Shown here one piece after another: positions 1 to 64,000 of a DNA stretch of 64,000 nucleotides. Below the pieces are notes generated by a model. That model saw only the letters and a program-made list of their open reading frames with translations. It did no database searches and was not told where the DNA came from. A program made the position numbers and the translations under genes. This DNA comes from a bacterium (GTDB taxonomy: Bacteria > Bacillota > Sulfobacillia > UBA995): assembly GCA_031082145.1 (NCBI GenBank), contig JAVHLP010000001.1:211249-275248 (forward strand). Reading direction: 5' to 3'. Position 1 is the first letter of the stretch; every line of letters begins with the position of its first letter.

Positions 1-61
1 ATCAGCCGGCCTCCTTTCCCGGCAAGGGGGTTCGGGGCCCGGATGGCCATTTCCTCCCTGC

Positions 62-1453
62 TCACCCACGCCGCGCCACGTGGATGGCTTCTCCCGCCAG
101 GCCGTGGAGTGCTTCCATGAAGGCCTCGGAGAACGTGGGATGAGCGAAACCGCTCTCGGCCAGGTCCTCCGCCCGCGCGTTGAGCTGCAGGGCGATGGCG
201 GCCTGGTGCACGAGGTCGGTGGCCTGGGGCCCGAGGATGTGGCAGCCGAGGAGTCGCCCGCTGGGAGCGTCGGCCACCAGTTTGACCATTCCCTCGGTCT
301 CCCCCGAAGCTACCGCCCGCCCGTTGGCGGCGAAGGAGAAACGAGACACCTTAACCTCGTGCTTCTCCCGGGCCTCGCTCTCCTTCAGGCCCACACTTGC
401 CGCCTCGGGGATGGAGAAAACAGCCGCCGGGACAACCCGGTAGTTCATCTCGCGGGGGCGGCCGAAGATGTTGTCCATGGCGACCAGTCCCTGGGCCGAG
501 GCAACCGAGGCCAGGAAGTAGTCGCCGGTCACGTCACCGATGGCGTAGATACCCGGCACGGACGTCTGCATCCGGGTGTTGACCTCGATGCCGCGCGATG
601 AGTGGGCGATCCCCAGGAGGTCAAGGTCCAACCCGCCCCAGTCGGGCACCCGCCCCATGGCCACCAGGACCTGCTCGGCTCGGAACTCGACCGGCCCCTC
701 CTCCGTCCGCGCCCGGACAACCCGGTAGCCGCCGGCTTCGGCCACGATGTCTTGGATGAACACGCCGGTGCTGATGGTGATGCCCCGGCGGCGCAGGATC
801 GGTAGGAGGCGCTTGCCCAGCTCCTCGTCCACCGGCGGCAGGATGTTGGGGGTCCGCTTGATGCACTGGACGGCGGTGCCAAAGGCGTTGTAGATGCAGG
901 CAAACTCGATGCCTAGCACCCCGCCGCCGATGATCAACATACTCTCAGGTACGCTCTCTGGGGACAAGGCCTGGTCGCTGGAGATCGTCAAGGCCAGGGC
1001 CTCCGGGGGGACGGGAGGGAGTTGTGGCCTCGACCCGGTGGCGATCACCACCTGACGGGCCTCCAGGATCTCCTGACCATCGCCGAGGTCGACCTCCACC
1101 TTCATCCCCGCCCGGAGCCGGGCCCGTCCCCGGTAGACGGCCACCCCGTTGGCCTTGAGGAGATTCGCCACACCGCCCGTCAGCTGGCTAACCGCTTTTT
1201 CCTTGTGGGCCAGGACTCCCTCGAGGTCGAGGTCCACCGGCCCCGTCCGGACCCCGAAAAGGGCAGACTGGCGAGCCTCGGCGTACACCTCGGCGCTCTT
1301 CACCAGGGCCTTGGTGGGAATGCAGCCGCGGTTGAGGCAGCAACCCCCGAGCCGATCCGACTCGACCAGGGCGATCTTGCCCCCCCGTTGGGCTCCCCGG
1401 ATAGCCGCCACGTAACCGCCCGGACCTCCGCCGATCACCACTACATCGTACAA
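62..1453 (-). CDS. lpdA: Dihydrolipoyl dehydrogenase (L-protein)
   Basis: This FAD-dependent disulfide oxidoreductase reoxidises the dihydrolipoyl arm of GcvH and passes the electrons to NAD+. The sequence has the N-terminal FAD dinucleotide motif GGGPGG and the redox pair in GGCCLNRGCIPTK (C39 and C44 from the start used here; the preceding residue, usually Thr, is also Cys). A second nucleotide-binding motif, IIGGGVLGIEFA, lies mid-protein, and the C-terminal interface carries HPTFSEA. The ORF track starts at a GTG inside the Shine-Dalgarno sequence. A TTG at 1453 is preferred because AGGAGG lies 8 bases upstream and the protein then begins MYDVVVIGGG. It is the last visible gene of the gcv/lipoyl operon. 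An AAGGAGG on the minus strand at 10-16 hints at another gene beyond the left edge. Confidence 0.95.
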   Translation of the reverse strand: MYDVVVIGGGPGGYVAAIRGAQRGGKIALVESDRLGGCCLNRGCIPTKALVKSAEVYAEARQSALFGVRTGPVDLDLEGVLAHKEKAVSQLTGGVANLLKANGVAVYRGRARLRAGMKVEVDLGDGQEILEARQVVIATGSRPQLPPVPPEALALTISSDQALSPESVPESMLIIGGGVLGIEFACIYNAFGTAVQCIKRTPNILPPVDEELGKRLLPILRRRGITISTGVFIQDIVAEAGGYRVVRARTEEGPVEFRAEQVLVAMGRVPDWGGLDLDLLGIAHSSRGIEVNTRMQTSVPGIYAIGDVTGDYFLASVASAQGLVAMDNIFGRPREMNYRVVPAAVFSIPEAASVGLKESEAREKHEVKVSRFSFAANGRAVASGETEGMVKLVADAPSGRLLGCHILGPQATDLVHQAAIALQLNARAEDLAESGFAHPTFSEAFMEALHGLAGEAIHVARRG

Positions 1454-1471
1454 GCAGCGCACCTCCTGGCG

Positions 1472-1699
1472 TTAGAATCGGAACGTGGCCCGGTGCCATA
1501 CCGCCAACAGGGCTTGCAGGAATCCGAAGAGAGCGTTTCCCAGGGTCCAGCCCACGACTAAGGCCAGCACCAGGCGCACCAGGCCCCGGGACGATCTGCC
1601 CGGCTGCATAAAGGCGTCCCAGCGCAGGGCGTCCAGGGCAGCCCAGGCCAGGTAAAAGCCCACCGCCACCGCCACCAGGTACAGTAAGCTGAAGTCCAT
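1472..1699 (-). CDS. Small two-helix membrane protein in gcv/lipoyl operon
   Basis: A 75-residue protein starting MDFSLLYLVAVAVGF, with two hydrophobic segments (about residues 4-24 and 42-68) separated by a short polar, basic loop. The start is the ATG at 1699 just after GGAGGTGAGGAG. The longer ORF-track version only adds out-of-frame translation of the upstream gene. It lies between the radical-SAM/acyltransferase fusion and lpdA, with 4- and 18-base gaps, so it is almost certainly cotranscribed. I do not recognise the family and no function can be assigned. Confidence 0.7.
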   Translation of the reverse strand: MDFSLLYLVAVAVGFYLAWAALDALRWDAFMQPGRSSRGLVRLVLALVVGWTLGNALFGFLQALLAVWHRATFRF

Positions 1700-1703
1700 C
1701 TCC

Positions 1704-3476
1704 TCACCTCCTCTCCTGGGCCGGTGTGAGATCGGGAGCGTCGTAGCGCGGTGACAACGACCTGGCCACTTCCAGTTCCTCCGACGTGAGGCTGCCCCGG
1801 CTGAGGATGATGCCGAGACCGCGCGCGAAACCGGCCTCAAAAGCGCGGGCCGCTCGGGCCGGACCAACCGCCTGGCCGAGCAGCTCGCCTACCCCCGCCG
1901 CCCGCCGCCTGAGCCGCTCGGCCGAGACCCCGGGCAGGAGACGGGCCAGCCGTTCCGGCGAGAACTCCAGGAGAAGCGAACCGTGCTGCAGGATAATCCC
2001 CTGCCGGCGCATCTGGGCGCTACCCACCACCTTCCGGCCTGAGACCAGGATCTCGTGGGCTGATGGCACCTCGAAGCAGGCGCTGGAGAGGGTGGCGGGC
2101 CGCGCCGGCACCCGGGCCGGCGCCAGTTCCGGCTCCAGCCCCAGCTCCCGCAAGACTTCGACCAGTCCCTCGGCCAGGCGGCGGTAGGCCGTCAGGATGT
2201 CACCTGGCAGCAGTGCCTGGCTGATGACAACACAGTAGGTCAACTCACGGTCGTGGAAGACGGCCCGGCCCCCGGTCGGCCGGCGCACCAAGTCAACGCC
2301 TTCCCGGCGGCAGGCTTCGCAGTCCACTTCACCTTCCACCGGCTGGCCACGGCCGATCGAGACCGCCGGGGGTGCCCAGGTGTACAGGCGCAGGGTGGGA
2401 GGAGTGCTGCCGCGGGCATGCACTAGGGCCAGAGCCTCGTCCACGGCCATATTCCAGGCGGCCGGACCGGGGCCCGTCTCCACCAGCCGCCACCGCTGGC
2501 CAGGTGACGGCCCGGGTCCCGGCGCCAGCTCGGCCAGGACCGCTCGAACCTCACGGCCGGCCTCCCGCGGGGTCAGCGGCCGGGGGTAGTTATAGAGATC
2601 GCGGCCGGGCCGTTCGTTGTAGTAGGGCCGGTTGCAGTCGGGGCAACCCGAAGTCTGGAACGCCTCGCCGGTGGCCAGGATGCCCGCCAACGACCCGCGG
2701 CTCAACCCGGTGGCGACCAGCCGGCCCGACCGGAAGCGGAAGCGGGAGAAGTCGGCTGCCCCTTCCCGGAGCAGGAAGTGACCCACCTGGAGCCTGCGGT
2801 AGGCGGTCAACGGGGGTCGGGGGCGATCGGCCAGGCGGGTGCCCGCGACCGGCGTGAACGCGAACAAGCCCACCGTCACCCCATCATCGAGCAACCCGGC
2901 AATGGTCTGGAGCATCTCCTGCTCGGACTCCCCCAGGCCCGCCACCAGATGTGTGCTGACGCGGCCGGGAAAAGCCCGGGCGAGCTCCCGTAACCAGCCC
3001 CGGGTGCGCTCCCACCCCGCCTCGCCCTTGACCGAGTGGTAGAGAGTTGAGGTGGCCGCATCCAGAGGCAGGGCAACCCGATCCGCCCCGCCCCGCAGCA
3101 GCCCCGCGGCCCCCTCGAGTCCCAACCCAGTCGCTGCCACGCAGACGGGGAGGGGCAGCCCCCGACCCACAACGGAGGTTGCGGCGGCCACGGCCTCGGG
3201 ACTGTCGGTGAGTTGAAGGCACACCCGGCGGGCGCCGCTCTTGGGAAGCGCGGCCAGTGCCTCCTCCCGGTTCACTTCCGGCCAGGTCACCCGGGACAAG
3301 AGGTCGCCCCGGGCCCGGCTGCTCCGGGCCTGGGGGCAGAAACCGCAGTCCCGGTGGCAACGCGATCCCAGCAGGAAATAGGCGGTGGTGGCCGGCACGT
3401 CGCCGGGTGAGGGTGTCAGGCCCAGCAGGGCGGCCGTTCCGGCCGAGGCCCGCAGGCATCCGTCAGTGCAGGACAC
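1704..3476 (-). CDS. Radical SAM (LipS-like)-LipM-like octanoyltransferase fusion
   Basis: Two enzymes in one 590-residue chain. Residues 1 to about 320 form a radical-SAM domain with the cluster motif CHRDCGFC (C40, C44, C47) and a second Cys pair in SGCPDCNRPYYNERPG that could hold an auxiliary cluster. Residues about 328-590 form a lipoate/octanoyl transferase domain (PF03099 type) with RRPTGGRAVFHD, the SSACFEVPS segment whose Cys (about 467) fits the LipM catalytic cysteine, and GRKVVGSAQMRRQG followed by LQHGSLLL. The GTG start overlaps the upstream gene by 14 bases and has GGAGG 6 bases before it. Position in the gcv operon points to octanoylation of GcvH and sulfur insertion. The LipS1/LipS2 comparison is from family knowledge; which LipS this domain matches is not decided. 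The fusion itself is read directly from an uninterrupted frame. Confidence 0.85.
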   Translation of the reverse strand: MSCTDGCLRASAGTAALLGLTPSPGDVPATTAYFLLGSRCHRDCGFCPQARSSRARGDLLSRVTWPEVNREEALAALPKSGARRVCLQLTDSPEAVAAATSVVGRGLPLPVCVAATGLGLEGAAGLLRGGADRVALPLDAATSTLYHSVKGEAGWERTRGWLRELARAFPGRVSTHLVAGLGESEQEMLQTIAGLLDDGVTVGLFAFTPVAGTRLADRPRPPLTAYRRLQVGHFLLREGAADFSRFRFRSGRLVATGLSRGSLAGILATGEAFQTSGCPDCNRPYYNERPGRDLYNYPRPLTPREAGREVRAVLAELAPGPGPSPGQRWRLVETGPGPAAWNMAVDEALALVHARGSTPPTLRLYTWAPPAVSIGRGQPVEGEVDCEACRREGVDLVRRPTGGRAVFHDRELTYCVVISQALLPGDILTAYRRLAEGLVEVLRELGLEPELAPARVPARPATLSSACFEVPSAHEILVSGRKVVGSAQMRRQGIILQHGSLLLEFSPERLARLLPGVSAERLRRRAAGVGELLGQAVGPARAARAFEAGFARGLGIILSRGSLTSEELEVARSLSPRYDAPDLTPAQERR

Positions 3477-4332
3477 AGCATTCCTCCCCCTGGATGATCT
3501 CCAGGCCCCGTTCCCCGGCTGCGCGGCCGGCCGCCGGGCTGGGGACAGCTATTCCGTTCATGCCTAGCTTCACAGCCAGCTCATCCAGCGCTTGACGGTA
3601 GTGCCCACCTGGACGCATGCAGCCAAGCGTAAGGGGGGTGGTCGGGAACAGCCGGCGGGCCAGGCCCAAGACCGAGCCCACTGCCGCCAGCGGCGGTGGC
3701 TGATGCCCGGCGTAGACCGTACCCGGGGTGGGGCTGAAGACCAGGAAGACGATCTCCTGAGGGCATTCCCCAGCCAGGGCCTCGAGAGCCGCAAGCTCAC
3801 CGCGGATCCGGCCGCCGGACAGGCCCAGGCAGATGTGCGGGACCACCCGCGTGTGCCGGGCCAGAGCCCGGTAGACATCAAGGTAGTCCTCCACCCCAAC
3901 GTCCAATCCCATTACCTCGCGGGCCGTCTCGCGATCACCCACCACGTCAAACGCGACCACGGCGGCGGCGGTGGCCACCTCTTCAGCTCTGTGCAGGTCG
4001 AGCAGGCCTACGTGTAGAACCAGGCGGGCCGATCGGCCCAGTTCTTGGAGCAGGCCGAGCGGCATGGGCACCCTCCCCCGGTGGTCGCAACCCCCGCTCA
4101 CCAGCCAACTTGCCGGAGCGCCGGCGGTTCGGGCCCGGCGGAGAGCCTCGGCGGGGGACAGCATCCCCCGGAGATAGCGACCGCCACAGTGGGCGCAGTT
4201 CAGTTTGCAGTGACCGCCGGTGGTGCTGACCACCCCCGTCCGGGTGGGGCGCGCGAATCGGATGACCGGCGGAAAGCCGGCCCTTCGCACCTCCCACGCC
4301 CGCTCTCCGGCCAGCCCCTCGGCAAGGCTCAA
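3463..4332 (-). CDS. Radical SAM protein, LipS1/LipS2-like lipoyl assembly
   Basis: A 289-residue radical-SAM protein with HCKLNCAHCGG (C42, C46, C49) near the N-terminus, further Cys residues in SGGCDHRG and LGCMRPGG, and a C-terminal pair in GEECCVLH. These could bind an auxiliary Fe-S cluster of the kind sacrificed during sulfur insertion. The true start is the TTG at 4332, 8 bases after AGGAG; the ORF-track extension is a shadow of gcvPB. It follows gcvPB by 56 bases and overlaps the next radical-SAM/acyltransferase gene. It lacks the extra N-terminal Cys motif of classical LipA. The pair therefore resembles the two-protein lipoyl synthases described in archaea and some bacteria. The name is inferred from context and family memory; other radical-SAM roles are possible. 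Confidence 0.78.
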   Translation of the reverse strand: MSLAEGLAGERAWEVRRAGFPPVIRFARPTRTGVVSTTGGHCKLNCAHCGGRYLRGMLSPAEALRRARTAGAPASWLVSGGCDHRGRVPMPLGLLQELGRSARLVLHVGLLDLHRAEEVATAAAVVAFDVVGDRETAREVMGLDVGVEDYLDVYRALARHTRVVPHICLGLSGGRIRGELAALEALAGECPQEIVFLVFSPTPGTVYAGHQPPPLAAVGSVLGLARRLFPTTPLTLGCMRPGGHYRQALDELAVKLGMNGIAVPSPAAGRAAGERGLEIIQGEECCVLH

Positions 4333-4388
4333 AGGACCAACTCCTATCCAACGGGGGGCCGGAACCGGCCGGCTCCGGCCCCCTCCCT

Positions 4389-5867
4389 CTACTCCGGCCG
4401 CCAGCGCAGGTTGGGTTTGCGGGCCGCCAGGGCCTCGTCCAAGCGCTTCACCGGGGTGGTGTGGGGAGCGCCCTTCACCAAGTCCGGATCGCTCTCCGCC
4501 TCCCCGGCGATATGGGCCATGGTCCCGGCAAAGGCATCCAGCGTCTGCCGGCTCTCGGTCTCCGTTGGCTCCACCATCAGGCACTCGGGGACGATCAGGG
4601 GGAAGTAGATGGTGGGGGCATGGAACCCGTAGTCCAGCAGGCGCTTGGCCATGTCCAGGGTGCGGACCCCGTGGCGGTCTTTCTGCCATACGCCGCTGAC
4701 CACACACTCATGCTTGCAGTGGCGGTCATAGGGCAGGTGGAAGTGCTCCGCCAGCTTCCGCATCAGGTAGTTTGCGTTCAGCACGGCGTCCTCGCTTACG
4801 CGGAGCAGGCCTTCAGCGCCCATGCTGCGGATATACGCGTAGGCTTTCACCACCACCAGGAAGTTGCCGTAGAACGACTTCACCCGGCCGATGGAACGGG
4901 GCCGATCATAGGCCAGCCGGTAGCGGTCGCCATCAGCATCCACCAGCGGCGCCGGCAGGTACGGCTCCAGCTTGGCGACCGCACCCACCGGCCCCGAGCC
5001 CGGCCCGCCCCCGCCGTGGGGGGTGGCAAAGGTCTTGTGCAGGTTGAAGTGAACCACGTCGAAGCCCGTGTCGCCCGGCCGGGCGATGCCCATGATGGCG
5101 TTGGCGTTGGCGCCGTCGTAGTACAGCAACCCGCCCTGACTGTGGACGATCTCAGCCACGGTGGCCATGTTCTCGTCAAACAGGCCCAGGGTGTTGGGGT
5201 TGGTCAGCATGAGTCCGGCCACGTCGGGCCCCATCAGCCGCTTGAGGGCCTCAATATCCACTCCTCCCCGGTGATCGGACGGCACCTCAACCGTCTGGTA
5301 GCCGCATACGATCGCACTGGCCGGGTTGGTGCCGTGGGCCGAGTCGGGAATGAGGATCCGGGTGCGGTTCTCACCCCGGTCGGCGTGGTAAGCCCGGAAC
5401 ATCAGCAATCCGGTCAACTCGCCGTGGGCGCCGGCCGCCGGCTGGAGCGAGACCCGTGACACCCCGCCGATCTCGCAGAGGTATCGCTCCATGCGATAGA
5501 GCAGTTCCAGGGCACCCTGGACCAATTCCTCGGGGAAGTAGGGATGAACTCCTGCCAGGCCGGGGAGGGACGCCATGTCCTCGTTGACCTTGGGGTTATA
5601 CTTCATGGTGCAGGACCCCAGGGGGTAGAAGCCGATATCCACCCCGTGCTGGATCTGGGAGAGTCGGGTGAAGTGGCGGACCACGTCCACCTCACTCACT
5701 TCCGGTAGTTCGGGCGCGGTCCGGCGCAGGGCTCCGGCGGGCAGGCATTCCTCCACCGGCCGGTCGGGTACGTCCAGAGCGGGCAGGGAGTAGGCGATCC
5801 GTCCCGGCGAGCTCATCTCGAAGATGAGCGGTTCCGGTCGCCGGCCGGCCTCGAGTTGACTCGTCAA
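4389..5867 (-). CDS. gcvPB: Glycine dehydrogenase (decarboxylating) subunit 2
   Basis: The PLP-binding half of the split P-protein of the glycine cleavage system. It decarboxylates glycine and transfers the aminomethyl group to lipoyl-GcvH. The PLP lysine is K278 in [17 protein letters not shown], the family's glycine-rich signature, and SCTMKYNPK lies near residue 85. The length (492 residues) is normal. Translation starts at a TTG whose bases overlap the gcvPA stop (TTGA), indicating coupling. The C-terminus is intact and followed by the first radical-SAM gene. Confidence 0.97.
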
Positions 5868-7219
5868 CGCAATCCCCCCATTCCGGCAACCAGCCGATCA
5901 ATGTCCTGCCGGGTCCGTTTCTCGGTCACGGCTACCAGAAGCGAGTCCTGGAGCTCAGGATACCAGCGGCCAAGCTCAACGCCGCCGACTATCTTGTCCG
6001 CCAGCAACGTCGAGTTCACCCGTTCAACGGGGACAGGAGACCGGACGGCGAACTCCCGGAAGAATGGACCGGCGAAAGCCAGGGGGTACCCGGCAGGTTC
6101 CAGTTGCTCCTGGGCGTAACAGGCCTTCTTGAGGCACTGCGTTGCCACCTCGCGAACTCCTTGCTTGCCCATGAGACACAGGTACACCGTGGCGGCCAGG
6201 GCGCAGAGGGCCTCGTTGGAGCAGATGTTGGAGGTCGCCTTCTCGCGCCGTATGTGCTGCTCTCGCGTCTGCAAGGTGAGCACGAAGCCGCGCTTCCCGT
6301 CGGCATCCAGCGTCATGCCCGCGATACGGCCGGGCATGCGACGGGTGAGCTTCCCTGTCGCGGCGAAGAAGCCAAGGTGGGGGCCGCCAAACCCGAGGGG
6401 CACACCCAGGGGCTGGCCTTCGCCGACCGCCAGGTCGGCGCCGTATTCGCCAGGAGGCTTGAGAACCCCTAAGGAAATGGGGTCGACGCAGGCGACGAAG
6501 TGGGCGCCAGCGGCGTGGGCGGCCTCACCCAGGGCGTCCATGTCCTCCACGCAGCCAAAGAAGTTGGGCTGCTGTATGATGACGCACGCCGTACTGCTGT
6601 CCAAAGCCTTGCGGAGCCGGTCAGGAGGGGTAACCCCGCCCTCGGTCGGGATCTCCGCCACCGCCAGTCCCGGCCCTCTTGCGTAAGTGTTCAAGGTCTC
6701 CCGGTACTCGGGGTGAAGGGCGGACGAGACGACGACCCGCCGCCGCCCGGTCAGCGTCTGGGAACTGATGATGGCCGCTTCGGCCGCCGCCGTGGCCCCG
6801 TCGTACATGGAGGCGTTAGCTACCTCCATGCCGGTCAACTCGCAGATCAGCGTCTGATACTCGTAGATCGCCTGCAGCACGGCCTGGCTAACTTCGGGCT
6901 GATAGGGCGTGTAGGCGGTGTAGAACTCCGCCCGGCCGGTGATGTGGCTCACCACGCTGGGGATGAAGTGGTCGTAGGCCCCCGCTCCCCTGAAGGTCAC
7001 GTATTCGTCGACGGTTGCGTTCCGCCCCGCCAGGGCGGCCATGTGGCGAACCAGTTCCAGCTCGGACATTGGCGCCGGCAGTTCCAACTTTCCCTTGAAG
7101 CGGACGCGGTCGGGGATGTCCGCGAACAGCTCCTCCACCGATCCCAGGCCCAGCGCCTCGAGCATCTGACGGCGGTCGGCAGCGGTGTTGGGCAGATAAC
7201 GGTGCCCGGCACCCATCAC
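5864..7219 (-). CDS. gcvPA: Glycine dehydrogenase (decarboxylating) subunit 1
   Basis: The other half of the split P-protein, which pairs with GcvPB. It is 451 residues of usual length, with the N-terminal [14 protein letters not shown] segment and the conserved [23 protein letters not shown] region (here [19 protein letters not shown]). Two start codons are adjacent, GTG at 7219 and ATG at 7216, and the GTG overlaps the gcvH stop as GTGA. The GGGGGAGAAGG upstream can serve either. The split gcvPA/gcvPB form is typical of Firmicutes and many thermophiles. Confidence 0.97.
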
Positions 7220-7611
7220 CCCTTCTCCCCCTCTTCGGCCGCGAAACGGCTGTAGGTCTCCACATCCATGAGGGCGTCCAGTTCAGCGGGATCGGCGAGC
7301 TCCAGCTCGAAGATCCACCCCTCCCCGTGCGGATCGCGGTTGATGAGATCGGGCTCACCTTCGAGCTTCTGGTTTACCGCGACCACACGGCCGCCGGCCG
7401 GGGAATAGCAGTCGGACGCCGCCTTCACCGACTCCACCACGCTGAAGACCTCGCCCCGCTTCAACTGCCTCCCGACCTCGGGCAACTCCACGAAAGTGAT
7501 GTCCCCCAGGTGGTCCTGCGCGTAGTCGGTGAGACCTACTTTGCCCTTGCCGCCCTCGGCGGCGATCCACTCGTGCGTCTTGGTGTACCGGTACCCTGCC
7601 GGATAGGTCAT
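7216..7611 (-). CDS. gcvH: Glycine cleavage system H protein
   Basis: The lipoylated carrier that shuttles the aminomethyl group between P-, T- and L-proteins. The lipoyl lysine is K63 in SVVESVKAASD, and the domain runs over the whole 131 residues, beginning TYPAGYRYTKTHEW. The ORF track starts at a GTG at 7620 overlapping the gcvT stop. The ATG at 7611 is preferred because AGGAGG lies 10 bases before it, against 1 base for the GTG. It is the presumed substrate of the two radical-SAM proteins and the LipM-like domain encoded downstream. Confidence 0.97.
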   Translation of the reverse strand: MTYPAGYRYTKTHEWIAAEGGKGKVGLTDYAQDHLGDITFVELPEVGRQLKRGEVFSVVESVKAASDCYSPAGGRVVAVNQKLEGEPDLINRDPHGEGWIFELELADPAELDALMDVETYSRFAAEEGEKG

Positions 7612-7616
7612 CTCCC

Positions 7617-8732
7617 TCACCCCTCCTTGTTTCTCCGGTAGAATGGCAACCCCACGACCCTCGCCCCGGCCTCGCGGCCTCGGATGTCGACGCCGATCGC
7701 GGTGCCCGGCCGGGCCAGCGCGGGTGGAACATACCCCATCGCGATATGCCGGTCCAGCGTCGGGGCATACGAGCCGCTGGTCACGTAGCCAACCTGGTCT
7801 CCCCGGGCGGTGATGGGGTACCCGGTACGGGGTACGCCACGGTCTACCATCTCCAGGCCGACGAGCGTCAGCCCAATCCCCCGGGTCCGCTGGGCGAGAA
7901 GTGCCTGGCGGCCCACGAAAGCCCCCTTGTCCAGGGCCACGAAGCGATCAAGGCCCGCCTCCAAGGGGGTGCGCCGGTCGTCCAGTTCCTGTCCATAGAG
8001 CGGCATCCCCGCCTCCAAGCGGAGCGTATCCCGGCAGCCCAGCCCGGCCGGCACCAGTCCGTGCTCCTCACCCACCTCCATGATCCGCTCCCACAGAACC
8101 GGGGCATCTTCCGGCCGGCAGTAGAGCTCGAAGCCGTCCTCCCCGGTGTAGCCGGTCCGGGATACGATCGAGCACTCCACCTCGCCCACCGTTACGTTCT
8201 CGTCCGCGCGGTAGTACCCGATCTCAGACAGGTGGGTCCTGGTCAGCCTCTGTAGAATGGCCTGGGAGTTAGGTCCCTGCAGGGCCAACTGCCCGGTGCA
8301 GTCGGACAAGTTGCGCACCTGGGCGCCGGGGTGTTCGCGGGCCAGCCCGCGCAACCACTGGTAGTCCTTCTCGATATTGCCCGCGTTCACCACCGCCAGG
8401 TAACGGTCGGGGGCCAACACGTAGATGAGGATGTCATCCACCACTCCCCCCTCGGCGTTGCACATGGGGGAGTAGACCACCCTCCCCGGCCGGGCCCGCC
8501 CGACGTCGGCGCTAACCGCCCGCTGCAGGAGATCTCGCGCTTGGGGCCCGGTGATCTCGAGCTCGCCCATGTCACTGACATCGAAGAGACCCGCCTCTGA
8601 CCGTACGGCCCGGTGCTCCTGGATGATGCTGCTGAACTGCACGGGCAATGCCCAACCGGCGAAATCAATGATCCGTCCCCCGTACTTCAAGTGCACGTCA
8701 TAGAGGGGGGTCCGCCGCAGTTGATCGCTCAC
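7617..8732 (-). CDS. gcvT: Aminomethyltransferase (T protein)
   Basis: This folate-dependent enzyme takes the aminomethyl group from GcvH, forming methylene-tetrahydrofolate and ammonia. The protein has the LKYGGRIIDFAGWALPVQF N-terminus, DVSDMGELEITGP, and the C-terminal barrel with YPITARGDQVGYVTSG. The ORF track begins at a GTG (8744) directly abutting GGGGAGGAG. The GTG at 8732 gives an 11-base spacing and the start MSDQLRRTPLYD, and is preferred. It is the first gene of the operon, directly after the glycine riboswitch. Confidence 0.96.
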   Translation of the reverse strand: MSDQLRRTPLYDVHLKYGGRIIDFAGWALPVQFSSIIQEHRAVRSEAGLFDVSDMGELEITGPQARDLLQRAVSADVGRARPGRVVYSPMCNAEGGVVDDILIYVLAPDRYLAVVNAGNIEKDYQWLRGLAREHPGAQVRNLSDCTGQLALQGPNSQAILQRLTRTHLSEIGYYRADENVTVGEVECSIVSRTGYTGEDGFELYCRPEDAPVLWERIMEVGEEHGLVPAGLGCRDTLRLEAGMPLYGQELDDRRTPLEAGLDRFVALDKGAFVGRQALLAQRTRGIGLTLVGLEMVDRGVPRTGYPITARGDQVGYVTSGSYAPTLDRHIAMGYVPPALARPGTAIGVDIRGREAGARVVGLPFYRRNKEG

Positions 8733-8756
8733 TCCGCCCAGCACCTCCTCCCCGAA

Positions 8757-8792
8757 CTAAGAGGCAGCGCAGGCCAACGCTACGCTGCCCCT
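8757..8792 (-). promoter_or_regulatory. Expression-platform hairpin between riboswitch and gcvT
   Basis: On the minus strand AGAGGGGCAGCG pairs with CGCTGCCTCTT across a 13-base loop, giving a strong stem just upstream of the gcvT Shine-Dalgarno sequence. Its 5' arm overlaps the GGACAGAGG that closes the second glycine aptamer, so hairpin and aptamer P1 should be mutually exclusive. No U-run follows (the next bases are AGTTCGGGG), so control by exposing or hiding the ribosome site, or factor-dependent termination, fits better than a simple intrinsic terminator. Confidence 0.6.
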
Positions 8793-8975
8793 CTGTCCTT
8801 TCACCTGAGAGATCTTCACATTCCCCGTCGGTGACCCTCGTCGAGGTCTCTCCAGAGTTCCGTCCGGCCGCAGTTCTTCTTGCCTGAGAGTTTCGGTGTG
8901 GGATTCAGCCTGCCCCTACCTTGCTCCTTCGGCGCCCGCCCGTGGCGGTGCTCTCCCGCAGCCATCATCCGCAGT
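8788..8975 (-). promoter_or_regulatory. Tandem glycine riboswitch
   Basis: The minus strand shows both aptamer cores. The first runs from GCGGGAGAG through GCGCCGAAGGAGCAAG to GAAACTCTCAGGCAAGAAGA. The second runs from CTCTGGAGAGACC through CACCGACGGGG to ATCTCTCAGGTGAAAGGACA. These match the conserved glycine riboswitch pattern (GGAGAG, CCGAAGGGGCAA, CTCTCAGGCAAAAGGACAG). It leads the gcv/lipoyl operon, so glycine would switch on both the cleavage enzymes and the lipoyl-assembly genes. Confidence 0.93.
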
Positions 8976-9050
8976 ATTCAGTTATTGGTATGCCCCTGTT
9001 CCCCCATCATGTTACACCAAACCAGTCCGCCTGCCAAGCCCGTCCCGACC

Positions 9051-10751
9051 TCAGGAGGGAACCTCCCGCGGGTCTGAGTAGACGGCCACCCGGTTCCGGC
9101 CCATGCGCTTGCTGCCGGCATAGAGGGCCTCGTCCGCTCGGAAGATCAGGTCGTCGGCCATGCCCGCGTCCCGCGGGTAGGTGGCAATGCCCGCGCTCAC
9201 GGTTATCCGGACGGGTTCCCCGGCGGAGGATTCCCCAAAGACCGTGGCCTCCACCGCCCGCCGGATGCGCTCCGCCACCGCCAGGGCTATGGCGGATTCG
9301 GCGCCCGGCAGGACCACAATGAACTCCTCGCCACCGTAGCGGGCGGCCACATCCGTATCGCGGATACTCTGCCCGATGATGCGGGCCGTCTCCTGGATCA
9401 CCGTGTCCCCCATGCCGTGGCCGTAACGGTCGTTGATCTCCTTCAAGAAATCGATGTCCAGGAAGATGACCGACAGGCAAGACCCCTGCTGATCGGCCTT
9501 CTGCATCTCATCCCGCAGCCGCTCGTAGAAGTAACGGTAGTTGAAGATACCGGTCTTGGAGTCGGTGATGGCCAACCGGCGAGCCTCCTGGTACCGCAAG
9601 GCTCGGTCCAGAGCAGTGGCTGCCTGGCCACCGAGGATGGTTAGCACCCGCAGGTGCTCATCGTTCAGAGTGCGGGGAACGTGTCTGGTCAGAGCCAGCA
9701 CACCCACCAGCCGGTTCTCCGTGACCAGGGGAACCGCCAGGGCTGAGCCGGTCACGGGTTCACTCCCCGGCAGCAGTTGCAGTTCGTCCTGCCGGCGCGC
9801 CTCGGCGACGACCCGTCCCTCCCGGGACTCGGCGACTTCACCGGCAAGACCCTCGCCCAACCGCACACGAGTGCCCCGGAGTTCCTCGGCCAGCGGGTGG
9901 ACCAACCGCGCGATGACGAGCTGGTCCACGGCCCGATCCCACCGGAGCAGGATGGCGGTGTCATGGGGGGCCAACTCGGCCGCCGAGCGGAGCATGATCT
10001 TCTCCACCTCTTCCTCTCTCAGCACCCCGGTCAACTCCCGGGTTGTCCGGTAGAGAGCGGCCAACTCCTGGTTGACCGTCTCCAGCCGGACGTTCAGCCG
10101 GAGGAGGTGGGCTCCCATGAACAGGGCCACATACAGTGTCGCCGCCACCACCGGCCCCGCGTTACGGTGAAACAGAACTACGGCCGTGGCGATGGGAACG
10201 CAGATGACGTAGTTCAGCAGGTCCACCCGGGCCGGTTCCACCCAGAACCGCTTCCAGTTCAGGCTACCGTGACGCAGGGACAGGTAGGCACCGACGAAGA
10301 CATGGTTGATCACGAAATAGGTGACGACGAAGCCGGCCAGAGCGGCGGGGCCGGGGAGAGTGGTCTGGGTTCCTATCTCGCCGCCCAGGGCGGTGTAGAC
10401 CCCACCGCCTACCAGCAGGCAGATCGCCAACTGGCCCAGGTTGAAGACGGCTGCCGGCCATTCGCGGCGGCGGGGAATGACATGGCCCAGCAGGAACCCC
10501 ACAAAACTGATGATCGCCCCCAGGGCGGGGCCGTAGATGATGAAGGCCGGCATAAGGACAGCGTAGGACGGGGAGATAGTGCCTTCGGGGAGGGGAACGT
10601 CCGAACGTTCGGCCAGAGTGGCTATGACCACAAACAGGGCGACCCCAAGCAGGTCCGGCGGCTCCAGGGTTCTCAGTACCCAGAGCAGCCAGAAAAGACC
10701 CCCGAAACCGACCGAGAGCCGATAGACCTCGAACACCCGGAGACGCGGCAT
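9051..10751 (-). CDS. Membrane GAF-GGDEF diguanylate cyclase
   Basis: A 566-residue sensor protein. Residues 1 to about 215 hold around seven hydrophobic helices (a MASE-like sensor), residues about 230-385 form a GAF-like domain, and the C-terminal about 165 residues form a GGDEF domain. The active site is intact (RYGGEEF), with DIDFLKEINDRYGHGMGD before it, so it should make cyclic di-GMP. No RxxD inhibitory site is evident at the usual position before GGEEF. It is a single gene between the gcv riboswitch and an MBL-fold gene; GGGGGGA precedes the ATG. Confidence 0.9.
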   Translation of the reverse strand: MPRLRVFEVYRLSVGFGGLFWLLWVLRTLEPPDLLGVALFVVIATLAERSDVPLPEGTISPSYAVLMPAFIIYGPALGAIISFVGFLLGHVIPRRREWPAAVFNLGQLAICLLVGGGVYTALGGEIGTQTTLPGPAALAGFVVTYFVINHVFVGAYLSLRHGSLNWKRFWVEPARVDLLNYVICVPIATAVVLFHRNAGPVVAATLYVALFMGAHLLRLNVRLETVNQELAALYRTTRELTGVLREEEVEKIMLRSAAELAPHDTAILLRWDRAVDQLVIARLVHPLAEELRGTRVRLGEGLAGEVAESREGRVVAEARRQDELQLLPGSEPVTGSALAVPLVTENRLVGVLALTRHVPRTLNDEHLRVLTILGGQAATALDRALRYQEARRLAITDSKTGIFNYRYFYERLRDEMQKADQQGSCLSVIFLDIDFLKEINDRYGHGMGDTVIQETARIIGQSIRDTDVAARYGGEEFIVVLPGAESAIALAVAERIRRAVEATVFGESSAGEPVRITVSAGIATYPRDAGMADDLIFRADEALYAGSKRMGRNRVAVYSDPREVPS

Positions 10752-10863
10752 GGGGTTCCCCCCAACCCGACAGACCCTGCTAACTCAACAAATCGGCCCC
10801 GCGCCTTGATCCGTCCACAGATGGTGAACCTGAATTTCTACGTCCTGGCAACCCATTCCTGCC

Positions 10864-11673
10864 TCAGCGGTCGATCTTCTGGGGCCTCCAGTGAAACGGC
10901 GTTTCACCTGGCGGCAGCACTTCCAACACCCCGCCGTACCCGGCCCGGGTCAGATGGTCCCGGCAGACTTGGTAGGCCAGGGCGGGACGGTTGCATTCGA
11001 GACTGAGATGGGCCAGGAAAATCGCTCGGGTTCGGCGCCCCGCCATCTGTGACAGGGCCAGGCCGGCCTGTTCGTTGGAGAGATGCCCGTGGCTGCCGAG
11101 CACGCGCCGGACCAGGGAGTGAGGCCGGCCGGAAGCGACCTCCAGGCCGGGATCGTGGTTTGCCTCGAGCACTATGTACTCGCACGCCGCGCCCTCCCGC
11201 ACCAGTTCCGCCGGCACATGCCCCAGGTCGGTCAGAAAGAGCCACCGGCCCCAGGGCAACTCGACCCCCAGGGCCACCGGATCCACGCAGTCGTGGGGCT
11301 TGGGCAGAGCCCGCACCCGGGCACAGCCCACGACGATGTCACCCCCCGCGGGTAACGCTTGGCGCAGGCAACTGTCGATGGGTCCCACCCGGTCGCCGAG
11401 ACGCTCCCACAGAAGGACCGAGGCGTACACGGGAATGCCGTAGCGCTGAGGGAAGGGGTACCGCAGCGTCACTCCCCGGACGTGGTCGGCGTGCGCGTGA
11501 GTCAGGAAGATGGCATCCAGCCGCCAGGGATCAACCCCGAGGGTGACCAGAGCGGTCTCCAGCCGGCGCAGGCCGAGCCCGCAGTCGATCAGCAACCTGG
11601 CGCCAGGCCCACCGTCCACCAGGTAGGCGTTGCCATACGCGCTGGAACTGGCCAGCGAGATAAAGCCCAGCAA
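10864..11673 (-). CDS. YycJ/WalJ-like metallo-beta-lactamase fold hydrolase
   Basis: A 269-residue MBL-fold hydrolase with the metal motif THAHADH, later ligands in PHDCVDP and TDLGH, and a SHGHLSN motif typical of the YycJ group. These proteins are probably nucleases or phosphodiesterases. The start is a TTG with GGGAGGG 5 bases upstream. No WalK/WalR genes are nearby, so the name rests on motifs alone. Confidence 0.85.
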   Translation of the reverse strand: MLGFISLASSSAYGNAYLVDGGPGARLLIDCGLGLRRLETALVTLGVDPWRLDAIFLTHAHADHVRGVTLRYPFPQRYGIPVYASVLLWERLGDRVGPIDSCLRQALPAGGDIVVGCARVRALPKPHDCVDPVALGVELPWGRWLFLTDLGHVPAELVREGAACEYIVLEANHDPGLEVASGRPHSLVRRVLGSHGHLSNEQAGLALSQMAGRRTRAIFLAHLSLECNRPALAYQVCRDHLTRAGYGGVLEVLPPGETPFHWRPQKIDR

Positions 11674-11778
11674 GGCGTCCCTCCCCGGGGGAAAGCCCTG
11701 CCGGTGGTTTCGAGCCGGCCCTCTCTTTGTCCTGCCGGCTCAGGCTGGGCCGGCCGATCCCCACGACCGTGAGCCGGC

Positions 11779-12699
11779 CTATCTCCCCGCCAGGACGGCC
11801 TTCACGTTCCGCTCGACGGTGTTGTCTGCCAAGCCCAGTGCTTCAAGCTCTCGCATCGCGTTGGCGAGCAGAGTATCATCGGTCTCGCCCATGGTTGCGG
11901 TAGCCGTTCCCTTGCCGGCCGGCTTGAGCGGGGCCGCCGTTTCCCAGCGCAGCAGGCCGGCGTTCTCCGGACACGCCTCCTGGCACAGCATGCATCCCAC
12001 CACGCAGCGGTGGAAGGATGCGGGAACCCACTCCGGCCAGGCCCCCTCGGTCTCGGTGGCCAGAGCGCCACAGCGATGGCCCCGCAGTAGGAAGCGGTCG
12101 GATCCGATGGCTCCGGTAGGACAGGCGCGGCGACAGAGGTCGCAGCCCTCGCATGCCTCCATCGCCTCCGGGTCTCGGCCTCCAGGCTCGCTCTCCGGGC
12201 TCGGCTCGGCGTCGGTCACGAATCCAACTAACTGATGGTAGCTACCGTGTCCCGGAACGTAGGTGATGTTGTTGCGTCCGTAGGTCACCAGGCCCAGCCT
12301 GGCGGCGACGGCCTTGAGAGGGGCGCTTAACAGAGCAAGCTGGGCACTTTTCACGGTCCTGGCCAGATCGTGCCGGACCTGCTGGGCGATCTCCCGGTAG
12401 TGAAGGTAGGTGGGCGGTATGATCAGATCGACTTGCTCCCCGCCGGCTTTGGCGGTCAACCGGTGAGCCGGCCGCGGCACGGAGGCCATAATCACTGTCC
12501 GCGGTGAAAAGGCCAGCCCCTCGCAGTACTTGAAGGCTCCCAACCGCTCGCGACAAAAGTCTCCATCCAGTTCACCCGCGCCGGCTCGGGCCCCAATATC
12601 GGCTCGCGCGTTGGACAACAGGGGTTCGGCGGGGCCCCAGGCTACCTGGTACCCTGCGGTCCGAGCCCATTCCCGCAGACGTTGACCCATCGCAGACAT
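11779..12699 (-). CDS. QueG-like double [4Fe-4S] protein
   Basis: A 306-residue protein with an N-terminal region resembling the epoxyqueuosine reductase fold and a tandem ferredoxin module: CEGCDLCRRACP, then CVVGCMLCQEACP. It contains RLGLVTYGRNNITYVPGHGSYHQL, as in QueG-related reductases. It lacks a clear C-terminal HEAT-repeat part and is shorter than QueG. It may therefore be a QueG paralogue or another cobalamin/Fe-S reductase; a role in tRNA queuosine synthesis is uncertain. The ATG has GGAGG 9 bases upstream. It is divergent from the CGNR regulator with an overlapping promoter region. Confidence 0.75.
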   Translation of the reverse strand: MSAMGQRLREWARTAGYQVAWGPAEPLLSNARADIGARAGAGELDGDFCRERLGAFKYCEGLAFSPRTVIMASVPRPAHRLTAKAGGEQVDLIIPPTYLHYREIAQQVRHDLARTVKSAQLALLSAPLKAVAARLGLVTYGRNNITYVPGHGSYHQLVGFVTDAEPSPESEPGGRDPEAMEACEGCDLCRRACPTGAIGSDRFLLRGHRCGALATETEGAWPEWVPASFHRCVVGCMLCQEACPENAGLLRWETAAPLKPAGKGTATATMGETDDTLLANAMRELEALGLADNTVERNVKAVLAGR

Positions 12700-12714
12700 T
12701 CAGTGTAACCTCCG

Positions 12715-12750
12715 TTTATACTTTTACTGGTTTCGTGGTATAATGTACCA
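12715..12750. promoter_or_regulatory. Overlapping divergent promoters with a palindrome
   Basis: Plus strand: TTTATA (12715-12720), 18 bases, TATAAT (12739-12744), driving the CGNR gene. Minus strand: TATAAA at the same 12715-12720 position can act as -10 for the QueG-like gene, with TTATAC (12743-12738) as a -35, 17 bases apart. TGGTA-taatg-TACCA (12736-12750) is a perfect inverted repeat over the plus -10 and a plausible operator for the neighbouring CGNR regulator. Confidence 0.6.
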
Positions 12751-12785
12751 TAGGGTATTCGCCGCCGTCAAGGGAGGTTAGCCCG

Positions 12786-13349
12786 TTGGCTACCGCAACT
12801 ATCCGGTCGGCCGCTCTTGAACTCGCGAACAGCGCCAGCACCGACTACCGCGGCACCGCCCGCAATGAAGACCGCCTTCTGAGCGAGGAGTGGCTGGACT
12901 CTTTCCTGGCCCGGTGGGGATTCGGGGCAGCCCACCCGCCGGGCCCCGCCACCGCGGCCGACCTCGCCTCCCTCCGCTCTCTGCTGCGGCACCTGGCGGA
13001 GAAGGTCGTCGCCGGCTCACCGTTACCCAGAGACCGCCTGGCAGAACTGAACCACGTGCTCGAGGGTGGACCCGCTCGGCGCCGCGTGGTCCAGACCGGG
13101 GGGAGCTTTGACCTCGTCTGGCAGCCATCCCATCACGACTGGAACTGGGTCCTAGCCGAGATAGCCGCATCCTTCGCCGAACTGCTGACTCGCGATCCCC
13201 GCCGCCTGAAGCTGTGCGCCAACCCCGACTGCCGGTGGGTGTTTTATGACAGCAGCAAGAACCGATCACGGCGGTGGTGTGAGAACACCTGTGCCAGCCT
13301 GGTCAAAGTTCGCCGGTTTCGCGCCCGGCGCCGGACCCATGATGGTTGA
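12786..13349 (+). CDS. CGNR zinc-finger (ABATE-domain) regulator
   Basis: A 187-residue protein with an N-terminal ABATE-like domain (roughly residues 20-140) and a C-terminal zinc finger CANPDCRWVFYDSSKNRSRRWCENTC followed by the basic KVRRFRARR. The usual CGNR tetrad is altered (NTCAS in place of the CGNR residues), but the Cys spacing is kept. Members are thought to be stress-related DNA-binding regulators. The start is a TTG with GGGAGG 8 bases upstream. It sits behind a near-consensus promoter overlapped by a palindrome. Confidence 0.8.
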   Translation: MATATIRSAALELANSASTDYRGTARNEDRLLSEEWLDSFLARWGFGAAHPPGPATAADLASLRSLLRHLAEKVVAGSPLPRDRLAELNHVLEGGPARRRVVQTGGSFDLVWQPSHHDWNWVLAEIAASFAELLTRDPRRLKLCANPDCRWVFYDSSKNRSRRWCENTCASLVKVRRFRARRRTHDG

Positions 13350-13359
13350 CGGGTCCGGC

Positions 13360-15408
13360 TCAGACCGTCAGTCCCGTCTGCCACCCAAGAAAAGCCAGCA
13401 CAGCGGCTTGCTGCCTCACTATCTTACCGACCGGCTTACCGACACCGTGACCCGCCTCAGTCTCTACGGTCAGGATTACCGGCCTTGAGACCGGATCGGA
13501 CCGGGTGGCGTACTGGAGCATGGCCGCCATCTTGCGGGCGTGCAGCGGGTGCACCCGGGTGTCGGAGACGGCGGTGAACAAGAACACCGCCGGGTACTCA
13601 GTCCCCTTCTCCACCCGGTGGTAGGGGGAGTAGGCCCGGAGCCATCGGAAGGCTTCAGGGTCATCCGCCGACCCGTACTCGGTAACCCACAGCCGTGCGA
13701 TCAGGAAGTGGTGGTAACGCAACATGTCAAGCAGGGGCACCCCACAGACCACAGCCCGGAACAGCTCCGGCCGCTGGGTGAGGGCCGCTCCTACCAGGAG
13801 ACCGCCGTTGCTCCGGCCGCTGATACCCAGACGTCCCGGATCGGTCCAGCCTGCCTCGATGAGGTGCTCGGCCGCGGCGATGAAATCGTCAAACACGTTC
13901 TGCTTCTTCTCAAGCATGCCGGCTCGGTGCCAGTCCTCGCCGTACTCGGAACCCCCTCGCAGGTTGGCAACGGCGTAGAGGCCGCCCCTGCGGATCCAGG
14001 ACAGGCACTCGGGCGAGTAGACCGGGGTACGGCTCAGGTTGAAGCCGCCGTACCCGGTGAGCAGGGCCGGAACGGGCCCGGTGATCCCCCGCCGCCGCAC
14101 CAGGAACATGGGCACCCGGGTGCCGTCGGCCGATCGATAGAACACTTGACTTACATCTACCTCGCCGGCATCGGCGGGCGGGCGGCCCCCTAGCCAGATC
14201 TCGGCCGCCCCCCCTGTCACGTCCAGCCGGTACAGGACGGGCGGCATGGTGAAGGACTCAAAGCGGATTAGGGCCACGGCGTTGGCCGCTTCTGCCGCCA
14301 TGCCGCTCACGGTACCCTTGATCCCGAGGTCAACCTCGTCGCAACACCCCGCCGCCGGCTCGTACAGGTAGAGGCGGCTGGCGGCGTCCTTGAGTCCGGA
14401 GATCAGCAGTTTTCCTCCGGCCAGGCGGAATTCCTGCAGAATGACGTCCTCCTGCTCGGGGACCAGCTCCCGCCAGGCCTCCTCCCGGAGATCGCTGAGA
14501 TCGATTGCCAATACGCGATAGCGGGGAGCCCGGTAGTTGGTGAGCAGATAGAGCGTATCGCCCTCGATCTGGCCGGTGAACAGGGCATCCTTTCCCACCG
14601 CCACCGCCTGGAAACCCCCATCGCCCTCCCGCCGCACGTAGACGTCGGTACGGGTCCAGCCATGGCTGATCGTCAGCAAGAGGTGACGCCCGCAACCGGA
14701 GCGTTCCACACCGTACATCTCCTCCTTCGGCCGGTCCCGCCCGTACACGAGGGGGTCCACGGCCGGGTCGTCACCCAGCCGGTGGTGAAAGACATGCCGA
14801 TGGTAGTTCTCCTCGCCGGGAGGGACATCGCCCGCCCGGGGATAGCGAGTGTAGAGCAACCCCTGCTCGTCCGCATCCCAGGCGACAGACGCGTACCGGG
14901 CCCGGGGGATGCGGTCGGCCAATACCTCTCCCGTGTCCGTGCGCAGCACGTGGAGGGTACTCCATTCGTCACCGTCCCACAACAACCCGTAGGCCACCAA
15001 GTCGCCGGAGGGGGAAGCGTGCCACCAGTCCAGGGCGAGGGTTCCTTCCCGGCTCTCCCGGTTGGGATCCACCAGGGCCCTGGGGGGACTCCGGCCGTCG
15101 AGGTCCTGAACCCAGAGGGCGAACTGAGCCTCGCCGGCCCGCCGGAGGGTGTAGAAGACCCGCCGGCCGCGCAAGGCTGCGTCGCCGACGGCGTCCTGCT
15201 GGAGGAGGTCATCGAGTTCCCGTGCGAATGCGGCGCGCTCCGGCAGCGAATCCAGCACGGCTTCCGCGTAGCGGTTCTGCGCCTCGGTCCACGTGGCAAC
15301 CGCCTGGTCTTCTTCCTCCAGCCAGCGGTAAGGGTCGGCGATCGCCTCGCCGTGGAGCGTGTCGATGACCGGGTGGCGGGCTGTTGGCGGCGGGGTGCCG
15401 GCATACAT
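13360..15408 (-). CDS. Prolyl oligopeptidase family serine peptidase (S9A)
   Basis: A beta-propeller serine peptidase that cleaves short peptides after proline; cytoplasmic, no signal peptide. The catalytic set is visible: Ser in GISGRSNGGLL, Asp in VSDTRVHP, His in EAGHGVGKP, all in the C-terminal hydrolase domain. The propeller fills about residues 80-400. The ORF track extends to an ATG at 15468 that overlaps the methyltransferase stop (ATGA). The ATG at 15408 is preferred because GAGG lies 8 bases before it and the next residues match family N-termini. The longer form cannot be excluded. Confidence 0.92.
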   Translation of the reverse strand: MYAGTPPPTARHPVIDTLHGEAIADPYRWLEEEDQAVATWTEAQNRYAEAVLDSLPERAAFARELDDLLQQDAVGDAALRGRRVFYTLRRAGEAQFALWVQDLDGRSPPRALVDPNRESREGTLALDWWHASPSGDLVAYGLLWDGDEWSTLHVLRTDTGEVLADRIPRARYASVAWDADEQGLLYTRYPRAGDVPPGEENYHRHVFHHRLGDDPAVDPLVYGRDRPKEEMYGVERSGCGRHLLLTISHGWTRTDVYVRREGDGGFQAVAVGKDALFTGQIEGDTLYLLTNYRAPRYRVLAIDLSDLREEAWRELVPEQEDVILQEFRLAGGKLLISGLKDAASRLYLYEPAAGCCDEVDLGIKGTVSGMAAEAANAVALIRFESFTMPPVLYRLDVTGGAAEIWLGGRPPADAGEVDVSQVFYRSADGTRVPMFLVRRRGITGPVPALLTGYGGFNLSRTPVYSPECLSWIRRGGLYAVANLRGGSEYGEDWHRAGMLEKKQNVFDDFIAAAEHLIEAGWTDPGRLGISGRSNGGLLVGAALTQRPELFRAVVCGVPLLDMLRYHHFLIARLWVTEYGSADDPEAFRWLRAYSPYHRVEKGTEYPAVFLFTAVSDTRVHPLHARKMAAMLQYATRSDPVSRPVILTVETEAGHGVGKPVGKIVRQQAAVLAFLGWQTGLTV

Positions 15409-15464
15409 GGCGTCAACCTCACAATCGCATTGGCTGGGGCCCAAGCGCGTCTTCAGGGGCATGG

Positions 15465-16178
15465 TCATGCCCAGCCGGGCTCGACCTCGGTCCTGACGTA
15501 CTCCCTCACGACGTACGGTGATGCCTGACCGTGGTTGAAGATCTTGGGAAGCAGCTGCTCGCTCCGAAGGCTGAAACCGGCCTCGCCAATCTCCTGTTCA
15601 AGCGGAACCCGGCTCCAGGTGGTCTCGTCCTCCCCGGCCAACACCATTCCACCGGCAATCAGGACTCTTCCTGCCTCGGCCAGGCTGGCCCGCCGATCCG
15701 CCATCTCGTGAAGAGAAGAGAGGTAAAGGACGCTTCCGAAGCTCCCTCCGGCGAACGGTAGCGCCGTGCCGGCCACCTCAACGAAGCTGGGGTTATCGGC
15801 GTTGGCTCCCTCACTCCGGGCCAGGTTCCGGGCTACGGCCAGCATCTCCGGGCTGGTATCCACGCCGGTGACCGGATGACCGCGTCCTGCCAGCCAGGTC
15901 TCCACTTGCCCGAAGCCGCAGCCAATGGATAGCACGGGATCGGCGGGATGAAGGGCGGGGGCCAGGTACTCAGCCTTGGCAAAGGCGAAGCTGAACATGT
16001 TGTCAAACGCCTCCAGACCCGCCGTCTTGGCCGTCAGGAGCAGGCGGAGGATCATGTAGGCGCCAAAGGAGCCGGCGTGTCTGGCGATCAGCCGCTCCAT
16101 CTCCGCCCGGTCCAGCGAACCCCGATCCGCGATCACCTCCGACAAGGCCTTCAGCAGCCGGTCGGCAGTACTGCCCAA
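15465..16178 (-). CDS. Class I SAM-dependent methyltransferase
   Basis: A 237-residue Rossmann methyltransferase with the SAM motif VLSIGCGFGQVE (about residues 82-93), an acidic residue after GVDTS, and a motif IV region GTALPFAGGSFGSVLYLSSLHE. The substrate is unknown. The TTG start is 8 bases after GGGAGG. The stop overlaps the longer reading of the prolyl oligopeptidase, so the two genes are probably one transcript. Confidence 0.85.
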   Translation of the reverse strand: MGSTADRLLKALSEVIADRGSLDRAEMERLIARHAGSFGAYMILRLLLTAKTAGLEAFDNMFSFAFAKAEYLAPALHPADPVLSIGCGFGQVETWLAGRGHPVTGVDTSPEMLAVARNLARSEGANADNPSFVEVAGTALPFAGGSFGSVLYLSSLHEMADRRASLAEAGRVLIAGGMVLAGEDETTWSRVPLEQEIGEAGFSLRSEQLLPKIFNHGQASPYVVREYVRTEVEPGWA

Positions 16179-16274
16179 TGCCCGATCCTCCCGGAGGTGG
16201 TGTCGACGCCCCTGCCCTGTTCTCCCCGCCCGCGGTCCTCTCCTCTCCGACGTGGCATGGCGCCGGCTGGGCCG

Positions 16275-16412
16275 CTAGTAGAGCTGGTCGGGGGACCACC
16301 GCCAGTGCGCATCGTCGAGGATCTGGTGATCAGACCGTACCCGACAGTAGAATACAACCGCCTCGAGGGTCCAGGTCACCTCGCGACCAGAGTCCCGGTC
16401 CCTCGCCTCCAC
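16275..16412 (-). CDS. Possible small protein after the Tad operon
   Basis: A 45-codon GTG-initiated frame immediately downstream of the TadG-like gene, translating as VEARDRDSGREVTWTLE, then VVFYCRVRSDHQILD, ending HWRWSPDQLY. Codon use matches neighbours (C/G-rich third positions) and the residue pattern is protein-like, faintly like DUF6504. There is no Shine-Dalgarno sequence. It could be a real small gene or the C-terminus of a larger decayed one. The rest of the 16179-16416 gap shows nothing further. Confidence 0.35.
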   Translation of the reverse strand: MEARDRDSGREVTWTLEAVVFYCRVRSDHQILDDAHWRWSPDQLY

Positions 16413-16416
16413 TCGG

Positions 16417-16899
16417 TCACCGGATGACCACGCTGGCGTCGGCGTGCGCCCACACCCAGACCCGTCCCCCCGGCACCGGAAACAGCCTCAGGGGCACAGC
16501 CACGTCTATGGTCACGCAGACTGTGGGGTGGAGCAGTTCCCGGCCGGTCACCTGGTCGCGGCCGGGGGCTGAAGGGTTTGGGTTGTGCACACCGACGGTG
16601 ACGACCACGTCCTCCGTCAGATCGATCCCCGGGAAGGCCGATCGCAGGTTGTCCATAGCGTAGTTACGCGCCACGGCGCGGGCCCGCGCCGGGTCCAGCA
16701 CCAGTTCACCCCGATCCAGCCGGTCAGGGTCGAGTTCCTGGCACGCCGCCAGGGCGGCCATGTCGGCTGCCGTGTGGGCCAGCTGCCGCGCCAGCATGAG
16801 CATTCCGGCGTCGGCCACCAGGGCCAGCGAGAGCAACAAGACCGGCAGCATGAGAATCGTGATCACCAGGGCCGCGCCGCCCTCACTGCGCCCGTTCAC
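16417..16899 (-). CDS. TadG-like pilus assembly protein
   Basis: A 160-residue protein with an N-terminal hydrophobic helix (GGAALVITILMLPVLLLSLALVADAGMLMLARQ) then HTAADMAALAACQELD, the typical start of TadG/Tad-like minor pilus proteins, followed by a short exported domain. It probably acts as a pseudopilin-like subunit at the membrane. The GTG start overlaps the tadE stop (GTGA). It is last in the Tad operon and much shorter than classical TadG, with no von Willebrand domain. Confidence 0.8.
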   Translation of the reverse strand: MNGRSEGGAALVITILMLPVLLLSLALVADAGMLMLARQLAHTAADMAALAACQELDPDRLDRGELVLDPARARAVARNYAMDNLRSAFPGIDLTEDVVVTVGVHNPNPSAPGRDQVTGRELLHPTVCVTIDVAVPLRLFPVPGGRVWVWAHADASVVIR

Positions 16900-17303
16900 G
16901 GCCCGCGCACCCGCTCGCTGCGGGTCACGATCTCCGCCTGCAAGCTCAGGCTACGGCCGAACACGGACTGCAGGAGGGGAAGGAGGATCGGGTACTTGTA
17001 CTCCAGGGCCACCCGGATGGTGGCCCCGTAGGACGCCCGATCGGGGACAATGCGGATCTCTACCTCGGCGGGATCGATATTGCCGAGCCGTAGTTGCTCC
17101 TCGATCTTGTCCCGGACGGCGGCCGTGGCTCCCCCCTCCACCGCCGCCCGCCGCGCTCCTTCCCGGACGGCGGCCGCCAGCACCAGTTTGGCGTTCACGA
17201 CTAGCCCCAACTCGATCATGCCAAAGCAGAGGAGCAGCAAGAGCCCTGCGACAAGGGCGAATTCGACCAGGACGACTCCTTCCTCTCGCCGCACCCGGCG
17301 CAT
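16896..17303 (-). CDS. tadE: TadE-like pseudopilin
   Basis: A 135-residue protein with an N-terminal basic leader and the TadE signature EEGVVLVEFALVAGLLLLLCFGMIELG, followed by a soluble domain. TadE pseudopilins are processed by prepilin peptidase and help assemble Flp pili. It is cotranscribed with the TadG-like gene (4-base overlap) and follows flp by about 70 bases. Confidence 0.88.
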   Translation of the reverse strand: MRRVRREEGVVLVEFALVAGLLLLLCFGMIELGLVVNAKLVLAAAVREGARRAAVEGGATAAVRDKIEEQLRLGNIDPAEVEIRIVPDRASYGATIRVALEYKYPILLPLLQSVFGRSLSLQAEIVTRSERVRGP

Positions 17304-17374
17304 CGGCCACCCTCCCTGCCGGTGGACGGGGCGGGCCGGGCCTGGCCCGCCACGCCTCGCCCAGCGTCGTGGTA

Positions 17375-17557
17375 CTAGGGGCTGATCCCACTCAGGCGAG
17401 TGATGATCTCCGACAGCTTCTTCTGCAGCTCCGTGCCAAGGCTGGTCAGGGTCGTAATCAGGAGCAACACCACCAGGGCCAGTAGCAGGGCGTATTCGGT
17501 CACCGCCGCCCCCTCCTCACCCCAGAGCCACAACACCAGCCGGTCCTTGAGCGACAT
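17375..17557 (-). CDS. flp: Flp-type major pilin
   Basis: A 60-residue prepilin beginning MSLKDRLVLWLWGEEG. The cleavage and Flp motif is G|AAVTEY (Gly before the cut, Glu+5, Tyr+6), followed by a hydrophobic stretch ALLLALVVLLLITTL. The start is the ATG at 17557, preceded by AGGAGGGGGAGAC; the longer ORF-track version is spurious. It should be cleaved by the prepilin peptidase encoded at 45.6-46.3 kb, since no TadV gene is in the Tad cluster. Confidence 0.92.
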   Translation of the reverse strand: MSLKDRLVLWLWGEEGAAVTEYALLLALVVLLLITTLTSLGTELQKKLSEIITRLSGISP

Positions 17558-17579
17558 GTCTCCCCCTCCTTTGGCTCTC

Positions 17580-18443
17580 TCACCACCGGGCTCGGCTGAA
17601 CCACAGCACGTTGGGCAGCACGACAAGAACAAACAAGGTTGGGAAGATGAAAAAGACGGTGCACAGGGTTAGCTTCAGAGGTAGCGCGGCCACCTCCCGC
17701 TCGAAGGCCTGCCGCTGCTCGGCCCTGGCCAGCGACGCTTGCTGGCGGAGAGTGCCCGTCACCGGCGTGCCGTGTTCCTCCGCGCGCACCAGGGCCCCCA
17801 CCGCGAGGCTCACCGGGCCCAGGTTGACTCGCCGGGCCAGCGCTTGCAGGGCCTGGCTCACGGGAAGGCCTGCCGCCGTCTCGCGGGCTACCCGGCCCAG
17901 CTCCTGGCCCAGGGGACCGGATACCCGGGCCCCCACCAGATCGACGGCCTGGGCCAGGGCCAGTCCGCCATCGGTGCAGGCCACCATGAGGTCGAGCGCT
18001 CCCGCCAGCTCGCTCAGCACGGCCCGGGACCGCGCGCGCTCCCGGGCCTGGACCCATGCCAGGGGCGCCTGCGCACCCAGGTAGCACAGGCCGGCCGTCA
18101 GGGGCAGCCGCGGGATGAAGGAGACGCGAGGTCCGGCCGCCCAGCCGATGGCGGCCGCCAGCAGCACTCCCACGAAGCCGCAAGCCGCGAGTTCCTCCGG
18201 CGAGAGACGGGCGGTGAGCCCGGCCCGGTCGATGCGGTTGGCCAGATCGCGTCGGGCTTCCGCCGGCATCAGCGCGGCCCCCAGAGCAGCGAGGGGCCCG
18301 CCGGGCCGCTGACCTGGCACCGTGGCCGTAGCCCGACCGGCCAGCCGGCCCAAGCGGGAGCCGAGGCGGACCGCCACGAATCGAACCCCGATGAAGGCCA
18401 GCAAGCTCACCCCGGCCGCGACAGCGAGAGGCTGCTGGAGCAC
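17580..18443 (-). CDS. tadC: TadC-like pilus inner membrane platform protein
   Basis: A 287-residue GspF-fold membrane protein with an N-terminal helix, two central hydrophobic segments, the T2SSF domain (RAVLSELAGALDLMVACTDGGLALAQAV) and a C-terminal helix ending near LPNVLWFSRARW. It pairs with TadB to form the pilus platform. The GTG start is 9 bases after AGGAGG. Confidence 0.9.
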   Translation of the reverse strand: MLQQPLAVAAGVSLLAFIGVRFVAVRLGSRLGRLAGRATATVPGQRPGGPLAALGAALMPAEARRDLANRIDRAGLTARLSPEELAACGFVGVLLAAAIGWAAGPRVSFIPRLPLTAGLCYLGAQAPLAWVQARERARSRAVLSELAGALDLMVACTDGGLALAQAVDLVGARVSGPLGQELGRVARETAAGLPVSQALQALARRVNLGPVSLAVGALVRAEEHGTPVTGTLRQQASLARAEQRQAFEREVAALPLKLTLCTVFFIFPTLFVLVVLPNVLWFSRARW

Positions 18444-18458
18444 CAGTTCTCACCTCCT

Positions 18459-19376
18459 CTAGGGTTTGATGGAAGCGATCAGCCGGGTCATGAGTTCCCT
18501 GCCGGCCAGCCACGAGCACACTGCGTACCCGGCCCCTACCCGCCCGGCCCCTGTCTCCCAGAGAGGGCGGAGCATCTCCCGATTGCCCCACCAGAAGTAG
18601 AGTCCGAGGCACACCGGCAAGGCCAGTAGGATCCGCGCCGATAGCCGTGCTTCAGCCGTCCGGGCATGCAGATCACCCCATAGGGCCCTTCTCTCGTTCA
18701 GGGCGGCAGCGCCGTTCGCCAGTACCTCGGCCAGGTTGCCACCCGAGAAGCGGTGGATCTCCAGCGCCTGGAGGAAGTAACTGACGTCGTCCCCGGGGAA
18801 TGACTCCTCCAGCCTGCGCAAGGCCCGCAAGAGGGGAGTGCCGGCCCGGTACTCCTCAGCCACGCGCCGGAAGACCTCCGCCAGCGGGCCCTCGGTCCCC
18901 GTCCCCAGCGCTTCGACCGCTTGGGCAAGACTCTGCCCGGATCGGAGAGAACTCGCCAGCGCCTGCAGCGCGTCGGGCAGGCGCTGCCGGGCCTGGTGGC
19001 TCCGGGCGGCCAAGCGGCGGCGGGCATGGCTGCCAAGCAGTAAGACAGGTAACAGGACTCCGGGCAGACCGCCATAGGGTGATCCCACAAGTACCGCTCC
19101 GGCCAGGCCGCCCCCGCCAGCCGTCAGGACCAGCAGGGCCCAGGCCAGCCTGCGAGAAGGGCTCAAGCCTGCCTGAACCAGCAGATCCACGAGCGGCCAG
19201 CTCGGAGTGAGACCTCTTTCGCCCCGCCCGTCCACCGGACCCAGGAGGCCGATCAGCCGGCGACGCCCGGTTCGCTTGAGAATGGTCCACAGGAGGAGGC
19301 AAGCGCAGAGGGCCAGTGTCCCTGCCCCGAGGCCGGCCAGCCCAAGGTAGACGCGGTCCAGACTGGGGAAGATCAT
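18459..19376 (-). CDS. tadB: TadB-like pilus inner membrane platform protein
   Basis: A 305-residue paralogue of TadC with the T2SSF signature RLPDALQALASSLRSGQSLAQAVEAL and hydrophobic segments near residues 8-32, 78-110 and 255-300. Its start overlaps the cpaF stop by 4 bases, so translation is coupled to the ATPase. Together with TadC it would form the membrane base for Flp pilus extrusion. Confidence 0.9.
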   Translation of the reverse strand: MIFPSLDRVYLGLAGLGAGTLALCACLLLWTILKRTGRRRLIGLLGPVDGRGERGLTPSWPLVDLLVQAGLSPSRRLAWALLVLTAGGGGLAGAVLVGSPYGGLPGVLLPVLLLGSHARRRLAARSHQARQRLPDALQALASSLRSGQSLAQAVEALGTGTEGPLAEVFRRVAEEYRAGTPLLRALRRLEESFPGDDVSYFLQALEIHRFSGGNLAEVLANGAAALNERRALWGDLHARTAEARLSARILLALPVCLGLYFWWGNREMLRPLWETGAGRVGAGYAVCSWLAGRELMTRLIASIKP

Positions 19377-20707
19377 GATGCCCCCTTCCCCCCAACGGCA
19401 TAGGCCCAGGCCTCTACCTGAAGGCCGGCCCGGCGGAGTTTGGCGATCAGGTGGGCGGGCGGAGCGACCGGGTGGCGGGCGAATCCCGTCTCCGGCTCCC
19501 AGGTGAATGCCGTGCTCTGGGTGCGGGCGAGGTTGATCTCACAGATCCGCCGGGTGCCGTCGGCGATCCTGGCCTGATGGATCACCATGTCCAGTCCCGA
19601 GCGGACCTGCTCACAGATGGCGGCATGGGGCAAGTTCTCCCCCGCCATCAGCACCATGTTCTCCAGCCGCACGAGGGCATCGGCGCAGCTGTTGGCGTGG
19701 ATGGTGGACAGGCAGCCGTCGTGGCCGGTGTTCATGGCCTGAAGGAAGTCGAACGCCTCCCCGCCGCGGCACTCCCCGATCACGATCCGGTCCGGCCGCA
19801 TCCTCAGTGCGTTCCTGAGCAGAGTCCTGACCGTTACCTCCCCTTTGCCCTCCAGGTTGGGCGGTCGGCTCTCCAAGCCCACCACGTGCCGCTGATTCAG
19901 CTGGAGTTCGGCGGCGTCCTCGATGGTGACGATGCGCTCGGCCCCATCGGGGATGAAGGACGAGAGGGCGTTGAGGGTCGTGGTCTTCCCCGAGCCCGCA
20001 CCCCCGGCGATCAGGATGTTGAGGCGCCCTCGAACCGCCAGCGCCAGAAGGTCGGCCATCTCCCGGCTCAGCGTGCCGTTCTCGATAAGATCATCCATGG
20101 TGAGAGCTCGCCGGCTGAACTTCCGGATGGTGAGGGAGGGTCCCCTTACCGCCACCGGCCTGATGATGGCGTGCACCCGGGAGCCATCGGGGAGCCTGGC
20201 GTCCACGAATGGAAGCGAGTAGTCAACTCGCCGGCCGAGCGGTGCGACGATACGAGCAATGACGTCTTCAAGGTGTTCCTCACTCCGGAAGGAAGCCGTG
20301 GTCGGCTCAATCCGGCCCCGTCGCTCCACGTATACCTGTGCGGGGCCGTTGACCATGATCTCGTCGACCTCGGGATCGTTCAGCAGGGGCTCCAGAGGAC
20401 CGTAGCCGACCAGGTGGTCCACCATGCGGTCGGCCAAGCCCTCCCGGTCGAGCCGGTGCACGCCAAAGCCGTCGGCCACCATGATCTGGCTTACCAGGGT
20501 CCTGAGCTGGTCGCGTCGCCGCTGACCGTCCTGCGAAGCCTCCAGGAGTTCCCCGTGACGGTCGAGGATGACGGTCCTGACGCGCTGCAGGAGTTCCTCC
20601 GGCACATCGCCGGGCGCCTCGGCCCCAGGCCCCGACGGTGTCTTCGGCATCGCCGCGCGGCCAACCGTCCCGAAGCGAGCCAACCGATGATCGCCCAGGC
20701 TCCTCAC
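19373..20707 (-). CDS. cpaF: CpaF/TadA pilus assembly ATPase
   Basis: A 444-residue secretion ATPase with an N-terminal helical domain, the conserved [21 protein letters not shown] segment, Walker [10 protein letters not shown], an Asp-box region [14 protein letters not shown], and Walker B with a His box ([25 protein letters not shown]). All catalytic motifs are intact. The GTG start, 8 bases after AGGAGG, overlaps the cpaE stop. Confidence 0.95.
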
Positions 20708-21996
20708 CGCAGCACCCTCCTCACCCAGCCAAACAGACGGCGCCGGGAATCCGGCGGTGAATGCGGGATGAGTCCCGGGCAGACCATCCCCGCCAGCGAG
20801 AGCAAGGACACGACCAGGGGATGGTCCTGGGCCCCCAACACCAGCGGTCTGCCGTCAAAGACAGCCGTGTCGGCCAGCCGGCGGTCCGACACCAGGGCCG
20901 CCGCCGTACCCAGGCCGAGGAACCCCTGCACCTCGCGCAGGCTGACCGGTCCGCCATCGTAGACCTGGTTGACCACCAGGATGACCCGGTCTCCGGGCAC
21001 TCCGAGGCGCCTCATGTTATCCACGGCCATCCTCGCCTGTCTGAGCGAGGCAGCGTCGGTGGTGGTCACCAGCAGTACTCGGGAGGCCACCTGCAGGCAT
21101 TCCTGCATCAGTTCACTGGTCCCGTCGGGAGGCGTATCCAGGAACACGAAATGGTACTCCCTTCTGAGCCAGTCCAAGATGCGCCGCAGGTGCTCCATCT
21201 TGACCAATCCGCCCAGTTCGGGACGAGCCGGGCCGAGCAGTACGTTCAGACCCGATGGGCGATGGGTGACCACGAATCTCGCCATATCCACCGTCCCCAC
21301 TTCCGGCAGGTAGGGAAGCACGTCGACCAGGGTGGGGCCTTCCAGCAGATCCAGGTGCACCCCGACGTCGCTGGAGTTGAGGTCCAGATCTGCCAGGACT
21401 ACGCGGGCGGGAGTGCGCGAGGCCACCGCCACCGCAAGGTTGGTGGCCACCAGGGTCTTCCCCACTCCCCCCTTGGGGCTGCAGACGGTGATCACCTGCT
21501 GGGTCAGGATACGCTGAACGGGGCCGGGCGCCGGCGGGCCCCCCGACAACCGCCTGGATGGCAGGGCCACGTCCGCCGCCATCTCCCGGGCGGCCGGCAA
21601 CCCCTGGAGAGGTTCGCCCAGGGGGGCAAACAACTGCGAGATCGCCCCCCCGGGGTTGCCACCCCGGGGCACCACGGTCACCCCGAGGTTCTCCAATCCC
21701 GCAAGCGCTGTGGCTACCATCTCGGGGACTATCAGGGCTACCGCCAGCCGGGGGTAGATCAAGCGGAGGTGACGGGCCAGGAGCGCGTCCTCATCCTCGC
21801 GGCCATCACCTGCCAGCACCAGCGCGTCGGCGGCTACCTGACCCAAGATCGGGAGACAGTGTTCCGGTTGCTCGACGTGGCCAACCAGGATACAGCCGGG
21901 GGTGGCCAGAACGGCCTCTAACAGGCTCCGATCGGGAGAGGCGACGAATACCCGTACCGGACCACTGGCGGTTCGCTCGACCGCTTGGCGGGGCAA
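20704..21996 (-). CDS. cpaE: CpaE/TadZ-like pilus localisation ATPase
   Basis: A 430-residue protein. Residues 1 to about 120 are receiver-like without obvious phospho-acceptor conservation. Residues about 165-400 form a MinD/ParA-type ATPase with the deviant Walker A CSPKGGVGKTLVATNLA. It probably positions the Tad machine at the membrane. The TTG start is 8 bases after GAGGGGG. The cpaB gene ends 14 bases upstream. Confidence 0.9.
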   Translation of the reverse strand: MPRQAVERTASGPVRVFVASPDRSLLEAVLATPGCILVGHVEQPEHCLPILGQVAADALVLAGDGREDEDALLARHLRLIYPRLAVALIVPEMVATALAGLENLGVTVVPRGGNPGGAISQLFAPLGEPLQGLPAAREMAADVALPSRRLSGGPPAPGPVQRILTQQVITVCSPKGGVGKTLVATNLAVAVASRTPARVVLADLDLNSSDVGVHLDLLEGPTLVDVLPYLPEVGTVDMARFVVTHRPSGLNVLLGPARPELGGLVKMEHLRRILDWLRREYHFVFLDTPPDGTSELMQECLQVASRVLLVTTTDAASLRQARMAVDNMRRLGVPGDRVILVVNQVYDGGPVSLREVQGFLGLGTAAALVSDRRLADTAVFDGRPLVLGAQDHPLVVSLLSLAGMVCPGLIPHSPPDSRRRLFGWVRRVLR

Positions 21997-22010
21997 GGCG
22001 ATGGCCCCCT

Positions 22011-22736
22011 CTACTCAGAGTCCGAAGCATCTGGCCGCCACGATTCAGCGCTAAAGAGGGACTCATAGAAGGCTCCGGGCGTCGGGACCTCGGGTTCGTC
22101 ACGGCCGCCGCTGGATGCAATATAAAGCTGGCCGTTCTCCAAGGCGAAAGCGAGGCGTTCCGCTTGCTCGAGGGTGACCGCCACGACAACTCCGGCCGGG
22201 AGCCCATCGCGGTCCGCACCCAGCGATCGTCCCCGATCGCTCCTGACGTCAAGCACCCGGAGCCCTTGCAGGAGTACCCGGGCGAAGGAGACACCCAGTT
22301 TCAGTTGATCGGCGACGAAGATGATATCCACCCGGTCGCGCGGGGCTAACGCGCCCCCTACCGACCGGGCAAGCGTAGAGGGGATCAACATGGCTCGCTC
22401 CCCCGGCTCGAGAGCGGCCACGAAGCTGTTGCCGGTTCCCACCGCCCCGCGGTCACGGACCTGGGTGATCAGGATCTGCTGTCCCGCATCAACAGGCGCG
22501 AGGAGCACTCGCCCCTCCAGCATGCTCGGCGAGCTGACGGCCCGTGGGTGCACCCCTCCGGCCGGCAGGCTGGCCACTCTGAGCATGGAGGATTCCAGCA
22601 GAGTGAACTCCCCGAGATTGGTGGTGGCGACGACTACAGAAACGCGCTGGTCCAGTCCGGCAAGGTAGTTATAGACGATAAAGCCGGTGGCCAGAGCGAC
22701 CAGTATGGCGAGAACCAGAAGCCGGCGCTCTCTCAT
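22011..22736 (-). CDS. cpaB: CpaB/RcpC-like pilus assembly protein
   Basis: A 241-residue protein with one N-terminal membrane helix (RRLLVLAILVALATGFIVYNYLAG), an SAF-like domain (ATTNLGEFTLLESSMLRVASLPAGGVHPRA) and the RcpC region GGALAPRDRVDIIFV. The true start is the ATG at 22736, 9 bases after GGGAG; the 489-residue ORF-track version runs into noncoding and antisense sequence. It is the first gene of the Tad operon, downstream of a good sigma-A-type promoter. No secretin (CpaC) follows, as expected without an outer membrane. Confidence 0.9.
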   Translation of the reverse strand: MRERRLLVLAILVALATGFIVYNYLAGLDQRVSVVVATTNLGEFTLLESSMLRVASLPAGGVHPRAVSSPSMLEGRVLLAPVDAGQQILITQVRDRGAVGTGNSFVAALEPGERAMLIPSTLARSVGGALAPRDRVDIIFVADQLKLGVSFARVLLQGLRVLDVRSDRGRSLGADRDGLPAGVVVAVTLEQAERLAFALENGQLYIASSGGRDEPEVPTPGAFYESLFSAESWRPDASDSE

Positions 22737-22770
22737 CGGCACTCGCTCCCAAGGATTGCCAGTGCGGTCT

Positions 22771-22798
22771 ATTCTACACTCCCTGCGCGCCGAATCAA
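22771..22798 (-). promoter_or_regulatory. Promoter of the Tad pilus operon
   Basis: On the minus strand TTGATT (22798-22793) and TAGAAT (22776-22771) are 16 bases apart, with TG one base before the -10. This would start transcription near 22764, 28 bases before cpaB. It lies in the 237-base divergent region shared with the SLH protein gene; I could not assign a convincing promoter for the plus strand. Confidence 0.65.
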
Positions 22799-22973
22799 GA
22801 GGAGAGATGTCGGGGCCGAGGCGATCCGGATGCCGCAGCCTGCCACAAGGGGACTGGCAGGGTCGAGCGGATGGCAGCAGTCGACGCTGCTCGCGGCAGG
22901 AACCGGCTTTGTCTTGGGGCGAATCGCCTCTCCCCCGGCCGGTGCCATCGGGGACGAGACGGAGGTGAGGTGG

Positions 22974-24590
22974 GTGCCCAGGCGGCGGTTTCTCCGCGCG
23001 CTGATGGCGGTCGCAGTCGTGGCGGCGCTGATAGCCGCGGCCCCGGCCGCCGCCGCCGACCCGTGGTACCAGGATGTCTACGGGCATTGGGCCGAGACTT
23101 ATACGAGATGCCTGTGGGAAGAGGGGATCGCCGACGGCAGCGTGGAGTACCTGCTGACCTTCACACCAGGCTGGGGCCTCAGCTGGGAGTGGCAGTCCCG
23201 CTTCTTCCCCGATCGGGCCATAGATCGGGCGCAATTTACCATGCTCCTCGCCAAGGCCTTCCGGCTTGACCCGGTGTCCGGGCAGACCGGTTTCCCCGAC
23301 GTCCCCCCGGGGTACCGGGCCTACCCCGGGAAGGACGCTCAACCCTATGTCGACGCTGCCCGGCTGGCGGGGTTGGTGAAGGGGTATGCGGACGGTTACT
23401 TCCGGCCCGCCCAGTCCATTACCCGCGAAGAGGCGGTGGCCATCTTGATCCGCGGCCTCGGGCTGGGGGAGTACGCGCACTCACTCCCGCCCGAGGAGAT
23501 CACCAGCCTGCTCTCCCGATTCGGTGACGGCCACACGGTCAGCCCGGCGCTGCGGCTGGAGATGGCCGCGGCGATCAAGTTGAAGATCATCGAGGGGTAC
23601 CCCACCATCCCTTACCGGACTGTTCAGCCCCTGAACAACCTGACTCGGGCCGAAGCGGCGACCATCGTCTACCGATCCTGCCTGCTAGTCCTCACCGCTT
23701 CTCCCAACCCGTTTTCCCCCGACGCAGACGGCGTCGACGATTGCACCCTGGTCAGTGTCTTCACCCTACATAACCGTAGCATCCGGGCATGGGAGATCAA
23801 CGTCACCGACTACGGCGGGCAGATCCTACGCTGCCTGGGCCAGGGAGGGGGCCAGCCGCCCCCGGTTCTGGTGTGGAGTGGGGTTGACAACCACGGCAAG
23901 GTCCTGCCCGACGGGCTCTACTACCTCACCGGCAACGTGGTCGATGGCAACTACCAGGTGCACCAAGCCGCCATGCACCCCGTCCGGCTGGAGAAGAAGA
24001 GCTTGTGGGGAAGCCTGGGGCCGACCCTGGTCCGGCCGGGTCAGGTCATCCTGGTGACGGCTGCGACGACCGGCGGGGCCTACTGGGTGAAGGCGGGTCC
24101 GGCCCCGGTGACGGCGATCCACCTCACCCCCATAGGCTCACCAGCGACCGGCCAGAACTGGCAGGGAGCCTTTGCCGTCCCCATCGACGCCCCGGACGGC
24201 ACCCGACCGGTCGCCCTCACCGCGGGTTTTGACCGAACCCAGCGCAGTGTGCCCCTGGCCTACACCGTCTACCAGCCCATGTCGATGGTGGCCGGGGTGG
24301 TGCCCGATCCGGCCCCCGCCGGTACCGAGGCCACTCTCTGGGCTGAAGTGGACTTCCCGGCAACCGCGGTCACCGGGTCCGTCAGCGGCCTGCCGGCGTT
24401 CGGCCTGGCGCCGGTTCCCGGCCACCCCAACCGGTGGTCGGCGAGCTTCGCCGTTCACCCGAACTGGCCAGCGGGACCAAGGCCGGTATTGGTCACGGGC
24501 TACATGCCGGGGCGCAGCCGGACGGTTGAGATAGCCTTCCGGGTGGAGCGTACAGGACCCCTGGAACTCCAGTTCTTCCTGGACGACTGA
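22974..24590 (+). CDS. Secreted SLH-domain protein with FlgD-like Ig domain
   Basis: A 538-residue exported surface protein. A basic N-terminus and hydrophobic core (RRRFLRALMAVAVVAALIAAAPAAAADP) form a signal peptide. About two to three S-layer homology repeats follow (DVYGHWAETYTRCLWEEGIADG; FPDVPPGYRAYPGKDAQPYVDAARLAGLVKGYADG; a third near EMAAAIKLKIIEGYP). Next is a FlgD/CHU-C-like Ig domain (SPNPFSPDADGVDD, then GLYYLTGNVVDG) and a beta-rich C-terminus. The GTG start is 8 bases after GGAGG; the ORF-track start is too early. It is probably anchored to secondary cell-wall polymer, divergent from the pilus operon. Confidence 0.88.
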   Translation: MPRRRFLRALMAVAVVAALIAAAPAAAADPWYQDVYGHWAETYTRCLWEEGIADGSVEYLLTFTPGWGLSWEWQSRFFPDRAIDRAQFTMLLAKAFRLDPVSGQTGFPDVPPGYRAYPGKDAQPYVDAARLAGLVKGYADGYFRPAQSITREEAVAILIRGLGLGEYAHSLPPEEITSLLSRFGDGHTVSPALRLEMAAAIKLKIIEGYPTIPYRTVQPLNNLTRAEAATIVYRSCLLVLTASPNPFSPDADGVDDCTLVSVFTLHNRSIRAWEINVTDYGGQILRCLGQGGGQPPPVLVWSGVDNHGKVLPDGLYYLTGNVVDGNYQVHQAAMHPVRLEKKSLWGSLGPTLVRPGQVILVTAATTGGAYWVKAGPAPVTAIHLTPIGSPATGQNWQGAFAVPIDAPDGTRPVALTAGFDRTQRSVPLAYTVYQPMSMVAGVVPDPAPAGTEATLWAEVDFPATAVTGSVSGLPAFGLAPVPGHPNRWSASFAVHPNWPAGPRPVLVTGYMPGRSRTVEIAFRVERTGPLELQFFLDD

Positions 24591-24735
24591 CGCCCGCCCC
24601 GGCAACCGGATGCTCGCCAGAACCCAGAAGCCTGGATCGCCGAGATGGAGCGGTTGGCCGCTAACCTGCACCGGCCGCATGGCAACCAGATGGGCTTGAG
24701 ACGGCCAGTGTCAGGCTGAGCGGCTGGCGAGCGGC
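24591..24735 (+). other. Short intergenic stretch with a possible gene remnant
   Basis: One plus-strand frame reads NPEAWIAEMERLAANLHRPH and then stops near 24720, with neighbour-like codon use but no start. It could be the tail of a decayed gene at the edge of the accessory island. No other feature is seen. Confidence 0.25.
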
Positions 24736-25071
24736 CTAGTAGATACAGGCGTCGAGTATGGACAGGGTCCTCTCCAGCACCTCTGCCGGCGCCTTCCCGA
24801 TGAGCTTGGCTCTCCGTGACCGGAAGTCTAGCGACTTCACCTGCTCAACCATCACGAAGCCTGTCACGCCCTTTGAGCCCGGAATGCTCACGTGGAAGGG
24901 GTAGTCCCGGCGGGAGCTTGTCACAGGGCAGACAATGCAAAGCCCCGTGTGCTTGTTGAAGAGGTCGTTGCTCACCACTAGGGCCGGACGACGGCCACGC
25001 TGCTCGTGGCCTGCCCTAGGGTAGAACGTCACGGCGATGAAGTCCCCTTTCCGCGGAACATACTCTGCCAC
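24736..25071 (-). CDS. mazF: MazF/PemK-family toxin
   Basis: A 111-residue endoribonuclease-type toxin with the family features RKGDFIAVTFYPRAGHEQRGRRPALVVSND, then CIVCPVTSSRRDYPFHV and VMVEQVKSLDFRSR. Length is normal and the gene looks intact. The GTG start directly abuts the mazE stop, so the pair is translationally coupled. It likely cleaves single-stranded RNA when free of MazE. Confidence 0.93.
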   Translation of the reverse strand: MAEYVPRKGDFIAVTFYPRAGHEQRGRRPALVVSNDLFNKHTGLCIVCPVTSSRRDYPFHVSIPGSKGVTGFVMVEQVKSLDFRSRRAKLIGKAPAEVLERTLSILDACIY

Positions 25072-25320
25072 TTACCACACCTCACGGCCGACCGGGTCGC
25101 CCCAGTCGAGTTCCTCCGGATTGTAGTCTTTGGGCATACGCCGAACCAACTCACGTAGACTCACGCCGTCCCGAACGCGGCGGACGGGCGTGATAACGAG
25201 AGTGCCATCTCGTACAGCCACATCCACCTCGTCCCCGACAGAGACGTCCACATGCGAGAGGAGCTCTTTGCTCAGGCGAAGTCCTTGGCTGTTACCCCAC
25301 TTCTGGACTCTCGTGATCAT
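25072..25320 (-). CDS. mazE: MazE-family antitoxin
   Basis: An 82-residue AbrB/SpoVT-fold antitoxin beginning MITRVQKWGNSQGLRLSKELL, with the DNA-binding swapped hairpin in the first about 50 residues and an acidic toxin-binding tail (MPKDYNPEELDWGDPVG). The start is the ATG at 25320, 8 bases after AGGAGG; the ORF-track start is upstream noise. It should repress its own promoter. Confidence 0.92.
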   Translation of the reverse strand: MITRVQKWGNSQGLRLSKELLSHVDVSVGDEVDVAVRDGTLVITPVRRVRDGVSLRELVRRMPKDYNPEELDWGDPVGREVW

Positions 25321-25345
25321 CGCGCTCACCTCCTTGGCTACCCGA

Positions 25346-25374
25346 AGTATAGCCTGGCGGGGACGGCGAGTCAA
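25346..25374 (-). promoter_or_regulatory. mazEF promoter
   Basis: Minus strand TTGACT (25374-25369), a 17-base spacer and TATACT (25351-25346): close to the sigma-A consensus and 26 bases upstream of the mazE start. A tandem repeat array begins just upstream of the -35. Confidence 0.8.
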
Positions 25375-25380
25375 CGCGGC

Positions 25381-25432
25381 TGTGGCGCGGTGTGACGCGG
25401 TTGTGGCGCGGTGTGGGCGCGGTGTGGCGCGG
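25381..25432. repeat. Five imperfect tandem copies of TGTGGCGCGG
   Basis: TGTGGCGCGG, TGTGACGCGG, (T)TGTGGCGCGG, TGTGGGCGCGG and TGTGGCGCGG follow head to tail, ending in CGGGG. The array lies a few bases upstream of the mazEF -35 and could be an operator array for the MazE/MazF complex or a simple slippage repeat. Confidence 0.8.
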
Positions 25433-25521
25433 CGGGGAGAATGCGGTTAACCTGCGCCGGCCCTTCGGTAGCCTGAGACGCCGCGGCAAGCCATAGGCTT
25501 GAGGTCAGGCTATCAGGTGTC

Positions 25522-25650
25522 AAGGAACTTGACGGTCTTCCCCGCAAGGATCTAGCACACGTCATGGACCGCATCGAGGGACTGTCCGCGAACCCTCGAC
25601 CTCTTGGCTGTGAGAAGCTCTCTGACCAAGAGCGGTATCGGGTCCGCCCA
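25522..25650 (+). pseudogene. RelE/ParE-family toxin remnant
   Basis: The frame reads KELDGLPRKDLAHVMDRIEG, then LSANPRPLGCEKLSDQERYRVR, which matches the central part of RelE-family toxins (LP..., PRP.G..KL, YRIRVG). There is no ATG, GTG or TTG between the preceding in-frame stop and this region, so the N-terminus is missing. The C-terminal strand is replaced from about 25651 by unrelated sequence. It is not expected to be functional. Confidence 0.6.
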
Positions 25651-25842
25651 GGCGGATTCCTGCGAGCGATCAAACGATCCTCTGGGTTGATCGTGGTTCT
25701 CTGGGATGCGCCGGAGAACATTCTCAAGCGCATCACCTTCCACAACATCGACTCTCGCCCGATCGAGCGGCGGTTGACCGCCGAGGAAAGGCGCCTATAC
25801 CTGCGAGAAATCAGGAGGACATGACGTACTTCGGGAAGACAT
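25651..25842 (+). pseudogene. Shikimate-kinase-like C-terminal fragment
   Basis: Continuing the relE frame, the sequence becomes GGFLRAIKRSSGLIVVLWDA, then PENILKRITFHNIDSRPIER and ERRLYLREI. The frame then breaks (stop at 25822-25824), and a one-base shift restores MTYFGKTYT. As I recall the family, this is the C-terminal half of a shikimate-kinase-like P-loop protein, whose N-terminal half lies on the opposite strand immediately to the right. Both the fusion and the frameshift indicate decay. Confidence 0.6.
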
Positions 25843-26106
25843 ATACCCCCCCATCAGTCCGCTTGGGGGAAGCGCGATCACGCTGTGTCGGCTCTCGGGA
25901 CGTGCCAAGAGGTGAATCAGGGCTTTCGCAGCCTCGTCCCGATAGGAGTGCGGAGTTAGGAACCGGTTTTGCAGGCGCTCGATACTGGTGTTGAAGAAGG
26001 CCTCGATCTCGTAGTCCAAATCGAAGAAAGTGCGGCCCATGAGATCAGCTGTTCTCCTGCCAACTGCCGTCTTGCCAACACAGGATACCCCAGTCAGAAA
26101 CAGCAC
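25843..26106 (-). pseudogene. Shikimate-kinase-like N-terminal fragment
   Basis: The minus frame begins MLFLTGVSCVGKTAVGRRTA with a P-loop (GVSCVGKT), then FFDLDYEIEAFF and ALPPSGLMGGY, after which homology stops and about 14 unrelated residues follow. It is the N-terminal half of a shikimate-kinase-like protein. The C-terminal half lies on the plus strand to the left, joined at the same GG(F/Y) position. The GTG start has GGAGG 7 bases upstream and overlaps the GNAT stop by one base, so a truncated protein may still be made. Confidence 0.6.
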
Positions 26107-26369
26107 TACGAGCCCTCCGTTGCTCCCGCCGGAATCAGCTCGCTCGCTACAATAGACCCGATCCCTTTGCGGCGATGTTGTTCTGGAATGAAGAAGTCAT
26201 GGACTTGCGCAAACGCACGATCTTCTGCAATGGCGAACATGGTGAAACCTACCCGATCGCCATTGCGAATGGCCCAATAGGGATGGCTATTCTCTCCTTC
26301 CCAAGAGAATCTGCTGCGGAAGTGTTGATCGCGTTCACTCACGCTGCGAACAACAGGCGAACGTGGCAT
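26106..26369 (-). pseudogene. Truncated GNAT acetyltransferase
   Basis: An 87-residue frame with the acetyl-CoA-binding motif in VHDFFIPEQHRRKGIGSIV (RRxGxG) and a preceding beta strand (RVGFTMFAIAEDRAFAQV). It lacks the C-terminal strands that normally follow this motif and ends abruptly at SELIPAGATEGS. No clear ribosome site precedes the ATG. It is probably a broken gene, translated ahead of the kinase fragment if at all. Confidence 0.5.
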
Positions 26370-26472
26370 TAGCTCGCGCCATTACTCCTCTACCCTCGAG
26401 CGGAATGCCTCGATATCCACGAGGGCAACCCTCTCAAGAGTGGCCTTCATGAGGCCCTTTCACCCACAACAT

Positions 26473-26538
26473 GGCGCCTAACGCCTACGGCGTCAGCCGC
26501 GACCGCAGCGAGTCCGCTGGGCGCCGGGGTTATGTTTC
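26473..26538 (-). other. attC-like recombination site after the cyclase gene
   Basis: Reading the minus strand, the cyclase stop TAA is embedded in ACATAAC (RYYYAAC with one mismatch), and the element ends in GTTAGGC, a perfect GTTRRRY, next to GGCGCC. Between them, CAGC...GCTG and GAC...GTC arms could form the central stem with unpaired bases. This size and layout (about 60 bases, stop codon inside the first box) are those of integron cassette attC sites. No integrase is in the window, and it may be coincidence. Confidence 0.4.
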
Positions 26539-27189
26539 GATGACGGCATAGGCGCGCACCGGAAACGTACCGAAACGGCACACCTTGACCGGTACGGAGT
26601 GAAGCTTGAACCCCGATTCCGGAAGGTTCTCCAGGTTACACATGTGCTCGATGATGGGGATGTCCGCCCCCAGTAGAATCGAATGGACAGGCCGATGTCC
26701 GTCGGAGGTATCATCGATATTCAAGGAATCAATGCCCACCAAGGAAACGCCGGCCGCCTTGAGCCACTCAGCTGCCTCCGCCGTGAGAAAGGGATGGCCA
26801 TCAAAATACTGTTCTGACCCCCAATGCCTGGCCCAACCAGTGTGGACCAACACAGCCTTACCTCGAACCTCAGCTCCCGCAAACACTTCTGGCCCGATGG
26901 CTCGTCTGGCTGGATTCGCGCGAAAAACCACTCCATTCACGTGTGCGATAGTTTCGAGAGACAGCTCGGAGAGGTCGTTGCCATCCGCGTACCGATGAAA
27001 AGGTGAGTCAATGTAAGTCCCCGTATTGGCCACCATTTCGATCTTCCCAATGTGGAAGGTCGTCCCCTCAGCGTAGTACGGCTTGGAAGCCTCCCTGCTG
27101 AGAGAATCGCAGATGATAGGCGCAGGCAGCCCTTTATACGTGATCATCCCGTGCTCTACGTTGTGGCTTAGGTCGACAAACCTGGTCAC
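26530..27189 (-). CDS. Cyclase family protein (kynurenine formamidase-like)
   Basis: A 219-residue metal-dependent hydrolase of the cyclase/formamidase superfamily. The metal-binding motif is NTGTYIDSPFHRYADG (family form HxGTHxDxPxH; here the first His is Asn and the second is Tyr, which is unusual). LVHTGWARHW, LVGIDSLNIDD and a C-terminal HSVPVKVCRFGTFPVRAYAVIE are also typical. Base composition is visibly less GC-rich than the flanking genes, and an attC-like site follows the stop, suggesting transfer. The substrate is unknown. Confidence 0.82.
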   Translation of the reverse strand: MTRFVDLSHNVEHGMITYKGLPAPIICDSLSREASKPYYAEGTTFHIGKIEMVANTGTYIDSPFHRYADGNDLSELSLETIAHVNGVVFRANPARRAIGPEVFAGAEVRGKAVLVHTGWARHWGSEQYFDGHPFLTAEAAEWLKAAGVSLVGIDSLNIDDTSDGHRPVHSILLGADIPIIEHMCNLENLPESGFKLHSVPVKVCRFGTFPVRAYAVIET

Positions 27190-27694
27190 GGAATTGCACG
27201 CCTACCTTTCGAAACATACCGGATTGCGGCTAAGCGGACGATACGAGGCCACCACAGCAAACCTTACAGGACCACCGTGTCCATTTGCCCCCACCCCCGT
27301 CGAATCCTGCCAGTTCCAGGTTGCCGTCAACGCCGCGCCTTGTAACTCGCGCCACGGAGTCGCAGTGTCAAGCCTCACCTGCCTACCGGCCTCTTCCACA
27401 GCCGGAGTCGGGGAAGACGTTGCTCTGGATTCTGGCGGAGGAATCCGGCGGGTCCGGCTCACGGCTCAATGTCATCAGAGGGTCTGAGCACATCCTGAAA
27501 GCATACCGGTTGGTTGAGGCTGACCTGGAGATAACAGCTGAAAGCGCAGGTGACTACATGTTATCGGTTCGATCAGGATGCCGCGAAGGAAACCGTGGGT
27601 GAAGAAATCCGTATACTCTAGCATCAGACTTACAGGGTGACAGCGCTTCTGTCCGCCCACACCTCAGAAGAGGAATCCCCAGAGGAGGAACCCC
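27190..27694. other. Noncoding stretch, nothing recognised
   Basis: About 500 bases with only short overlapping frames (for example 27202-27462 minus and 27285-27602 plus) that show no family motif and no good ribosome site. I see no repeat, terminator or RNA signature. It may contain the cyclase promoter, which I could not locate with confidence. Confidence 0.5.
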
Positions 27695-27724
27695 TTGACA
27701 GAGTGAGGATCCGCCGTCTAGAAT
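27695..27724 (+). promoter_or_regulatory. Promoter of the ABC exporter operon
   Basis: TTGACA (27695-27700, perfect -35), an 18-base spacer and TAGAAT (27719-27724). Transcription would begin near 27731, about 60 bases before the ABC ATPase start. Confidence 0.8.
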
Positions 27725-27790
27725 TAACCCCGGGACTGAGCAATATCAAGTCGTCCCTTAAGGATGTTCAGGACCGGGGAGGTAGCTCTG

Positions 27791-28795
27791 TTGTCTGAGA
27801 GCGCAGTCCGGATGGCGACAACCTGCACCCCTGTCCCCTCGACCCCACTCACGATCGAGGGACTGCGCAAGGTCTACCGGCCCGGCACGCCCCGCCAGGT
27901 GGTAGCCGTTGACGGTGTCGACCTCACCGTGGGCCAGGGCACTGTGCTCGGGCTGCTAGGGCCCAACGGCGCCGGCAAGACCACCATTATCAAGTGCGCA
28001 CTGGGGTTGATCCGGCCGACGGCGGGGGCGGTTCGCATCGGGGGTTACGACGTCTGGAGGCAGCCGTCGCAAGCTCGGCAACTGGTGGGGGCAGTGCTCG
28101 AGGGAAGCCGCAACGTGTACTGGCGGTTGACCGTGCTGGAGAACCTGCGCTTCTTCGCCTCGCTGCATGGCTTCAGCTGGAGAGACTCCCGGCCCTGGGC
28201 GGAGCACCTGCTTGACCGTCTGAGCCTGGGCGAGCGGCGGTCGACGGTCGTCAACGAACTCTCCCGGGGCATGCAGCAGAAGGTGGCCGTGGCCTGCGCC
28301 CTCGTTCGCCGCTCCCCGCTCCTGCTGCTGGACGAGCCCACCCTTGGTCTCGACGTGGAGACGGCTCGTCAGTTGGAGCAGGTCCTCACGGCCATCGCCC
28401 GCGAGGAGGGCAGCACGGTGATCCTGTCCAGCCACCAGATGGACCTGGTGGAGAGAGTCTGCGACCGGGTGGCGATCATCCGCCAGGGGCGCCTGGTGGT
28501 GGACGACACGGTGCGCAATCTGCTCAAGCTCTTTGAGGCACGATCCTATCGCTTTGCGATGGAGACTCCCCTGCAGCCTGAGCAGCGGGAAGCACTGGAG
28601 GAAGCGTTCCCGCGGGCCACGGCCGAACAGGACGGAGCCGGCTTTGTCCTCGTGGCTACCGCTGCCCGGGACTTCTACCGATTGATGGACTTCTTGCGGG
28701 ACCGGGATCTGCGGGTGGCCCGGATCGACCGGCAGGACCCGGACCTGGGGGACATCTTCTTGCGCATCGTAAAGGAGAAGCAGGACAATGACTGA
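27791..28795 (+). CDS. ABC transporter ATP-binding protein
   Basis: A 334-residue ATPase of the ABC-2 exporter (DrrA/CcmA) type. Walker A is GPNGAGKTT, the signature is LSRGMQQ, Walker B is LLLLDEPTLGLD, and SSHQMD holds the switch His. The C-terminal about 100 residues form the DrrA-type extra domain. A TTG at 27791 is preferred over the ORF-track ATG because GGGGAGG lies 8 bases before it. It overlaps the permease gene by 8 bases. The substrate is unknown. Confidence 0.93.
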   Translation: MSESAVRMATTCTPVPSTPLTIEGLRKVYRPGTPRQVVAVDGVDLTVGQGTVLGLLGPNGAGKTTIIKCALGLIRPTAGAVRIGGYDVWRQPSQARQLVGAVLEGSRNVYWRLTVLENLRFFASLHGFSWRDSRPWAEHLLDRLSLGERRSTVVNELSRGMQQKVAVACALVRRSPLLLLDEPTLGLDVETARQLEQVLTAIAREEGSTVILSSHQMDLVERVCDRVAIIRQGRLVVDDTVRNLLKLFEARSYRFAMETPLQPEQREALEEAFPRATAEQDGAGFVLVATAARDFYRLMDFLRDRDLRVARIDRQDPDLGDIFLRIVKEKQDND

Positions 28796-29579
28796 GTCGA
28801 GGCGCAGCCGCGCCGCCGTTGTCGGGGGAGTAGCCTGGTTGGTGCTGATCGAGTACCGGCGCTATGTGTTCAACATGGTGTCGGCGGCGATCACCATGAC
28901 CCTGATGTTCGGCGTCCTCCTGGGGGGCATGCAGGGGCTAGCGGCGGTGGAAGGTATTACCCTGGGCACCAGCCTCGAGAGTGCGGTCGTGGGCCTGCTC
29001 GTTTGGACGCTGGCCCTACTCTCTTACCAGTCCTGGTCTTACGGGATCGTCCGGGAGGCACAGACCGGAACCCTGGAGCAGTTGTACCTGACGCCCTGGG
29101 GCTTTCATTGGGTTGCCCTCGGGCGGCTGCTGGGAGATCTGATCTTGCCCCTCATGTTCGCCGTCCTGAGCCTCGTTGTTGGCTTCCTCTTCACCCGACG
29201 GCCGCTGCACATCGATGTGTTCACCCTGATCCCGATCTGCCTGGCGACCATCCTTCAGGCCTGGGGTATTGGCCTGATACTGGGTGGGCTGGCCCTCATC
29301 TTCAAGCGGGTGGAGGCTTCCTTCCAGATCGTCCAGTTCGTCTTCATCGGCCTGATCGGCCTGGCCGGTTTCGGGCGCCTGCCGGCTGTGTTTGCCCTTC
29401 CCCTGGTGCTCAGTGCCCGCGTAGCCCAACGTAGTCTGGTCGGCGGCATCTCGCTCTGGCAACAGCCGGAAGCGCCCTGGCTGGCTGCCGTCACCGCGCT
29501 CTGGCTCGTAATCGGGGCTCTGGTCTACCGGCGTCTGGAGCGGATAGCCGTCACGCAGGGCAAGCTCGGTCAGTACTGA
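28788..29579 (+). CDS. ABC-2 type transporter permease
   Basis: A 263-residue membrane protein with about six helices and the ABC-2 pattern, including the amphipathic REAQTGTLEQLYLTPWG segment conserved in such permeases. It is translated from an ATG inside the ATPase gene's 3' end and would form the membrane half of the exporter. Confidence 0.9.
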   Translation: MTESRRSRAAVVGGVAWLVLIEYRRYVFNMVSAAITMTLMFGVLLGGMQGLAAVEGITLGTSLESAVVGLLVWTLALLSYQSWSYGIVREAQTGTLEQLYLTPWGFHWVALGRLLGDLILPLMFAVLSLVVGFLFTRRPLHIDVFTLIPICLATILQAWGIGLILGGLALIFKRVEASFQIVQFVFIGLIGLAGFGRLPAVFALPLVLSARVAQRSLVGGISLWQQPEAPWLAAVTALWLVIGALVYRRLERIAVTQGKLGQY

Positions 29580-29610
29580 GGCCGGTCGCTACCGGAGGGA
29601 AGACGGATAG

Positions 29611-30810
29611 TCAAGCCGTGACTCTGGTCTCTACATGGCGGAAAGCCATGTAGAACCAGAGGCCCGACCCCACGTAGAAGAGCATCGACACCACAAAGGG
29701 GGCGGCATATAGCCCCCGGGCCAGGAGTTCGCCGCCCGCGGCAGCTCCCACCGCCCAGCCTACGAACCAGGTCATGCCGAACAGGCTGGAGGCAGTAGCC
29801 CGTTCCCCTCCGCTCAGGAGCCCCTGGCGGAAGCTGTCCAGGAGCGGCCCGATGGCGAACATGAGCATTCCCCGAACCCAAAAAGTAGCGGTGAACCAGT
29901 AGGGGTCGGGAGCCCATCCCATGAGCATGAGGAATACGATCGAGAGACCCCACCCGGCGGTGACCGTGTTGACGGTTCCCCGGCGCTCCGAGAGCAAGGG
30001 GGCGAGGATGACGGCCAGCAGCATGAGGATGCTCTGTACACTGAAGATCCACCCGATACTGGCGGGGTCAAGGCCGTACCGCACCCGGTAGATCACGTTG
30101 AAGAAGGGGATGAACAGGCCCGCCCCTGTGCCTAACAGCAGATTGGATCCGGCGGAGTGCAGCACCACCGGCCAGTGGACGATCCTCCCGAGCTCGCCCC
30201 GGCGGGTACCGTCCTCTGCCGTCGCGTCCCGCAAGCGGAGCCGCCCGCCGGCCGCCAGTAGCAGGACACATGCCCCCAGCAAGAGAGCGTACCGGTAGCC
30301 TGCGGCCCCGCCCCCGAGAAGGGAAGGCAAGAAGCCTCCTCCCAGTTGCCCGAAGGTGGCCAACAAGAGGTAGACTACGGACATCAGGGTAAAGGCGTAG
30401 GCGCGAACATGGGGCCCGGCGTGTTCGCTGATGAAGGCCGGGACGGCCACCGTTAGCAGCGCGGCGGAGACTCCTCCGATGGCCGCTCCCAGGTAGAGAA
30501 ACGGTTCGCTGGGAGCCAGGGCGATCGCCACGGTGCCTGCCGCTGAGAGGGCTACTCCCAGCCAGAGAGCCGCCCGCCGGGAATGCCGGTCCACCATCAC
30601 CCCCAGGGGCAGGGCAGTTCCGGCCATGACCAGGGCACCGATGGACACCAGCAGGCCGACCGTGCGCTCGCCATACCCGGCTCGCAGAACGTACAGGTTG
30701 GTGAGGAGATCGGTAATGCCCCAGCCGAAGGCGGCGGCGCCGGTGGTCAGGATCAGCAGCCTGATATCGCGGTTCAGGTCGGAGAACGCCTCCTGATAGC
30801 GGCTGAGCAC
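29611..30810 (-). CDS. MFS transporter
   Basis: About 399 residues with twelve predicted helices and the MFS loop motif GVMVDRHSRRAALWLG between helices 2 and 3. Its role is probably efflux of small molecules. The GTG at 30810 is preferred over 30816 because GGAGG is then 8 rather than 2 bases away. It converges on the ABC permease; the 31 bases between them hold only a weak CCGGT/ACCGG hairpin. Confidence 0.9.
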   Translation of the reverse strand: MLSRYQEAFSDLNRDIRLLILTTGAAAFGWGITDLLTNLYVLRAGYGERTVGLLVSIGALVMAGTALPLGVMVDRHSRRAALWLGVALSAAGTVAIALAPSEPFLYLGAAIGGVSAALLTVAVPAFISEHAGPHVRAYAFTLMSVVYLLLATFGQLGGGFLPSLLGGGAAGYRYALLLGACVLLLAAGGRLRLRDATAEDGTRRGELGRIVHWPVVLHSAGSNLLLGTGAGLFIPFFNVIYRVRYGLDPASIGWIFSVQSILMLLAVILAPLLSERRGTVNTVTAGWGLSIVFLMLMGWAPDPYWFTATFWVRGMLMFAIGPLLDSFRQGLLSGGERATASSLFGMTWFVGWAVGAAAGGELLARGLYAAPFVVSMLFYVGSGLWFYMAFRHVETRVTA

Positions 30811-30854
30811 AGTCACATCCTCCGTAAGCCGTGATGGCAGCGCTGGTACACCCG

Positions 30855-31646
30855 CTAGGACCGCGGGGACTTGCCGTAGCGGCCAATGAGAACCCGGTCG
30901 GCCAGTCCCGGAGCCAATCGGGCCACCATGACCAGGAGACGGTCCGAGCGGCGGATGAAGACATCCTGCCGTTCAGCTTCAGCCGCCCGGGCCACCACCT
31001 CCGCCACCTGCTCCGGCGAGACCCGGGAGGCCCGGGCGCGGTCGGGGTAGCCATCGCCGAGCGCGTTGCGGCGGAAGTCCGTGTCCACCGAGCCGGGATA
31101 CACCAGCATGACCCTGACACCGCGCCCGGCCAGTTCCGCCCGCAGGCAGCGGAACAAGGCTATACCGGCGTGCTTGCTGGCCGAGTAGCCTCCCAGAAAG
31201 GGAACCGGCAAGATGCCGGCCAGCGAGGAGATGCTGATGACAAGGCCCCCTCCCTGCTGCCTGAGGTAGGGCAGCACCGCCTGCACGCAGTGCAACGGTC
31301 CCAGCAAGTTCACGGCGAGGGCCCGGGTAAAGTCAGCCGGGTTCATATCCTGGACCCCGGCTCTCAGCCCGACCCCGGCATTGTTGACGAGGACATCGAT
31401 CCCGCCCAGGGCCAGGGCAGCCGTCCGCACCATGTCCCGCACCGACCCCTCCTCGGCCACGTCGGTGGGAACGGCTACCGCTTCACCGCCCCTGGTCCGG
31501 ACCTCGCGGGCCACCGCCTCCAAGTCGGCGCCGGAACGGGCGGCCAGCACCAGCCGGCCCCCCCTTCCCGCCAGGTTCAGGGCCAGGCTACGGCCAATCC
31601 CACGGGAGGCGCCGGTGATAACGATCCGCCGGCCGTTCCAGTCCAC
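30855..31646 (-). CDS. Short-chain dehydrogenase/reductase
   Basis: A 263-residue classical SDR with the cofactor motif TGASRGIG, the NNAG motif, catalytic Ser in ISISSLAG and the YSASK catalytic Tyr/Lys. The GTG start follows GGAGGAGAG. Cofactor and substrate are not determinable. It lies between the MFS and MATE genes on the same strand. Confidence 0.93.
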   Translation of the reverse strand: MDWNGRRIVITGASRGIGRSLALNLAGRGGRLVLAARSGADLEAVAREVRTRGGEAVAVPTDVAEEGSVRDMVRTAALALGGIDVLVNNAGVGLRAGVQDMNPADFTRALAVNLLGPLHCVQAVLPYLRQQGGGLVISISSLAGILPVPFLGGYSASKHAGIALFRCLRAELAGRGVRVMLVYPGSVDTDFRRNALGDGYPDRARASRVSPEQVAEVVARAAEAERQDVFIRRSDRLLVMVARLAPGLADRVLIGRYGKSPRS

Positions 31647-31704
31647 GATGCTCTCCTCCTCCGGCGACGGTCTACGCCGCCCCCGGCGCCTTTCCCTGCT
31701 CGGC

Positions 31705-33114
31705 CTAGAGCTCGATCCGCCTCCAGCGCCCGCGGGCGAACAGCCAAGCCATGATGGCGGCCCGGGTGGCCGAGTCGACGACTATCGCCAGCCAGGCTCC
31801 TGGTGCGCCCCAACCCAGCCCGGACATGAACAAATAGGTGAGGCTCAACCGAACGCCCCACATGCTCAAGGCCGTGGCTGCCATTACCGAGGCGGTGTCT
31901 CCGGCCCCCCGCAAGCCCCCCGAGAGGGCGAAAGCCACGGCCACGAACGGCTGCGCCACCCCCATCAGCCGCAACAGGGTGGTCGCGAGGGGCCTGAGCT
32001 CGGACCCTGGCGCGTACAGGGCCAGCCAGAGGCCGGGGGCCAACACGAACAGCAAGCCCATGAAACCCATGAAGAACAAGGCCAGGCGCACGCATTCCCA
32101 GCCAGCCCGCTCGGCAGCGTCCGGCCGGCCATGTCCGAGGAACTGGCCCACCAGGGTAGCCGCGCTGACGGCCACCCCAATGGCCGGCATGTATGAGAGC
32201 TCCTCTATGTTCTGGGAAAGGGTCGCCGCGGCCAAGGCCACGGTGCCTTGGCCGGCCACCATCCTGAGGTGGAAGAGCATGGCCAAGCTCATCAGCACCC
32301 GCTCCAGGGTAGCGGGGCCACCGATCCGGATCACCCGCAGGAAGACGTCTGGCTCGAAGCGGAGCAGGCGGGGCGGCGGGAGGATTACCAGGCGACGGCC
32401 AAGGAGCAGGCCCAGAAGAACAAGGGCCGCCACGACGCGGGCCACGCTGGTGGCTATGCCTGCGCCTTGCACTCCCAGGGCAGGGAACCCGAAGTGGCCA
32501 AAGATGAGGGTGTAGTTGAGGAGCACGTTCAGGAAGTTGGCCAGCAGGTTCACCCGCATGGAGGTCATGGTGTCGCCCGCCCCCCGGAGGGCGGCGGTGA
32601 TCACGATCGACGTATACATGAAGGCCATACCCCAGGCCAACGGACGGAGGTAGGCGACGCCGAGCGGCAGCACGTCGGGGGCCGCTCCCATGAAAGCCTG
32701 TATCCGCGGAGCGAGCGCGTAGAAGAGAGCGGCGAGGCCCGAGGCCAGGATCGCCGTGGCCATAAGGGCCTGATGGGCGATCCGGTTGGCGAACCCGGGG
32801 TCCTTGCGGCCCATCGACCGCGCGACCAGAGCCGTGGTACCCGCGCCAAGGCCCAGGAAGATGGAGAGGGCAAAGAACATGGGGCGGAAGGACAGGCCCA
32901 CGGCGGCGATGGCGTTGTGACCCAGGCGGGCGACCATCATCATGTCGACAACCTGGGTCAAGGTGCCGAGCAACATCTCCGCCGCCACCGGCCAAGCCAA
33001 CTGGAGAATGGTCCGCCGCAGCCGGCCGGTATCGGGCGCCAACTCCTCCAGGGGCAGCCGGCCCCGGACGGCCGGTTCGGAAGCCTGCCGGAGCAGGCCG
33101 GATCTATCGGTCAT
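31705..33114 (-). CDS. MATE family efflux transporter
   Basis: A 469-residue protein with twelve helices in two homologous halves, each with the MATE pattern (AWPVAAEMLLGTLTQVVDMMMVARLG; then IGGPATLERVLMSLAMLFHLRMV) and the repeated ALRGAGDT / GLRGAGDT motifs. It probably exports drugs or metabolites using Na+ or H+. The ATG is preceded by GGGAGAG. Confidence 0.94.
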   Translation of the reverse strand: MTDRSGLLRQASEPAVRGRLPLEELAPDTGRLRRTILQLAWPVAAEMLLGTLTQVVDMMMVARLGHNAIAAVGLSFRPMFFALSIFLGLGAGTTALVARSMGRKDPGFANRIAHQALMATAILASGLAALFYALAPRIQAFMGAAPDVLPLGVAYLRPLAWGMAFMYTSIVITAALRGAGDTMTSMRVNLLANFLNVLLNYTLIFGHFGFPALGVQGAGIATSVARVVAALVLLGLLLGRRLVILPPPRLLRFEPDVFLRVIRIGGPATLERVLMSLAMLFHLRMVAGQGTVALAAATLSQNIEELSYMPAIGVAVSAATLVGQFLGHGRPDAAERAGWECVRLALFFMGFMGLLFVLAPGLWLALYAPGSELRPLATTLLRLMGVAQPFVAVAFALSGGLRGAGDTASVMAATALSMWGVRLSLTYLFMSGLGWGAPGAWLAIVVDSATRAAIMAWLFARGRWRRIEL

Positions 33115-33170
33115 GCTCTCCCTTATTCCCCTGGCGAGGAGCAGTCCCCTTCTGGCCGCAGGGCGGGCAG

Positions 33171-35132
33171 TCAGGAGGACTGCCGGATGGCCTCCACCGC
33201 CTCCGGGTTCTCCAGGGCGGAGGTATCCCCCAACTCCCGCTCGCCAAGGTAGACGCGTTTCACCAGCCTCCTGAGGATCTTGGCGTTGCGCGTACGGGGC
33301 AGTTGGGTGACGAAGCGGATCGCCTCCGGCCGGAGAGCCCGGCCCATCTGGCTAACCACCAGGTCCACCAGGCTCTGCCGCAGGTCCTCGCCGGGCTGGT
33401 GGCCCGGACGCAGCGCGACAAACCCGACGATGGACTGGCCCTTGACCTCATGCGGGATCCCAATGGCGGCCGCCTCGCCGACAGCCGGGTGGCTGACAAG
33501 CACAGACTCCACCTCCGCCGGTCCGACCCGCTTCCCGGCGACCATGATGGTATCGTCGGACCGGCCCTGGATGAACCAGAAGCCGTCCTCGTCGATCAGA
33601 GCCCAGTCTCCGTGCACCCAGACACCGGGCCACCGGTTCCAGTAGGTCTCCCGGTAGCGCTCGGGGTCCCGCCAGAACCCCCGGGTCATGCCCGGCCAGG
33701 GTTTCCGCACCACCAGCTCGCCGACCCGGCCGCGGACGGGTCGACCTTCCTCGTCGACGACGTCGGCAGCCATCCCCAGCACAGGCCCTGCGAAGGAGCA
33801 CGGCTTGATGGGGGCGACAGTGTAACAACCTACAATGCCGCCGGACACCTCGGTGCCCCCCGAGTAGTTGATGATGGGGCAGCGTCCGCCGCCGATGTGG
33901 AGAAACGCCCAGAGCCAGGGGTCGGGATTCCAGGGCTCACCCGTCGACCCCAGGACACGCAGGCTCGACAGATCGCGGGACCTCACCGGTCCCTCACCGT
34001 GAGCCATTATGGCCCGGACGAAGGTGGGAGAGATCCCCAGGGTCGTCACCCGGTGCCGCTCAACCAGCGCCCACAGACGATCAACATTGGGGTAGTCGGG
34101 GCTGCCGTCGTAGATCAGGAAGGTGCTACCCAGGGTGAGCGCCCCGAAGATCTCCCAGGGGCCCATCATCCAGCCCAGGTCGGTTAGCCAGAACATCACG
34201 TCGGAGGACCTGAGGTCGAAGCAGTAAGCCATGTCCAGCGTGGACTTGAGTGGAAACCCCGCGTGAACGTGCAGCGCCCCCTTGGGGCGGCCGGTCGTCC
34301 CCGAGGTGTAGATGATCATGAACGGGTCGTCGGCCTCCATGACCGCCGTGGGCACCCGGGGAGCGTGGGTTCGAGTCGCCACGTGCCACCACACATCGCG
34401 GTGCGGCCGCCAGTCAATGGGACATCCCGCCCGCCTCACCACCAGTATCCGCTCAACGCTGGGAGCCATATCGGCGGCTTGGTCGGCAATCAGCTTGGTG
34501 GGCACGAGCGACCCCCGGCGGAAGAACCCGTCGCTGGTAATCAGTAACCTGGCCTCGCAGTCGTTCAGCCGGGAGGCCACGGCCGGCGCGGCGTAGCCGG
34601 AGAAGATCGGGGTGAAGATCGCCCCCAGCTTGGCACAGGCCAGTACGGCGACAACCGTCTCGGGGACCATGGGCATGAAGATACCCACCCGGTCGCCTCG
34701 GGAGATCCCCAGGGCCTGCAGTGCCGTCGCGGCCAGCTCAACCTCCTCGCCGAGTTCGCGGTAAGTGAGTCGCCGGATCGCCCCCTCCTCGCCTTCCCAG
34801 ATGACTGCCACCTGGTTCCGGCGCGGAGTCTTCAGGTGCCGGTCGAGACAATTGTGGACCAGGTTCAGCTGCCCGCCAGCGAACCAACGGGCGTCGGCCA
34901 CGCCGCCGGAGAGATCCAAGATGTCCCGGTAAGCCTGGTACCACTCCACCCCCAGGTCGCGGAAAGCCTCGTCGTGGAAACCCTCCACGTCTTCCATCGA
35001 CCAGGCCAGGAGCTCCTCGAAGGAGGCAAAGCCCTTGCGGTCCATCAGCCGCTGGGCATGGCTAGCCTCCCGGTAAGCGGGTGTAGGTTCCCAGGCTACC
35101 AGGGCACTCCTCTCGGGCTCGGGCACGACCAT
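33171..35132 (-). CDS. AMP-dependent acyl/acetyl-CoA synthetase-like ligase
   Basis: About 653 residues of the adenylate-forming family. The P-loop-like motif is IIYTSGTTGRPKGALH, followed by GSTGEPWNPD, the A5-like NYSGGTE, and WVHGDWALIDEDGFWFIQGRSDD. The C-terminal lysine lies in RTRNAKILRRLVKR. It activates a carboxylate (acetate or another short acid) to acyl-CoA. The ORF-track start at 35315 overlaps the HAD gene; ATG at 35132 (or GTG at 35126, with GAGG 8 bases before it) is more likely. A sirtuin gene is in the same operon, and such enzymes are classically regulated by lysine acetylation. Confidence 0.9.
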   Translation of the reverse strand: MVVPEPERSALVAWEPTPAYREASHAQRLMDRKGFASFEELLAWSMEDVEGFHDEAFRDLGVEWYQAYRDILDLSGGVADARWFAGGQLNLVHNCLDRHLKTPRRNQVAVIWEGEEGAIRRLTYRELGEEVELAATALQALGISRGDRVGIFMPMVPETVVAVLACAKLGAIFTPIFSGYAAPAVASRLNDCEARLLITSDGFFRRGSLVPTKLIADQAADMAPSVERILVVRRAGCPIDWRPHRDVWWHVATRTHAPRVPTAVMEADDPFMIIYTSGTTGRPKGALHVHAGFPLKSTLDMAYCFDLRSSDVMFWLTDLGWMMGPWEIFGALTLGSTFLIYDGSPDYPNVDRLWALVERHRVTTLGISPTFVRAIMAHGEGPVRSRDLSSLRVLGSTGEPWNPDPWLWAFLHIGGGRCPIINYSGGTEVSGGIVGCYTVAPIKPCSFAGPVLGMAADVVDEEGRPVRGRVGELVVRKPWPGMTRGFWRDPERYRETYWNRWPGVWVHGDWALIDEDGFWFIQGRSDDTIMVAGKRVGPAEVESVLVSHPAVGEAAAIGIPHEVKGQSIVGFVALRPGHQPGEDLRQSLVDLVVSQMGRALRPEAIRFVTQLPRTRNAKILRRLVKRVYLGERELGDTSALENPEAVEAIRQSS

Positions 35133-35206
35133 CACCTCGCCACCGGAGTTTCGCCGGGCTTCCCGCCTCTCCCTGCCGGTGTCGGAACATTCCCTGACCT
35201 CGTTGG

Positions 35207-35890
35207 TTAGGCGAGCAGGGCAAACACCTCCTCGAGGCCGGCGATCCCCGTCTGTCCCCCTCGATCGAGAAGGACCGCCCTTAACCCACAGGCCCGCGCC
35301 CCCTCGACGTCCCACACCGGATGGTCGCCCACGAAGAGAACCTCACCTGCCGCGGCGCCGGTGACCCTCAGCAGATGCTGGAAGATGCGGGACGAGGGCT
35401 TACGCCAGCCGATGTCGCGGCAGAACACCGTCACGTCCAGGTACCGGTCCAGACCGTGGCGACCCAGGTCCTGGCGCCATGGACCGGCGGGAGTGCCCCA
35501 GGGGGTATTGGACACCAGGGCGGTGCGGACGCCCCTCTCCCGGAGCCGCCGCAGTACGGGGAGGGCATCCGTGTACGCCTGGCCCCCATCAAGGAGAGGC
35601 ACCACAAACTCGATTGCCATCAAGCTGAGCAGGTAGAGTTCCTGGACGCCGAAGATCCGGCCCAACCTCTCCTCCACCGGCCGGACGCGGTTGTCTTCGG
35701 CCTCGTAGTTCTCCGCTGCGATCCGCCGCCCGAGTTCCACCGCATCGGGCACGGCAAAGCTCCGAGCAGCGAGTAGCCGGCCAGCCCGGCCGACGGCTTC
35801 GGCCAGAAGACCGCCGAACTCCTCAGAGGTGAAGTACCGGACCAGGGTGTTCCCGAGGTCGAAACCCACCCAGCCAATAGGGAGAGTCAT
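35207..35890 (-). CDS. HAD-superfamily hydrolase
   Basis: A 227-residue HAD phosphatase with motif I GFDLGNTLV (nucleophile Asp present; the usual second Asp is Gly), motif II ALVSNTPWG, Lys in IGWRKPSSRIF and motif III FVGDHPVWDVEGA. The substrate is unknown. The ATG follows GGGAGGAGAAG. The changed second Asp is found in some HAD branches but could lower phosphatase activity. Confidence 0.88.
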   Translation of the reverse strand: MTLPIGWVGFDLGNTLVRYFTSEEFGGLLAEAVGRAGRLLAARSFAVPDAVELGRRIAAENYEAEDNRVRPVEERLGRIFGVQELYLLSLMAIEFVVPLLDGGQAYTDALPVLRRLRERGVRTALVSNTPWGTPAGPWRQDLGRHGLDRYLDVTVFCRDIGWRKPSSRIFQHLLRVTGAAAGEVLFVGDHPVWDVEGARACGLRAVLLDRGGQTGIAGLEEVFALLA

Positions 35891-35903
35891 CTTCTCCTCC
35901 CGG

Positions 35904-36692
35904 TCAGAGGCTCAGCCCCAGGGCGGCAACGGTGTTCGCCAGGACCGGGCCGGCCTCGGCGTTGATGACCAGGGTCGCGGCACCATCGAGCGGCGTGGGC
36001 TCGCGGTTCAGGATGGCCAACCGGGATCCTGAGGCTACCGCGAGCCCGGGAAGAGCGGCCGCGGGGTACACCGCAAGGGAGGACCCGATGACGAGCATGA
36101 GAGCCGACTCGCGGGCCATGCTCTCGGCTTGGGTGAAGGGTTCCCGAGGAACCGCCTCGCCGAAGAGGACTACATCCGGCCGCATCAGGCCGCCGCAGAT
36201 GGAGCAGCGAGGGAGTTCGTCCTCAGTCGTCGCCTCCCGGTCCAGGACACCGATCGGCGCTTCGCGGCGGCAGTGCATGCACACGGCACGGGCCAGGCTG
36301 CCGTGGAGTTCCACCACTCGCCGGGATCCTGCCGCCTGGTGCAGCCCGTCCACGTTCTGGGTGATGACCCCCAAGAGCCGCCCCACCTTCTCGAGCATTG
36401 CCAACGCACGATGAACCTGGTTGGGCCGGGCGCCGCCCAGGCCCCTCAGTCGCTCCCGGTAGAAGCGATGGAATCCGACCGGGTCTGCTCGTAGTGCGTG
36501 GATACTGGCGGCCTTGATGGGGTCCACCTGCTGCCAGAGACCACCCGGGGACCGGAAGTCGGGTAAGCCCGAGCCGGTGCTCGCGCCGGCGCCGGTGAAC
36601 GCCACCGCAGCGCCCCGTGCTTCTCGTAGGAGTTGAGCCAGGCGCTCCGGGCCCGCGATGCCCACCCTGTCAGCCGTCCCCCCGGTACACAT
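35904..36692 (-). CDS. Sirtuin NAD-dependent protein deacylase
   Basis: A 262-residue SIR2-family enzyme with GAGASTGSGLPDFRSP, the TQNVDGLH motif, catalytic His in VELHGSL, and a zinc site CMHC...CSIC. It removes acetyl or other acyl groups from lysines using NAD+. The ORF-track ATG overlaps the DUF218 gene by 23 bases; a GTG at 36665 preceded by GGGGGG is an alternative start. The downstream acyl-CoA synthetase is its natural candidate substrate. Confidence 0.93.
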   Translation of the reverse strand: MCTGGTADRVGIAGPERLAQLLREARGAAVAFTGAGASTGSGLPDFRSPGGLWQQVDPIKAASIHALRADPVGFHRFYRERLRGLGGARPNQVHRALAMLEKVGRLLGVITQNVDGLHQAAGSRRVVELHGSLARAVCMHCRREAPIGVLDREATTEDELPRCSICGGLMRPDVVLFGEAVPREPFTQAESMARESALMLVIGSSLAVYPAAALPGLAVASGSRLAILNREPTPLDGAATLVINAEAGPVLANTVAALGLSL

Positions 36693-37227
36693 AGGTGCGG
36701 ACCTTCTCCAACTCGCGCAGGACCCGTTGCCTGCCCTGAGCCGACAGCGACCAGTTGTCCGCCGTGAGGTCAGTCCGGCGGTCGGGGCAGCAGCGGGCCG
36801 CGACGTCGGCGAAGTGCCGCTTGAAGACCTGGCTGGCCCGACGCATATGGTAGGGGGCCGAGACCAGGAGGGCCGAGCTCAACCCCTCCAGCCAGCCCGC
36901 TTCCGCCAGGGCCGCCCGTCCCAGCAGGACGTTCTCCAGAGTATTGGCGGAACTTGTCTCGGCGAGGATGGCGGTCTCCGGTATCTCGCGTGCGAGCAGA
37001 ACGTCTTTCAGGGCCTCAGCCTCGGTACAGCCGGCACCCAGCCGACCGCCGCCGGTCACGAGGATCCGGGGAGCGAACCCTTGGCGGTACAACTCGGCCG
37101 CCCGTTCGGCACGTTCCGGGTTGCTCCCCCCGAAGACGAAGATGAGATCGGCCCGGGCCGGATCGTCGCGGAGAAAGAGGTGCTGCGTGACCTCGGGCAG
37201 TGACATTCCCTCATACAAGCGGCTCAA
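36670..37227 (-). CDS. YdcF family (DUF218) protein
   Basis: A 185-residue protein with the DUF218 core: ADLIFVFGGSNPERAERAAELYRQG, then ILVTGGG, EAEALKDVLLAREIPETAIL and SANTLENV. It has no membrane segment or signal peptide, so it is a cytoplasmic YdcF-like version. The TTG start has AAGGAG 8 bases upstream. It is first in the operon with sirtuin, HAD and ligase genes. Biochemical role unknown. Confidence 0.85.
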   Translation of the reverse strand: MSRLYEGMSLPEVTQHLFLRDDPARADLIFVFGGSNPERAERAAELYRQGFAPRILVTGGGRLGAGCTEAEALKDVLLAREIPETAILAETSSANTLENVLLGRAALAEAGWLEGLSSALLVSAPYHMRRASQVFKRHFADVAARCCPDRRTDLTADNWSLSAQGRQRVLRELEKVRTYVYRGDG

Positions 37228-37305
37228 GTCGGTCGCTCCTTCCCCCTGGGGCGCCCACTTCGCCGCCCGTTCCGGCCGTCCTGCCGGACGGCTCCGATCA
37301 GACTA

Positions 37306-37334
37306 TTGACGGGATGAGCGGAACGTCTTATATT
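37306..37334 (+). promoter_or_regulatory. Promoter of the FMN riboswitch-ribU transcript
   Basis: TTGACG (37306-37311), a 17-base spacer and TATATT (37329-37334), placing the start near 37341, just ahead of the riboswitch. An inverted repeat GCCGTCC-TGCC-GGACGGC (37275-37292) lies upstream in the divergent region. Confidence 0.8.
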
Positions 37335-37345
37335 CGGATTAAAGA

Positions 37346-37487
37346 TGTCTTCGGGGCAGGGTGAGGAGGACAGTCCTCCAATTCCCTACCGGCGGTGATG
37401 CCCCCCCGGGGGGACGAGCCCGTCAGCCCCAGCGGTTGATCCGGTGAGAATCCGGAGCCGACGGTACAGTCCGATTGGGAGGAGACC
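37346..37487 (+). promoter_or_regulatory. FMN riboswitch (RFN element)
   Basis: The conserved RFN blocks are visible in order: GTCTTCGGGGCAGGGTGAG, then TTCCCTACCGGCGGTGAT, GAGCCCGTCAGCC, GGTGAGAATCCGGAGCCGAC, GTACAGTCCG and GGGAGGAGAC closing P1. It senses FMN and should turn off the downstream riboflavin transporter gene. The 90 bases after it include a G/C-rich stretch but no clear U-run terminator. Confidence 0.95.
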
Positions 37488-37577
37488 CCGGCCGCTTGGG
37501 CCGCCACCGGGCACTGTCCGGGAGTCCTCTGTCTTCAGCCCACGCCCCTGTCTCGCGGACCACAGGAGGTCTTGGTC

Positions 37578-38084
37578 ATGAGCCCGTCCCCGCTGCGCAT
37601 CCTGACGCTATCCGGCCTGTTGACGGCCATGGTCACCGTCGCCACGCTCGCCATCCGTTTTCCGGTTGCGGCTACCCAGGGCTACATCAACTTCGGTGAC
37701 ACCCTGATCTTCGTCACCGCGCTCCTGATGGGCCCGCGCTTCGGCTTGCTGGCCGGTGGCGTGGGGTCGGCCCTTGCCGATACGCTGGGCGGATACGCCC
37801 AGTGGGCACCCGCAACCCTGGTTATCAAGGGTCTCGAGGGCTACATCGTGGGTGCCATCGGCTACCGCGTCTTCCAGGCCCGGAGACGGGTGACCCCCAC
37901 CGTGGTGGGGGCGGCCTTGGTGGGCGGTCTTTGGATGGTCACCGGCTACTTCCTTGCCGGCCAGCTCTTCTACCGGGTCGCGGCCGTAGCCGAGGTGCCC
38001 GGCAACATCCTGCAGGCTGTGGTCAGCGCTGCCGTGGCTATGCCGCTGCTGCACGCCTTGCGCCGGGTCAAGCTCTTAGGTTGA
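37578..38084 (+). CDS. ribU: ECF transporter S component, probably riboflavin
   Basis: A 168-residue integral membrane protein with six hydrophobic segments and the ECF-S features AATQGYINFGDTLIFVTALLMGPRFG and GGVGSALADTLGGY. It binds vitamin substrate and works with the general ECF module (not in the window). The ATG at 37578 is 8 bases after AGGAGG. The FMN riboswitch upstream supports riboflavin specificity, though the sequence resembles several ECF-S types. Its 3' end overlaps the convergent threonine-synthase-like gene by 17 bases. Confidence 0.85.
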   Translation: MSPSPLRILTLSGLLTAMVTVATLAIRFPVAATQGYINFGDTLIFVTALLMGPRFGLLAGGVGSALADTLGGYAQWAPATLVIKGLEGYIVGAIGYRVFQARRRVTPTVVGAALVGGLWMVTGYFLAGQLFYRVAAVAEVPGNILQAVVSAAVAMPLLHALRRVKLLG

Positions 38085-39276
38085 GGCGGTCACGGCGTGA
38101 ACCGCCAGAGGATTGGCCGATGGCCAGCGCCACCGCCTCCGGGTACTTGAGCCCCAATCCGGTGTTCAAGAGGACGGTCCGATCGCTGGGCCGGATCGCC
38201 CCTGTCTCCAGCAGCCGGGGAAGCGCGGCCACGGCCGCCGCCCCCTCCGGGCAGATCCATAGCCCTTCCAGCCGTGCTAGCTTGAGCATGGCAGCCAGGA
38301 TGGCGTCGTCATCCACCGCCATCGCCCCGCCGCCGGTTCGCCGGATGGCCTCCAGGGCCAGGGTATCGCCCAGGACCCGCGGCACCCGCAGGCCGGCCGC
38401 GATGGTGGCCGCGCCCGGCCATTCGCCGGCGGTCGCGGCACCATCGTGGAAGGCCTTCACCAGAGGAGCACACCCGACGGCCTGCACTGCGATCAACCGG
38501 GGACTCCTGTCCGTCAGGCCCATCCCGGCCAACTCACGATAGGCCTTGTCAATACCGATGAGCCCCACGCCACCGCCACAAGGGTAGACGACGGCGTCAA
38601 GCTCATCACCGAAGTGCTCAAACAGCTCGTACCCCATCGTCTTCTTACCCTCCAGGCGATAGGGCTCCTTTAGGGTGGCCGCTTCGAACCAGCCGCCGGA
38701 GCCGGCCTGCTCCGCGGCCACCCGGCCGGCGTCGGAGAGCAGTCCTCGGACCAGCTCGATCTCGGCCCCATATAGCCGGCACTCCTGAATCACCGTCGCC
38801 GGGGCATCCTCGGGCATCACCACGCGTAGCCGAATCCCCGCCCGGGCGCAGTAGGCGGCCCAGGCGCCGCCCGCGTTGCCCGCCGACGGCATGATGACCC
38901 GCTTGATACCGAGTTCGAGGGCGCGGGAGACCGCCACCGCAGCCCCCCGGGCCTTGAAGGTGCCGGTGGGATTGGCACCCTCGTCCTTCAGGTAGAGCGC
39001 CTCCAGGCCGAGGTCCTGCCCCAGCCGCGACAGCGACAGGACCGGCGTGTCCCCTTCGCCCAGTTCCAGGCGGAAGCGTGGATCTCCGACGGGCAACAGC
39101 GCCGAGTGGCGCCAGATCCCCCGCTCTGTTGGACGCGCGAGGAACGCGTCGCGCGCGGCCGCCAAGTCGTACCGGGCTAGCAGAGGACGGCCGCAGTCGC
39201 ACAGGTTCCGGGGAACGGCGGCCGGGAGGCGACTCCCGCAGGCCAAACACTCCAGGCAGAGAAGTTGACTACTCAA
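38068..39276 (-). CDS. Threonine synthase-like PLP enzyme
   Basis: A 402-residue fold-type II PLP enzyme with an N-terminal Cys cluster (LCLECLACG...CDCG, possibly metal-binding), PLP lysine in NPTGTFKARGA, phosphate loop SAGNAGGAWAAYCA and PCGGGVGLIG. It resembles archaeal-type threonine synthases that also occur in bacteria. No thrA or thrB is adjacent, so it could act on another beta/gamma-replacement substrate. A TTG at 39276 (SD GGAGAG 8 bases upstream, TTGA overlap with the preceding gene) replaces the ORF-track start. Confidence 0.85.
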   Translation of the reverse strand: MSSQLLCLECLACGSRLPAAVPRNLCDCGRPLLARYDLAAARDAFLARPTERGIWRHSALLPVGDPRFRLELGEGDTPVLSLSRLGQDLGLEALYLKDEGANPTGTFKARGAAVAVSRALELGIKRVIMPSAGNAGGAWAAYCARAGIRLRVVMPEDAPATVIQECRLYGAEIELVRGLLSDAGRVAAEQAGSGGWFEAATLKEPYRLEGKKTMGYELFEHFGDELDAVVYPCGGGVGLIGIDKAYRELAGMGLTDRSPRLIAVQAVGCAPLVKAFHDGAATAGEWPGAATIAAGLRVPRVLGDTLALEAIRRTGGGAMAVDDDAILAAMLKLARLEGLWICPEGAAAVAALPRLLETGAIRPSDRTVLLNTGLGLKYPEAVALAIGQSSGGSRRDRLNLRA

Positions 39277-41273
39277 AGCGATCGCTCTCCGGTCCCCTCC
39301 CGCTCCAGCCGGCAGGGGCACTCGTAGTAGGCGGCGCCCAGGCCGATGTCGGTCAGCCGGTCCGGCGTCAGCACGTTAGCGCAGCTCGAGCCGACCCGGC
39401 CGCCCGCGTAGATGACCAGGGCGTCGGGATGGGATCCGCGGATGAAGCGGGCCTGGCAGGCGAGGTCTCCCCAGGGTGAGATCACCCGCACCCCTTCACC
39501 GGGGTCGAGACCTAATCCCCGCCCCCGTTCCTCATCAATCAGCACGGCTGGAGGACCAGACGCGGGCAGATCCAAGGCAGCCTGGACCTCGTCGTAGAAC
39601 TGGGAGTGGATGCTCTGCCGGTGCCGGGGGGTGATCAGGCGAAACGGATAGGGATCCTCCGGAGGGCCGGAGGGAAGACCGCCGGCAGCGGGGAGCAGTT
39701 CCAACTTGCCGCTAGGAGTGGCGAAGCCTCCGTCCTGCCAGGGTACGAGAGGTGCCCCCGGGTGGCGGAGCGACCGGCCCCGGAGACGGCCGGGAGTGAG
39801 CCCCCAGACCTCGAGCGGCCGCAAGGCATCGGCGATCCACTCTCGGGCTGGCCGGTCAGACCCGAAGCTTCTCCCCAGACCGAGACGGTCGGCTAAGGCC
39901 CCGTAGATGGCGAGATCCGAGCGGCAACCCGGGTCCGCCTCCACTGCGGCTTCGCCGTAAGTGAGGTAACTGTGCCAGGAGCAGAAGTAGATGTCTTCCT
40001 CCTCGAAGACGGTGGTGGCCGGCAGGACTAGATCGGCCACCTCAGCGGTGTCGGTAAGGGTGAAGTCAATGACCGCCAGGAAGTCGAGGCCGGCGAGAGC
40101 CTCGAGCACCCGGCGGGTGCGGGGAAGCTGGGAGGCCGGGTTGGAGCGGGCGACAACCAGCGCCCGCACCGGGGGATCATCCAGTTCCAAGAGCTGCCTG
40201 GCCAGGGTGACCCGGGGGACCTGCCGGTGGGCGGGAGCCTCGCCGCTCAGGTCGGCGAAGCAGGAAGCGACATAGGTAGTGGCGTAGCTGGCGCCTCCCC
40301 CGGGTATTCCGATGTTCCCGGTGATGGCCGCCAGGGCGTCAACGGCGCGCACCGCCGCACCTCCGGTCGCATACCTCTGCAGCCCATAGCCGAGAAGGAT
40401 GGCCGCCGGCCGGCTGCCCGCGTACTCACGCGCCAGATCACGGGCGAGCCCCGCCTTGACTCCGGTTTGCTCTTCGACCCGCTCGGGCGGGAACTGCCGG
40501 CACAGACGCCGGTAATCCTCGAAACCGCGCACCCGGGAGCCCAGAAACTCCTCGTCGGCCAAACCTTCCTCGATGATGGTGTGGCCCAAGCTCAAGGCCA
40601 GGATAAGGTCGGAACCGGGGCGGACGGCGAGGTGCAGATCGGCATCGCGGGCCGTCGCCGTGGACACCGGATCCACTACCACCAAGCGGGCCCCGTTGTC
40701 GCGGGCCACCTTCAGAAATGGCCTCAGGTGCGTGTTGGTGTCCAGTGGGTTGCGGCCCCAGATCAGGATGAACCGGGCGTTGGCGTGGTCAACGGGGTCA
40801 TGGGCCAGGTTGGCCCCAAAGTCGGCTTGTTGGGCAGCCAGGCCGGCCGACCAACACAGGCTCCCGGCAGGCACTGTGATCGGCCCGAACTGATTCCAGA
40901 AGCGTTGATCTAGCCTCTTGAGGAGGCCCATGGACCCGGAGTCCCAGTAGCTCATGATCGACAGCGTACCGTGCCGCCGTCGACTCCGATCCACCGCTTC
41001 CGCCAGTTCATCCAGGGCAGACTCCCAGCTCGCCTCCTGCCACCCACCGGGCGTCCGCCGGAGGGGAAACCGCAGGCGCCGGGCGGAGTGATGTCGTTCC
41101 ACCTGGTACTGTGCCTTGGGACAGACGAAACCGCGGGTGATCTCGTGGTCGGGATCGCCTCGTACCGCCAGGACCTGCCGGCCCCTGGCTTCGACTAGCC
41201 ACCCGCAACCATCCCAGCAGTTAAGCGGGCAGGCTGTCCGGACCATTCGCGTCATGCTGGCACAGTTCGGCAC
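39273..41273 (-). CDS. Molybdopterin-dependent oxidoreductase
   Basis: A 666-residue DMSO-reductase-family catalytic subunit. The N-terminal [4Fe-4S] site is CPLNCWDGC...CPKA, followed by the molybdopterin domains (LIWGRNPLDTNTH, GYGLQRYATGG, NPASQLP) and the C-terminal dinucleotide-binding domain (LITPRHRQSIHSQF). No signal peptide (Tat) is seen, so it is probably cytoplasmic. No partner Fe-S or membrane subunit is adjacent, and the electron donor/acceptor is unknown. The N-terminal start is uncertain: GTG at 41273 or the ATG at 41255; neither has a good ribosome site. Confidence 0.9.
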   Translation of the reverse strand: MPNCASMTRMVRTACPLNCWDGCGWLVEARGRQVLAVRGDPDHEITRGFVCPKAQYQVERHHSARRLRFPLRRTPGGWQEASWESALDELAEAVDRSRRRHGTLSIMSYWDSGSMGLLKRLDQRFWNQFGPITVPAGSLCWSAGLAAQQADFGANLAHDPVDHANARFILIWGRNPLDTNTHLRPFLKVARDNGARLVVVDPVSTATARDADLHLAVRPGSDLILALSLGHTIIEEGLADEEFLGSRVRGFEDYRRLCRQFPPERVEEQTGVKAGLARDLAREYAGSRPAAILLGYGLQRYATGGAAVRAVDALAAITGNIGIPGGGASYATTYVASCFADLSGEAPAHRQVPRVTLARQLLELDDPPVRALVVARSNPASQLPRTRRVLEALAGLDFLAVIDFTLTDTAEVADLVLPATTVFEEEDIYFCSWHSYLTYGEAAVEADPGCRSDLAIYGALADRLGLGRSFGSDRPAREWIADALRPLEVWGLTPGRLRGRSLRHPGAPLVPWQDGGFATPSGKLELLPAAGGLPSGPPEDPYPFRLITPRHRQSIHSQFYDEVQAALDLPASGPPAVLIDEERGRGLGLDPGEGVRVISPWGDLACQARFIRGSHPDALVIYAGGRVGSSCANVLTPDRLTDIGLGAAYYECPCRLEREGTGERSL

Positions 41274-41291
41274 GAGGGGACGCCATCCTGC

Positions 41292-41657
41292 TTACCGGGT
41301 GATGGCATCGAGCCCATCCTCGCCGGCTCCCGCCCGCACTTCAACGACAACCCGGTTGGGCACACAGACCAGGCTGCCCCGGGTCGACAGCCAGTGTGAG
41401 TGCCAGCTGTGGTCCGGGCAGTCGGAACTGGCGATGCGAACACGGCCGCCGGCGATCTCCACCACTGCGGGCCCACGGCTTCCCGTCACGTTGATCGTGC
41501 GGTCCTGGTCCAGCGGGAAGATGCCGAGCATATCACCTTCGACCGCAACGACGACCTCGGCCACACCGGTCAGGCCCGAGTTGAGAGCGAGCCACAACAC
41601 CAGTGTGAGCAAACTCAGCACGGCCAGCAAGAGGCAATCACCTCGGGTCAGGCGCAA
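41292..41657 (-). CDS. NusG domain II-containing protein
   Basis: A 121-residue protein with one N-terminal membrane helix (CLLLAVLSLLTLVLWLAL) and an extracytoplasmic NusG-II-like domain (FPLDQDRTINV, then VRIASSDCPDHSWHSHW, then CVPNRVVVEV). The two conserved Cys are present. The TTG at 41657 with GGGAGG 8 bases upstream is preferred. It precedes the molybdopterin oxidoreductase and overlaps the Gx transporter gene. In other genomes this pair commonly accompanies an ApbE flavin transferase, absent here. Confidence 0.83.
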   Translation of the reverse strand: MRLTRGDCLLLAVLSLLTLVLWLALNSGLTGVAEVVVAVEGDMLGIFPLDQDRTINVTGSRGPAVVEIAGGRVRIASSDCPDHSWHSHWLSTRGSLVCVPNRVVVEVRAGAGEDGLDAITR

Positions 41658-42198
41658 CCCGGACACCTCCCAACCCGGTCCACACGGCTCTCGAGCACAC
41701 GGTTGCCGCCGTTGCCCCGGTTAAGAGCCCGGCGGCAACACCGAAGATGACCAGGTACGGGAGGTAAGCGAGTACGGCCGCCCGCCCGATGAGCAACCCG
41801 GCCACAGCCAGTTGGGCAAGGTTATGCACAACGCCACCGGCCAGGCTGACCCCCAGCAAGCTGCGAGAGCCGCGCCCGTTCCGCCACAACAGGACCATGA
41901 CGATGGCACTGGCCAGCGCTCCCGAGAGGCTCAGGAGGTACCGTACTGACAAGAAAGTGCCTCCCAGCAAGCTTCCCAGCGTGGTCCGCAACCCGGCAAG
42001 CAGAACGGCATCGGCAGGGCCAAGTGACGCCATCGCCACCAAAGTGGCCACATTGGCCAGACCCGGCTTGGCCCCAGGCACCAGGCCGCCCACCGGCAGC
42101 AAGTCTTCAAAGGCATGTAATGCCAGCCCCACCGCGGTCAGGAGCGCCAAACGGGCCAGGCGGCGAGAACGGCTGCCGTCGTGAGTTGTGATGAGCAT
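41638..42198 (-). CDS. Gx transporter family (HepT-I-like) membrane protein
   Basis: A 186-residue protein with about five helices and the family segments LLTAVGLALHAFEDLLP, PGAKPGLANVATLVAM and GLRTTLGSLLGGTFLS, long annotated as heptaprenyl diphosphate synthase component I but resembling an ECF-S-like transporter. The ATG at 42198 has GGGAGG 7 bases upstream; the ORF-track start is too early. Substrate unknown. Confidence 0.85.
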   Translation of the reverse strand: MLITTHDGSRSRRLARLALLTAVGLALHAFEDLLPVGGLVPGAKPGLANVATLVAMASLGPADAVLLAGLRTTLGSLLGGTFLSVRYLLSLSGALASAIVMVLLWRNGRGSRSLLGVSLAGGVVHNLAQLAVAGLLIGRAAVLAYLPYLVIFGVAAGLLTGATAATVCSRAVWTGLGGVRVAPDPR

Positions 42199-42362
42199 GG
42201 CCGGACCTCCCGCCCGCTCCGCTGAACTCCGATGCCATGATAACACAAGCCAGACCAGTTCTCATTGGGAACGAGAGGACGATCACGGCCGTGCTGCCGC
42301 CGACGCCGGCTGGGGCCTATCCGGTGGCCAGTTGAACAGAGAAGCAGTGCGTTGATGGACCT

Positions 42363-43538
42363 CTAGTTCTCGCCGCTGCCCGATCCCGCGATCGCGCTCC
42401 GATATACCTCCAGCACCGTCGCCGCGTGCTCAGCGGAGACAAACGCAGCCTCGACTCTGGCTCTCGCATTTCGCCCGAGCTCGACCCGACTCTCGGGGTC
42501 GCCGTAGAGGCGTATGATCGCCCCGGCCAGCTCCTCGGGATCGCCGGGCGGCACCAGCACCCCATCCTGGCCAGGCCGGATCAACTCCGCCAGGCCCCCA
42601 AGGCCTGAAGCCACGACCGGCCGCTCGCAGGCCATGGCCTCGAGGGCAGAGATCGACGTTGCCTCGGCCACTCCATCCACTTCCACCGATGGGATGACCA
42701 CCACGTCTGCAGCACAGTATAATCCGGGCATCTGCCGGTGGTTGACTGCTCCCAGGAAGCTCACGCGACCACTCAGGCCAATACCGGCGACGAGGCGCTC
42801 AAGGTCCTCGCGTTCTTGACCTGCACCGGCAATGACCAGATGACTCCCGGGGATCGCCGTGGCCACCCCCGCCATGGCTCGTACCGCAATGTCCACTCCG
42901 TTCTTCCTGACCAGCCGCCGGGGGCACAGGATCACGAACTCCTCGCCCACACCCAGTTCAGCCCTTTGCGCTGCTCCTAAGTCCTTCCTGAATCGGTACT
43001 CCTTGAGGTTAACCGTGTTCGGTAGGATGGTTATGGGAGGCGGCTGCGGGCACAGTGCTCGCACGTGCTGGCCAAGGCGTTCGTCAACGCAGATGATGGC
43101 TGACGGGTTGCCGTAAGCCATCTTCTCTTCACGCAGGAACAAGGCAGCACTCAAACTCCCGCGGGCCAACCGGGAGTCAGCCACGGCTTCATGCACCAGG
43201 TAACCGTGCACCGTCAGCAGCAAGGGGTAGCCCCTTCGGCGACACCACCAATGAACCGCGAGAGCGGCGGACACGTCGTGGGCATTGATGACAGCCTTTG
43301 CCCCAAGGATGAGCAGAGCGAAGCGGACAAAGAGAACGCCACGGGCAAGCCAGCACACGAGGACGAAAACCGGAGGCCAGCGGGTGAGGCGCGTCAGCAG
43401 GGTAACTGCTCCCGGTGGGGCTATCGTGAACCGCCGGCGAAGCCCCAGTGGCGTGAGGACAACTGTCTCATGGCCAGCCGAGCGGAGTCCCTCGACGAGA
43501 CAATCAATGTGACTTGATACCCCGCCGGTGACGGGCAT
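42363..43538 (-). CDS. GT4-family glycosyltransferase
   Basis: A glycosyltransferase of about 391 residues with GGVSSHIDCLVEGLRSAGHE, the central linker LPNTVNLKEYRF, and the GT4 donor-site motif with the EX7E pair (ATSISALEAMACERPVVAS). The ORF-track ATG begins in the middle of the first Rossmann strand. In frame upstream the sequence reads IRIVHVSSA directly before MPVTGG, and an in-frame TGA lies three codons before that ATT (43565). The gene therefore either starts at a rare ATT codon or carries a 5' frameshift. Acceptor unknown. Confidence 0.85.
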   Translation of the reverse strand: MPVTGGVSSHIDCLVEGLRSAGHETVVLTPLGLRRRFTIAPPGAVTLLTRLTRWPPVFVLVCWLARGVLFVRFALLILGAKAVINAHDVSAALAVHWWCRRRGYPLLLTVHGYLVHEAVADSRLARGSLSAALFLREEKMAYGNPSAIICVDERLGQHVRALCPQPPPITILPNTVNLKEYRFRKDLGAAQRAELGVGEEFVILCPRRLVRKNGVDIAVRAMAGVATAIPGSHLVIAGAGQEREDLERLVAGIGLSGRVSFLGAVNHRQMPGLYCAADVVVIPSVEVDGVAEATSISALEAMACERPVVASGLGGLAELIRPGQDGVLVPPGDPEELAGAIIRLYGDPESRVELGRNARARVEAAFVSAEHAATVLEVYRSAIAGSGSGEN

Positions 43539-43742
43539 AGCACTCGAAACGTGGACTATGCGAATGCCGTTTCACCCGCCCCGCTTCCTGTCTCCTGGCG
43601 AGCTCATCCACAGCATGATCCGGCTGTCGAGTGTTCCGCAGGTATTCGTCACATATAGGTTTCTCCACCTAGCTGAGGGTTCCTTCCCCGACGGCAACAG
43701 ACGGGTTCCCCGCCCTGCACGATCGCCGGCGGCGCGGTTACC

Positions 43743-44468
43743 CTATTCCGTGGTGAGGGTCCACCCAGAGGCTATGGTGCGACGCACCACCTCCACGTGC
43801 TCGCGCTCGTGTTCGACAAAGCGCCGCAGCATCTTGCGGGCGGTCCAGTCCTCTGCCGGCTTCCGGGCGGGGAAGACACCCGACCTTAAGGAGCCCGGGA
43901 GATCGAGGAGGGCCTCCACCGATCGCTCCATGACCCAGGCCAGGCTGGCGAAGGTGTCTTCGGGCCAGGGCATCGGCAGGGCGGCTTCTGCCCCTTTCAT
44001 TCCCAGGACACGGGACAGGTAGAAACCATGGCAGTTGCGGACGTGAATCAGGTTTTGGCGTACCGTCCGCTTGTTCCGCTTTGGCTTGCGATCAAGGTCC
44101 TCGGGACCAAGCCCGGCAACGGCTTCCAGGAGGTCCCGCCGGGCGTAACCCAATCGCCGCACGGTGGTGGCGATGTCGTCATCGGTGGCGGGTCCCCGGT
44201 CGGGCTCGAAGAATCCGACGGCGGCCCCGGACTGGCCCAATCCAGGAACCTCCTGAGTCTCCTCAACTTGCACGGCAACGGACGCCGGAGGGCTGACACC
44301 GGGTTCCCCGTGCTTCCGGAGCCAGGCGAAAAACTCCTTGATGGCCACAGGCGCGTTGGCCAGGACCTCTTCTCGAGTGGCACCTAGCCAGATGCAGCCC
44401 GTCTGGTCCAAGACGTGACCCATCCACGGCCCGTCCGGCGCGCCGTCCAGGTACACCCGGCACAGCAT
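43743..44468 (-). CDS. HicB-like N-domain fused to DinB domain
   Basis: A 241-residue protein. Residues 1 to about 60 resemble a HicB-type partial RNase-H fold (GCIWLGATREEVLANAPVAIKEFFAWLRKHGE). Residues about 90-240 form a DinB-like four-helix bundle with metal-ligand histidines in HVRNCHGFYLSRV and HEREHVEVV. DinB proteins are metal-dependent thiol transferases or stress proteins. No HicA toxin is adjacent. A 175-base gap without features separates it from the glycosyltransferase. Confidence 0.75.
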   Translation of the reverse strand: MLCRVYLDGAPDGPWMGHVLDQTGCIWLGATREEVLANAPVAIKEFFAWLRKHGEPGVSPPASVAVQVEETQEVPGLGQSGAAVGFFEPDRGPATDDDIATTVRRLGYARRDLLEAVAGLGPEDLDRKPKRNKRTVRQNLIHVRNCHGFYLSRVLGMKGAEAALPMPWPEDTFASLAWVMERSVEALLDLPGSLRSGVFPARKPAEDWTARKMLRRFVEHEREHVEVVRRTIASGWTLTTE

Positions 44469-44480
44469 GTCGGCCCCCCC

Positions 44481-45341
44481 CTAGTCCTGATAGAGCATAA
44501 CCCCGTAGGTGCCCGGGCCCACGTTGGCGGCGATGGCAGGCCCGGTCTCGGTGATGATGACCTCCTCTATGTCGAAGAGCCGCTCCAACTCCTCCTTCAA
44601 CCGCTGAGCCTGGGCGGCGGCATCGGCGTGGACGATGCCGAGGACCACTCGTTTGCCGAGCTCGATGTTCTCACGCACCATGTCCACCAAGCGGCCCAGG
44701 GCCCTGGCAGCACCCACCGCCTTCTCGAGGGGAGCGATGAGGCCGTCATCCAGGGTGAGGATGGGCTTGACCTTCAGCATGGTACCCAGCCAGGCCTGGG
44801 CCTTGCCGATACGTCCGTTGCGGGCAAGGTATTCCAGGGTATCCACCACTATCAGGGTCTTCACACTAGAGGCTACCCGGGTCACGGCGCTCATGACCTC
44901 TTGCTTGCTCCTGCCCAGCATTGCCTCACGGGCCGCCCGCAAGGCCACCCAGCCCTGCCCCATGGAGGCCAGCCGGGTGTCCACGACCTCGATATCCCGA
45001 TCCTCCAGCATCGACCTCGCGATCACGGCTGACTGGTAGGTGCCGCTGAGGCGCGAGGAAGGGTGCACGGAGACGACCGAACTGCCGTCCGCCGTGGCTT
45101 CCTGATAGGCCTGGAGGAAGTCTCCCGGGGCCGGCTGGGAAGTTTTCGGAGGCGTCTTGGCCAGCGGCAGCCTCCTCATGAACTCCCGAATGCTCATCTC
45201 AACCCGGTCCCGGTACTGCTCGAGCCCGAAGTGGACCATGACGGGGATCACGGTGATACCGTGCTCTTCGGCCACCCGCTGGGGAAGGTCGGAAACACTA
45301 TCGGTGATCACCTTGACCCTGCTAAGCTGCCCTCTTGCCAA
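44481..45341 (-). CDS. DegV family fatty-acid-binding protein
   Basis: A 286-residue DegV/FakB-type protein with VKVITDSVSDLP, the lipid-binding TSQPAPGDF and the SSRLSGTYQSA motif, and VDTRLASMGQGW. Such proteins present bound fatty acids to the FakA kinase (not in the window). The TTG at 45341 is 6 bases after GGGAGGGG; the ORF-track extension is spurious. Confidence 0.92.
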   Translation of the reverse strand: MARGQLSRVKVITDSVSDLPQRVAEEHGITVIPVMVHFGLEQYRDRVEMSIREFMRRLPLAKTPPKTSQPAPGDFLQAYQEATADGSSVVSVHPSSRLSGTYQSAVIARSMLEDRDIEVVDTRLASMGQGWVALRAAREAMLGRSKQEVMSAVTRVASSVKTLIVVDTLEYLARNGRIGKAQAWLGTMLKVKPILTLDDGLIAPLEKAVGAARALGRLVDMVRENIELGKRVVLGIVHADAAAQAQRLKEELERLFDIEEVIITETGPAIAANVGPGTYGVMLYQD

Positions 45342-45363
45342 CCGCTGCCCCTCCCTCCAGGTC

Positions 45364-45380
45364 TTAACATCAGCTGTTAA
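45364..45380. promoter_or_regulatory. Inverted repeat upstream of degV-like gene
   Basis: TTAACA-tcagc-TGTTAA is a perfect 6-base inverted repeat with a 5-base spacer, A/T-rich in a G/C-rich setting, 23 bases upstream of the DegV start. It may be a repressor operator (fatty-acid regulators use similar palindromes), but no promoter was pinned down. Confidence 0.4.
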
Positions 45381-45601
45381 TTCCACGCCTCGGGGTGAAT
45401 ACCTTGGCAGAAGAAGAGACATGCGGTGATAATTTCCGCGCCTGCCCCAGGGCCCGGAACAAGAGCTGTCGACTCTCCCAGCCGGTCCAGGCACATAATG
45501 TCCGATTCCTTGGCGGCAGGCAGGCACCGCCGGTGGGCGCGGTCGACAGCCTTCTCCACCTCCGGCTGCCGCAGGCGGCGTTCTAGCTCATCGGCCCACA
45601 C
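45377..45601 (-). CDS. Hypothetical small protein
   Basis: A 74-codon GTG-initiated frame (WADELERRLRQPEVEKAVDR, ending FFCQGIHPEAWN) filling the space between the prepilin peptidase and DegV genes. Codon use is neighbour-like and it overlaps the peptidase stop by 14 bases. I see no family motif; four Cys residues are scattered (RRCLP, IMCLD, TACLF, FFCQG). It may be real or a chance frame. Confidence 0.35.
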   Translation of the reverse strand: MWADELERRLRQPEVEKAVDRAHRRCLPAAKESDIMCLDRLGESTALVPGPGAGAEIITACLFFCQGIHPEAWN

Positions 45602-46340
45602 TGCCCAGGTACCAGGAGAGGATGGCTCTCCCCCAGAACATGGCAGTGACTGCCCCGAGCACGAGGAAAGGGCCGAAGGGAATCGGTTCGCGCCGGCCCT
45701 TCCTGCGGGAGAGCAAGAGCGCCAGCCCCACGCCGCCGCCGGCGAGAAACGCCACCGCCAAGGCCACGGCGATCGCCGGCCAGCCCAGGAACAGGCCCAT
45801 CACGCCCCCAAGTTTCACGTCGCCCAAGCCCATGCCGCCCCGGCTGGCCAGGGACAGGAAGAGGAGCAGACCCCCGCCGGCCGCCATGCCGCCCAGCCCG
45901 GGGAGGAATCGTTCCGGCCGCAAGGCCAGCAGGGCGAGCCCCATGGCGAACCCGGCCAGGGTCAGGCGGTTAGGGATGATCCCCGCCTCCAGGTCGGTGA
46001 AGAGGGCCACGACCAGAACCGACAGCAAGGCCATGCCCCCGAGCGCCTGCAGGCCGAGACCCCAGGCGGCGACAACAGAGGCATAGCCCGTTGCGGTTAG
46101 CAGTTCCACCAGGGGATAGCGGGGCGCGATGGCGGCCCGGCAGTGCCGGCACCGCCCCTTCAGCCACAGGTAAGACACTACCGGGAGCAGTTCGGCGGGT
46201 CCGAGCCTACTCTCGCAGGCCGGGCAGCGGGAGGCCGGGAATAGCAGGCTCTCCCGTCGGGGCAAGCGATGGATGCATACGTTAAGGAAACTGCCCACGC
46301 AGAGGCCCAGCACTCCCGCGGCAACGACCCCGGGCGTCAC
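45588..46340 (-). CDS. Type IV prepilin peptidase (A24 family)
   Basis: A 250-residue membrane protease/methyltransferase. The N-terminal domain has LCVGSFLNVCIHRLPRRES and the zinc cysteines CPAC...CRHC. The catalytic aspartates are in FTDLEAGIIPN and GMGLGDVKLGG, with about seven helices. The GTG at 46340 overlaps the YqeG stop (GTGA). It is the only prepilin peptidase in the window and the likely processor of Flp and TadE. Confidence 0.94.
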   Translation of the reverse strand: MTPGVVAAGVLGLCVGSFLNVCIHRLPRRESLLFPASRCPACESRLGPAELLPVVSYLWLKGRCRHCRAAIAPRYPLVELLTATGYASVVAAWGLGLQALGGMALLSVLVVALFTDLEAGIIPNRLTLAGFAMGLALLALRPERFLPGLGGMAAGGGLLLFLSLASRGGMGLGDVKLGGVMGLFLGWPAIAVALAVAFLAGGGVGLALLLSRRKGRREPIPFGPFLVLGAVTAMFWGRAILSWYLGSVGR

Positions 46341-46909
46341 CGGCCGTCTCCCCGGCGCCGCGGCTCGAGCGGCAGTACCCCGGCATCCTGCAACCGCTTG
46401 AGCACCGCCCGCTCCAGCCGGCGCATAACGGTTGTCCACCCGAGTTCGTGCTCGCTGAGAGGGGCCACCAGGATCGTGTGGCACCCCTGAAGCCGGCCGC
46501 CGAGTACGTCCGTGAAGAGCTGGTCGCCGATGACGGCCGTCCGGCCGGGCGAGGTTCCCATGATCGCCATGGCCAGCCGGAAGGCTCTACCCGCCGGCTT
46601 GAGAGCCTTGGCCGTGCCACCGATCCCCAGCAGCCGGGTGAAGAGGCGAACCCGGGGACCATGGTCATTGGAGACGATGTGGCATTTGAGACCTCTCCCG
46701 AGCGCCTCATCAATCCACGCCGCCAGTTCCCTGGCCGGCTCGCCGGTCCTCCAGGGAGCCAGGGTGTTGTCGAGGTCCAGGATAAGCCCCTGGATCCCGC
46801 GGGCGGCCAGCCCGGCAGTGTCCACGTCCAACAGGGATGCGTAGAACTCGTGAGGAGCGAGATGCATCAGCCAGCGCGGAACCGGCCGGTTGTCCTGCCG
46901 TCGCCCCAA
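46337..46909 (-). CDS. YqeG family HAD phosphatase
   Basis: A 190-residue HAD IIIA-type protein with ILDLDNTLAPW (both Asp present), HIVSNDHGPRVRLF, the lysine in ALKPAGRAF and AVIGDQLFTDVLGG. It is the PGP-phosphatase-like YqeG common in Firmicutes. A TTG at 46909 is 9 bases after GGGGAGG; the frame before it is noncoding. Confidence 0.9.
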   Translation of the reverse strand: MGRRQDNRPVPRWLMHLAPHEFYASLLDVDTAGLAARGIQGLILDLDNTLAPWRTGEPARELAAWIDEALGRGLKCHIVSNDHGPRVRLFTRLLGIGGTAKALKPAGRAFRLAMAIMGTSPGRTAVIGDQLFTDVLGGRLQGCHTILVAPLSEHELGWTTVMRRLERAVLKRLQDAGVLPLEPRRRGDGR

Positions 46910-46939
46910 GACATCGGTCCTCCCCTCGGTGCCTCCCCC

Positions 46940-46948
46940 ATTATAGCA
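46940..46948 (-). promoter_or_regulatory. Extended -10 promoter of yqeG/prepilin peptidase
   Basis: Minus strand TGCTATAAT is a perfect extended -10 element. No good -35 lies at 16-18 bases, which fits extended -10 promoters. Transcription would start about 25 bases before the YqeG start. Confidence 0.65.
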
Positions 46949-47000
46949 TAGATAGCGGCCACTGCAGGAACCGGGCGGTGCGGCGGGGTAAAGCTGGGGC

Positions 47001-47741
47001 ATGACTTCCTTCCGACACCGGCCGGCCCGGGGAGGACCCCGGGGGACCTGCCTCTTCCTTCACGGGGCGGGAGGCTCCTCGCTGGTCTGGCTCCGCCAGC
47101 TAAGGAGCCTGCCGCCGGGCTGGGCGGCAGTGGCCCCGGACTTGCCGGGACCCGGAGCACGGCCCGCCACAGTCGAGGAGTACACAGTCTGCTTACAGGA
47201 GTTCCTCGCTTGCCGGCCCCTGGCCGGTCCCCGCCTGGTGGCGGTGGGCCACTCCCTTGGCGGCGCAATAGCCCTGACCCTGGCTCTCAACCCGTCCGTG
47301 GCGACCGCCGGGCTGGTACTGGTCGGAACGGCCGCCCGCTTCGGCGGCGACCCTAACTTCCTGGGGCGATTCCTGGCCGGAGACCACCGTCTTGCCTTCG
47401 GCCCCGGGGCGCCGCCAGCACTGGTGGAGGCAAGTTTCACCCGCTGGCAGCAAGGGGACCTGGAGACGGCCCGAGCGGCCTTCACCGCCGCGGGCCGCTT
47501 CGACGCCCGTGCCCGCCTCAGCGCCGTGAGCCAACCCACCCTGGTCATCTGCGGGACCGAGGACCGCTTCACGCCTCCCCCCCTCTCGCAGGAACTCGCC
47601 CGGGGCATCGCCGGGGCCCGGCTGGAACTCATACCCGGGGTGGGGCACATGCCCATGTTGGAGCGTCCGGGGGAGTTCAACCGGCTGCTGGGGAGCTTCC
47701 TGGAGCGGGTTGCCACGCTACCCCCTGGGCCGTTATGCTAA
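47001..47741 (+). CDS. Alpha/beta hydrolase
   Basis: A 246-residue alpha/beta-hydrolase with LFLHGAGGSSLVW (oxyanion region), nucleophile Ser in VAVGHSLGGAIAL, Asp in CGTEDRFTPP and His in GVGHMPMLERP. The catalytic triad is complete; substrate unknown. It is divergent from yqeG and followed 17 bases later by the RibD-like gene. Confidence 0.9.
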   Translation: MTSFRHRPARGGPRGTCLFLHGAGGSSLVWLRQLRSLPPGWAAVAPDLPGPGARPATVEEYTVCLQEFLACRPLAGPRLVAVGHSLGGAIALTLALNPSVATAGLVLVGTAARFGGDPNFLGRFLAGDHRLAFGPGAPPALVEASFTRWQQGDLETARAAFTAAGRFDARARLSAVSQPTLVICGTEDRFTPPPLSQELARGIAGARLELIPGVGHMPMLERPGEFNRLLGSFLERVATLPPGPLC

Positions 47742-47757
47742 CAGGGGAGGGAGTCCT

Positions 47758-48525
47758 GTGAACCGCCCGTTCATCGTGGTCCAGGTAGCCGCCTCAGCAG
47801 ATGGCAGGATAGCCATCGGCCCCAACCTTACCATGTGGGACGAGATGGACGACCCGAGGACTCAGGTCCCGGGAGGTCGGGAATTCTGGGACGAGGTGGC
47901 AAGCAAGCTCGATTCGCTCCACCAGCCCCAGGCGGACATGCTGGGCAGCAACTCACTCGTGAGGGAGGGAGAAGAACTCAGCCCTCTGCCTCCCGCGGAC
48001 GGTGACCCGGATATCCTCTACCAGGACTTCCTGCCGGAGGCAGTCCTCCACCGGCCGGGCGGCCGCGGGTGGCTGGTGGTGGTCGACGGCCGCGGCCGGG
48101 TGAGAAGCGGGTACACCGGGGGAGACGACAGGCCGGGGTGGCACATGCTGCACCTGGTAACCCGGAGCGTCGACCTTAGTTACCTGGCCTTCCTCCGCCG
48201 CCGGGGCGTTCCCTACCTGGTTTCCGGCGAGCGGCACGTCGATCTTGGCTCCGCCATGGAGAAGATGAAGACCAGGCTCCGGGTGAACTGCCTGGTGACC
48301 ACCGCCGGCGGCCGGCTGGCCGGCGCATTGCTCAGGGCCGGGCTCGTGGACGAAGTCAACCTCATCCTGCACCCGCGGCTATACGGCGGGTGTAGTACAC
48401 CGTGCCTGTTTGACTCGCCGGACCTGCGACCGGGGGAGTGGCCTACCCGCCTGGAGCTTATCGCGACTCACGCCGCGGAGAGCGGGTCGGTATGGCTCCG
48501 CTACGGAGTGACCCGCGAGGGATGA
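47758..48525 (+). CDS. RibD C-terminal/dihydrofolate reductase-fold protein
   Basis: A 255-residue NADPH-dependent reductase-fold protein beginning with NRPFIVVQVAASADGRIAIG. The cofactor-binding region includes RRRGVPYLVSGERHVDL and TTAGGRLAGALLRAGLVDEVNLILHPRLYGG, as in RibD/RIB7 5-amino-6-ribosylaminouracil reductases. It lacks the deaminase domain of RibD, so it is either a stand-alone reductase or a paralogue. The GTG at 47758 follows GGGGAGGGAG. Confidence 0.85.
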   Translation: MNRPFIVVQVAASADGRIAIGPNLTMWDEMDDPRTQVPGGREFWDEVASKLDSLHQPQADMLGSNSLVREGEELSPLPPADGDPDILYQDFLPEAVLHRPGGRGWLVVVDGRGRVRSGYTGGDDRPGWHMLHLVTRSVDLSYLAFLRRRGVPYLVSGERHVDLGSAMEKMKTRLRVNCLVTTAGGRLAGALLRAGLVDEVNLILHPRLYGGCSTPCLFDSPDLRPGEWPTRLELIATHAAESGSVWLRYGVTREG

Positions 48526-48540
48526 TCCCGCGGGCAGGAC

Positions 48541-49239
48541 TCAGCCGGTCGCCCCCCACTCCCGGCAGAGCTTCGACACCGCCTTCTTCTCAATGCGGGA
48601 CACGTACGAGCGGGAAATGCCCAGCATCCTCGCTATCTCCCGTTGGGTGCGCTTCATGCCGTTGGTCAGCCCGTATCGGAGCTCGATCACCAGTCGCTCC
48701 TTCTTGGTGAGAACCGCCAGCTTCTCGCGCAGCCGTTCGGCGTCCATCCCGGCGCCTACGACCTCCGGCACCGGGTCGTCGTCGGTCCGGAGCACGTCGA
48801 GGAAGGTGATCTCGTTTCCCTCCCGGTCGGTGCCGATGGGGTCGTAGAGCGACACCTCGGCGCGGGTGCGCTTGAGAGATCGGAGGTACATCAAGATCTC
48901 GTTCTCGATGCAGCGGGCGGCGTAGGTGGCCAGGCGGGTCCCCTTGCCCCGATCGTAGGTCGTTATTCCCTTGATCAGGCCGACTGTACCGATCGAGATG
49001 AGGTCCTCCACATCCTGCCCGGTGTTGTCGAACTTCTTGACGATGTGGGCGACCAGGCGCAGGTTACGTTCGACCAGCACTCCTCGCGCCACCTCGTCGC
49101 CGCCGGCGAGCCGCTCCAGAAAGTGCGCTTCTTCCTCCTCGGACAAGGGGTGGGGAAAGGTGTTTCCCGTGAGGTAGCCGGACAGCAACCCGAGGGTGGG
49201 AGCCCAAGCCAGGAGGTTCGCGAGGATCCCCGGTGCCAC
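48541..49239 (-). CDS. sigK: RNA polymerase sporulation sigma factor SigK
   Basis: A 232-residue sigma-70 family factor. The N-terminal GLLSGYLTGNTFPHPLSEEEE is the pro-sequence region of SigK. NLRLVAHIVKKFDNTGQDVEDLISIGTVGLIKGI is region 2, and RTQREIARMLGISRSYVSRIEKKAVSKL is region 4. The gene is continuous, with no skin element. It directs late mother-cell transcription in sporulation. The GTG start follows GGAGGGGGAGACGGC. Confidence 0.95.
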   Translation of the reverse strand: MAPGILANLLAWAPTLGLLSGYLTGNTFPHPLSEEEEAHFLERLAGGDEVARGVLVERNLRLVAHIVKKFDNTGQDVEDLISIGTVGLIKGITTYDRGKGTRLATYAARCIENEILMYLRSLKRTRAEVSLYDPIGTDREGNEITFLDVLRTDDDPVPEVVGAGMDAERLREKLAVLTKKERLVIELRYGLTNGMKRTQREIARMLGISRSYVSRIEKKAVSKLCREWGATG

Positions 49240-49378
49240 GCCGTCTCCCCCTCCGGTGAATGACCCTACAGTATAGGAGGGAGAAAGGCTTCAGCGTGCC
49301 TGTCCGGGGGAAGCCAATGCTAGCCAGGTCTGGCAGGAAGCAGTCACGCGGGCGCCGGGACGCAGCCGATCACGCCCG

Positions 49379-50452
49379 TCAGCGGAACCCCGCCCCATAC
49401 TTGGCGGCGTTGCGTTCGTGCTCGGCCAGCGTGAAGCTGAAGACATGGGAACCGTCGCCCCGGGAGACGAAGTAGAGGTACTTCACGTCCGCCGGGTAGA
49501 GGGCGGCCTGGAGTGAGGCCTGGCCGGGGGCGGCTATGGGACCCGGGGGCAGTCCGGCGTAACGGTAGGTGTTGTAGGGAGAGTCCACCTCGAGATCGGC
49601 CAGGGTCAATGGGTCACGGCCGGTTCTGGCCAATGCGTAGATGACGGTCGCGCAGGAATCGAGCTTGATGCTCTTCTTCAGGCGGTTATGAAAGACGGCG
49701 GCGATGAGGGGCCGCTCATCAGCGACTTGAGCTTCCCGTTCGATCATCGAGGCCAAGGTCATCACCTGGTGTACTTCCATCCCCAGTTCGCGGGTCCGCT
49801 CCACGAACTCCGCCGTGACCAGCGAGTCCATCCGGGCTCGCATGGTGGCCAGGATCTGGAATTCGGTGACCCCCCGGGGAAGCAGGTAAGTGTCGGGGAA
49901 CAAATAGCCCTCCAGGGGCTCCCGGATCTGAGCGTCAGCCGGCAGCCAAGCCGGCCGCAGGCGGGGGTCATCGAGAAGGGCCAGGAAGCTGTCAAGATCC
50001 CCCCATCCCCGCTCGGCGAGGAGGTTCATCGCTTGGCGCACCGTCAATCCTTCGGGGATGGTGACCGGATAATGCACGACGTGGCCACGCAGCAAGTGCG
50101 ATACGATCTCGTAGGTGCTCATAGCCGGCCCCAGCCGGTACTCCCCGGCCTTTAGCGCCACGTCATCTCCCCTGAATCGCAGCAGCAGCCGGAAGAAGAA
50201 CTGGTCGCGGATGAGTCCCTCGCGCTCGAGCAGGACCGCAACGTCGCGAGAGGTGGCCCCCGGGGGTATGGTCAGGAGCACTTGGCGGTCGGAACCCGGC
50301 TCCAGCGGAGCCAGCATGAGCCATGCTGAGATGCCGGCCAGGGCGGCCGAGGTGATGAGGGCCAGCAGCACTCGCCGCCAGCGCCAACTGCCGGCCCATA
50401 TCCGCCGCACCCGGCATCGTGTGGACCGGGAAGCCCGAGGATCCTTGGACAT
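49379..50452 (-). CDS. mltG: Endolytic transglycosylase MltG
   Basis: A 357-residue protein with one N-terminal membrane helix (RVLLALITSAALAGISAWLML), a LysM-like segment (LTIPPGATSRDVAVLLEREGLI) and the YceG domain (GYLFPDTY; MIEREAQ with the catalytic Glu; SPYNTYRYAGLPPGPIAAPG). It trims nascent peptidoglycan strands. It is last in the alaS-ireB-ruvX-DUF1292 cluster. Confidence 0.95.
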   Translation of the reverse strand: MSKDPRASRSTRCRVRRIWAGSWRWRRVLLALITSAALAGISAWLMLAPLEPGSDRQVLLTIPPGATSRDVAVLLEREGLIRDQFFFRLLLRFRGDDVALKAGEYRLGPAMSTYEIVSHLLRGHVVHYPVTIPEGLTVRQAMNLLAERGWGDLDSFLALLDDPRLRPAWLPADAQIREPLEGYLFPDTYLLPRGVTEFQILATMRARMDSLVTAEFVERTRELGMEVHQVMTLASMIEREAQVADERPLIAAVFHNRLKKSIKLDSCATVIYALARTGRDPLTLADLEVDSPYNTYRYAGLPPGPIAAPGQASLQAALYPADVKYLYFVSRGDGSHVFSFTLAEHERNAAKYGAGFR

Positions 50453-50481
50453 GGTAGCCGCCTTGTCAGCCGAGCGAGATC

Positions 50482-50793
50482 TCAGATGTCGCCCTCTTCT
50501 TCGTCGAGCAGGTCCTCCCCTTCCTCGTCCAGGAGTTCGTCCCAGGCGTCAGCCACGCGGTCCCATTCCTCATCGTCCTCTACCTGAATGAGGACGTCCT
50601 TGCCGTCGGAGTCGGTCTCCATGCGCAGGATGACGGCTTCCTCGGAGTCCTCGTCCTCCTCCCCGCAGGGTATCAAGACGGCGTACCGGCGCCCGTCGAC
50701 CTCGAGAACATCCATCAGCTCGAACTCGTGCTCTTCGCCGTCTTCATCGGTGAGGACGATCGTGTCTTCCCGTTCCTCCGCCAAGTCTACCAC
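50482..50793 (-). CDS. DUF1292 domain protein (YrzB-like)
   Basis: A 103-residue, very acidic protein with the DUF1292 core EDTIVLTDEDGEEHEFELMDVLEVDGRRYAVL and a Glu/Asp-rich tail. Its place between ruvX and mltG matches the conserved Firmicutes cluster. Function unknown. Confidence 0.9.
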   Translation of the reverse strand: MVDLAEEREDTIVLTDEDGEEHEFELMDVLEVDGRRYAVLIPCGEEDEDSEEAVILRMETDSDGKDVLIQVEDDEEWDRVADAWDELLDEEGEDLLDEEEGDI

Positions 50794-50841
50794 TCCGATC
50801 CTCTCACAGTGTAAACATCTTACTGGCCGATACGCCCGAAG

Positions 50842-51273
50842 TCAAGGCGCACCAGGCGATCGCCTCCGGTCCAGGTAAGCCTGCAGGATCAGGCAAGCCG
50901 CCGCCTGATCCACCAGGCCCTTGCGCCGGGTCCGACCAACGTTGGCCTCCAGCAGGCTGCGAGTTGCGGCGGCCGTAGACAGCCGCTCGTCCCACGTCTC
51001 TACCGGCAGACCGGTGATCTGACGCAGTCGTTCGGCAAAGGCTTGAGCGCGGCGGGCCTGATCTCCGGCGGTGCCGTCCATCCGCAGTGGCAGGCCTACG
51101 ACGATCCGCCCCACCCCGATCTCCCGGGCCAACCGGGCGAGGCGTTGGAGATCGAGGCGTCGCCCCTCACGCTTCAGAACCCCGTACGGCTGGGCCACCC
51201 GGCCGGTCTCATCGCTGAGGGCCAGCCCCAGCCTAACGTCTCCCAGGTCGATGGCCAGCACTCTTTCCGACAC
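50842..51273 (-). CDS. ruvX: Holliday junction resolvase RuvX (YqgF)
   Basis: A 143-residue RNase-H-fold protein with VLAIDLGDVRLGLALSD, VVGLPLRMDGTAGDQA, ETWDERLST and DQAAACLILQAYLDRR, carrying the expected acidic residues. It probably resolves recombination intermediates or processes 16S rRNA ends. The GTG start directly follows the stop of the aldo-keto reductase gene. Confidence 0.94.
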   Translation of the reverse strand: MSERVLAIDLGDVRLGLALSDETGRVAQPYGVLKREGRRLDLQRLARLAREIGVGRIVVGLPLRMDGTAGDQARRAQAFAERLRQITGLPVETWDERLSTAAATRSLLEANVGRTRRKGLVDQAAACLILQAYLDRRRSPGAP

Positions 51274-52221
51274 CTAGACCACCCGGATGCAGAAGTGGGG
51301 GCAGGCTGCCCCGCAGTACCCGCACAGGATACATGCCGCCGGATCGGCTACCGGCTTGCCCTCTAACAGTTCCAGAGCTCCCTGCGGGCAGGCCTCCACG
51401 CACCGCCCGCAGCCGGCGCAGTCCTCCTCCACCCGCACCCGCCGCGGGATGCTCGCCAGTCGGCATGAGGAGGCGGCCGGGATCTCCTCTCCGGCCAGGA
51501 TGGCCAGGTTCGCCTCGAGTTCAGCCACGTCCCTCATGCCAACAGCTACCGCGTCCACACCGGGCAGGGCGGCGACATAGGCCAGGGCGGCCGGCGCTTC
51601 CTCGCGCAGGAGACCCCCTCCCAGGGCTTTCATGGCGTAGATGCCCTTCCCTTCACCATGGGCAGACTCCACCGCCCGCAGCATGGCCGGGAGGTCACCC
51701 CCTCGGATACCCAGCCCGGCCCGGTTGATCAGGGGATGGATGACATCAATCAACGGGTGGGTGGCGGCGGCCTCCACGGCAGCGACCGCATGAGCGGAAA
51801 CCCCGATGGCCTTCACCCGGCCCTCATCCCGCTGCTCGGCAAGGTATTCCAGCGCCGGCCGGTGCCCTTCCAGGGTGGCTGCCGACTCCTGTTCATGCAG
51901 CAGGAAGAGGTCTACCCAACTCACTCCCAACTCCGTGAGTGCCCGGTCCAGGCTGCGGCGCGCACCCTCGCGGGTGTGGGCGTAAGTCTTGGTCGCCAGG
52001 ACGGGCGGCGTCTGCATCCGGCGTACCAGGGCTGCCAGGTAGGAATAGGTCCCGTAGCTCTCGGCGGTATCGAAGAAATTCACCCCCCGGGCCACGGCCT
52101 CCTCCAGGAGACCCTCCCCGGCGGCAAGAGGCAAGTCAGCCTGCAGGGGACCAATGGCGAGGGTTCCGAAACAGAGCCGCGACACCCGCAGTCCAGTCCG
52201 GCCCAGGAAGCGGTATTCCAT
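51274..52221 (-). CDS. Aldo/keto reductase with C-terminal 2x[4Fe-4S] ferredoxin
   Basis: A 315-residue protein. The first about 255 residues form an AKR barrel (NFFDTAESYG with the catalytic Asp/Tyr, ATKTYAH with the Lys, VDLFLLHEQE with the His). The C-terminus is a bacterial ferredoxin domain, CAGCGRCVEACP and CILCGYCGAACP. The real start is the ATG at 52221. It sits between rhomboid and ruvX, inside what is usually an uninterrupted ireB-ruvX cluster. Substrate unknown. Confidence 0.9.
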   Translation of the reverse strand: MEYRFLGRTGLRVSRLCFGTLAIGPLQADLPLAAGEGLLEEAVARGVNFFDTAESYGTYSYLAALVRRMQTPPVLATKTYAHTREGARRSLDRALTELGVSWVDLFLLHEQESAATLEGHRPALEYLAEQRDEGRVKAIGVSAHAVAAVEAAATHPLIDVIHPLINRAGLGIRGGDLPAMLRAVESAHGEGKGIYAMKALGGGLLREEAPAALAYVAALPGVDAVAVGMRDVAELEANLAILAGEEIPAASSCRLASIPRRVRVEEDCAGCGRCVEACPQGALELLEGKPVADPAACILCGYCGAACPHFCIRVV

Positions 52222-52226
52222 ACAGC

Positions 52227-52922
52227 CTACCTGCGCTCCTGAGCCGACCGGAGCCGCAGCATAGGAGCCAGGATCACCCCGGCCAGGAAACCGCCGACAT
52301 GCGCCCACCAGGCGACCAACTGGCCCACCTCGCTTACTCCCACCAAGGCTCCGATCCCGTTGACGAGCTGCAGCACCAGCCATACGAGCAGGAAGAAGAC
52401 GGCCGGCACTTCGGCCAGGTGGAGGAAGAACCCCAGCGGTACCAGGGCCAGGATACGGGCCCGGGGGAAGCTAACCAGGTAAGCCCCCAGCACTCCGGCC
52501 ACCGCCCCGCTGGCCCCCACCACCGGACGGTCCGAGAGAGGGTTGGCCAGGGCGTGGCCCAGGCTAGCGGCCACGCCGCAGAGCAGGTAGAACGCGAGGT
52601 AGCGCCAATGACCCAGCCGGTCCTCCACGTTGTCGCCGAAGACCCAGAGGTACACCATGTTGCCGAGAACGTGCATCCAGCCGCCGTGCAGGAACATCGC
52701 GGCCACCAAGGGCACCACCAGCCCCGGCAGAGCCTCGGCGGGAGCCGCCCAGTTGACCCCAACCAGGCTGGCGGGGACAAACCCGTACTGCAGGAGCACC
52801 GCCAGTGCCTGACGGGGAGTGAGCATGAGGGTATAGATCCAGACAACCAGGTTCACGGCAATCAAGGTCACGTTGACGATGGGGAAGGTGTGAGAGCGGG
52901 TACTGTCCCGCAGCGGGATCAC
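52227..52922 (-). CDS. Rhomboid family intramembrane serine protease
   Basis: A 231-residue membrane protein with six to seven helices. The catalytic Ser is in VVGASGAVAGVLGAY and the His in WWAHVGGFLAGV, and HGGWMHVLGNMVYLWVFGDNVED is the conserved second-helix region. It cleaves membrane proteins within the bilayer. The GTG follows GGGGAGGACGCCG. It is cotranscribed with the aldo-keto reductase gene (5-base gap). Confidence 0.94.
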   Translation of the reverse strand: MIPLRDSTRSHTFPIVNVTLIAVNLVVWIYTLMLTPRQALAVLLQYGFVPASLVGVNWAAPAEALPGLVVPLVAAMFLHGGWMHVLGNMVYLWVFGDNVEDRLGHWRYLAFYLLCGVAASLGHALANPLSDRPVVGASGAVAGVLGAYLVSFPRARILALVPLGFFLHLAEVPAVFFLLVWLVLQLVNGIGALVGVSEVGQLVAWWAHVGGFLAGVILAPMLRLRSAQERR

Positions 52923-52970
52923 CGGCGTCCTCCCCTCCCGGCCGGGCCAGGACTGCGAGACACCCCAAGC

Positions 52971-53249
52971 CTATCCTTCCTCAACGTACTTGCGAACAAG
53001 CTCCTCCAGCAGTTCGTCTCTTTCCACCTTGCGTACCAGGTTGCGCGCGCTCTGGTGGCTGGTGATGTAGGCCGGGTCGCCCGACAGAAGGTAGCCGACG
53101 ATCTGGTTGATGGGGTTGTAGCCCTTCTGCTTCAGGGCAGCGTACACTTTGAGGAGGATGTCCCGGGCCTGGCACACCTCGTCCGTTCGGACCTGGTACA
53201 TCATTGTCTTCTCGTGCTCGCCATCAGTCAACCGCATCGCCCCCGTCAA
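52971..53249 (-). CDS. ireB: IreB family regulatory phosphoprotein (UPF0297)
   Basis: A 92-residue protein with the strongly conserved [34 protein letters not shown] and [20 protein letters not shown]. IreB homologues are targets of PASTA kinases. The start may be the TTG at 53249 or the ATG at 53237. It lies 88 bases after alaS, the usual order. Confidence 0.94.
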
Positions 53250-53337
53250 GCGTGTCCCCCTCTATTCTAACTCTCCTTCCCTCCCCATGCAAAGATCTCC
53301 TGCGGGCGTGCTCCCCGGGGCTAATCCAGTATGCCCC

Positions 53338-55995
53338 TCAGCTGACGGTATCGCCTAGCATCCGCCGGGCCTCGGCCAGGCCGGCGGCAAGGGCCGCTTC
53401 CGTATGATCGGGCTGGGAGCCCCCGGCCTGAGCCATGTCCGGCCGCCCGCCACCTCCCCCGCCGACCTCGCGGGCAGCCAGGGCTATCAACCGGCCCGCG
53501 TGCACCCCCCGCGCCACCAGGTCGGCGGTCACCGCCGCCACCAACTGGACCCGATCGCGGTCCCGGGCCGCCAGGATCGCCACCCCGGAACCGATCCGCT
53601 CTCGCACGATGTCGCTCACCGCCCGCAAGGCTTCCTGCCCTTCAAGGGCCACTACCGCCGCCACCAGCCGGCTGTCGCCCGCCTGGACCGCACTCCCCAG
53701 AGCCTTCTCCGCCTCCATTACCGCCAGCCGCCCCTGGGCCTGCTCCAGCCGGCGTTCGCTATCCCGGCAGTGCTCGACGAGTTCACTCACCCGGGCCGGT
53801 ACGTCATCTACGGCCGTCTTGAGGAATCCGGCCACGCCCGCCAGGCAAGACTCGGTCTTGGCCAGGTAGGATAACAGCCCCCTCCCGGTGACAGCCTCAA
53901 CCCGGCGCAGGCCGGATCCGATGCCGGACTCGCCGACGATCTTAAACAGACCCACCTCGCCGGTGCGGCGGATGTGAGTGCCTCCGCATAGCTCCCGGCT
54001 GATCTCCCCCACACCCACAACCCTGACCCGGTCGGCGTACTTCTCCCCGAACAGGGCGATCGCACCCTCCGCCACTGCCCCCTGGTAGGAGGTTTCCCGG
54101 CACTCCACGGGCAGGTTGTGGAGTACCCACTCATTGACCAATCCCTCTACCCGGGCGACTTCATCTGCGGTCATCGGCTCGAAATGCACAAAGTCAAACC
54201 GGAGCCGCTCCGGGGCAACCAGTGATCCTGCCTGGGCCACGTGCTCACCCAAGGCCTTTCGCAAGGCCGCATGCAGGAGATGGGTGGCGGTGTGGTTGCG
54301 AGCCACGTCCAACCGCCGGGTGGGCTCGGCCGCCGCCTGAACGACGTCTCCCTGGCGGAGAGAGCCGCTGATCACCCGCCCGTGATGGAGCACCGGACCA
54401 TCCCCCCACCGGTGTACCGCCACGATCTGCACCTCAAGACCGTCACCGGTCAGCGTCCCCGCGTCTCCAACCTGCCCCCCCGCCTCGGCGTAGAAAGGCG
54501 TGCGGTCGAGAATCACTTCAACCTCTGCCGGGGCGGCAGCCTCGTCCACCGGCCTGCCCTGTTCCAGCAGAACCAGCACCCGGCATTCCCCCTCCGTCCG
54601 TTCGTAGCCCACGAAGACGGTCGGTTCGGCGTCGGCCAGGACTGCCCGCAGTTCAGCCTCAATCTGTAGGTCTTCGTCGGTCCGGGCGGAGCGGCCCCGC
54701 TCTCGTTGGCGCTCCATCGCCGCCGCAAAGCCCGCCCGGTCAACCTCCAGGCCGTGCTCCCCAGCGATATCCTCGGCCAGGTCCAGGGGGAAACCAAAGG
54801 TGTCGTGGAGGATGAACACCTCATCCCCGGCCAGTTCCCTCCGCCCCTGGCTCCGTGCCGCCTCCACCATCTCCTCCGCCCGCCGGAGCCCGGCCGCCAG
54901 AGTACCGGTGAATCTCTCCTCCTCAGCCCGGATGACTCGTCCCACAAAGCCGGCCCTGACGCCCAACTCCGGGTAGGCCTCGCCCATTATCCGCACGACC
55001 ACCGGAACCAGGCCCTCGAGGAATGGTTCCTCCAGACCCAGCACCCGGCCGAAACGGACCGCCCGCCGGAGGATTCGGCGGACCACATAGCCGCGACCTT
55101 CGTTGCCGGGAACTGCCCCGTCACCGATGAGGAAAGTGCAGGTCCGCACGTGATCGGCGATGACCCGGAACGGAAACCCGGCCGGCCCGGGATCGTAGCC
55201 CCTGCCGGTGCGCTCTTCCAGGGCGCAGAGCAGGGGCCGGAAGAGGTCAGTCTCGTAGTTCGAGGCGGCCCCCTGCAACACCGAGGCAACCCGCTCCAGA
55301 CCCATCCCCGTGTCGATGCTAGGCCGGGGTAGCGGGGTCATGGCGCCGTCCTGATCCCGGTCGAACTGCATGAACACCAGGTTCCATATCTCCAGCCAGC
55401 GATCGCAATCGCAGACCCCTATGCCACAGTCGGGCCTGCCGCAGCCGGCCTCCGGGCCGCGGTCATACACCATTTCCGAGCACGGACCGCACGGGCCGGT
55501 ATCCCCCATCGACCAGAAGTTGTCCTTCTCGCCGAGGCGCACGATGCGGCCGGCCGGCACCCCCGCCACCTTCCGCCAGAGTCCGAAGGCCTCTTCGTCG
55601 TCCCGGTAGATTGTCGGCCAGACTCGGTCCGGTTCGAGTCCGAGCTTGTCGGTGACGAACTCCCAGGCGAAGCCTATGGCCTGCTCCTTGAAGTAGTCGC
55701 CAAAGGAGAAGTTCCCCAGCATCTCAAAGAAGGTATGATGGCGAGCGGTACGGCCAACCTGGTCCAAGTCGTTGTGCTTGCCTCCCGCGCGAACGCACTT
55801 CTGGGAAGTCACCGCCCGCCGGTAGGGACGGGCTTCCAGCCCCAGGAATACATCCTTAAACTGGACCATGCCGGCATTGGTGAAGAGCAGGGTCGGGTCA
55901 CCCTGTGGGACCAGCGACGAACTGGCCACCCTGGCGTGTCCCCTCGCCTCGAAGTAGCTCAGAAACCGCTCCCGGATTTCGTTTCCGGTCGTCAT
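53338..55995 (-). CDS. alaS: Alanyl-tRNA synthetase
   Basis: A full-length class II synthetase (about 885 residues). The catalytic domain has SSLVPQGDPTLLFTNAGMVQFKDVFLG, the editing domain has NHTATHLLH and CGGTHIRRTGEVG, and the C-terminal oligomerisation domain ends with GGGGGGRPDMAQAGG. The ATG at 55995, 8 bases after GGAGG, is used rather than the ORF-track start. It is controlled by a T-box leader and a strong promoter. Confidence 0.97.
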   Translation of the reverse strand: MTTGNEIRERFLSYFEARGHARVASSSLVPQGDPTLLFTNAGMVQFKDVFLGLEARPYRRAVTSQKCVRAGGKHNDLDQVGRTARHHTFFEMLGNFSFGDYFKEQAIGFAWEFVTDKLGLEPDRVWPTIYRDDEEAFGLWRKVAGVPAGRIVRLGEKDNFWSMGDTGPCGPCSEMVYDRGPEAGCGRPDCGIGVCDCDRWLEIWNLVFMQFDRDQDGAMTPLPRPSIDTGMGLERVASVLQGAASNYETDLFRPLLCALEERTGRGYDPGPAGFPFRVIADHVRTCTFLIGDGAVPGNEGRGYVVRRILRRAVRFGRVLGLEEPFLEGLVPVVVRIMGEAYPELGVRAGFVGRVIRAEEERFTGTLAAGLRRAEEMVEAARSQGRRELAGDEVFILHDTFGFPLDLAEDIAGEHGLEVDRAGFAAAMERQRERGRSARTDEDLQIEAELRAVLADAEPTVFVGYERTEGECRVLVLLEQGRPVDEAAAPAEVEVILDRTPFYAEAGGQVGDAGTLTGDGLEVQIVAVHRWGDGPVLHHGRVISGSLRQGDVVQAAAEPTRRLDVARNHTATHLLHAALRKALGEHVAQAGSLVAPERLRFDFVHFEPMTADEVARVEGLVNEWVLHNLPVECRETSYQGAVAEGAIALFGEKYADRVRVVGVGEISRELCGGTHIRRTGEVGLFKIVGESGIGSGLRRVEAVTGRGLLSYLAKTESCLAGVAGFLKTAVDDVPARVSELVEHCRDSERRLEQAQGRLAVMEAEKALGSAVQAGDSRLVAAVVALEGQEALRAVSDIVRERIGSGVAILAARDRDRVQLVAAVTADLVARGVHAGRLIALAAREVGGGGGGRPDMAQAGGSQPDHTEAALAAGLAEARRMLGDTVS

Positions 55996-56007
55996 GCAAG
56001 ACACCTC

Positions 56008-56274
56008 CAGCGAATCGGAAGCCCTCCGCCCCTTTGGCAGGGGCGAGAGGGCTCTTCTCGCGGTACCACCCCGCTTGCACCCGGGCCTCCCGGCCCGGGC
56101 CTTTCCGGATCCGCCGGCGGCGTCTCCGGCTGCGCGCTAACGGGCGCACCCGCCGGCCTCAGCGGCTGGACGGCTCAGGGGCGGCTCCGGGCAGCCTTTC
56201 CCGGGGATCTCGCAGCCGGGGATCCCCTCTCTGGAGGGCGCTACCGCCCGGTTCTCCCTTCCTAGCCTCGCTCA
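56008..56274 (-). promoter_or_regulatory. T-box leader of alaS
   Basis: The minus strand carries the T-box core GGGTGGTACCGCG (56059-56071) in a long, highly structured leader, preceded by a stem-I-like region with the AGAGAGGGG element. The bases UGGU in the T-box would pair with ACCA, fitting an alanine tRNA with discriminator A. A specifier codon could not be placed with certainty. It should sense uncharged tRNA-Ala. Confidence 0.92.
56018..56056 (-). terminator. T-box terminator hairpin
   Basis: AGCCCTC(T)CGCCCCT pairs with AGGGGCGGAGGGCTT around GCCAA, a very strong stem between the T-box sequence and the alaS ribosome site. The U-run is poor (CTTCCGATTCG), so termination may be weak or factor-assisted. 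Confidence 0.75.
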
Positions 56275-56280
56275 ACCAGG

Positions 56281-56310
56281 ATTATACCCCGGGGCGGGTT
56301 CGTCGGTCAA
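56281..56310 (-). promoter_or_regulatory. alaS promoter
   Basis: Minus strand TTGACC (56310-56305), an 18-base spacer and TATAAT (56286-56281): near-perfect sigma-A elements. The predicted start near 56274 coincides with the beginning of the T-box leader. Confidence 0.85.
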
Positions 56311-56347
56311 CGCTCATGGCCCCGGAGTGTCGCTCATGGCCCCGGAG
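56311..56347. repeat. Two direct 17-base repeats upstream of the alaS promoter
   Basis: CGCTCATGGCCCCGGAG occurs at 56311-56327 and again, identically, at 56331-56347. The first copy abuts the alaS -35, so the pair may bind a regulator; a local duplication is equally possible. Confidence 0.75.
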
Positions 56348-56421
56348 GACATCGTCAGGTCCCGTCGAATACCGGCACGGAGCGGCGGGGAATCGGCCGC
56401 CCACCGCCGCACCCGGATGGG

Positions 56422-56973
56422 GTGAATGCCGTGGACCGGCCACTGCTCTCGATCCTCGACCAGGCTTACGATCGCCGTTCCTGGCACGGAACCAGCCTGC
56501 GGGGGTCGCTTCGCCGCGTATCCTCACCGCAGGCGGCTTGGCGGCCCGCTCCCGGCCGGCACAACATCGGGGAACTTGTGGTTCACTGCGCGTACTGGAA
56601 GTACGCGGTGTGGCGGCGGCTGGCCGGCGGGGCGCGGGGGTCTTTTCCGCTCCAGGGATCCAACTGGTTCGCCCGTGCCGGGGACGCCGGTGAGGATGCG
56701 TGGCGAGCTGACGTCGCCCTGCTGGACCGGATGCACGCGATGTTGCGGGAGGCCGCGGCCGGCCTGTCCGAGAGCGAGCTGGGGCGGGTCCCCGAGGGCG
56801 GCCGGGTGACGATCTTCAACCTGCTCTCGGGCGTGGCAGCCCATGACCTCTATCATGCGGGTCAGGTCCAGTTGCTCAAGCGGCTATGGAGCGCGGCGCT
56901 CCGGCGTGAAGGTCACGGGCTGACGGAGGAGACGCAGTCAATCGGGGACAATCGGAAGGGGTGGTCGGGCTGA
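56422..56973 (+). CDS. DinB family protein
   Basis: A 183-residue DinB-like four-helix bundle with metal-ligand histidines in NIGELVVHCAYWKYAVWRRLAG and AAHDLYHAGQVQLLK, and an N-terminal DQAYDRRSWHGTSLRG segment common in this branch. It is probably a metal-dependent thiol transferase or detoxification protein. The GTG start lacks a strong ribosome site. It is divergent from alaS and overlaps the next gene by 13 bases. Confidence 0.85.
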   Translation: MNAVDRPLLSILDQAYDRRSWHGTSLRGSLRRVSSPQAAWRPAPGRHNIGELVVHCAYWKYAVWRRLAGGARGSFPLQGSNWFARAGDAGEDAWRADVALLDRMHAMLREAAAGLSESELGRVPEGGRVTIFNLLSGVAAHDLYHAGQVQLLKRLWSAALRREGHGLTEETQSIGDNRKGWSG

Positions 56974-57329
56974 CGCAGAGGGCTGCGGTCGGGGGATCGG
57001 GGCCGGCAAGCGATGGTCAGCGGTTCCTCGCACCGCCGTCGACCAGGACCGGATGGTGGTCGGTCCGGCTGGCGGCCGCATCCGTGAGCCTGTTCCTCAT
57101 CAACCTCACGGTGTTGATGCGGGTGGACACCCCGACCGGCCCACTGTGGCGGCAGCTGGTGTTGCCCGTGTACGCCGTGGCCATGCTGTCCTGCGGGCTC
57201 GGCGCGGGGATCTCCGGCCTGATCGCGGTGAGGCGGCGGCGGGAGCGCTCCTGGCTCGTGTGGCTGGCCATGCTGCCCGGGCTCCTAGTCGTCGCCTTCC
57301 TGCTCGGCGAGTTCCTGGTGCCCCACTAG
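56961..57329 (+). CDS. Small three-helix membrane protein
   Basis: A 122-residue protein with a polar N-terminal about 33 residues and three hydrophobic segments (SVRLAAASVSLFLINLTVLM; LVLPVYAVAMLSCGLGAGISGLIA; SWLVWLAMLPGLLVVAFLLGEFLV) separated by a basic RRRRERS loop. Family not recognised. It is translationally coupled to the DinB gene. Confidence 0.65.
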   Translation: MVGLTQRAAVGGSGPASDGQRFLAPPSTRTGWWSVRLAAASVSLFLINLTVLMRVDTPTGPLWRQLVLPVYAVAMLSCGLGAGISGLIAVRRRRERSWLVWLAMLPGLLVVAFLLGEFLVPH

Positions 57330-57426
57330 GCGATGGGAGGGGGAGGGCCGATCCCCGCCTCCCATCGCCGGCCCCACCGCGGCCACCCGCGCCTCACCGT
57401 CCCCGGCGCCAACGTGGGTCTGCCTG

Positions 57427-60021
57427 CTATGCCCCTTTGAGCCGGACCCGGAAGCCCATGGCTCCGACGGCTTGCCCTCGCCAGTACTGCTTGATGGCGA
57501 GGAGGTGCCCTTCCTCCCGTGGCTTGGACAGGCGCACTGCAGGGGCATCAGGCCAGAGGCACTCGACAACAACGCTGAACCTACCTGCGGCGAGGATGCC
57601 GTCGAACCCGTGGTCACCGGGGGGCGCCTCCGGGGGGCGTCTGATGAAAAGCTTGTTCCTCCGCAGGGCTTTCCCCAAAAGAGGCTCGTAGATGCTCTGA
57701 TCCTTTTCGCGACCCACGAGTTTGAGGCCTCGGGAGAATGCCGCGTCCAAAGTCCTGGCCGGGCCGCAAATCCGGACCTTGAGGCCGGGCGGAACCGCTG
57801 AGAGGTCAAGCCGAAGGTCAAAGGGCTCCAGTCGGTCGCCCAAACCCTGGACGGACACGGAGAGAGGCATGGCCGAGTTCGCGACGAGATCGACCACATC
57901 CATGTTGCGATAGGCTATGTTGTTTGTGTTCCTGACGTATTCCAGATAGGACGAGACCGAGCTGATCAGGGTGTGATCTGGTGCCGGGTCGGCCGGGCTG
58001 GTGACTACCGCGATCATGCAGTAGTGGCCGGGGCCGGGGATCAGGCCGGCCGGGAAGGTGAGCGGACCGGCAATGCGGACCGATCCCGGTGTGATCCCCG
58101 TCTCTGCCAGCGAACCGATGAATGTCCACGAAGACGGAGTCCCAAAAGTGGTCGCGGCTGAGAAGTATACCGCTGCCGTGCAGTCTCCGCCGTGACTGCC
58201 CCGGTTCTGAAGACGGAGGTAGATGTAGTTATCCTGCCCGTACTCCACGTTCTGCCAGAGTGAGCCATTCGCCATGTTGGAGAAGTCGGCGATGGGGTCG
58301 GCCGACAAGGCCTGCCGGTTGATGATGTCGGGGCTAGCCCATAGGTACCCCCCTGGGTAGGGCTCGGCGCCCGTGTCGGCGAGGCTGTCCCTCACGTAGA
58401 TGTCGGGCCCTATCCCCACCGCATTGAAGGCGTTCTTCACCTGGGTCAGCTTGTTGAGGTCGCCAGGGTAAAGGTCAAGGCAGGCATCCAGCATCGCCTC
58501 CCGGAACTGGAGAAAGTCCGCAGTCGGGTTTCCTACCAGGTTGACCGCCATACACTGCCACAGTAGCCGTCCGGCCGCCGGCTGACCGATACCCGCCACC
58601 GTGATCCCGCTGATGGCGTGATTCCCGCCCACGGTCAGAAGGTAGAAGAGATGGTTGATGATCCCGCTGTTGATGTGGACCCCGCCGTTGTCGGCGGAGC
58701 CGGTATAGCGGTCGTCGTAGTGGCTGGGTCCGTGTCCGTTGCGCGTGGTGTCCATCGCCGTGCTATCGGACGAGTTGTCCCACTGTCCCCCATTGGTGGG
58801 GTCGACCATATTCCGCGTTGCTGGAGCAGTGGTCAGCCCGGCGTCGTCCCTGAGCCAGCAGTCCTCTCCCACTAACCAGTCACCGGTGATGAAGGCTGCC
58901 ATGACGTCGGAGAAAGCCTCGTTCAGGGCACCCGACTCCCCCTGGTACTGAAGAGCGCAGGTGTGCTCCGTCACCCCGTGGGTCCACTCGTGGGCGACAA
59001 TATCGTCACAGCACAAGGGGGCGTAGTTGACGCCGTCCCCGTCGCCCAGGTACACCCGCTGCATCGCGGGGAACCACATGGCGTTGTTCCAGTTGGTCTT
59101 GAAGTGCACGACGGTCTGGGCCTTACTCCCGGTCCCGTCAAAGCTGTTGTGGCCAAGGCTGCCGTAGTAGTCCATGGCCAACGCCGTGTAGCGGTGAGCG
59201 TCCACCTCGGCTCCCTGGGAGGGGTCTTCCCAGTTGTCGTCGGGATCTGAGGACGGCGAGGTACCGTCAGCGTCATCGGTCTGGATCTCCGGGCCCCCGG
59301 CCGGTACCCGGGTCCGATCAAGCAGAAGACAGGTCGGGCCGGCGGGGATCGTGTTGAGGGGGCCCGGACCGGAGTACCGCCCTATGCCCCATCCGGTCTG
59401 GATGTCATCGTAGTAGAAGATCAGATCTCCATTCAGGGCGTCGACGTAGACCACCCACTGGGAGTAGCATCCGTGCTGTCCCCTCGTCATGCCTTGCAGG
59501 CGCAGCTTCCAGGCCAAATAGGGCTTGTCGCGGTGGGGGTAAACGAGCAGTTCCGGTTCGGCAAGTGGCGGAACCGTCGCCTTCAGTTTCTCCGAAGCGA
59601 GCCTCGCCGCCTCCACGGCCCCCAAGGCGAACTGCCCGGGGACAGCCTCAAGCCCCGGAACGAACCGGTTCACCACCGTGTCCAGAACGCCCTCGGCGCT
59701 CACGTGCACCCTCAGACTTCCCCCGTGGACGGCTACCCGGCCGTGGCGCTGGTGGAAGACCAGGCTGAACCCACCGCCGGGGTCGGCCACGGGCCCTGAT
59801 AGCCTGGCCTTGTCAAGGGCCATGATGGCCTTGCCGAAGAGTTCCTCGTTGGCCCGCAGATAGCGTACGATCTCATCCCTCGCCTTCTCTCCCTTGGCGG
59901 TGATCTTGGCCAGATCGCCCCGCAGGTGAGCGATAACCCCCCATCTCTCGTCAAAGCGAAAGGTAGCCCGGGGATCCCGCTGGAGAAGACGCCGGAGACT
60001 GCCGGGCAGTTCTCTTCCCAA
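57427..60021 (-). CDS. M4 (thermolysin-family) metallopeptidase without signal peptide
   Basis: An 864-residue zinc peptidase. Residues 1 to about 200 resemble the FTP/PepSY propeptide (YLRANEELFG, then FHQRHGRVAVHGGSLRVHV). The catalytic domain has VAHEWTHGVTEH (zinc ligands and Glu), GALNEAFSD (third ligand) and GGVHINSGIINHLFYL. About 300 C-terminal residues are beta-rich and unassigned. The frame begins at a TTG about 12 codons after an in-frame stop, with AGGTGG 9 bases before it, so there is no room for a secretion signal. M4 enzymes with such propeptides are normally exported, making this unusual. Confidence 0.9.
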   Translation of the reverse strand: MGRELPGSLRRLLQRDPRATFRFDERWGVIAHLRGDLAKITAKGEKARDEIVRYLRANEELFGKAIMALDKARLSGPVADPGGGFSLVFHQRHGRVAVHGGSLRVHVSAEGVLDTVVNRFVPGLEAVPGQFALGAVEAARLASEKLKATVPPLAEPELLVYPHRDKPYLAWKLRLQGMTRGQHGCYSQWVVYVDALNGDLIFYYDDIQTGWGIGRYSGPGPLNTIPAGPTCLLLDRTRVPAGGPEIQTDDADGTSPSSDPDDNWEDPSQGAEVDAHRYTALAMDYYGSLGHNSFDGTGSKAQTVVHFKTNWNNAMWFPAMQRVYLGDGDGVNYAPLCCDDIVAHEWTHGVTEHTCALQYQGESGALNEAFSDVMAAFITGDWLVGEDCWLRDDAGLTTAPATRNMVDPTNGGQWDNSSDSTAMDTTRNGHGPSHYDDRYTGSADNGGVHINSGIINHLFYLLTVGGNHAISGITVAGIGQPAAGRLLWQCMAVNLVGNPTADFLQFREAMLDACLDLYPGDLNKLTQVKNAFNAVGIGPDIYVRDSLADTGAEPYPGGYLWASPDIINRQALSADPIADFSNMANGSLWQNVEYGQDNYIYLRLQNRGSHGGDCTAAVYFSAATTFGTPSSWTFIGSLAETGITPGSVRIAGPLTFPAGLIPGPGHYCMIAVVTSPADPAPDHTLISSVSSYLEYVRNTNNIAYRNMDVVDLVANSAMPLSVSVQGLGDRLEPFDLRLDLSAVPPGLKVRICGPARTLDAAFSRGLKLVGREKDQSIYEPLLGKALRRNKLFIRRPPEAPPGDHGFDGILAAGRFSVVVECLWPDAPAVRLSKPREEGHLLAIKQYWRGQAVGAMGFRVRLKGA

Positions 60022-60183
60022 ACCAGGACACCACCTTCGCGGTAAGATGGGTCAGGGAGTTCTAGGCCCGACTCGCGAAATCCTCGTTTTTCCATGACTG
60101 CCACTAGTAGCCATGCCATTTTGGGTGCACGCGCCTGCCGCGGCAGAGGCCTGAGCACCGCCGGAGCTGGATAGGCCGGCCTC

Positions 60184-61218
60184 TTAGGGGGCAGGGCCTC
60201 CCGCCGCCCGCCGGTAGAGGTACCGCCACAGTACCCCGGCGACTGCCACCACCGGCACTGCCAGCAAGAGCCCGATCGCCCCTCGCAGTCTCGCCCCGGC
60301 CAGCACGGCGAAGATAACCAGGATAGGATGGAGGCCGACGGTCCGCCCCACCACCCGAGGCTGGACAACGACCGCCTCCAGCTGCTGCACCGCCGCCAGG
60401 GCAGCCACCACCTGCAGTGCCTTCAGGGGTGAGTCGAGAAGGGCGAGTGCCAGGGCAGGGATCGCCCCCAGGACCGGCCCGACATATGGGATGATGTCGG
60501 TGACGGCAATGAACAACCCGAGCAGGATGGAGAAGTTGACCCCTAGCAGGGCAAGCGCGACCATCGACAGGAAGCCGGTTATCACTGCCACCAGCAGTTG
60601 TCCCCGCACGAACCCGCCCACGCAGGAGTCGATCTCCCGCAGCAGGCAGAGAATCTCCCCTCGAGTCCCGGCAGGGATGAATCCGAGCACCGAGACCTTC
60701 AGCCTATCCAGGTCTCGCAAGAGGTAGAACGCAAGGATAGGGGCCAGCACCAAGCTGAACATACCACCGAGCAGAGCGGCTAAGCCACCTACCAGCCTTT
60801 CGACCACCCGGAGCAGGGTTGCCTCCAGGTCGTTCACGGCCTGGTCCACGACTTGGCGCACTGCGTCCGGTAAGGGCGTCCTCGTGTAGCCAGCCTGCAA
60901 CTCAGCCGCCCATTCCTGGACTTGCAGCATGTAGTGGGGGATGTCGTCGGCCAGGCGGTTTACCTGGATGACGAAGCTGGGAACCAGGAAATGGACGATG
61001 GCGACGGCGATCAGGGTCAAGGCGGAGTAGACTGCAACCAAAGCGCCCAGGCGCGACAACCCCCGCCGGACAAGCTGGCGAATGAGGGGGTCCAGGAGAT
61101 ACGTCAGGGCGAGGGCGATGGCAAAGGGAGGTAGGATGGCCCGGACGGCGTACACCAGAGCGAAGACGACCCCCGCCAGGGCGATCAGCAACAACTGGCG
61201 GGGGGTTGGCGCTCTCAC
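60184..61218 (-). CDS. AI-2E family transporter
   Basis: A 344-residue membrane protein of the TqsA/YtvI family with about eight helices and conserved segments LAPILAFYLLRDLDRLK, FVRGQLLVAVITGFLSMVALALLGV, DIIPYVGPVLGAIPA and GLHPILVIFAVLAGARL. The substrate is unknown (autoinducer-2 export or Na+/H+ exchange in relatives). It lies between mnmA and alaS, as in many Firmicutes. Confidence 0.93.
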   Translation of the reverse strand: MRAPTPRQLLLIALAGVVFALVYAVRAILPPFAIALALTYLLDPLIRQLVRRGLSRLGALVAVYSALTLIAVAIVHFLVPSFVIQVNRLADDIPHYMLQVQEWAAELQAGYTRTPLPDAVRQVVDQAVNDLEATLLRVVERLVGGLAALLGGMFSLVLAPILAFYLLRDLDRLKVSVLGFIPAGTRGEILCLLREIDSCVGGFVRGQLLVAVITGFLSMVALALLGVNFSILLGLFIAVTDIIPYVGPVLGAIPALALALLDSPLKALQVVAALAAVQQLEAVVVQPRVVGRTVGLHPILVIFAVLAGARLRGAIGLLLAVPVVAVAGVLWRYLYRRAAGGPAP

Positions 61219-61251
61219 CCGGCTAGACCTCTAGCGGGGACCTTGCGCCCC

Positions 61252-61455
61252 TCAGGGGGTGACCTGGTCTATGACCTGGTCGACCTCCTGCTGGGCTCGG
61301 CTCAGAATGCGATTGGCCCGTTGCTTCAACCCATCGCGGGCTCGGCCGAGACGGGCCCGCGTCTCCGGCGTGACCTGGGGGTTGACGAAGACGGCCGCCG
61401 CCATTCCTACCAGAACACCGAAGACCAAGCCCCGCCAAAAGGACCCTCCGCTCAA
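61252..61455 (-). CDS. YtxH domain small membrane protein
   Basis: A 67-residue protein with one helix containing the glycine-rich YtxH core (GSFWRGLVFGVLVGMAAAVFVNPQ) and a basic, helical tail. Such proteins are often stress-related; function unknown. Its start overlaps the zinc-ribbon gene stop by 4 bases. Confidence 0.85.
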   Translation of the reverse strand: MSGGSFWRGLVFGVLVGMAAAVFVNPQVTPETRARLGRARDGLKQRANRILSRAQQEVDQVIDQVTP

Positions 61456-61700
61456 CTGATCCCGCCTCCTTGCCCGAACTCGGGAGTGGCCGGTTCGCCT
61501 CTCACGATCTCCTTCCAGAAGACCAGGTCGCCACCGTCATCGATCTGGAAGAGCTGCCAGCCCCGGTCGGAAGTCTCGAACTCAACGTAGCATTCCCGGC
61601 AGTAGTACTGCCCAGCCGCCAACCGGCCCACCCCCCGTCCGCCGCAGGCGGGACAGGCGGCAGTCTCCGGGCAGAGCCCGTTAACCCCCGTCGGCGACAT
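61452..61700 (-). CDS. Small zinc-ribbon protein
   Basis: An 82-residue protein with a zinc ribbon CPACGGRGVGRLAAGQYYCREC, then VEFETSDRGWQLFQIDDGGDLVFWKEI. The true start is the ATG at 61700, 20 bases inside the mnmA 3' end; the longer ORF-track version is mnmA shadow. Family not recognised. It is cotranscribed with mnmA and ytxH. Confidence 0.75.
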   Translation of the reverse strand: MSPTGVNGLCPETAACPACGGRGVGRLAAGQYYCRECYVEFETSDRGWQLFQIDDGGDLVFWKEIVRGEPATPEFGQGGGIS

Positions 61701-62850
61701 CCACCTCACCCCGATCAGGATGCCCCTGTTCGGCTCCCTCCATGCTCTTGCCATTGGCGTCCAGCGCAGAGTGAATGGTGCCCCCACCGATAACCTCCTC
61801 TCCCCGGTAGAAGACGGCCGCCTGCCCGGGGGCTACAGCCCGGACAGGCCGCTCGAAAACCGCTGCCACAGCTGGCCCGGCGTAGCCACAGGGGGCCGGG
61901 ACGGGGCGGATCAGGGCCGGGTACTCGTCTCTCCCATAGCGGACCTTCACGGTCACCTGCAGCGGGCCTGGCAGTTCCGAGAAAGGGATGAAGTTGACCC
62001 GTGTGGCCACCAGGCCGCCGCATGCCAGGTCGTCGCGGGACCCAACTACCACGGCGTTCCGTTCCGGGTCCAGGCGGACGACGTACAGGGGCTGGGGCCA
62101 GGCCAGACCGAGCCCGCGCCGTTGACCGACGGTGTAGAGGGGCAACCCTCGGTGGTAGCCGAGGAGCTCTCCCCGGATATGGTAGATCGGCCCCTCCCGG
62201 AGGGCGTCGGGAATGGCCGCCCGCAAGAACTGGCGGTACCCGCATTCACCCACGAAGCAGATCTCCTGGCTTTCGGGCTTGTCTGCCAGCCGCCAGCCTA
62301 ACGACCTCGCCAGATCGCGCACCTCGGTTTTCTTGAGCCCACCTAAGGGCCAGACGACCCGCTCCAGTTCCCCCTGGCCAAGCCGGTACAGAACGTAGGT
62401 CTGGTCTTTGTCGGCGTCCCGGGCTCTGAGCAGCCGGTAGATCCCGGCTTCAGGATCGGTGCCCACCCTCGCATAGTGACCCGTCGCCAGCCGGCTGGCC
62501 GCCAGCTCGGATGCAAGACTGAAGAGGACGCCGAACTTAATCCGCTCGTTGCAAAGGACGCAGGGATTGGGAGTGCGCCCCCGCCGGTAGTCCGCGATGA
62601 AGGGCTCCACAACATGCCTGCGGAAGTCCTCGCTTACGTCAAGGACTTGATGGGGAATACCGAGGTGCCCGGCTGATCGGCGGGCTTCCTCCACTGCCGC
62701 CGGTGAGCCCAGACTCCCGTCCGGCGCCACTGCCGGCCACAGCTTCAGCGTGACCCCCAGCACTTCCCAACCCTGCGAGACCAGCATGGCCGCCGCGACC
62801 GAGCTGTCCACGCCCCCGCTCATGGCGACCAGGACCTTTCTTGCCATCAT
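61681..62850 (-). CDS. mnmA: tRNA-specific 2-thiouridylase MnmA
   Basis: About 389 residues. The PP-loop is AMSGGVDSSVAA, the active-site cysteines are in PNPCVLCNERIKFG and PCGYAGPAVAA, and ICFVGECGYRQFL lies between. It thiolates U34 of Lys, Glu and Gln tRNAs. The ATG at 62850 is 7 bases after GGAGG. The C-terminus has about 20 extra residues (GKSMEGAEQGHPDRGEVDVADG) beyond the usual end. Confidence 0.96.
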   Translation of the reverse strand: MMARKVLVAMSGGVDSSVAAAMLVSQGWEVLGVTLKLWPAVAPDGSLGSPAAVEEARRSAGHLGIPHQVLDVSEDFRRHVVEPFIADYRRGRTPNPCVLCNERIKFGVLFSLASELAASRLATGHYARVGTDPEAGIYRLLRARDADKDQTYVLYRLGQGELERVVWPLGGLKKTEVRDLARSLGWRLADKPESQEICFVGECGYRQFLRAAIPDALREGPIYHIRGELLGYHRGLPLYTVGQRRGLGLAWPQPLYVVRLDPERNAVVVGSRDDLACGGLVATRVNFIPFSELPGPLQVTVKVRYGRDEYPALIRPVPAPCGYAGPAVAAVFERPVRAVAPGQAAVFYRGEEVIGGGTIHSALDANGKSMEGAEQGHPDRGEVDVADGG

Positions 62851-63007
62851 GATCACGCCTCCGGCCACCGTGTGGATCCAGCATACACCTGGTCCGGCGG
62901 CCGGTCAAAGAACGCCGAAGTCAACCCTCGCTTCGCATATCGTCCCCAGCCACCGGCCAGATTAGAGTCGGCAAACTGCGGATCAACGGGGAAGGAGGTG
63001 GAGAAGC

Positions 63008-63193
63008 GTGCCCCAGCTGACCCAGACCGAGGTATGGTTCCTGGACGAGGCCATAAAGGGTCACCGCCTGCTCATTTCCAAGCTCAACGCATACGCCCAG
63101 ATGGCGGCGGACCCGCAACTCCGGCAACTGTGCCAGGATACCCTTCAAGCTCATCAGCGTCACTTCGAGATGCTCACCAATCAGGCTCGATGA
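63008..63193 (+). CDS. Small spore-coat-associated protein
   Basis: A 61-residue helical protein (TQTEVWFLDEAIKGHRLLIS, then QLCQDTLQAHQRHFEMLTN) of the type often found paired with CotF genes. The GTG start is 9 bases after AGGAGG. The stop is 20 bases before the CotF-like gene. Upstream CATATCGT (62936-62943) fits the -10 of SigE/SigK promoters (CATAnnnT), but no matching -35 was found. Confidence 0.7.
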   Translation: MPQLTQTEVWFLDEAIKGHRLLISKLNAYAQMAADPQLRQLCQDTLQAHQRHFEMLTNQAR

Positions 63194-63212
63194 GAGGAGG
63201 TCGCGCAACAGC

Positions 63213-64000
63213 ATGGGAATGGTCCAACCCCAAACGATCCTGAACGACAAGGACATCGCTCAGGATCTTCTGACCAGCGAGAAGTACGTCACCACCCTGG
63301 TGGCCACGGGCACCCTTGAAGCCTCCAACCCCCAGGTAAGGAACACCATGTCCCAGATCCACAGCGAGATGGAGTCCACCAGCAGGAGGGTCTTTGACTA
63401 TCTGAACGCGAGGGGATGGTACAATCCCCGCATTGCCGATCCCCAGTCCATCAACGATCTCCGCCGGTCCGTAGACGAAGCCAACCAGGACATCCAGCGG
63501 TCGTTCACAGGTGGCGGAGTCACCGGCCAAGCCGGAAACGTTCGAAGCGGGGTCGGCCAGCAGGTCGGCGTCGGGAGCGGCGGCGGCTACCAGTCCTCCA
63601 CCTACGGCACCCACGGCACCGGAAGCTTCGGTGGTGGCTACCAGGCGGGTGGTTATGGCACCGGCTATGGACAGAGCCTCCCGTCCTGGGCCTACCGGGA
63701 GATCGGGCGGGGTGGTCAGCACGGCAGTTACGGCGGCGGCTACCAGGCGGGTGGTTACGGCACCGGCTACGGCCAGAACCTGCCCTCCTGGGCCTACTCC
63801 GAACCCCCGCGGCGCGAGGATCGCGGTGGCTACTACGGGACAGGCGGCTTCGGCGGCGGCTACCAGGCCGGCGGGTACGGCACCTACGGCACCGGCGGCT
63901 ATGGTGGCGGCTACCAGGCGGGTGGTTACGGCACCGGCTACGGGCAGAACCTGCCCTCCTGGGCCTACTCCGAACCCCCGCGGCGCGAGGATCGCGGTGG
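63213..64000 (+). CDS. CotF-like spore coat protein with Gly/Tyr repeats (partial)
   Basis: Open at the right edge and absent from the ORF track. It begins MGMVQPQTILNDKDIAQDLL with AGGAGG 12 bases upstream. Residues 1 to about 85 form the CotF helical domain (DLLTSEKYVTTLVATGTLEA; NPQVRNTMSQIHSEMESTSR; FDYLNARGWYNPR). About 177 further residues are low-complexity, made of repeats such as GGGYQAGGYGTGYGQNLPSW followed by AYSEPPRREDRGG. It is probably a coat structural protein whose tyrosine-rich tail could be cross-linked. Total length unknown. Confidence 0.88.
   Translation, partial: MGMVQPQTILNDKDIAQDLLTSEKYVTTLVATGTLEASNPQVRNTMSQIHSEMESTSRRVFDYLNARGWYNPRIADPQSINDLRRSVDEANQDIQRSFTGGGVTGQAGNVRSGVGQQVGVGSGGGYQSSTYGTHGTGSFGGGYQAGGYGTGYGQSLPSWAYREIGRGGQHGSYGGGYQAGGYGTGYGQNLPSWAYSEPPRREDRGGYYGTGGFGGGYQAGGYGTYGTGGYGGGYQAGGYGTGYGQNLPSWAYSEPPRREDRG
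63633..64000 (+). repeat. In-gene repeats encoding GGYQAGGYGTGYGQ-LPSWAY
   Basis: Copies begin at 63633, 63735, about 63856 (partial) and 63906. The 63735 and 63906 copies (171 bases apart) are nearly identical over about 95 bases at the DNA level, including third positions. The 63633 copy, 102 bases before the second, is more diverged. The array continues past the window end. Confidence 0.9.

Follow-up and report, generated by a model that had tools for sequence, protein, structure and literature searches.

A LipS2-LipM fusion gene and a predicted lipoyl assembly route in a glycine cleavage operon with a tandem glycine riboswitch

The window, the 64,000-nucleotide stretch of bacterial DNA analysed here, contains a glycine cleavage (gcv) operon headed by a glycine riboswitch, in which two radical-SAM genes directly follow gcvPB (Table 1). 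The original prediction described these two overlapping genes correctly and at the right positions, and the riboswitch that it named is found as two tandem aptamers before gcvT. The first radical-SAM gene, lipS1, overlaps the second, a lipS2-lipM fusion gene, by 14 bases, with GGGGGAGG standing before the GTG start of the fusion. We infer that the gcv, lipS1 and lipS2-lipM genes are cotranscribed, lpd probably being the final gene of the operon; since all of these genes lie downstream of a single glycine riboswitch, cofactor synthesis probably accompanies demand for the glycine cleavage system. Between the fusion gene and lpd lies a gene for a small DUF1146-family membrane protein (window 1472-1699, minus strand; 26.2 bits, cut-off 25), which the nearest relative (L081) apparently lacks at that place. 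The window also carries an FMN riboswitch at 37343-37490 on the plus strand (79.9 bits).

Table 1. Features of the gcv operon and its lipoyl assembly genes, in window coordinates.
Feature	Position	Strand	Evidence
Tandem glycine riboswitch, operon head	8791..8968	-	Aptamers 8968-8861 and 8857-8791; Rfam RF00504, 58.7 and 38.3 bits, gathering score 32
gcvT, aminomethyltransferase	7617..8744	-	ORF and translation; syntenic gcvT in relatives
gcvH, lipoylation motif ESVKAASD	7216..7620	-	PF01597, single match in genome
gcvPA, glycine decarboxylase subunit 1	5864..7219	-	ORF; synteny in relatives
gcvPB, glycine decarboxylase subunit 2	4389..5867	-	ORF; synteny in relatives
lipS1, predicted radical-SAM lipoyl synthase LipS1, 289 aa, TTG start	3463..4332	-	NF053742
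lipS2-lipM fusion gene, 590 aa, GTG start	1704..3476	-	ORF; profile matches; alignment with relatives
Predicted LipS2 domain, residues 8-298	2583..3455	-	NF053743; residue conservation
Linker, residues 299-328, variable, Gly/Pro/Ala-rich	2493..2582	-	No internal start codon
LipM-like octanoyltransferase domain (predicted), residues 329-590	1704..2492	-	PF21948; structural match; Cys and Lys conservation
lpd, dihydrolipoyl dehydrogenase, GGCCLNRGCIPTK	62..1462	-	PF07992 and PF02852; follows lipM in many relatives

That the radical-SAM pair corresponds to LipS1 and LipS2, as had been proposed, is borne out by profile searches, in which both proteins pass their curated equivalog cut-offs and neither groups with an unrelated family. 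For LipS1 the margin is narrow (NF053742, 235.0 bits against 230); the LipS2 domain of the fusion scores 315.2 bits against 270 across the full profile (NF053743, positions 1-292 of 292), and also has a CHRDCGFC motif and a match to PF04055 (37 bits, cut-off 29.5). Unrelated radical-SAM functions are ruled out by the curated cut-offs. The fusion falls short of the models for classical LipA (TIGR00510, 26.6 bits, cut-off 310) and for LplA-LipA fusions (NF053790, 57.8 bits, cut-off 800), and the biotin synthase model likewise scores far below its cut-off.

The residues expected to bind the iron-sulphur clusters are all in place. In LipS1 the radical-SAM CX3CX2C motif is formed by C42, C46 and C49, and the auxiliary-cluster cysteines are C238, C285 and C286, comprising the LGCMRP cysteine and the C-terminal CC, together with H166; in the LipS2 domain the corresponding residues are C40, C44 and C47, then C86, C278 and C281, with H176. 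These residues are kept in essentially all of the sequences aligned (about 110 for LipS1 and 136 for LipS2), and the cysteines stand at near-identical spacing to the auxiliary-cluster ligands identified by mutation in Thermococcus kodakarensis, which are C230, C276 and C277 in LipS1 and C85, C276 and C279 in LipS2 (PMC9585515). In T. kodakarensis, LipS2 makes the 8-mercapto intermediate and LipS1 completes the reaction (PMC9585515). The original pairing can be refined: by homology, the first gene is assigned as LipS1 and the fused gene as LipS2, predicted to be the first to act after octanoyl transfer, so that the fusion would join consecutive steps.

Is the fusion genuine? In relatives the lipS2 and lipM genes overlap or abut, so that a single indel could join them, and an assembly or frameshift artefact of this kind has to be considered. 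The fusion is, however, open in seven diverged genomes of the order, seven of the seven LipS2-bearing genomes sampled from it, including same-family relatives (G534, G536) and members of a sister family (G530-G533, the G530 copy being cut by a contig end); identity is 60-65% within the family and about 50% between families. Nor does an internal start remain: there is no in-frame ATG, GTG or TTG between residues 295 and 331, and hence no plausible separate LipM start upstream of the conserved beginning of that domain. Two further lineages have the fusion, namely G142, from another class of the same phylum, and a Chloroflexota assembly (L106, 5953-7800) whose near relatives keep two genes. Because the fusion recurs in independent assemblies, we rule out an assembly error and regard an artefact of any kind as scarcely credible. 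The genuine fusion is modelled by AlphaFold2 with a mean pLDDT of 92 and a pTM of 0.82, and even across the linker, residues 299-328, the confidence is fairly high (pLDDT about 85-94 per ten residues). No lipS1 lies within the 13 kb surrounding the Chloroflexota fusion.

The C-terminal part of the fusion was expected to be an in-frame LipM-like domain, and it does match the LplA/LipB/LipM fold (PF21948), with 125 bits in the full protein against a cut-off of 27 and 128 bits for residues 329-590 alone. The motifs RRPTGGRAV..HD and SSACFEVPS are both present, with residues of LipM type, and C467 and K482 are the predicted catalytic residues. These two are invariant across 19 aligned bacterial homologues; among 99 homologous domains the lysine is present in all and the cysteine in 93. 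Four of the six domains that have no cysteine at this position come from Bathyarchaeota loci (L155, L161, L169 and L173), where LplA/LipM-like proteins are encoded near LipS2; given the alignment gap at the catalytic cysteine, these proteins are probably of ligase type.

Could the fused domain itself be an ATP-dependent ligase of the LplA type, scavenging free octanoate to which LipS2 and LipS1 would then add sulphur, as in Thermococcus? Its closest solved structure is indeed T. acidophilum LplA (Foldseek TM 0.82-0.85 by target; LipB and BH3822 are further matches), and the published LipS1/LipS2 systems are paired mostly with LplAB ligases (PMC10332631). Closeness to LplA is, however, expected in any case, since bacterial LipM-like transferases descend from archaeal LplA (PMC10332631). 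At the position of the conserved C467, T. acidophilum LplA has no cysteine, and the lipoate-binding motif is GGR in the fused domain as against GGG in LplA. The absence of LplB, for which PF10437 finds no match anywhere in the genome, further favours a LipM-type enzyme over a ligase. For the fusion, the LplA_large and LplAB models score far below their cut-offs, and no LipM-specific curated model was matched. A ligase therefore seems unlikely; taking residues, LplB absence and genomic context together, the domain is more likely a LipM-type transferase.

Another candidate is a LipL-like amidotransferase, which would move an octanoyl or lipoyl group from GcvH onto another acceptor. LipL shares its fold with LipM-like domains and is also cysteine-dependent, and 2p5i, a structure of LipL type, is among the structural matches. 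Such an enzyme would, however, have nothing evident to work with, as neither an E2 nor any other lipoyl acceptor was found in the genome, which also has no other transferase to load GcvH beforehand. We consider a LipL role very improbable, and treat the domain as LipM-like in what follows.

The wider genome (G000; 2.34 Mb, 98.3% complete, 34 contigs) was surveyed by family search. The absence of LipA and LipB, predicted from the window, extends to the whole genome, with no match to LipA and a single PF21948 domain, that of the fusion, leaving no second domain of the LplA/LipB/LipM fold. PF21948 does detect LipB, because in relatives with a LipB-LipA fusion it matches the LipB portion, and it is unlikely that lipA was missed through incompleteness of the assembly. 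There is no 2-oxoacid dehydrogenase E2 (PF00198), a single GcvH (PF01597) and one domain of ACP type; besides GcvH just one Biotin_lipoyl domain was found, and its motif, EAMKM, is that for biotin. GcvH is thus probably the only lipoyl protein of the cell. With no LipA, no second acyltransferase and GcvH the sole acceptor found, the LipS1 and LipS2-LipM pair is very probably the cell's entire lipoylation route.

The cluster occurs with neither LipA nor a second acyltransferase in relatives G534, G536, G533, G142, G408-G410, G258, G234, G351, G156 and G036. Other module-bearing genomes keep LipA, among them fused relatives of the sister family (G531, with partial matches in G530 and G532), and in such genomes the fusion is not the sole route. 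Two genomes of this sister family carry a LipB-LipA fusion of the classical pathway, in G532 (L183:1672-3225) and G530 (L182:2195-3403), adjoining a gene in which E2 and E3 of a 2-oxoacid dehydrogenase are fused. The LipS2-LipM fusion adjoins GcvH; the sister family thus has two fused lipoylation modules, each beside a different acceptor. The LipB-LipA reading frame of G532 stops prematurely, with RSSC and then a stop where the usual LipA has RSSY, and the G530 copy is cut at the contig end.

These observations, with protein activities assigned by homology, make it highly likely that the locus encodes the entire route by which the lipoyl cofactor is built on GcvH. The C-terminal LipM-like domain would use its cysteine to carry an octanoyl group, probably donated by acyl carrier protein, onto the lipoyl lysine of GcvH. 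Sulphur would then be inserted at C8 by the LipS2 domain of the fusion protein, giving 8-mercaptooctanoyl-GcvH, and the separate LipS1 would insert the second sulphur at C6 to give lipoyl-GcvH, an order and chemistry taken over by analogy from the Thermococcus work. Octanoyl-GcvH might even be handed directly between the LipM and LipS2 active sites of the fusion, with no release in between. In this tentative reading, to which we give somewhat less than even chances, the fusion would have evolved three or more times and would serve one lipoyl acceptor in this organism.

How does this arrangement compare with known systems? LipS1 and LipS2 are known to stand in for LipA; in some bacteria they occur together with LipM, and they are encoded near GcvH (PMC9585515, PMC10332631). 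The T. kodakarensis system (PMC9585515) has the same two radical-SAM proteins with every cluster-ligand cysteine, and its two-step insertion of sulphur is the one expected here. Its partner is an LplA/LplB ligase, however, whereas here LipS2 is fused to an acyltransferase that is LipM-like. Closer in content are the bacteria and archaea in which LipS1 and LipS2 occur with LipM and no ligase (PMC10332631), the same set of activities with LipM replacing the ligase; these are co-occurring genes, and the main text of that paper does not mention a LipS2-LipM fusion. Bacillus subtilis LipM is a cysteine-dependent transferase of the same type, also with GcvH as acceptor, but stands alone and works with LipA. 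The LplA-LipA (NF053790) and LipB-LipA (G530, G532) fusions likewise join an acyl-attachment enzyme to a lipoyl synthase, but they contain classical LipA in place of LipS2, have the acyl enzyme at the N-terminus, and join different families. Our searches of the open-access literature turned up no description of a LipS2-LipM or LipB-LipA fusion. LipS2-LipM therefore appears to be a new domain architecture in a known pathway, in which only the fusion looks new.

The self-contained module inside the gcv operon, which the original prediction described, is by contrast not special to this genome: across Bacillota, gcv-lipS1-lipS2-lipM operons without the fusion are common. Of 399 genomes sampled from the phylum, 75 have LipS2 above cut-off; for the class the figure is 50 of 154. 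The usual gene order, in most of the loci examined from dozens of Bacillota, is gcvT-gcvH-gcvPA-gcvPB-lipS1-lipS2-lipM, often followed by lpd; lipS1-lipS2-lipM is found in named cultured species including Sporomusa ovata, Carboxydothermus islandicus and Carboxydocella thermautotrophica, and a riboswitch stands upstream of gcv in most of the fused relatives tested.

Separate lipS2 and lipM genes are the common state, and the fusion arose independently in the window's order, a second Bacillota lineage and a Chloroflexota. The hypothesis that all LipS2-LipM fusions share one origin is rejected (AU p 3.7e-17). On a tree of LipS2 only, the fusion label needs four changes, with the fusions of the order's two families in separate places; on a concatenated LipS2 and LipM tree it needs three, with the order forming one group at moderate support (SH-aLRT 84.9). 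We prefer the three origins of the concatenated tree, the count within the order being not firmly settled. LipS1-LipS2 fusions, which join the following pair of steps, are found in G408-G410, G176 and G115, and the LipS2 tree requires three changes of label for them; they are about 640-740 aa long (L087:7726-9945, L088:7260-9431, L089:7388-9583, L041:7516-9444 and L042:6296-8446).

Finally, when two enzymes become fused repeatedly in evolution, this is evidence that one acts after the other on a shared substrate. The LipS2-LipM fusion supports, from genome data alone, the published order of octanoyl transfer, LipS2 and LipS1, and supports LipM, besides the ligases, as a true bacterial partner of LipS1 and LipS2. 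The genome is also a simple one, with GcvH probably its sole lipoylated protein. With the first two steps predicted to lie on one polypeptide, the fusion offers a practical subject for structural study of how GcvH moves between active sites.
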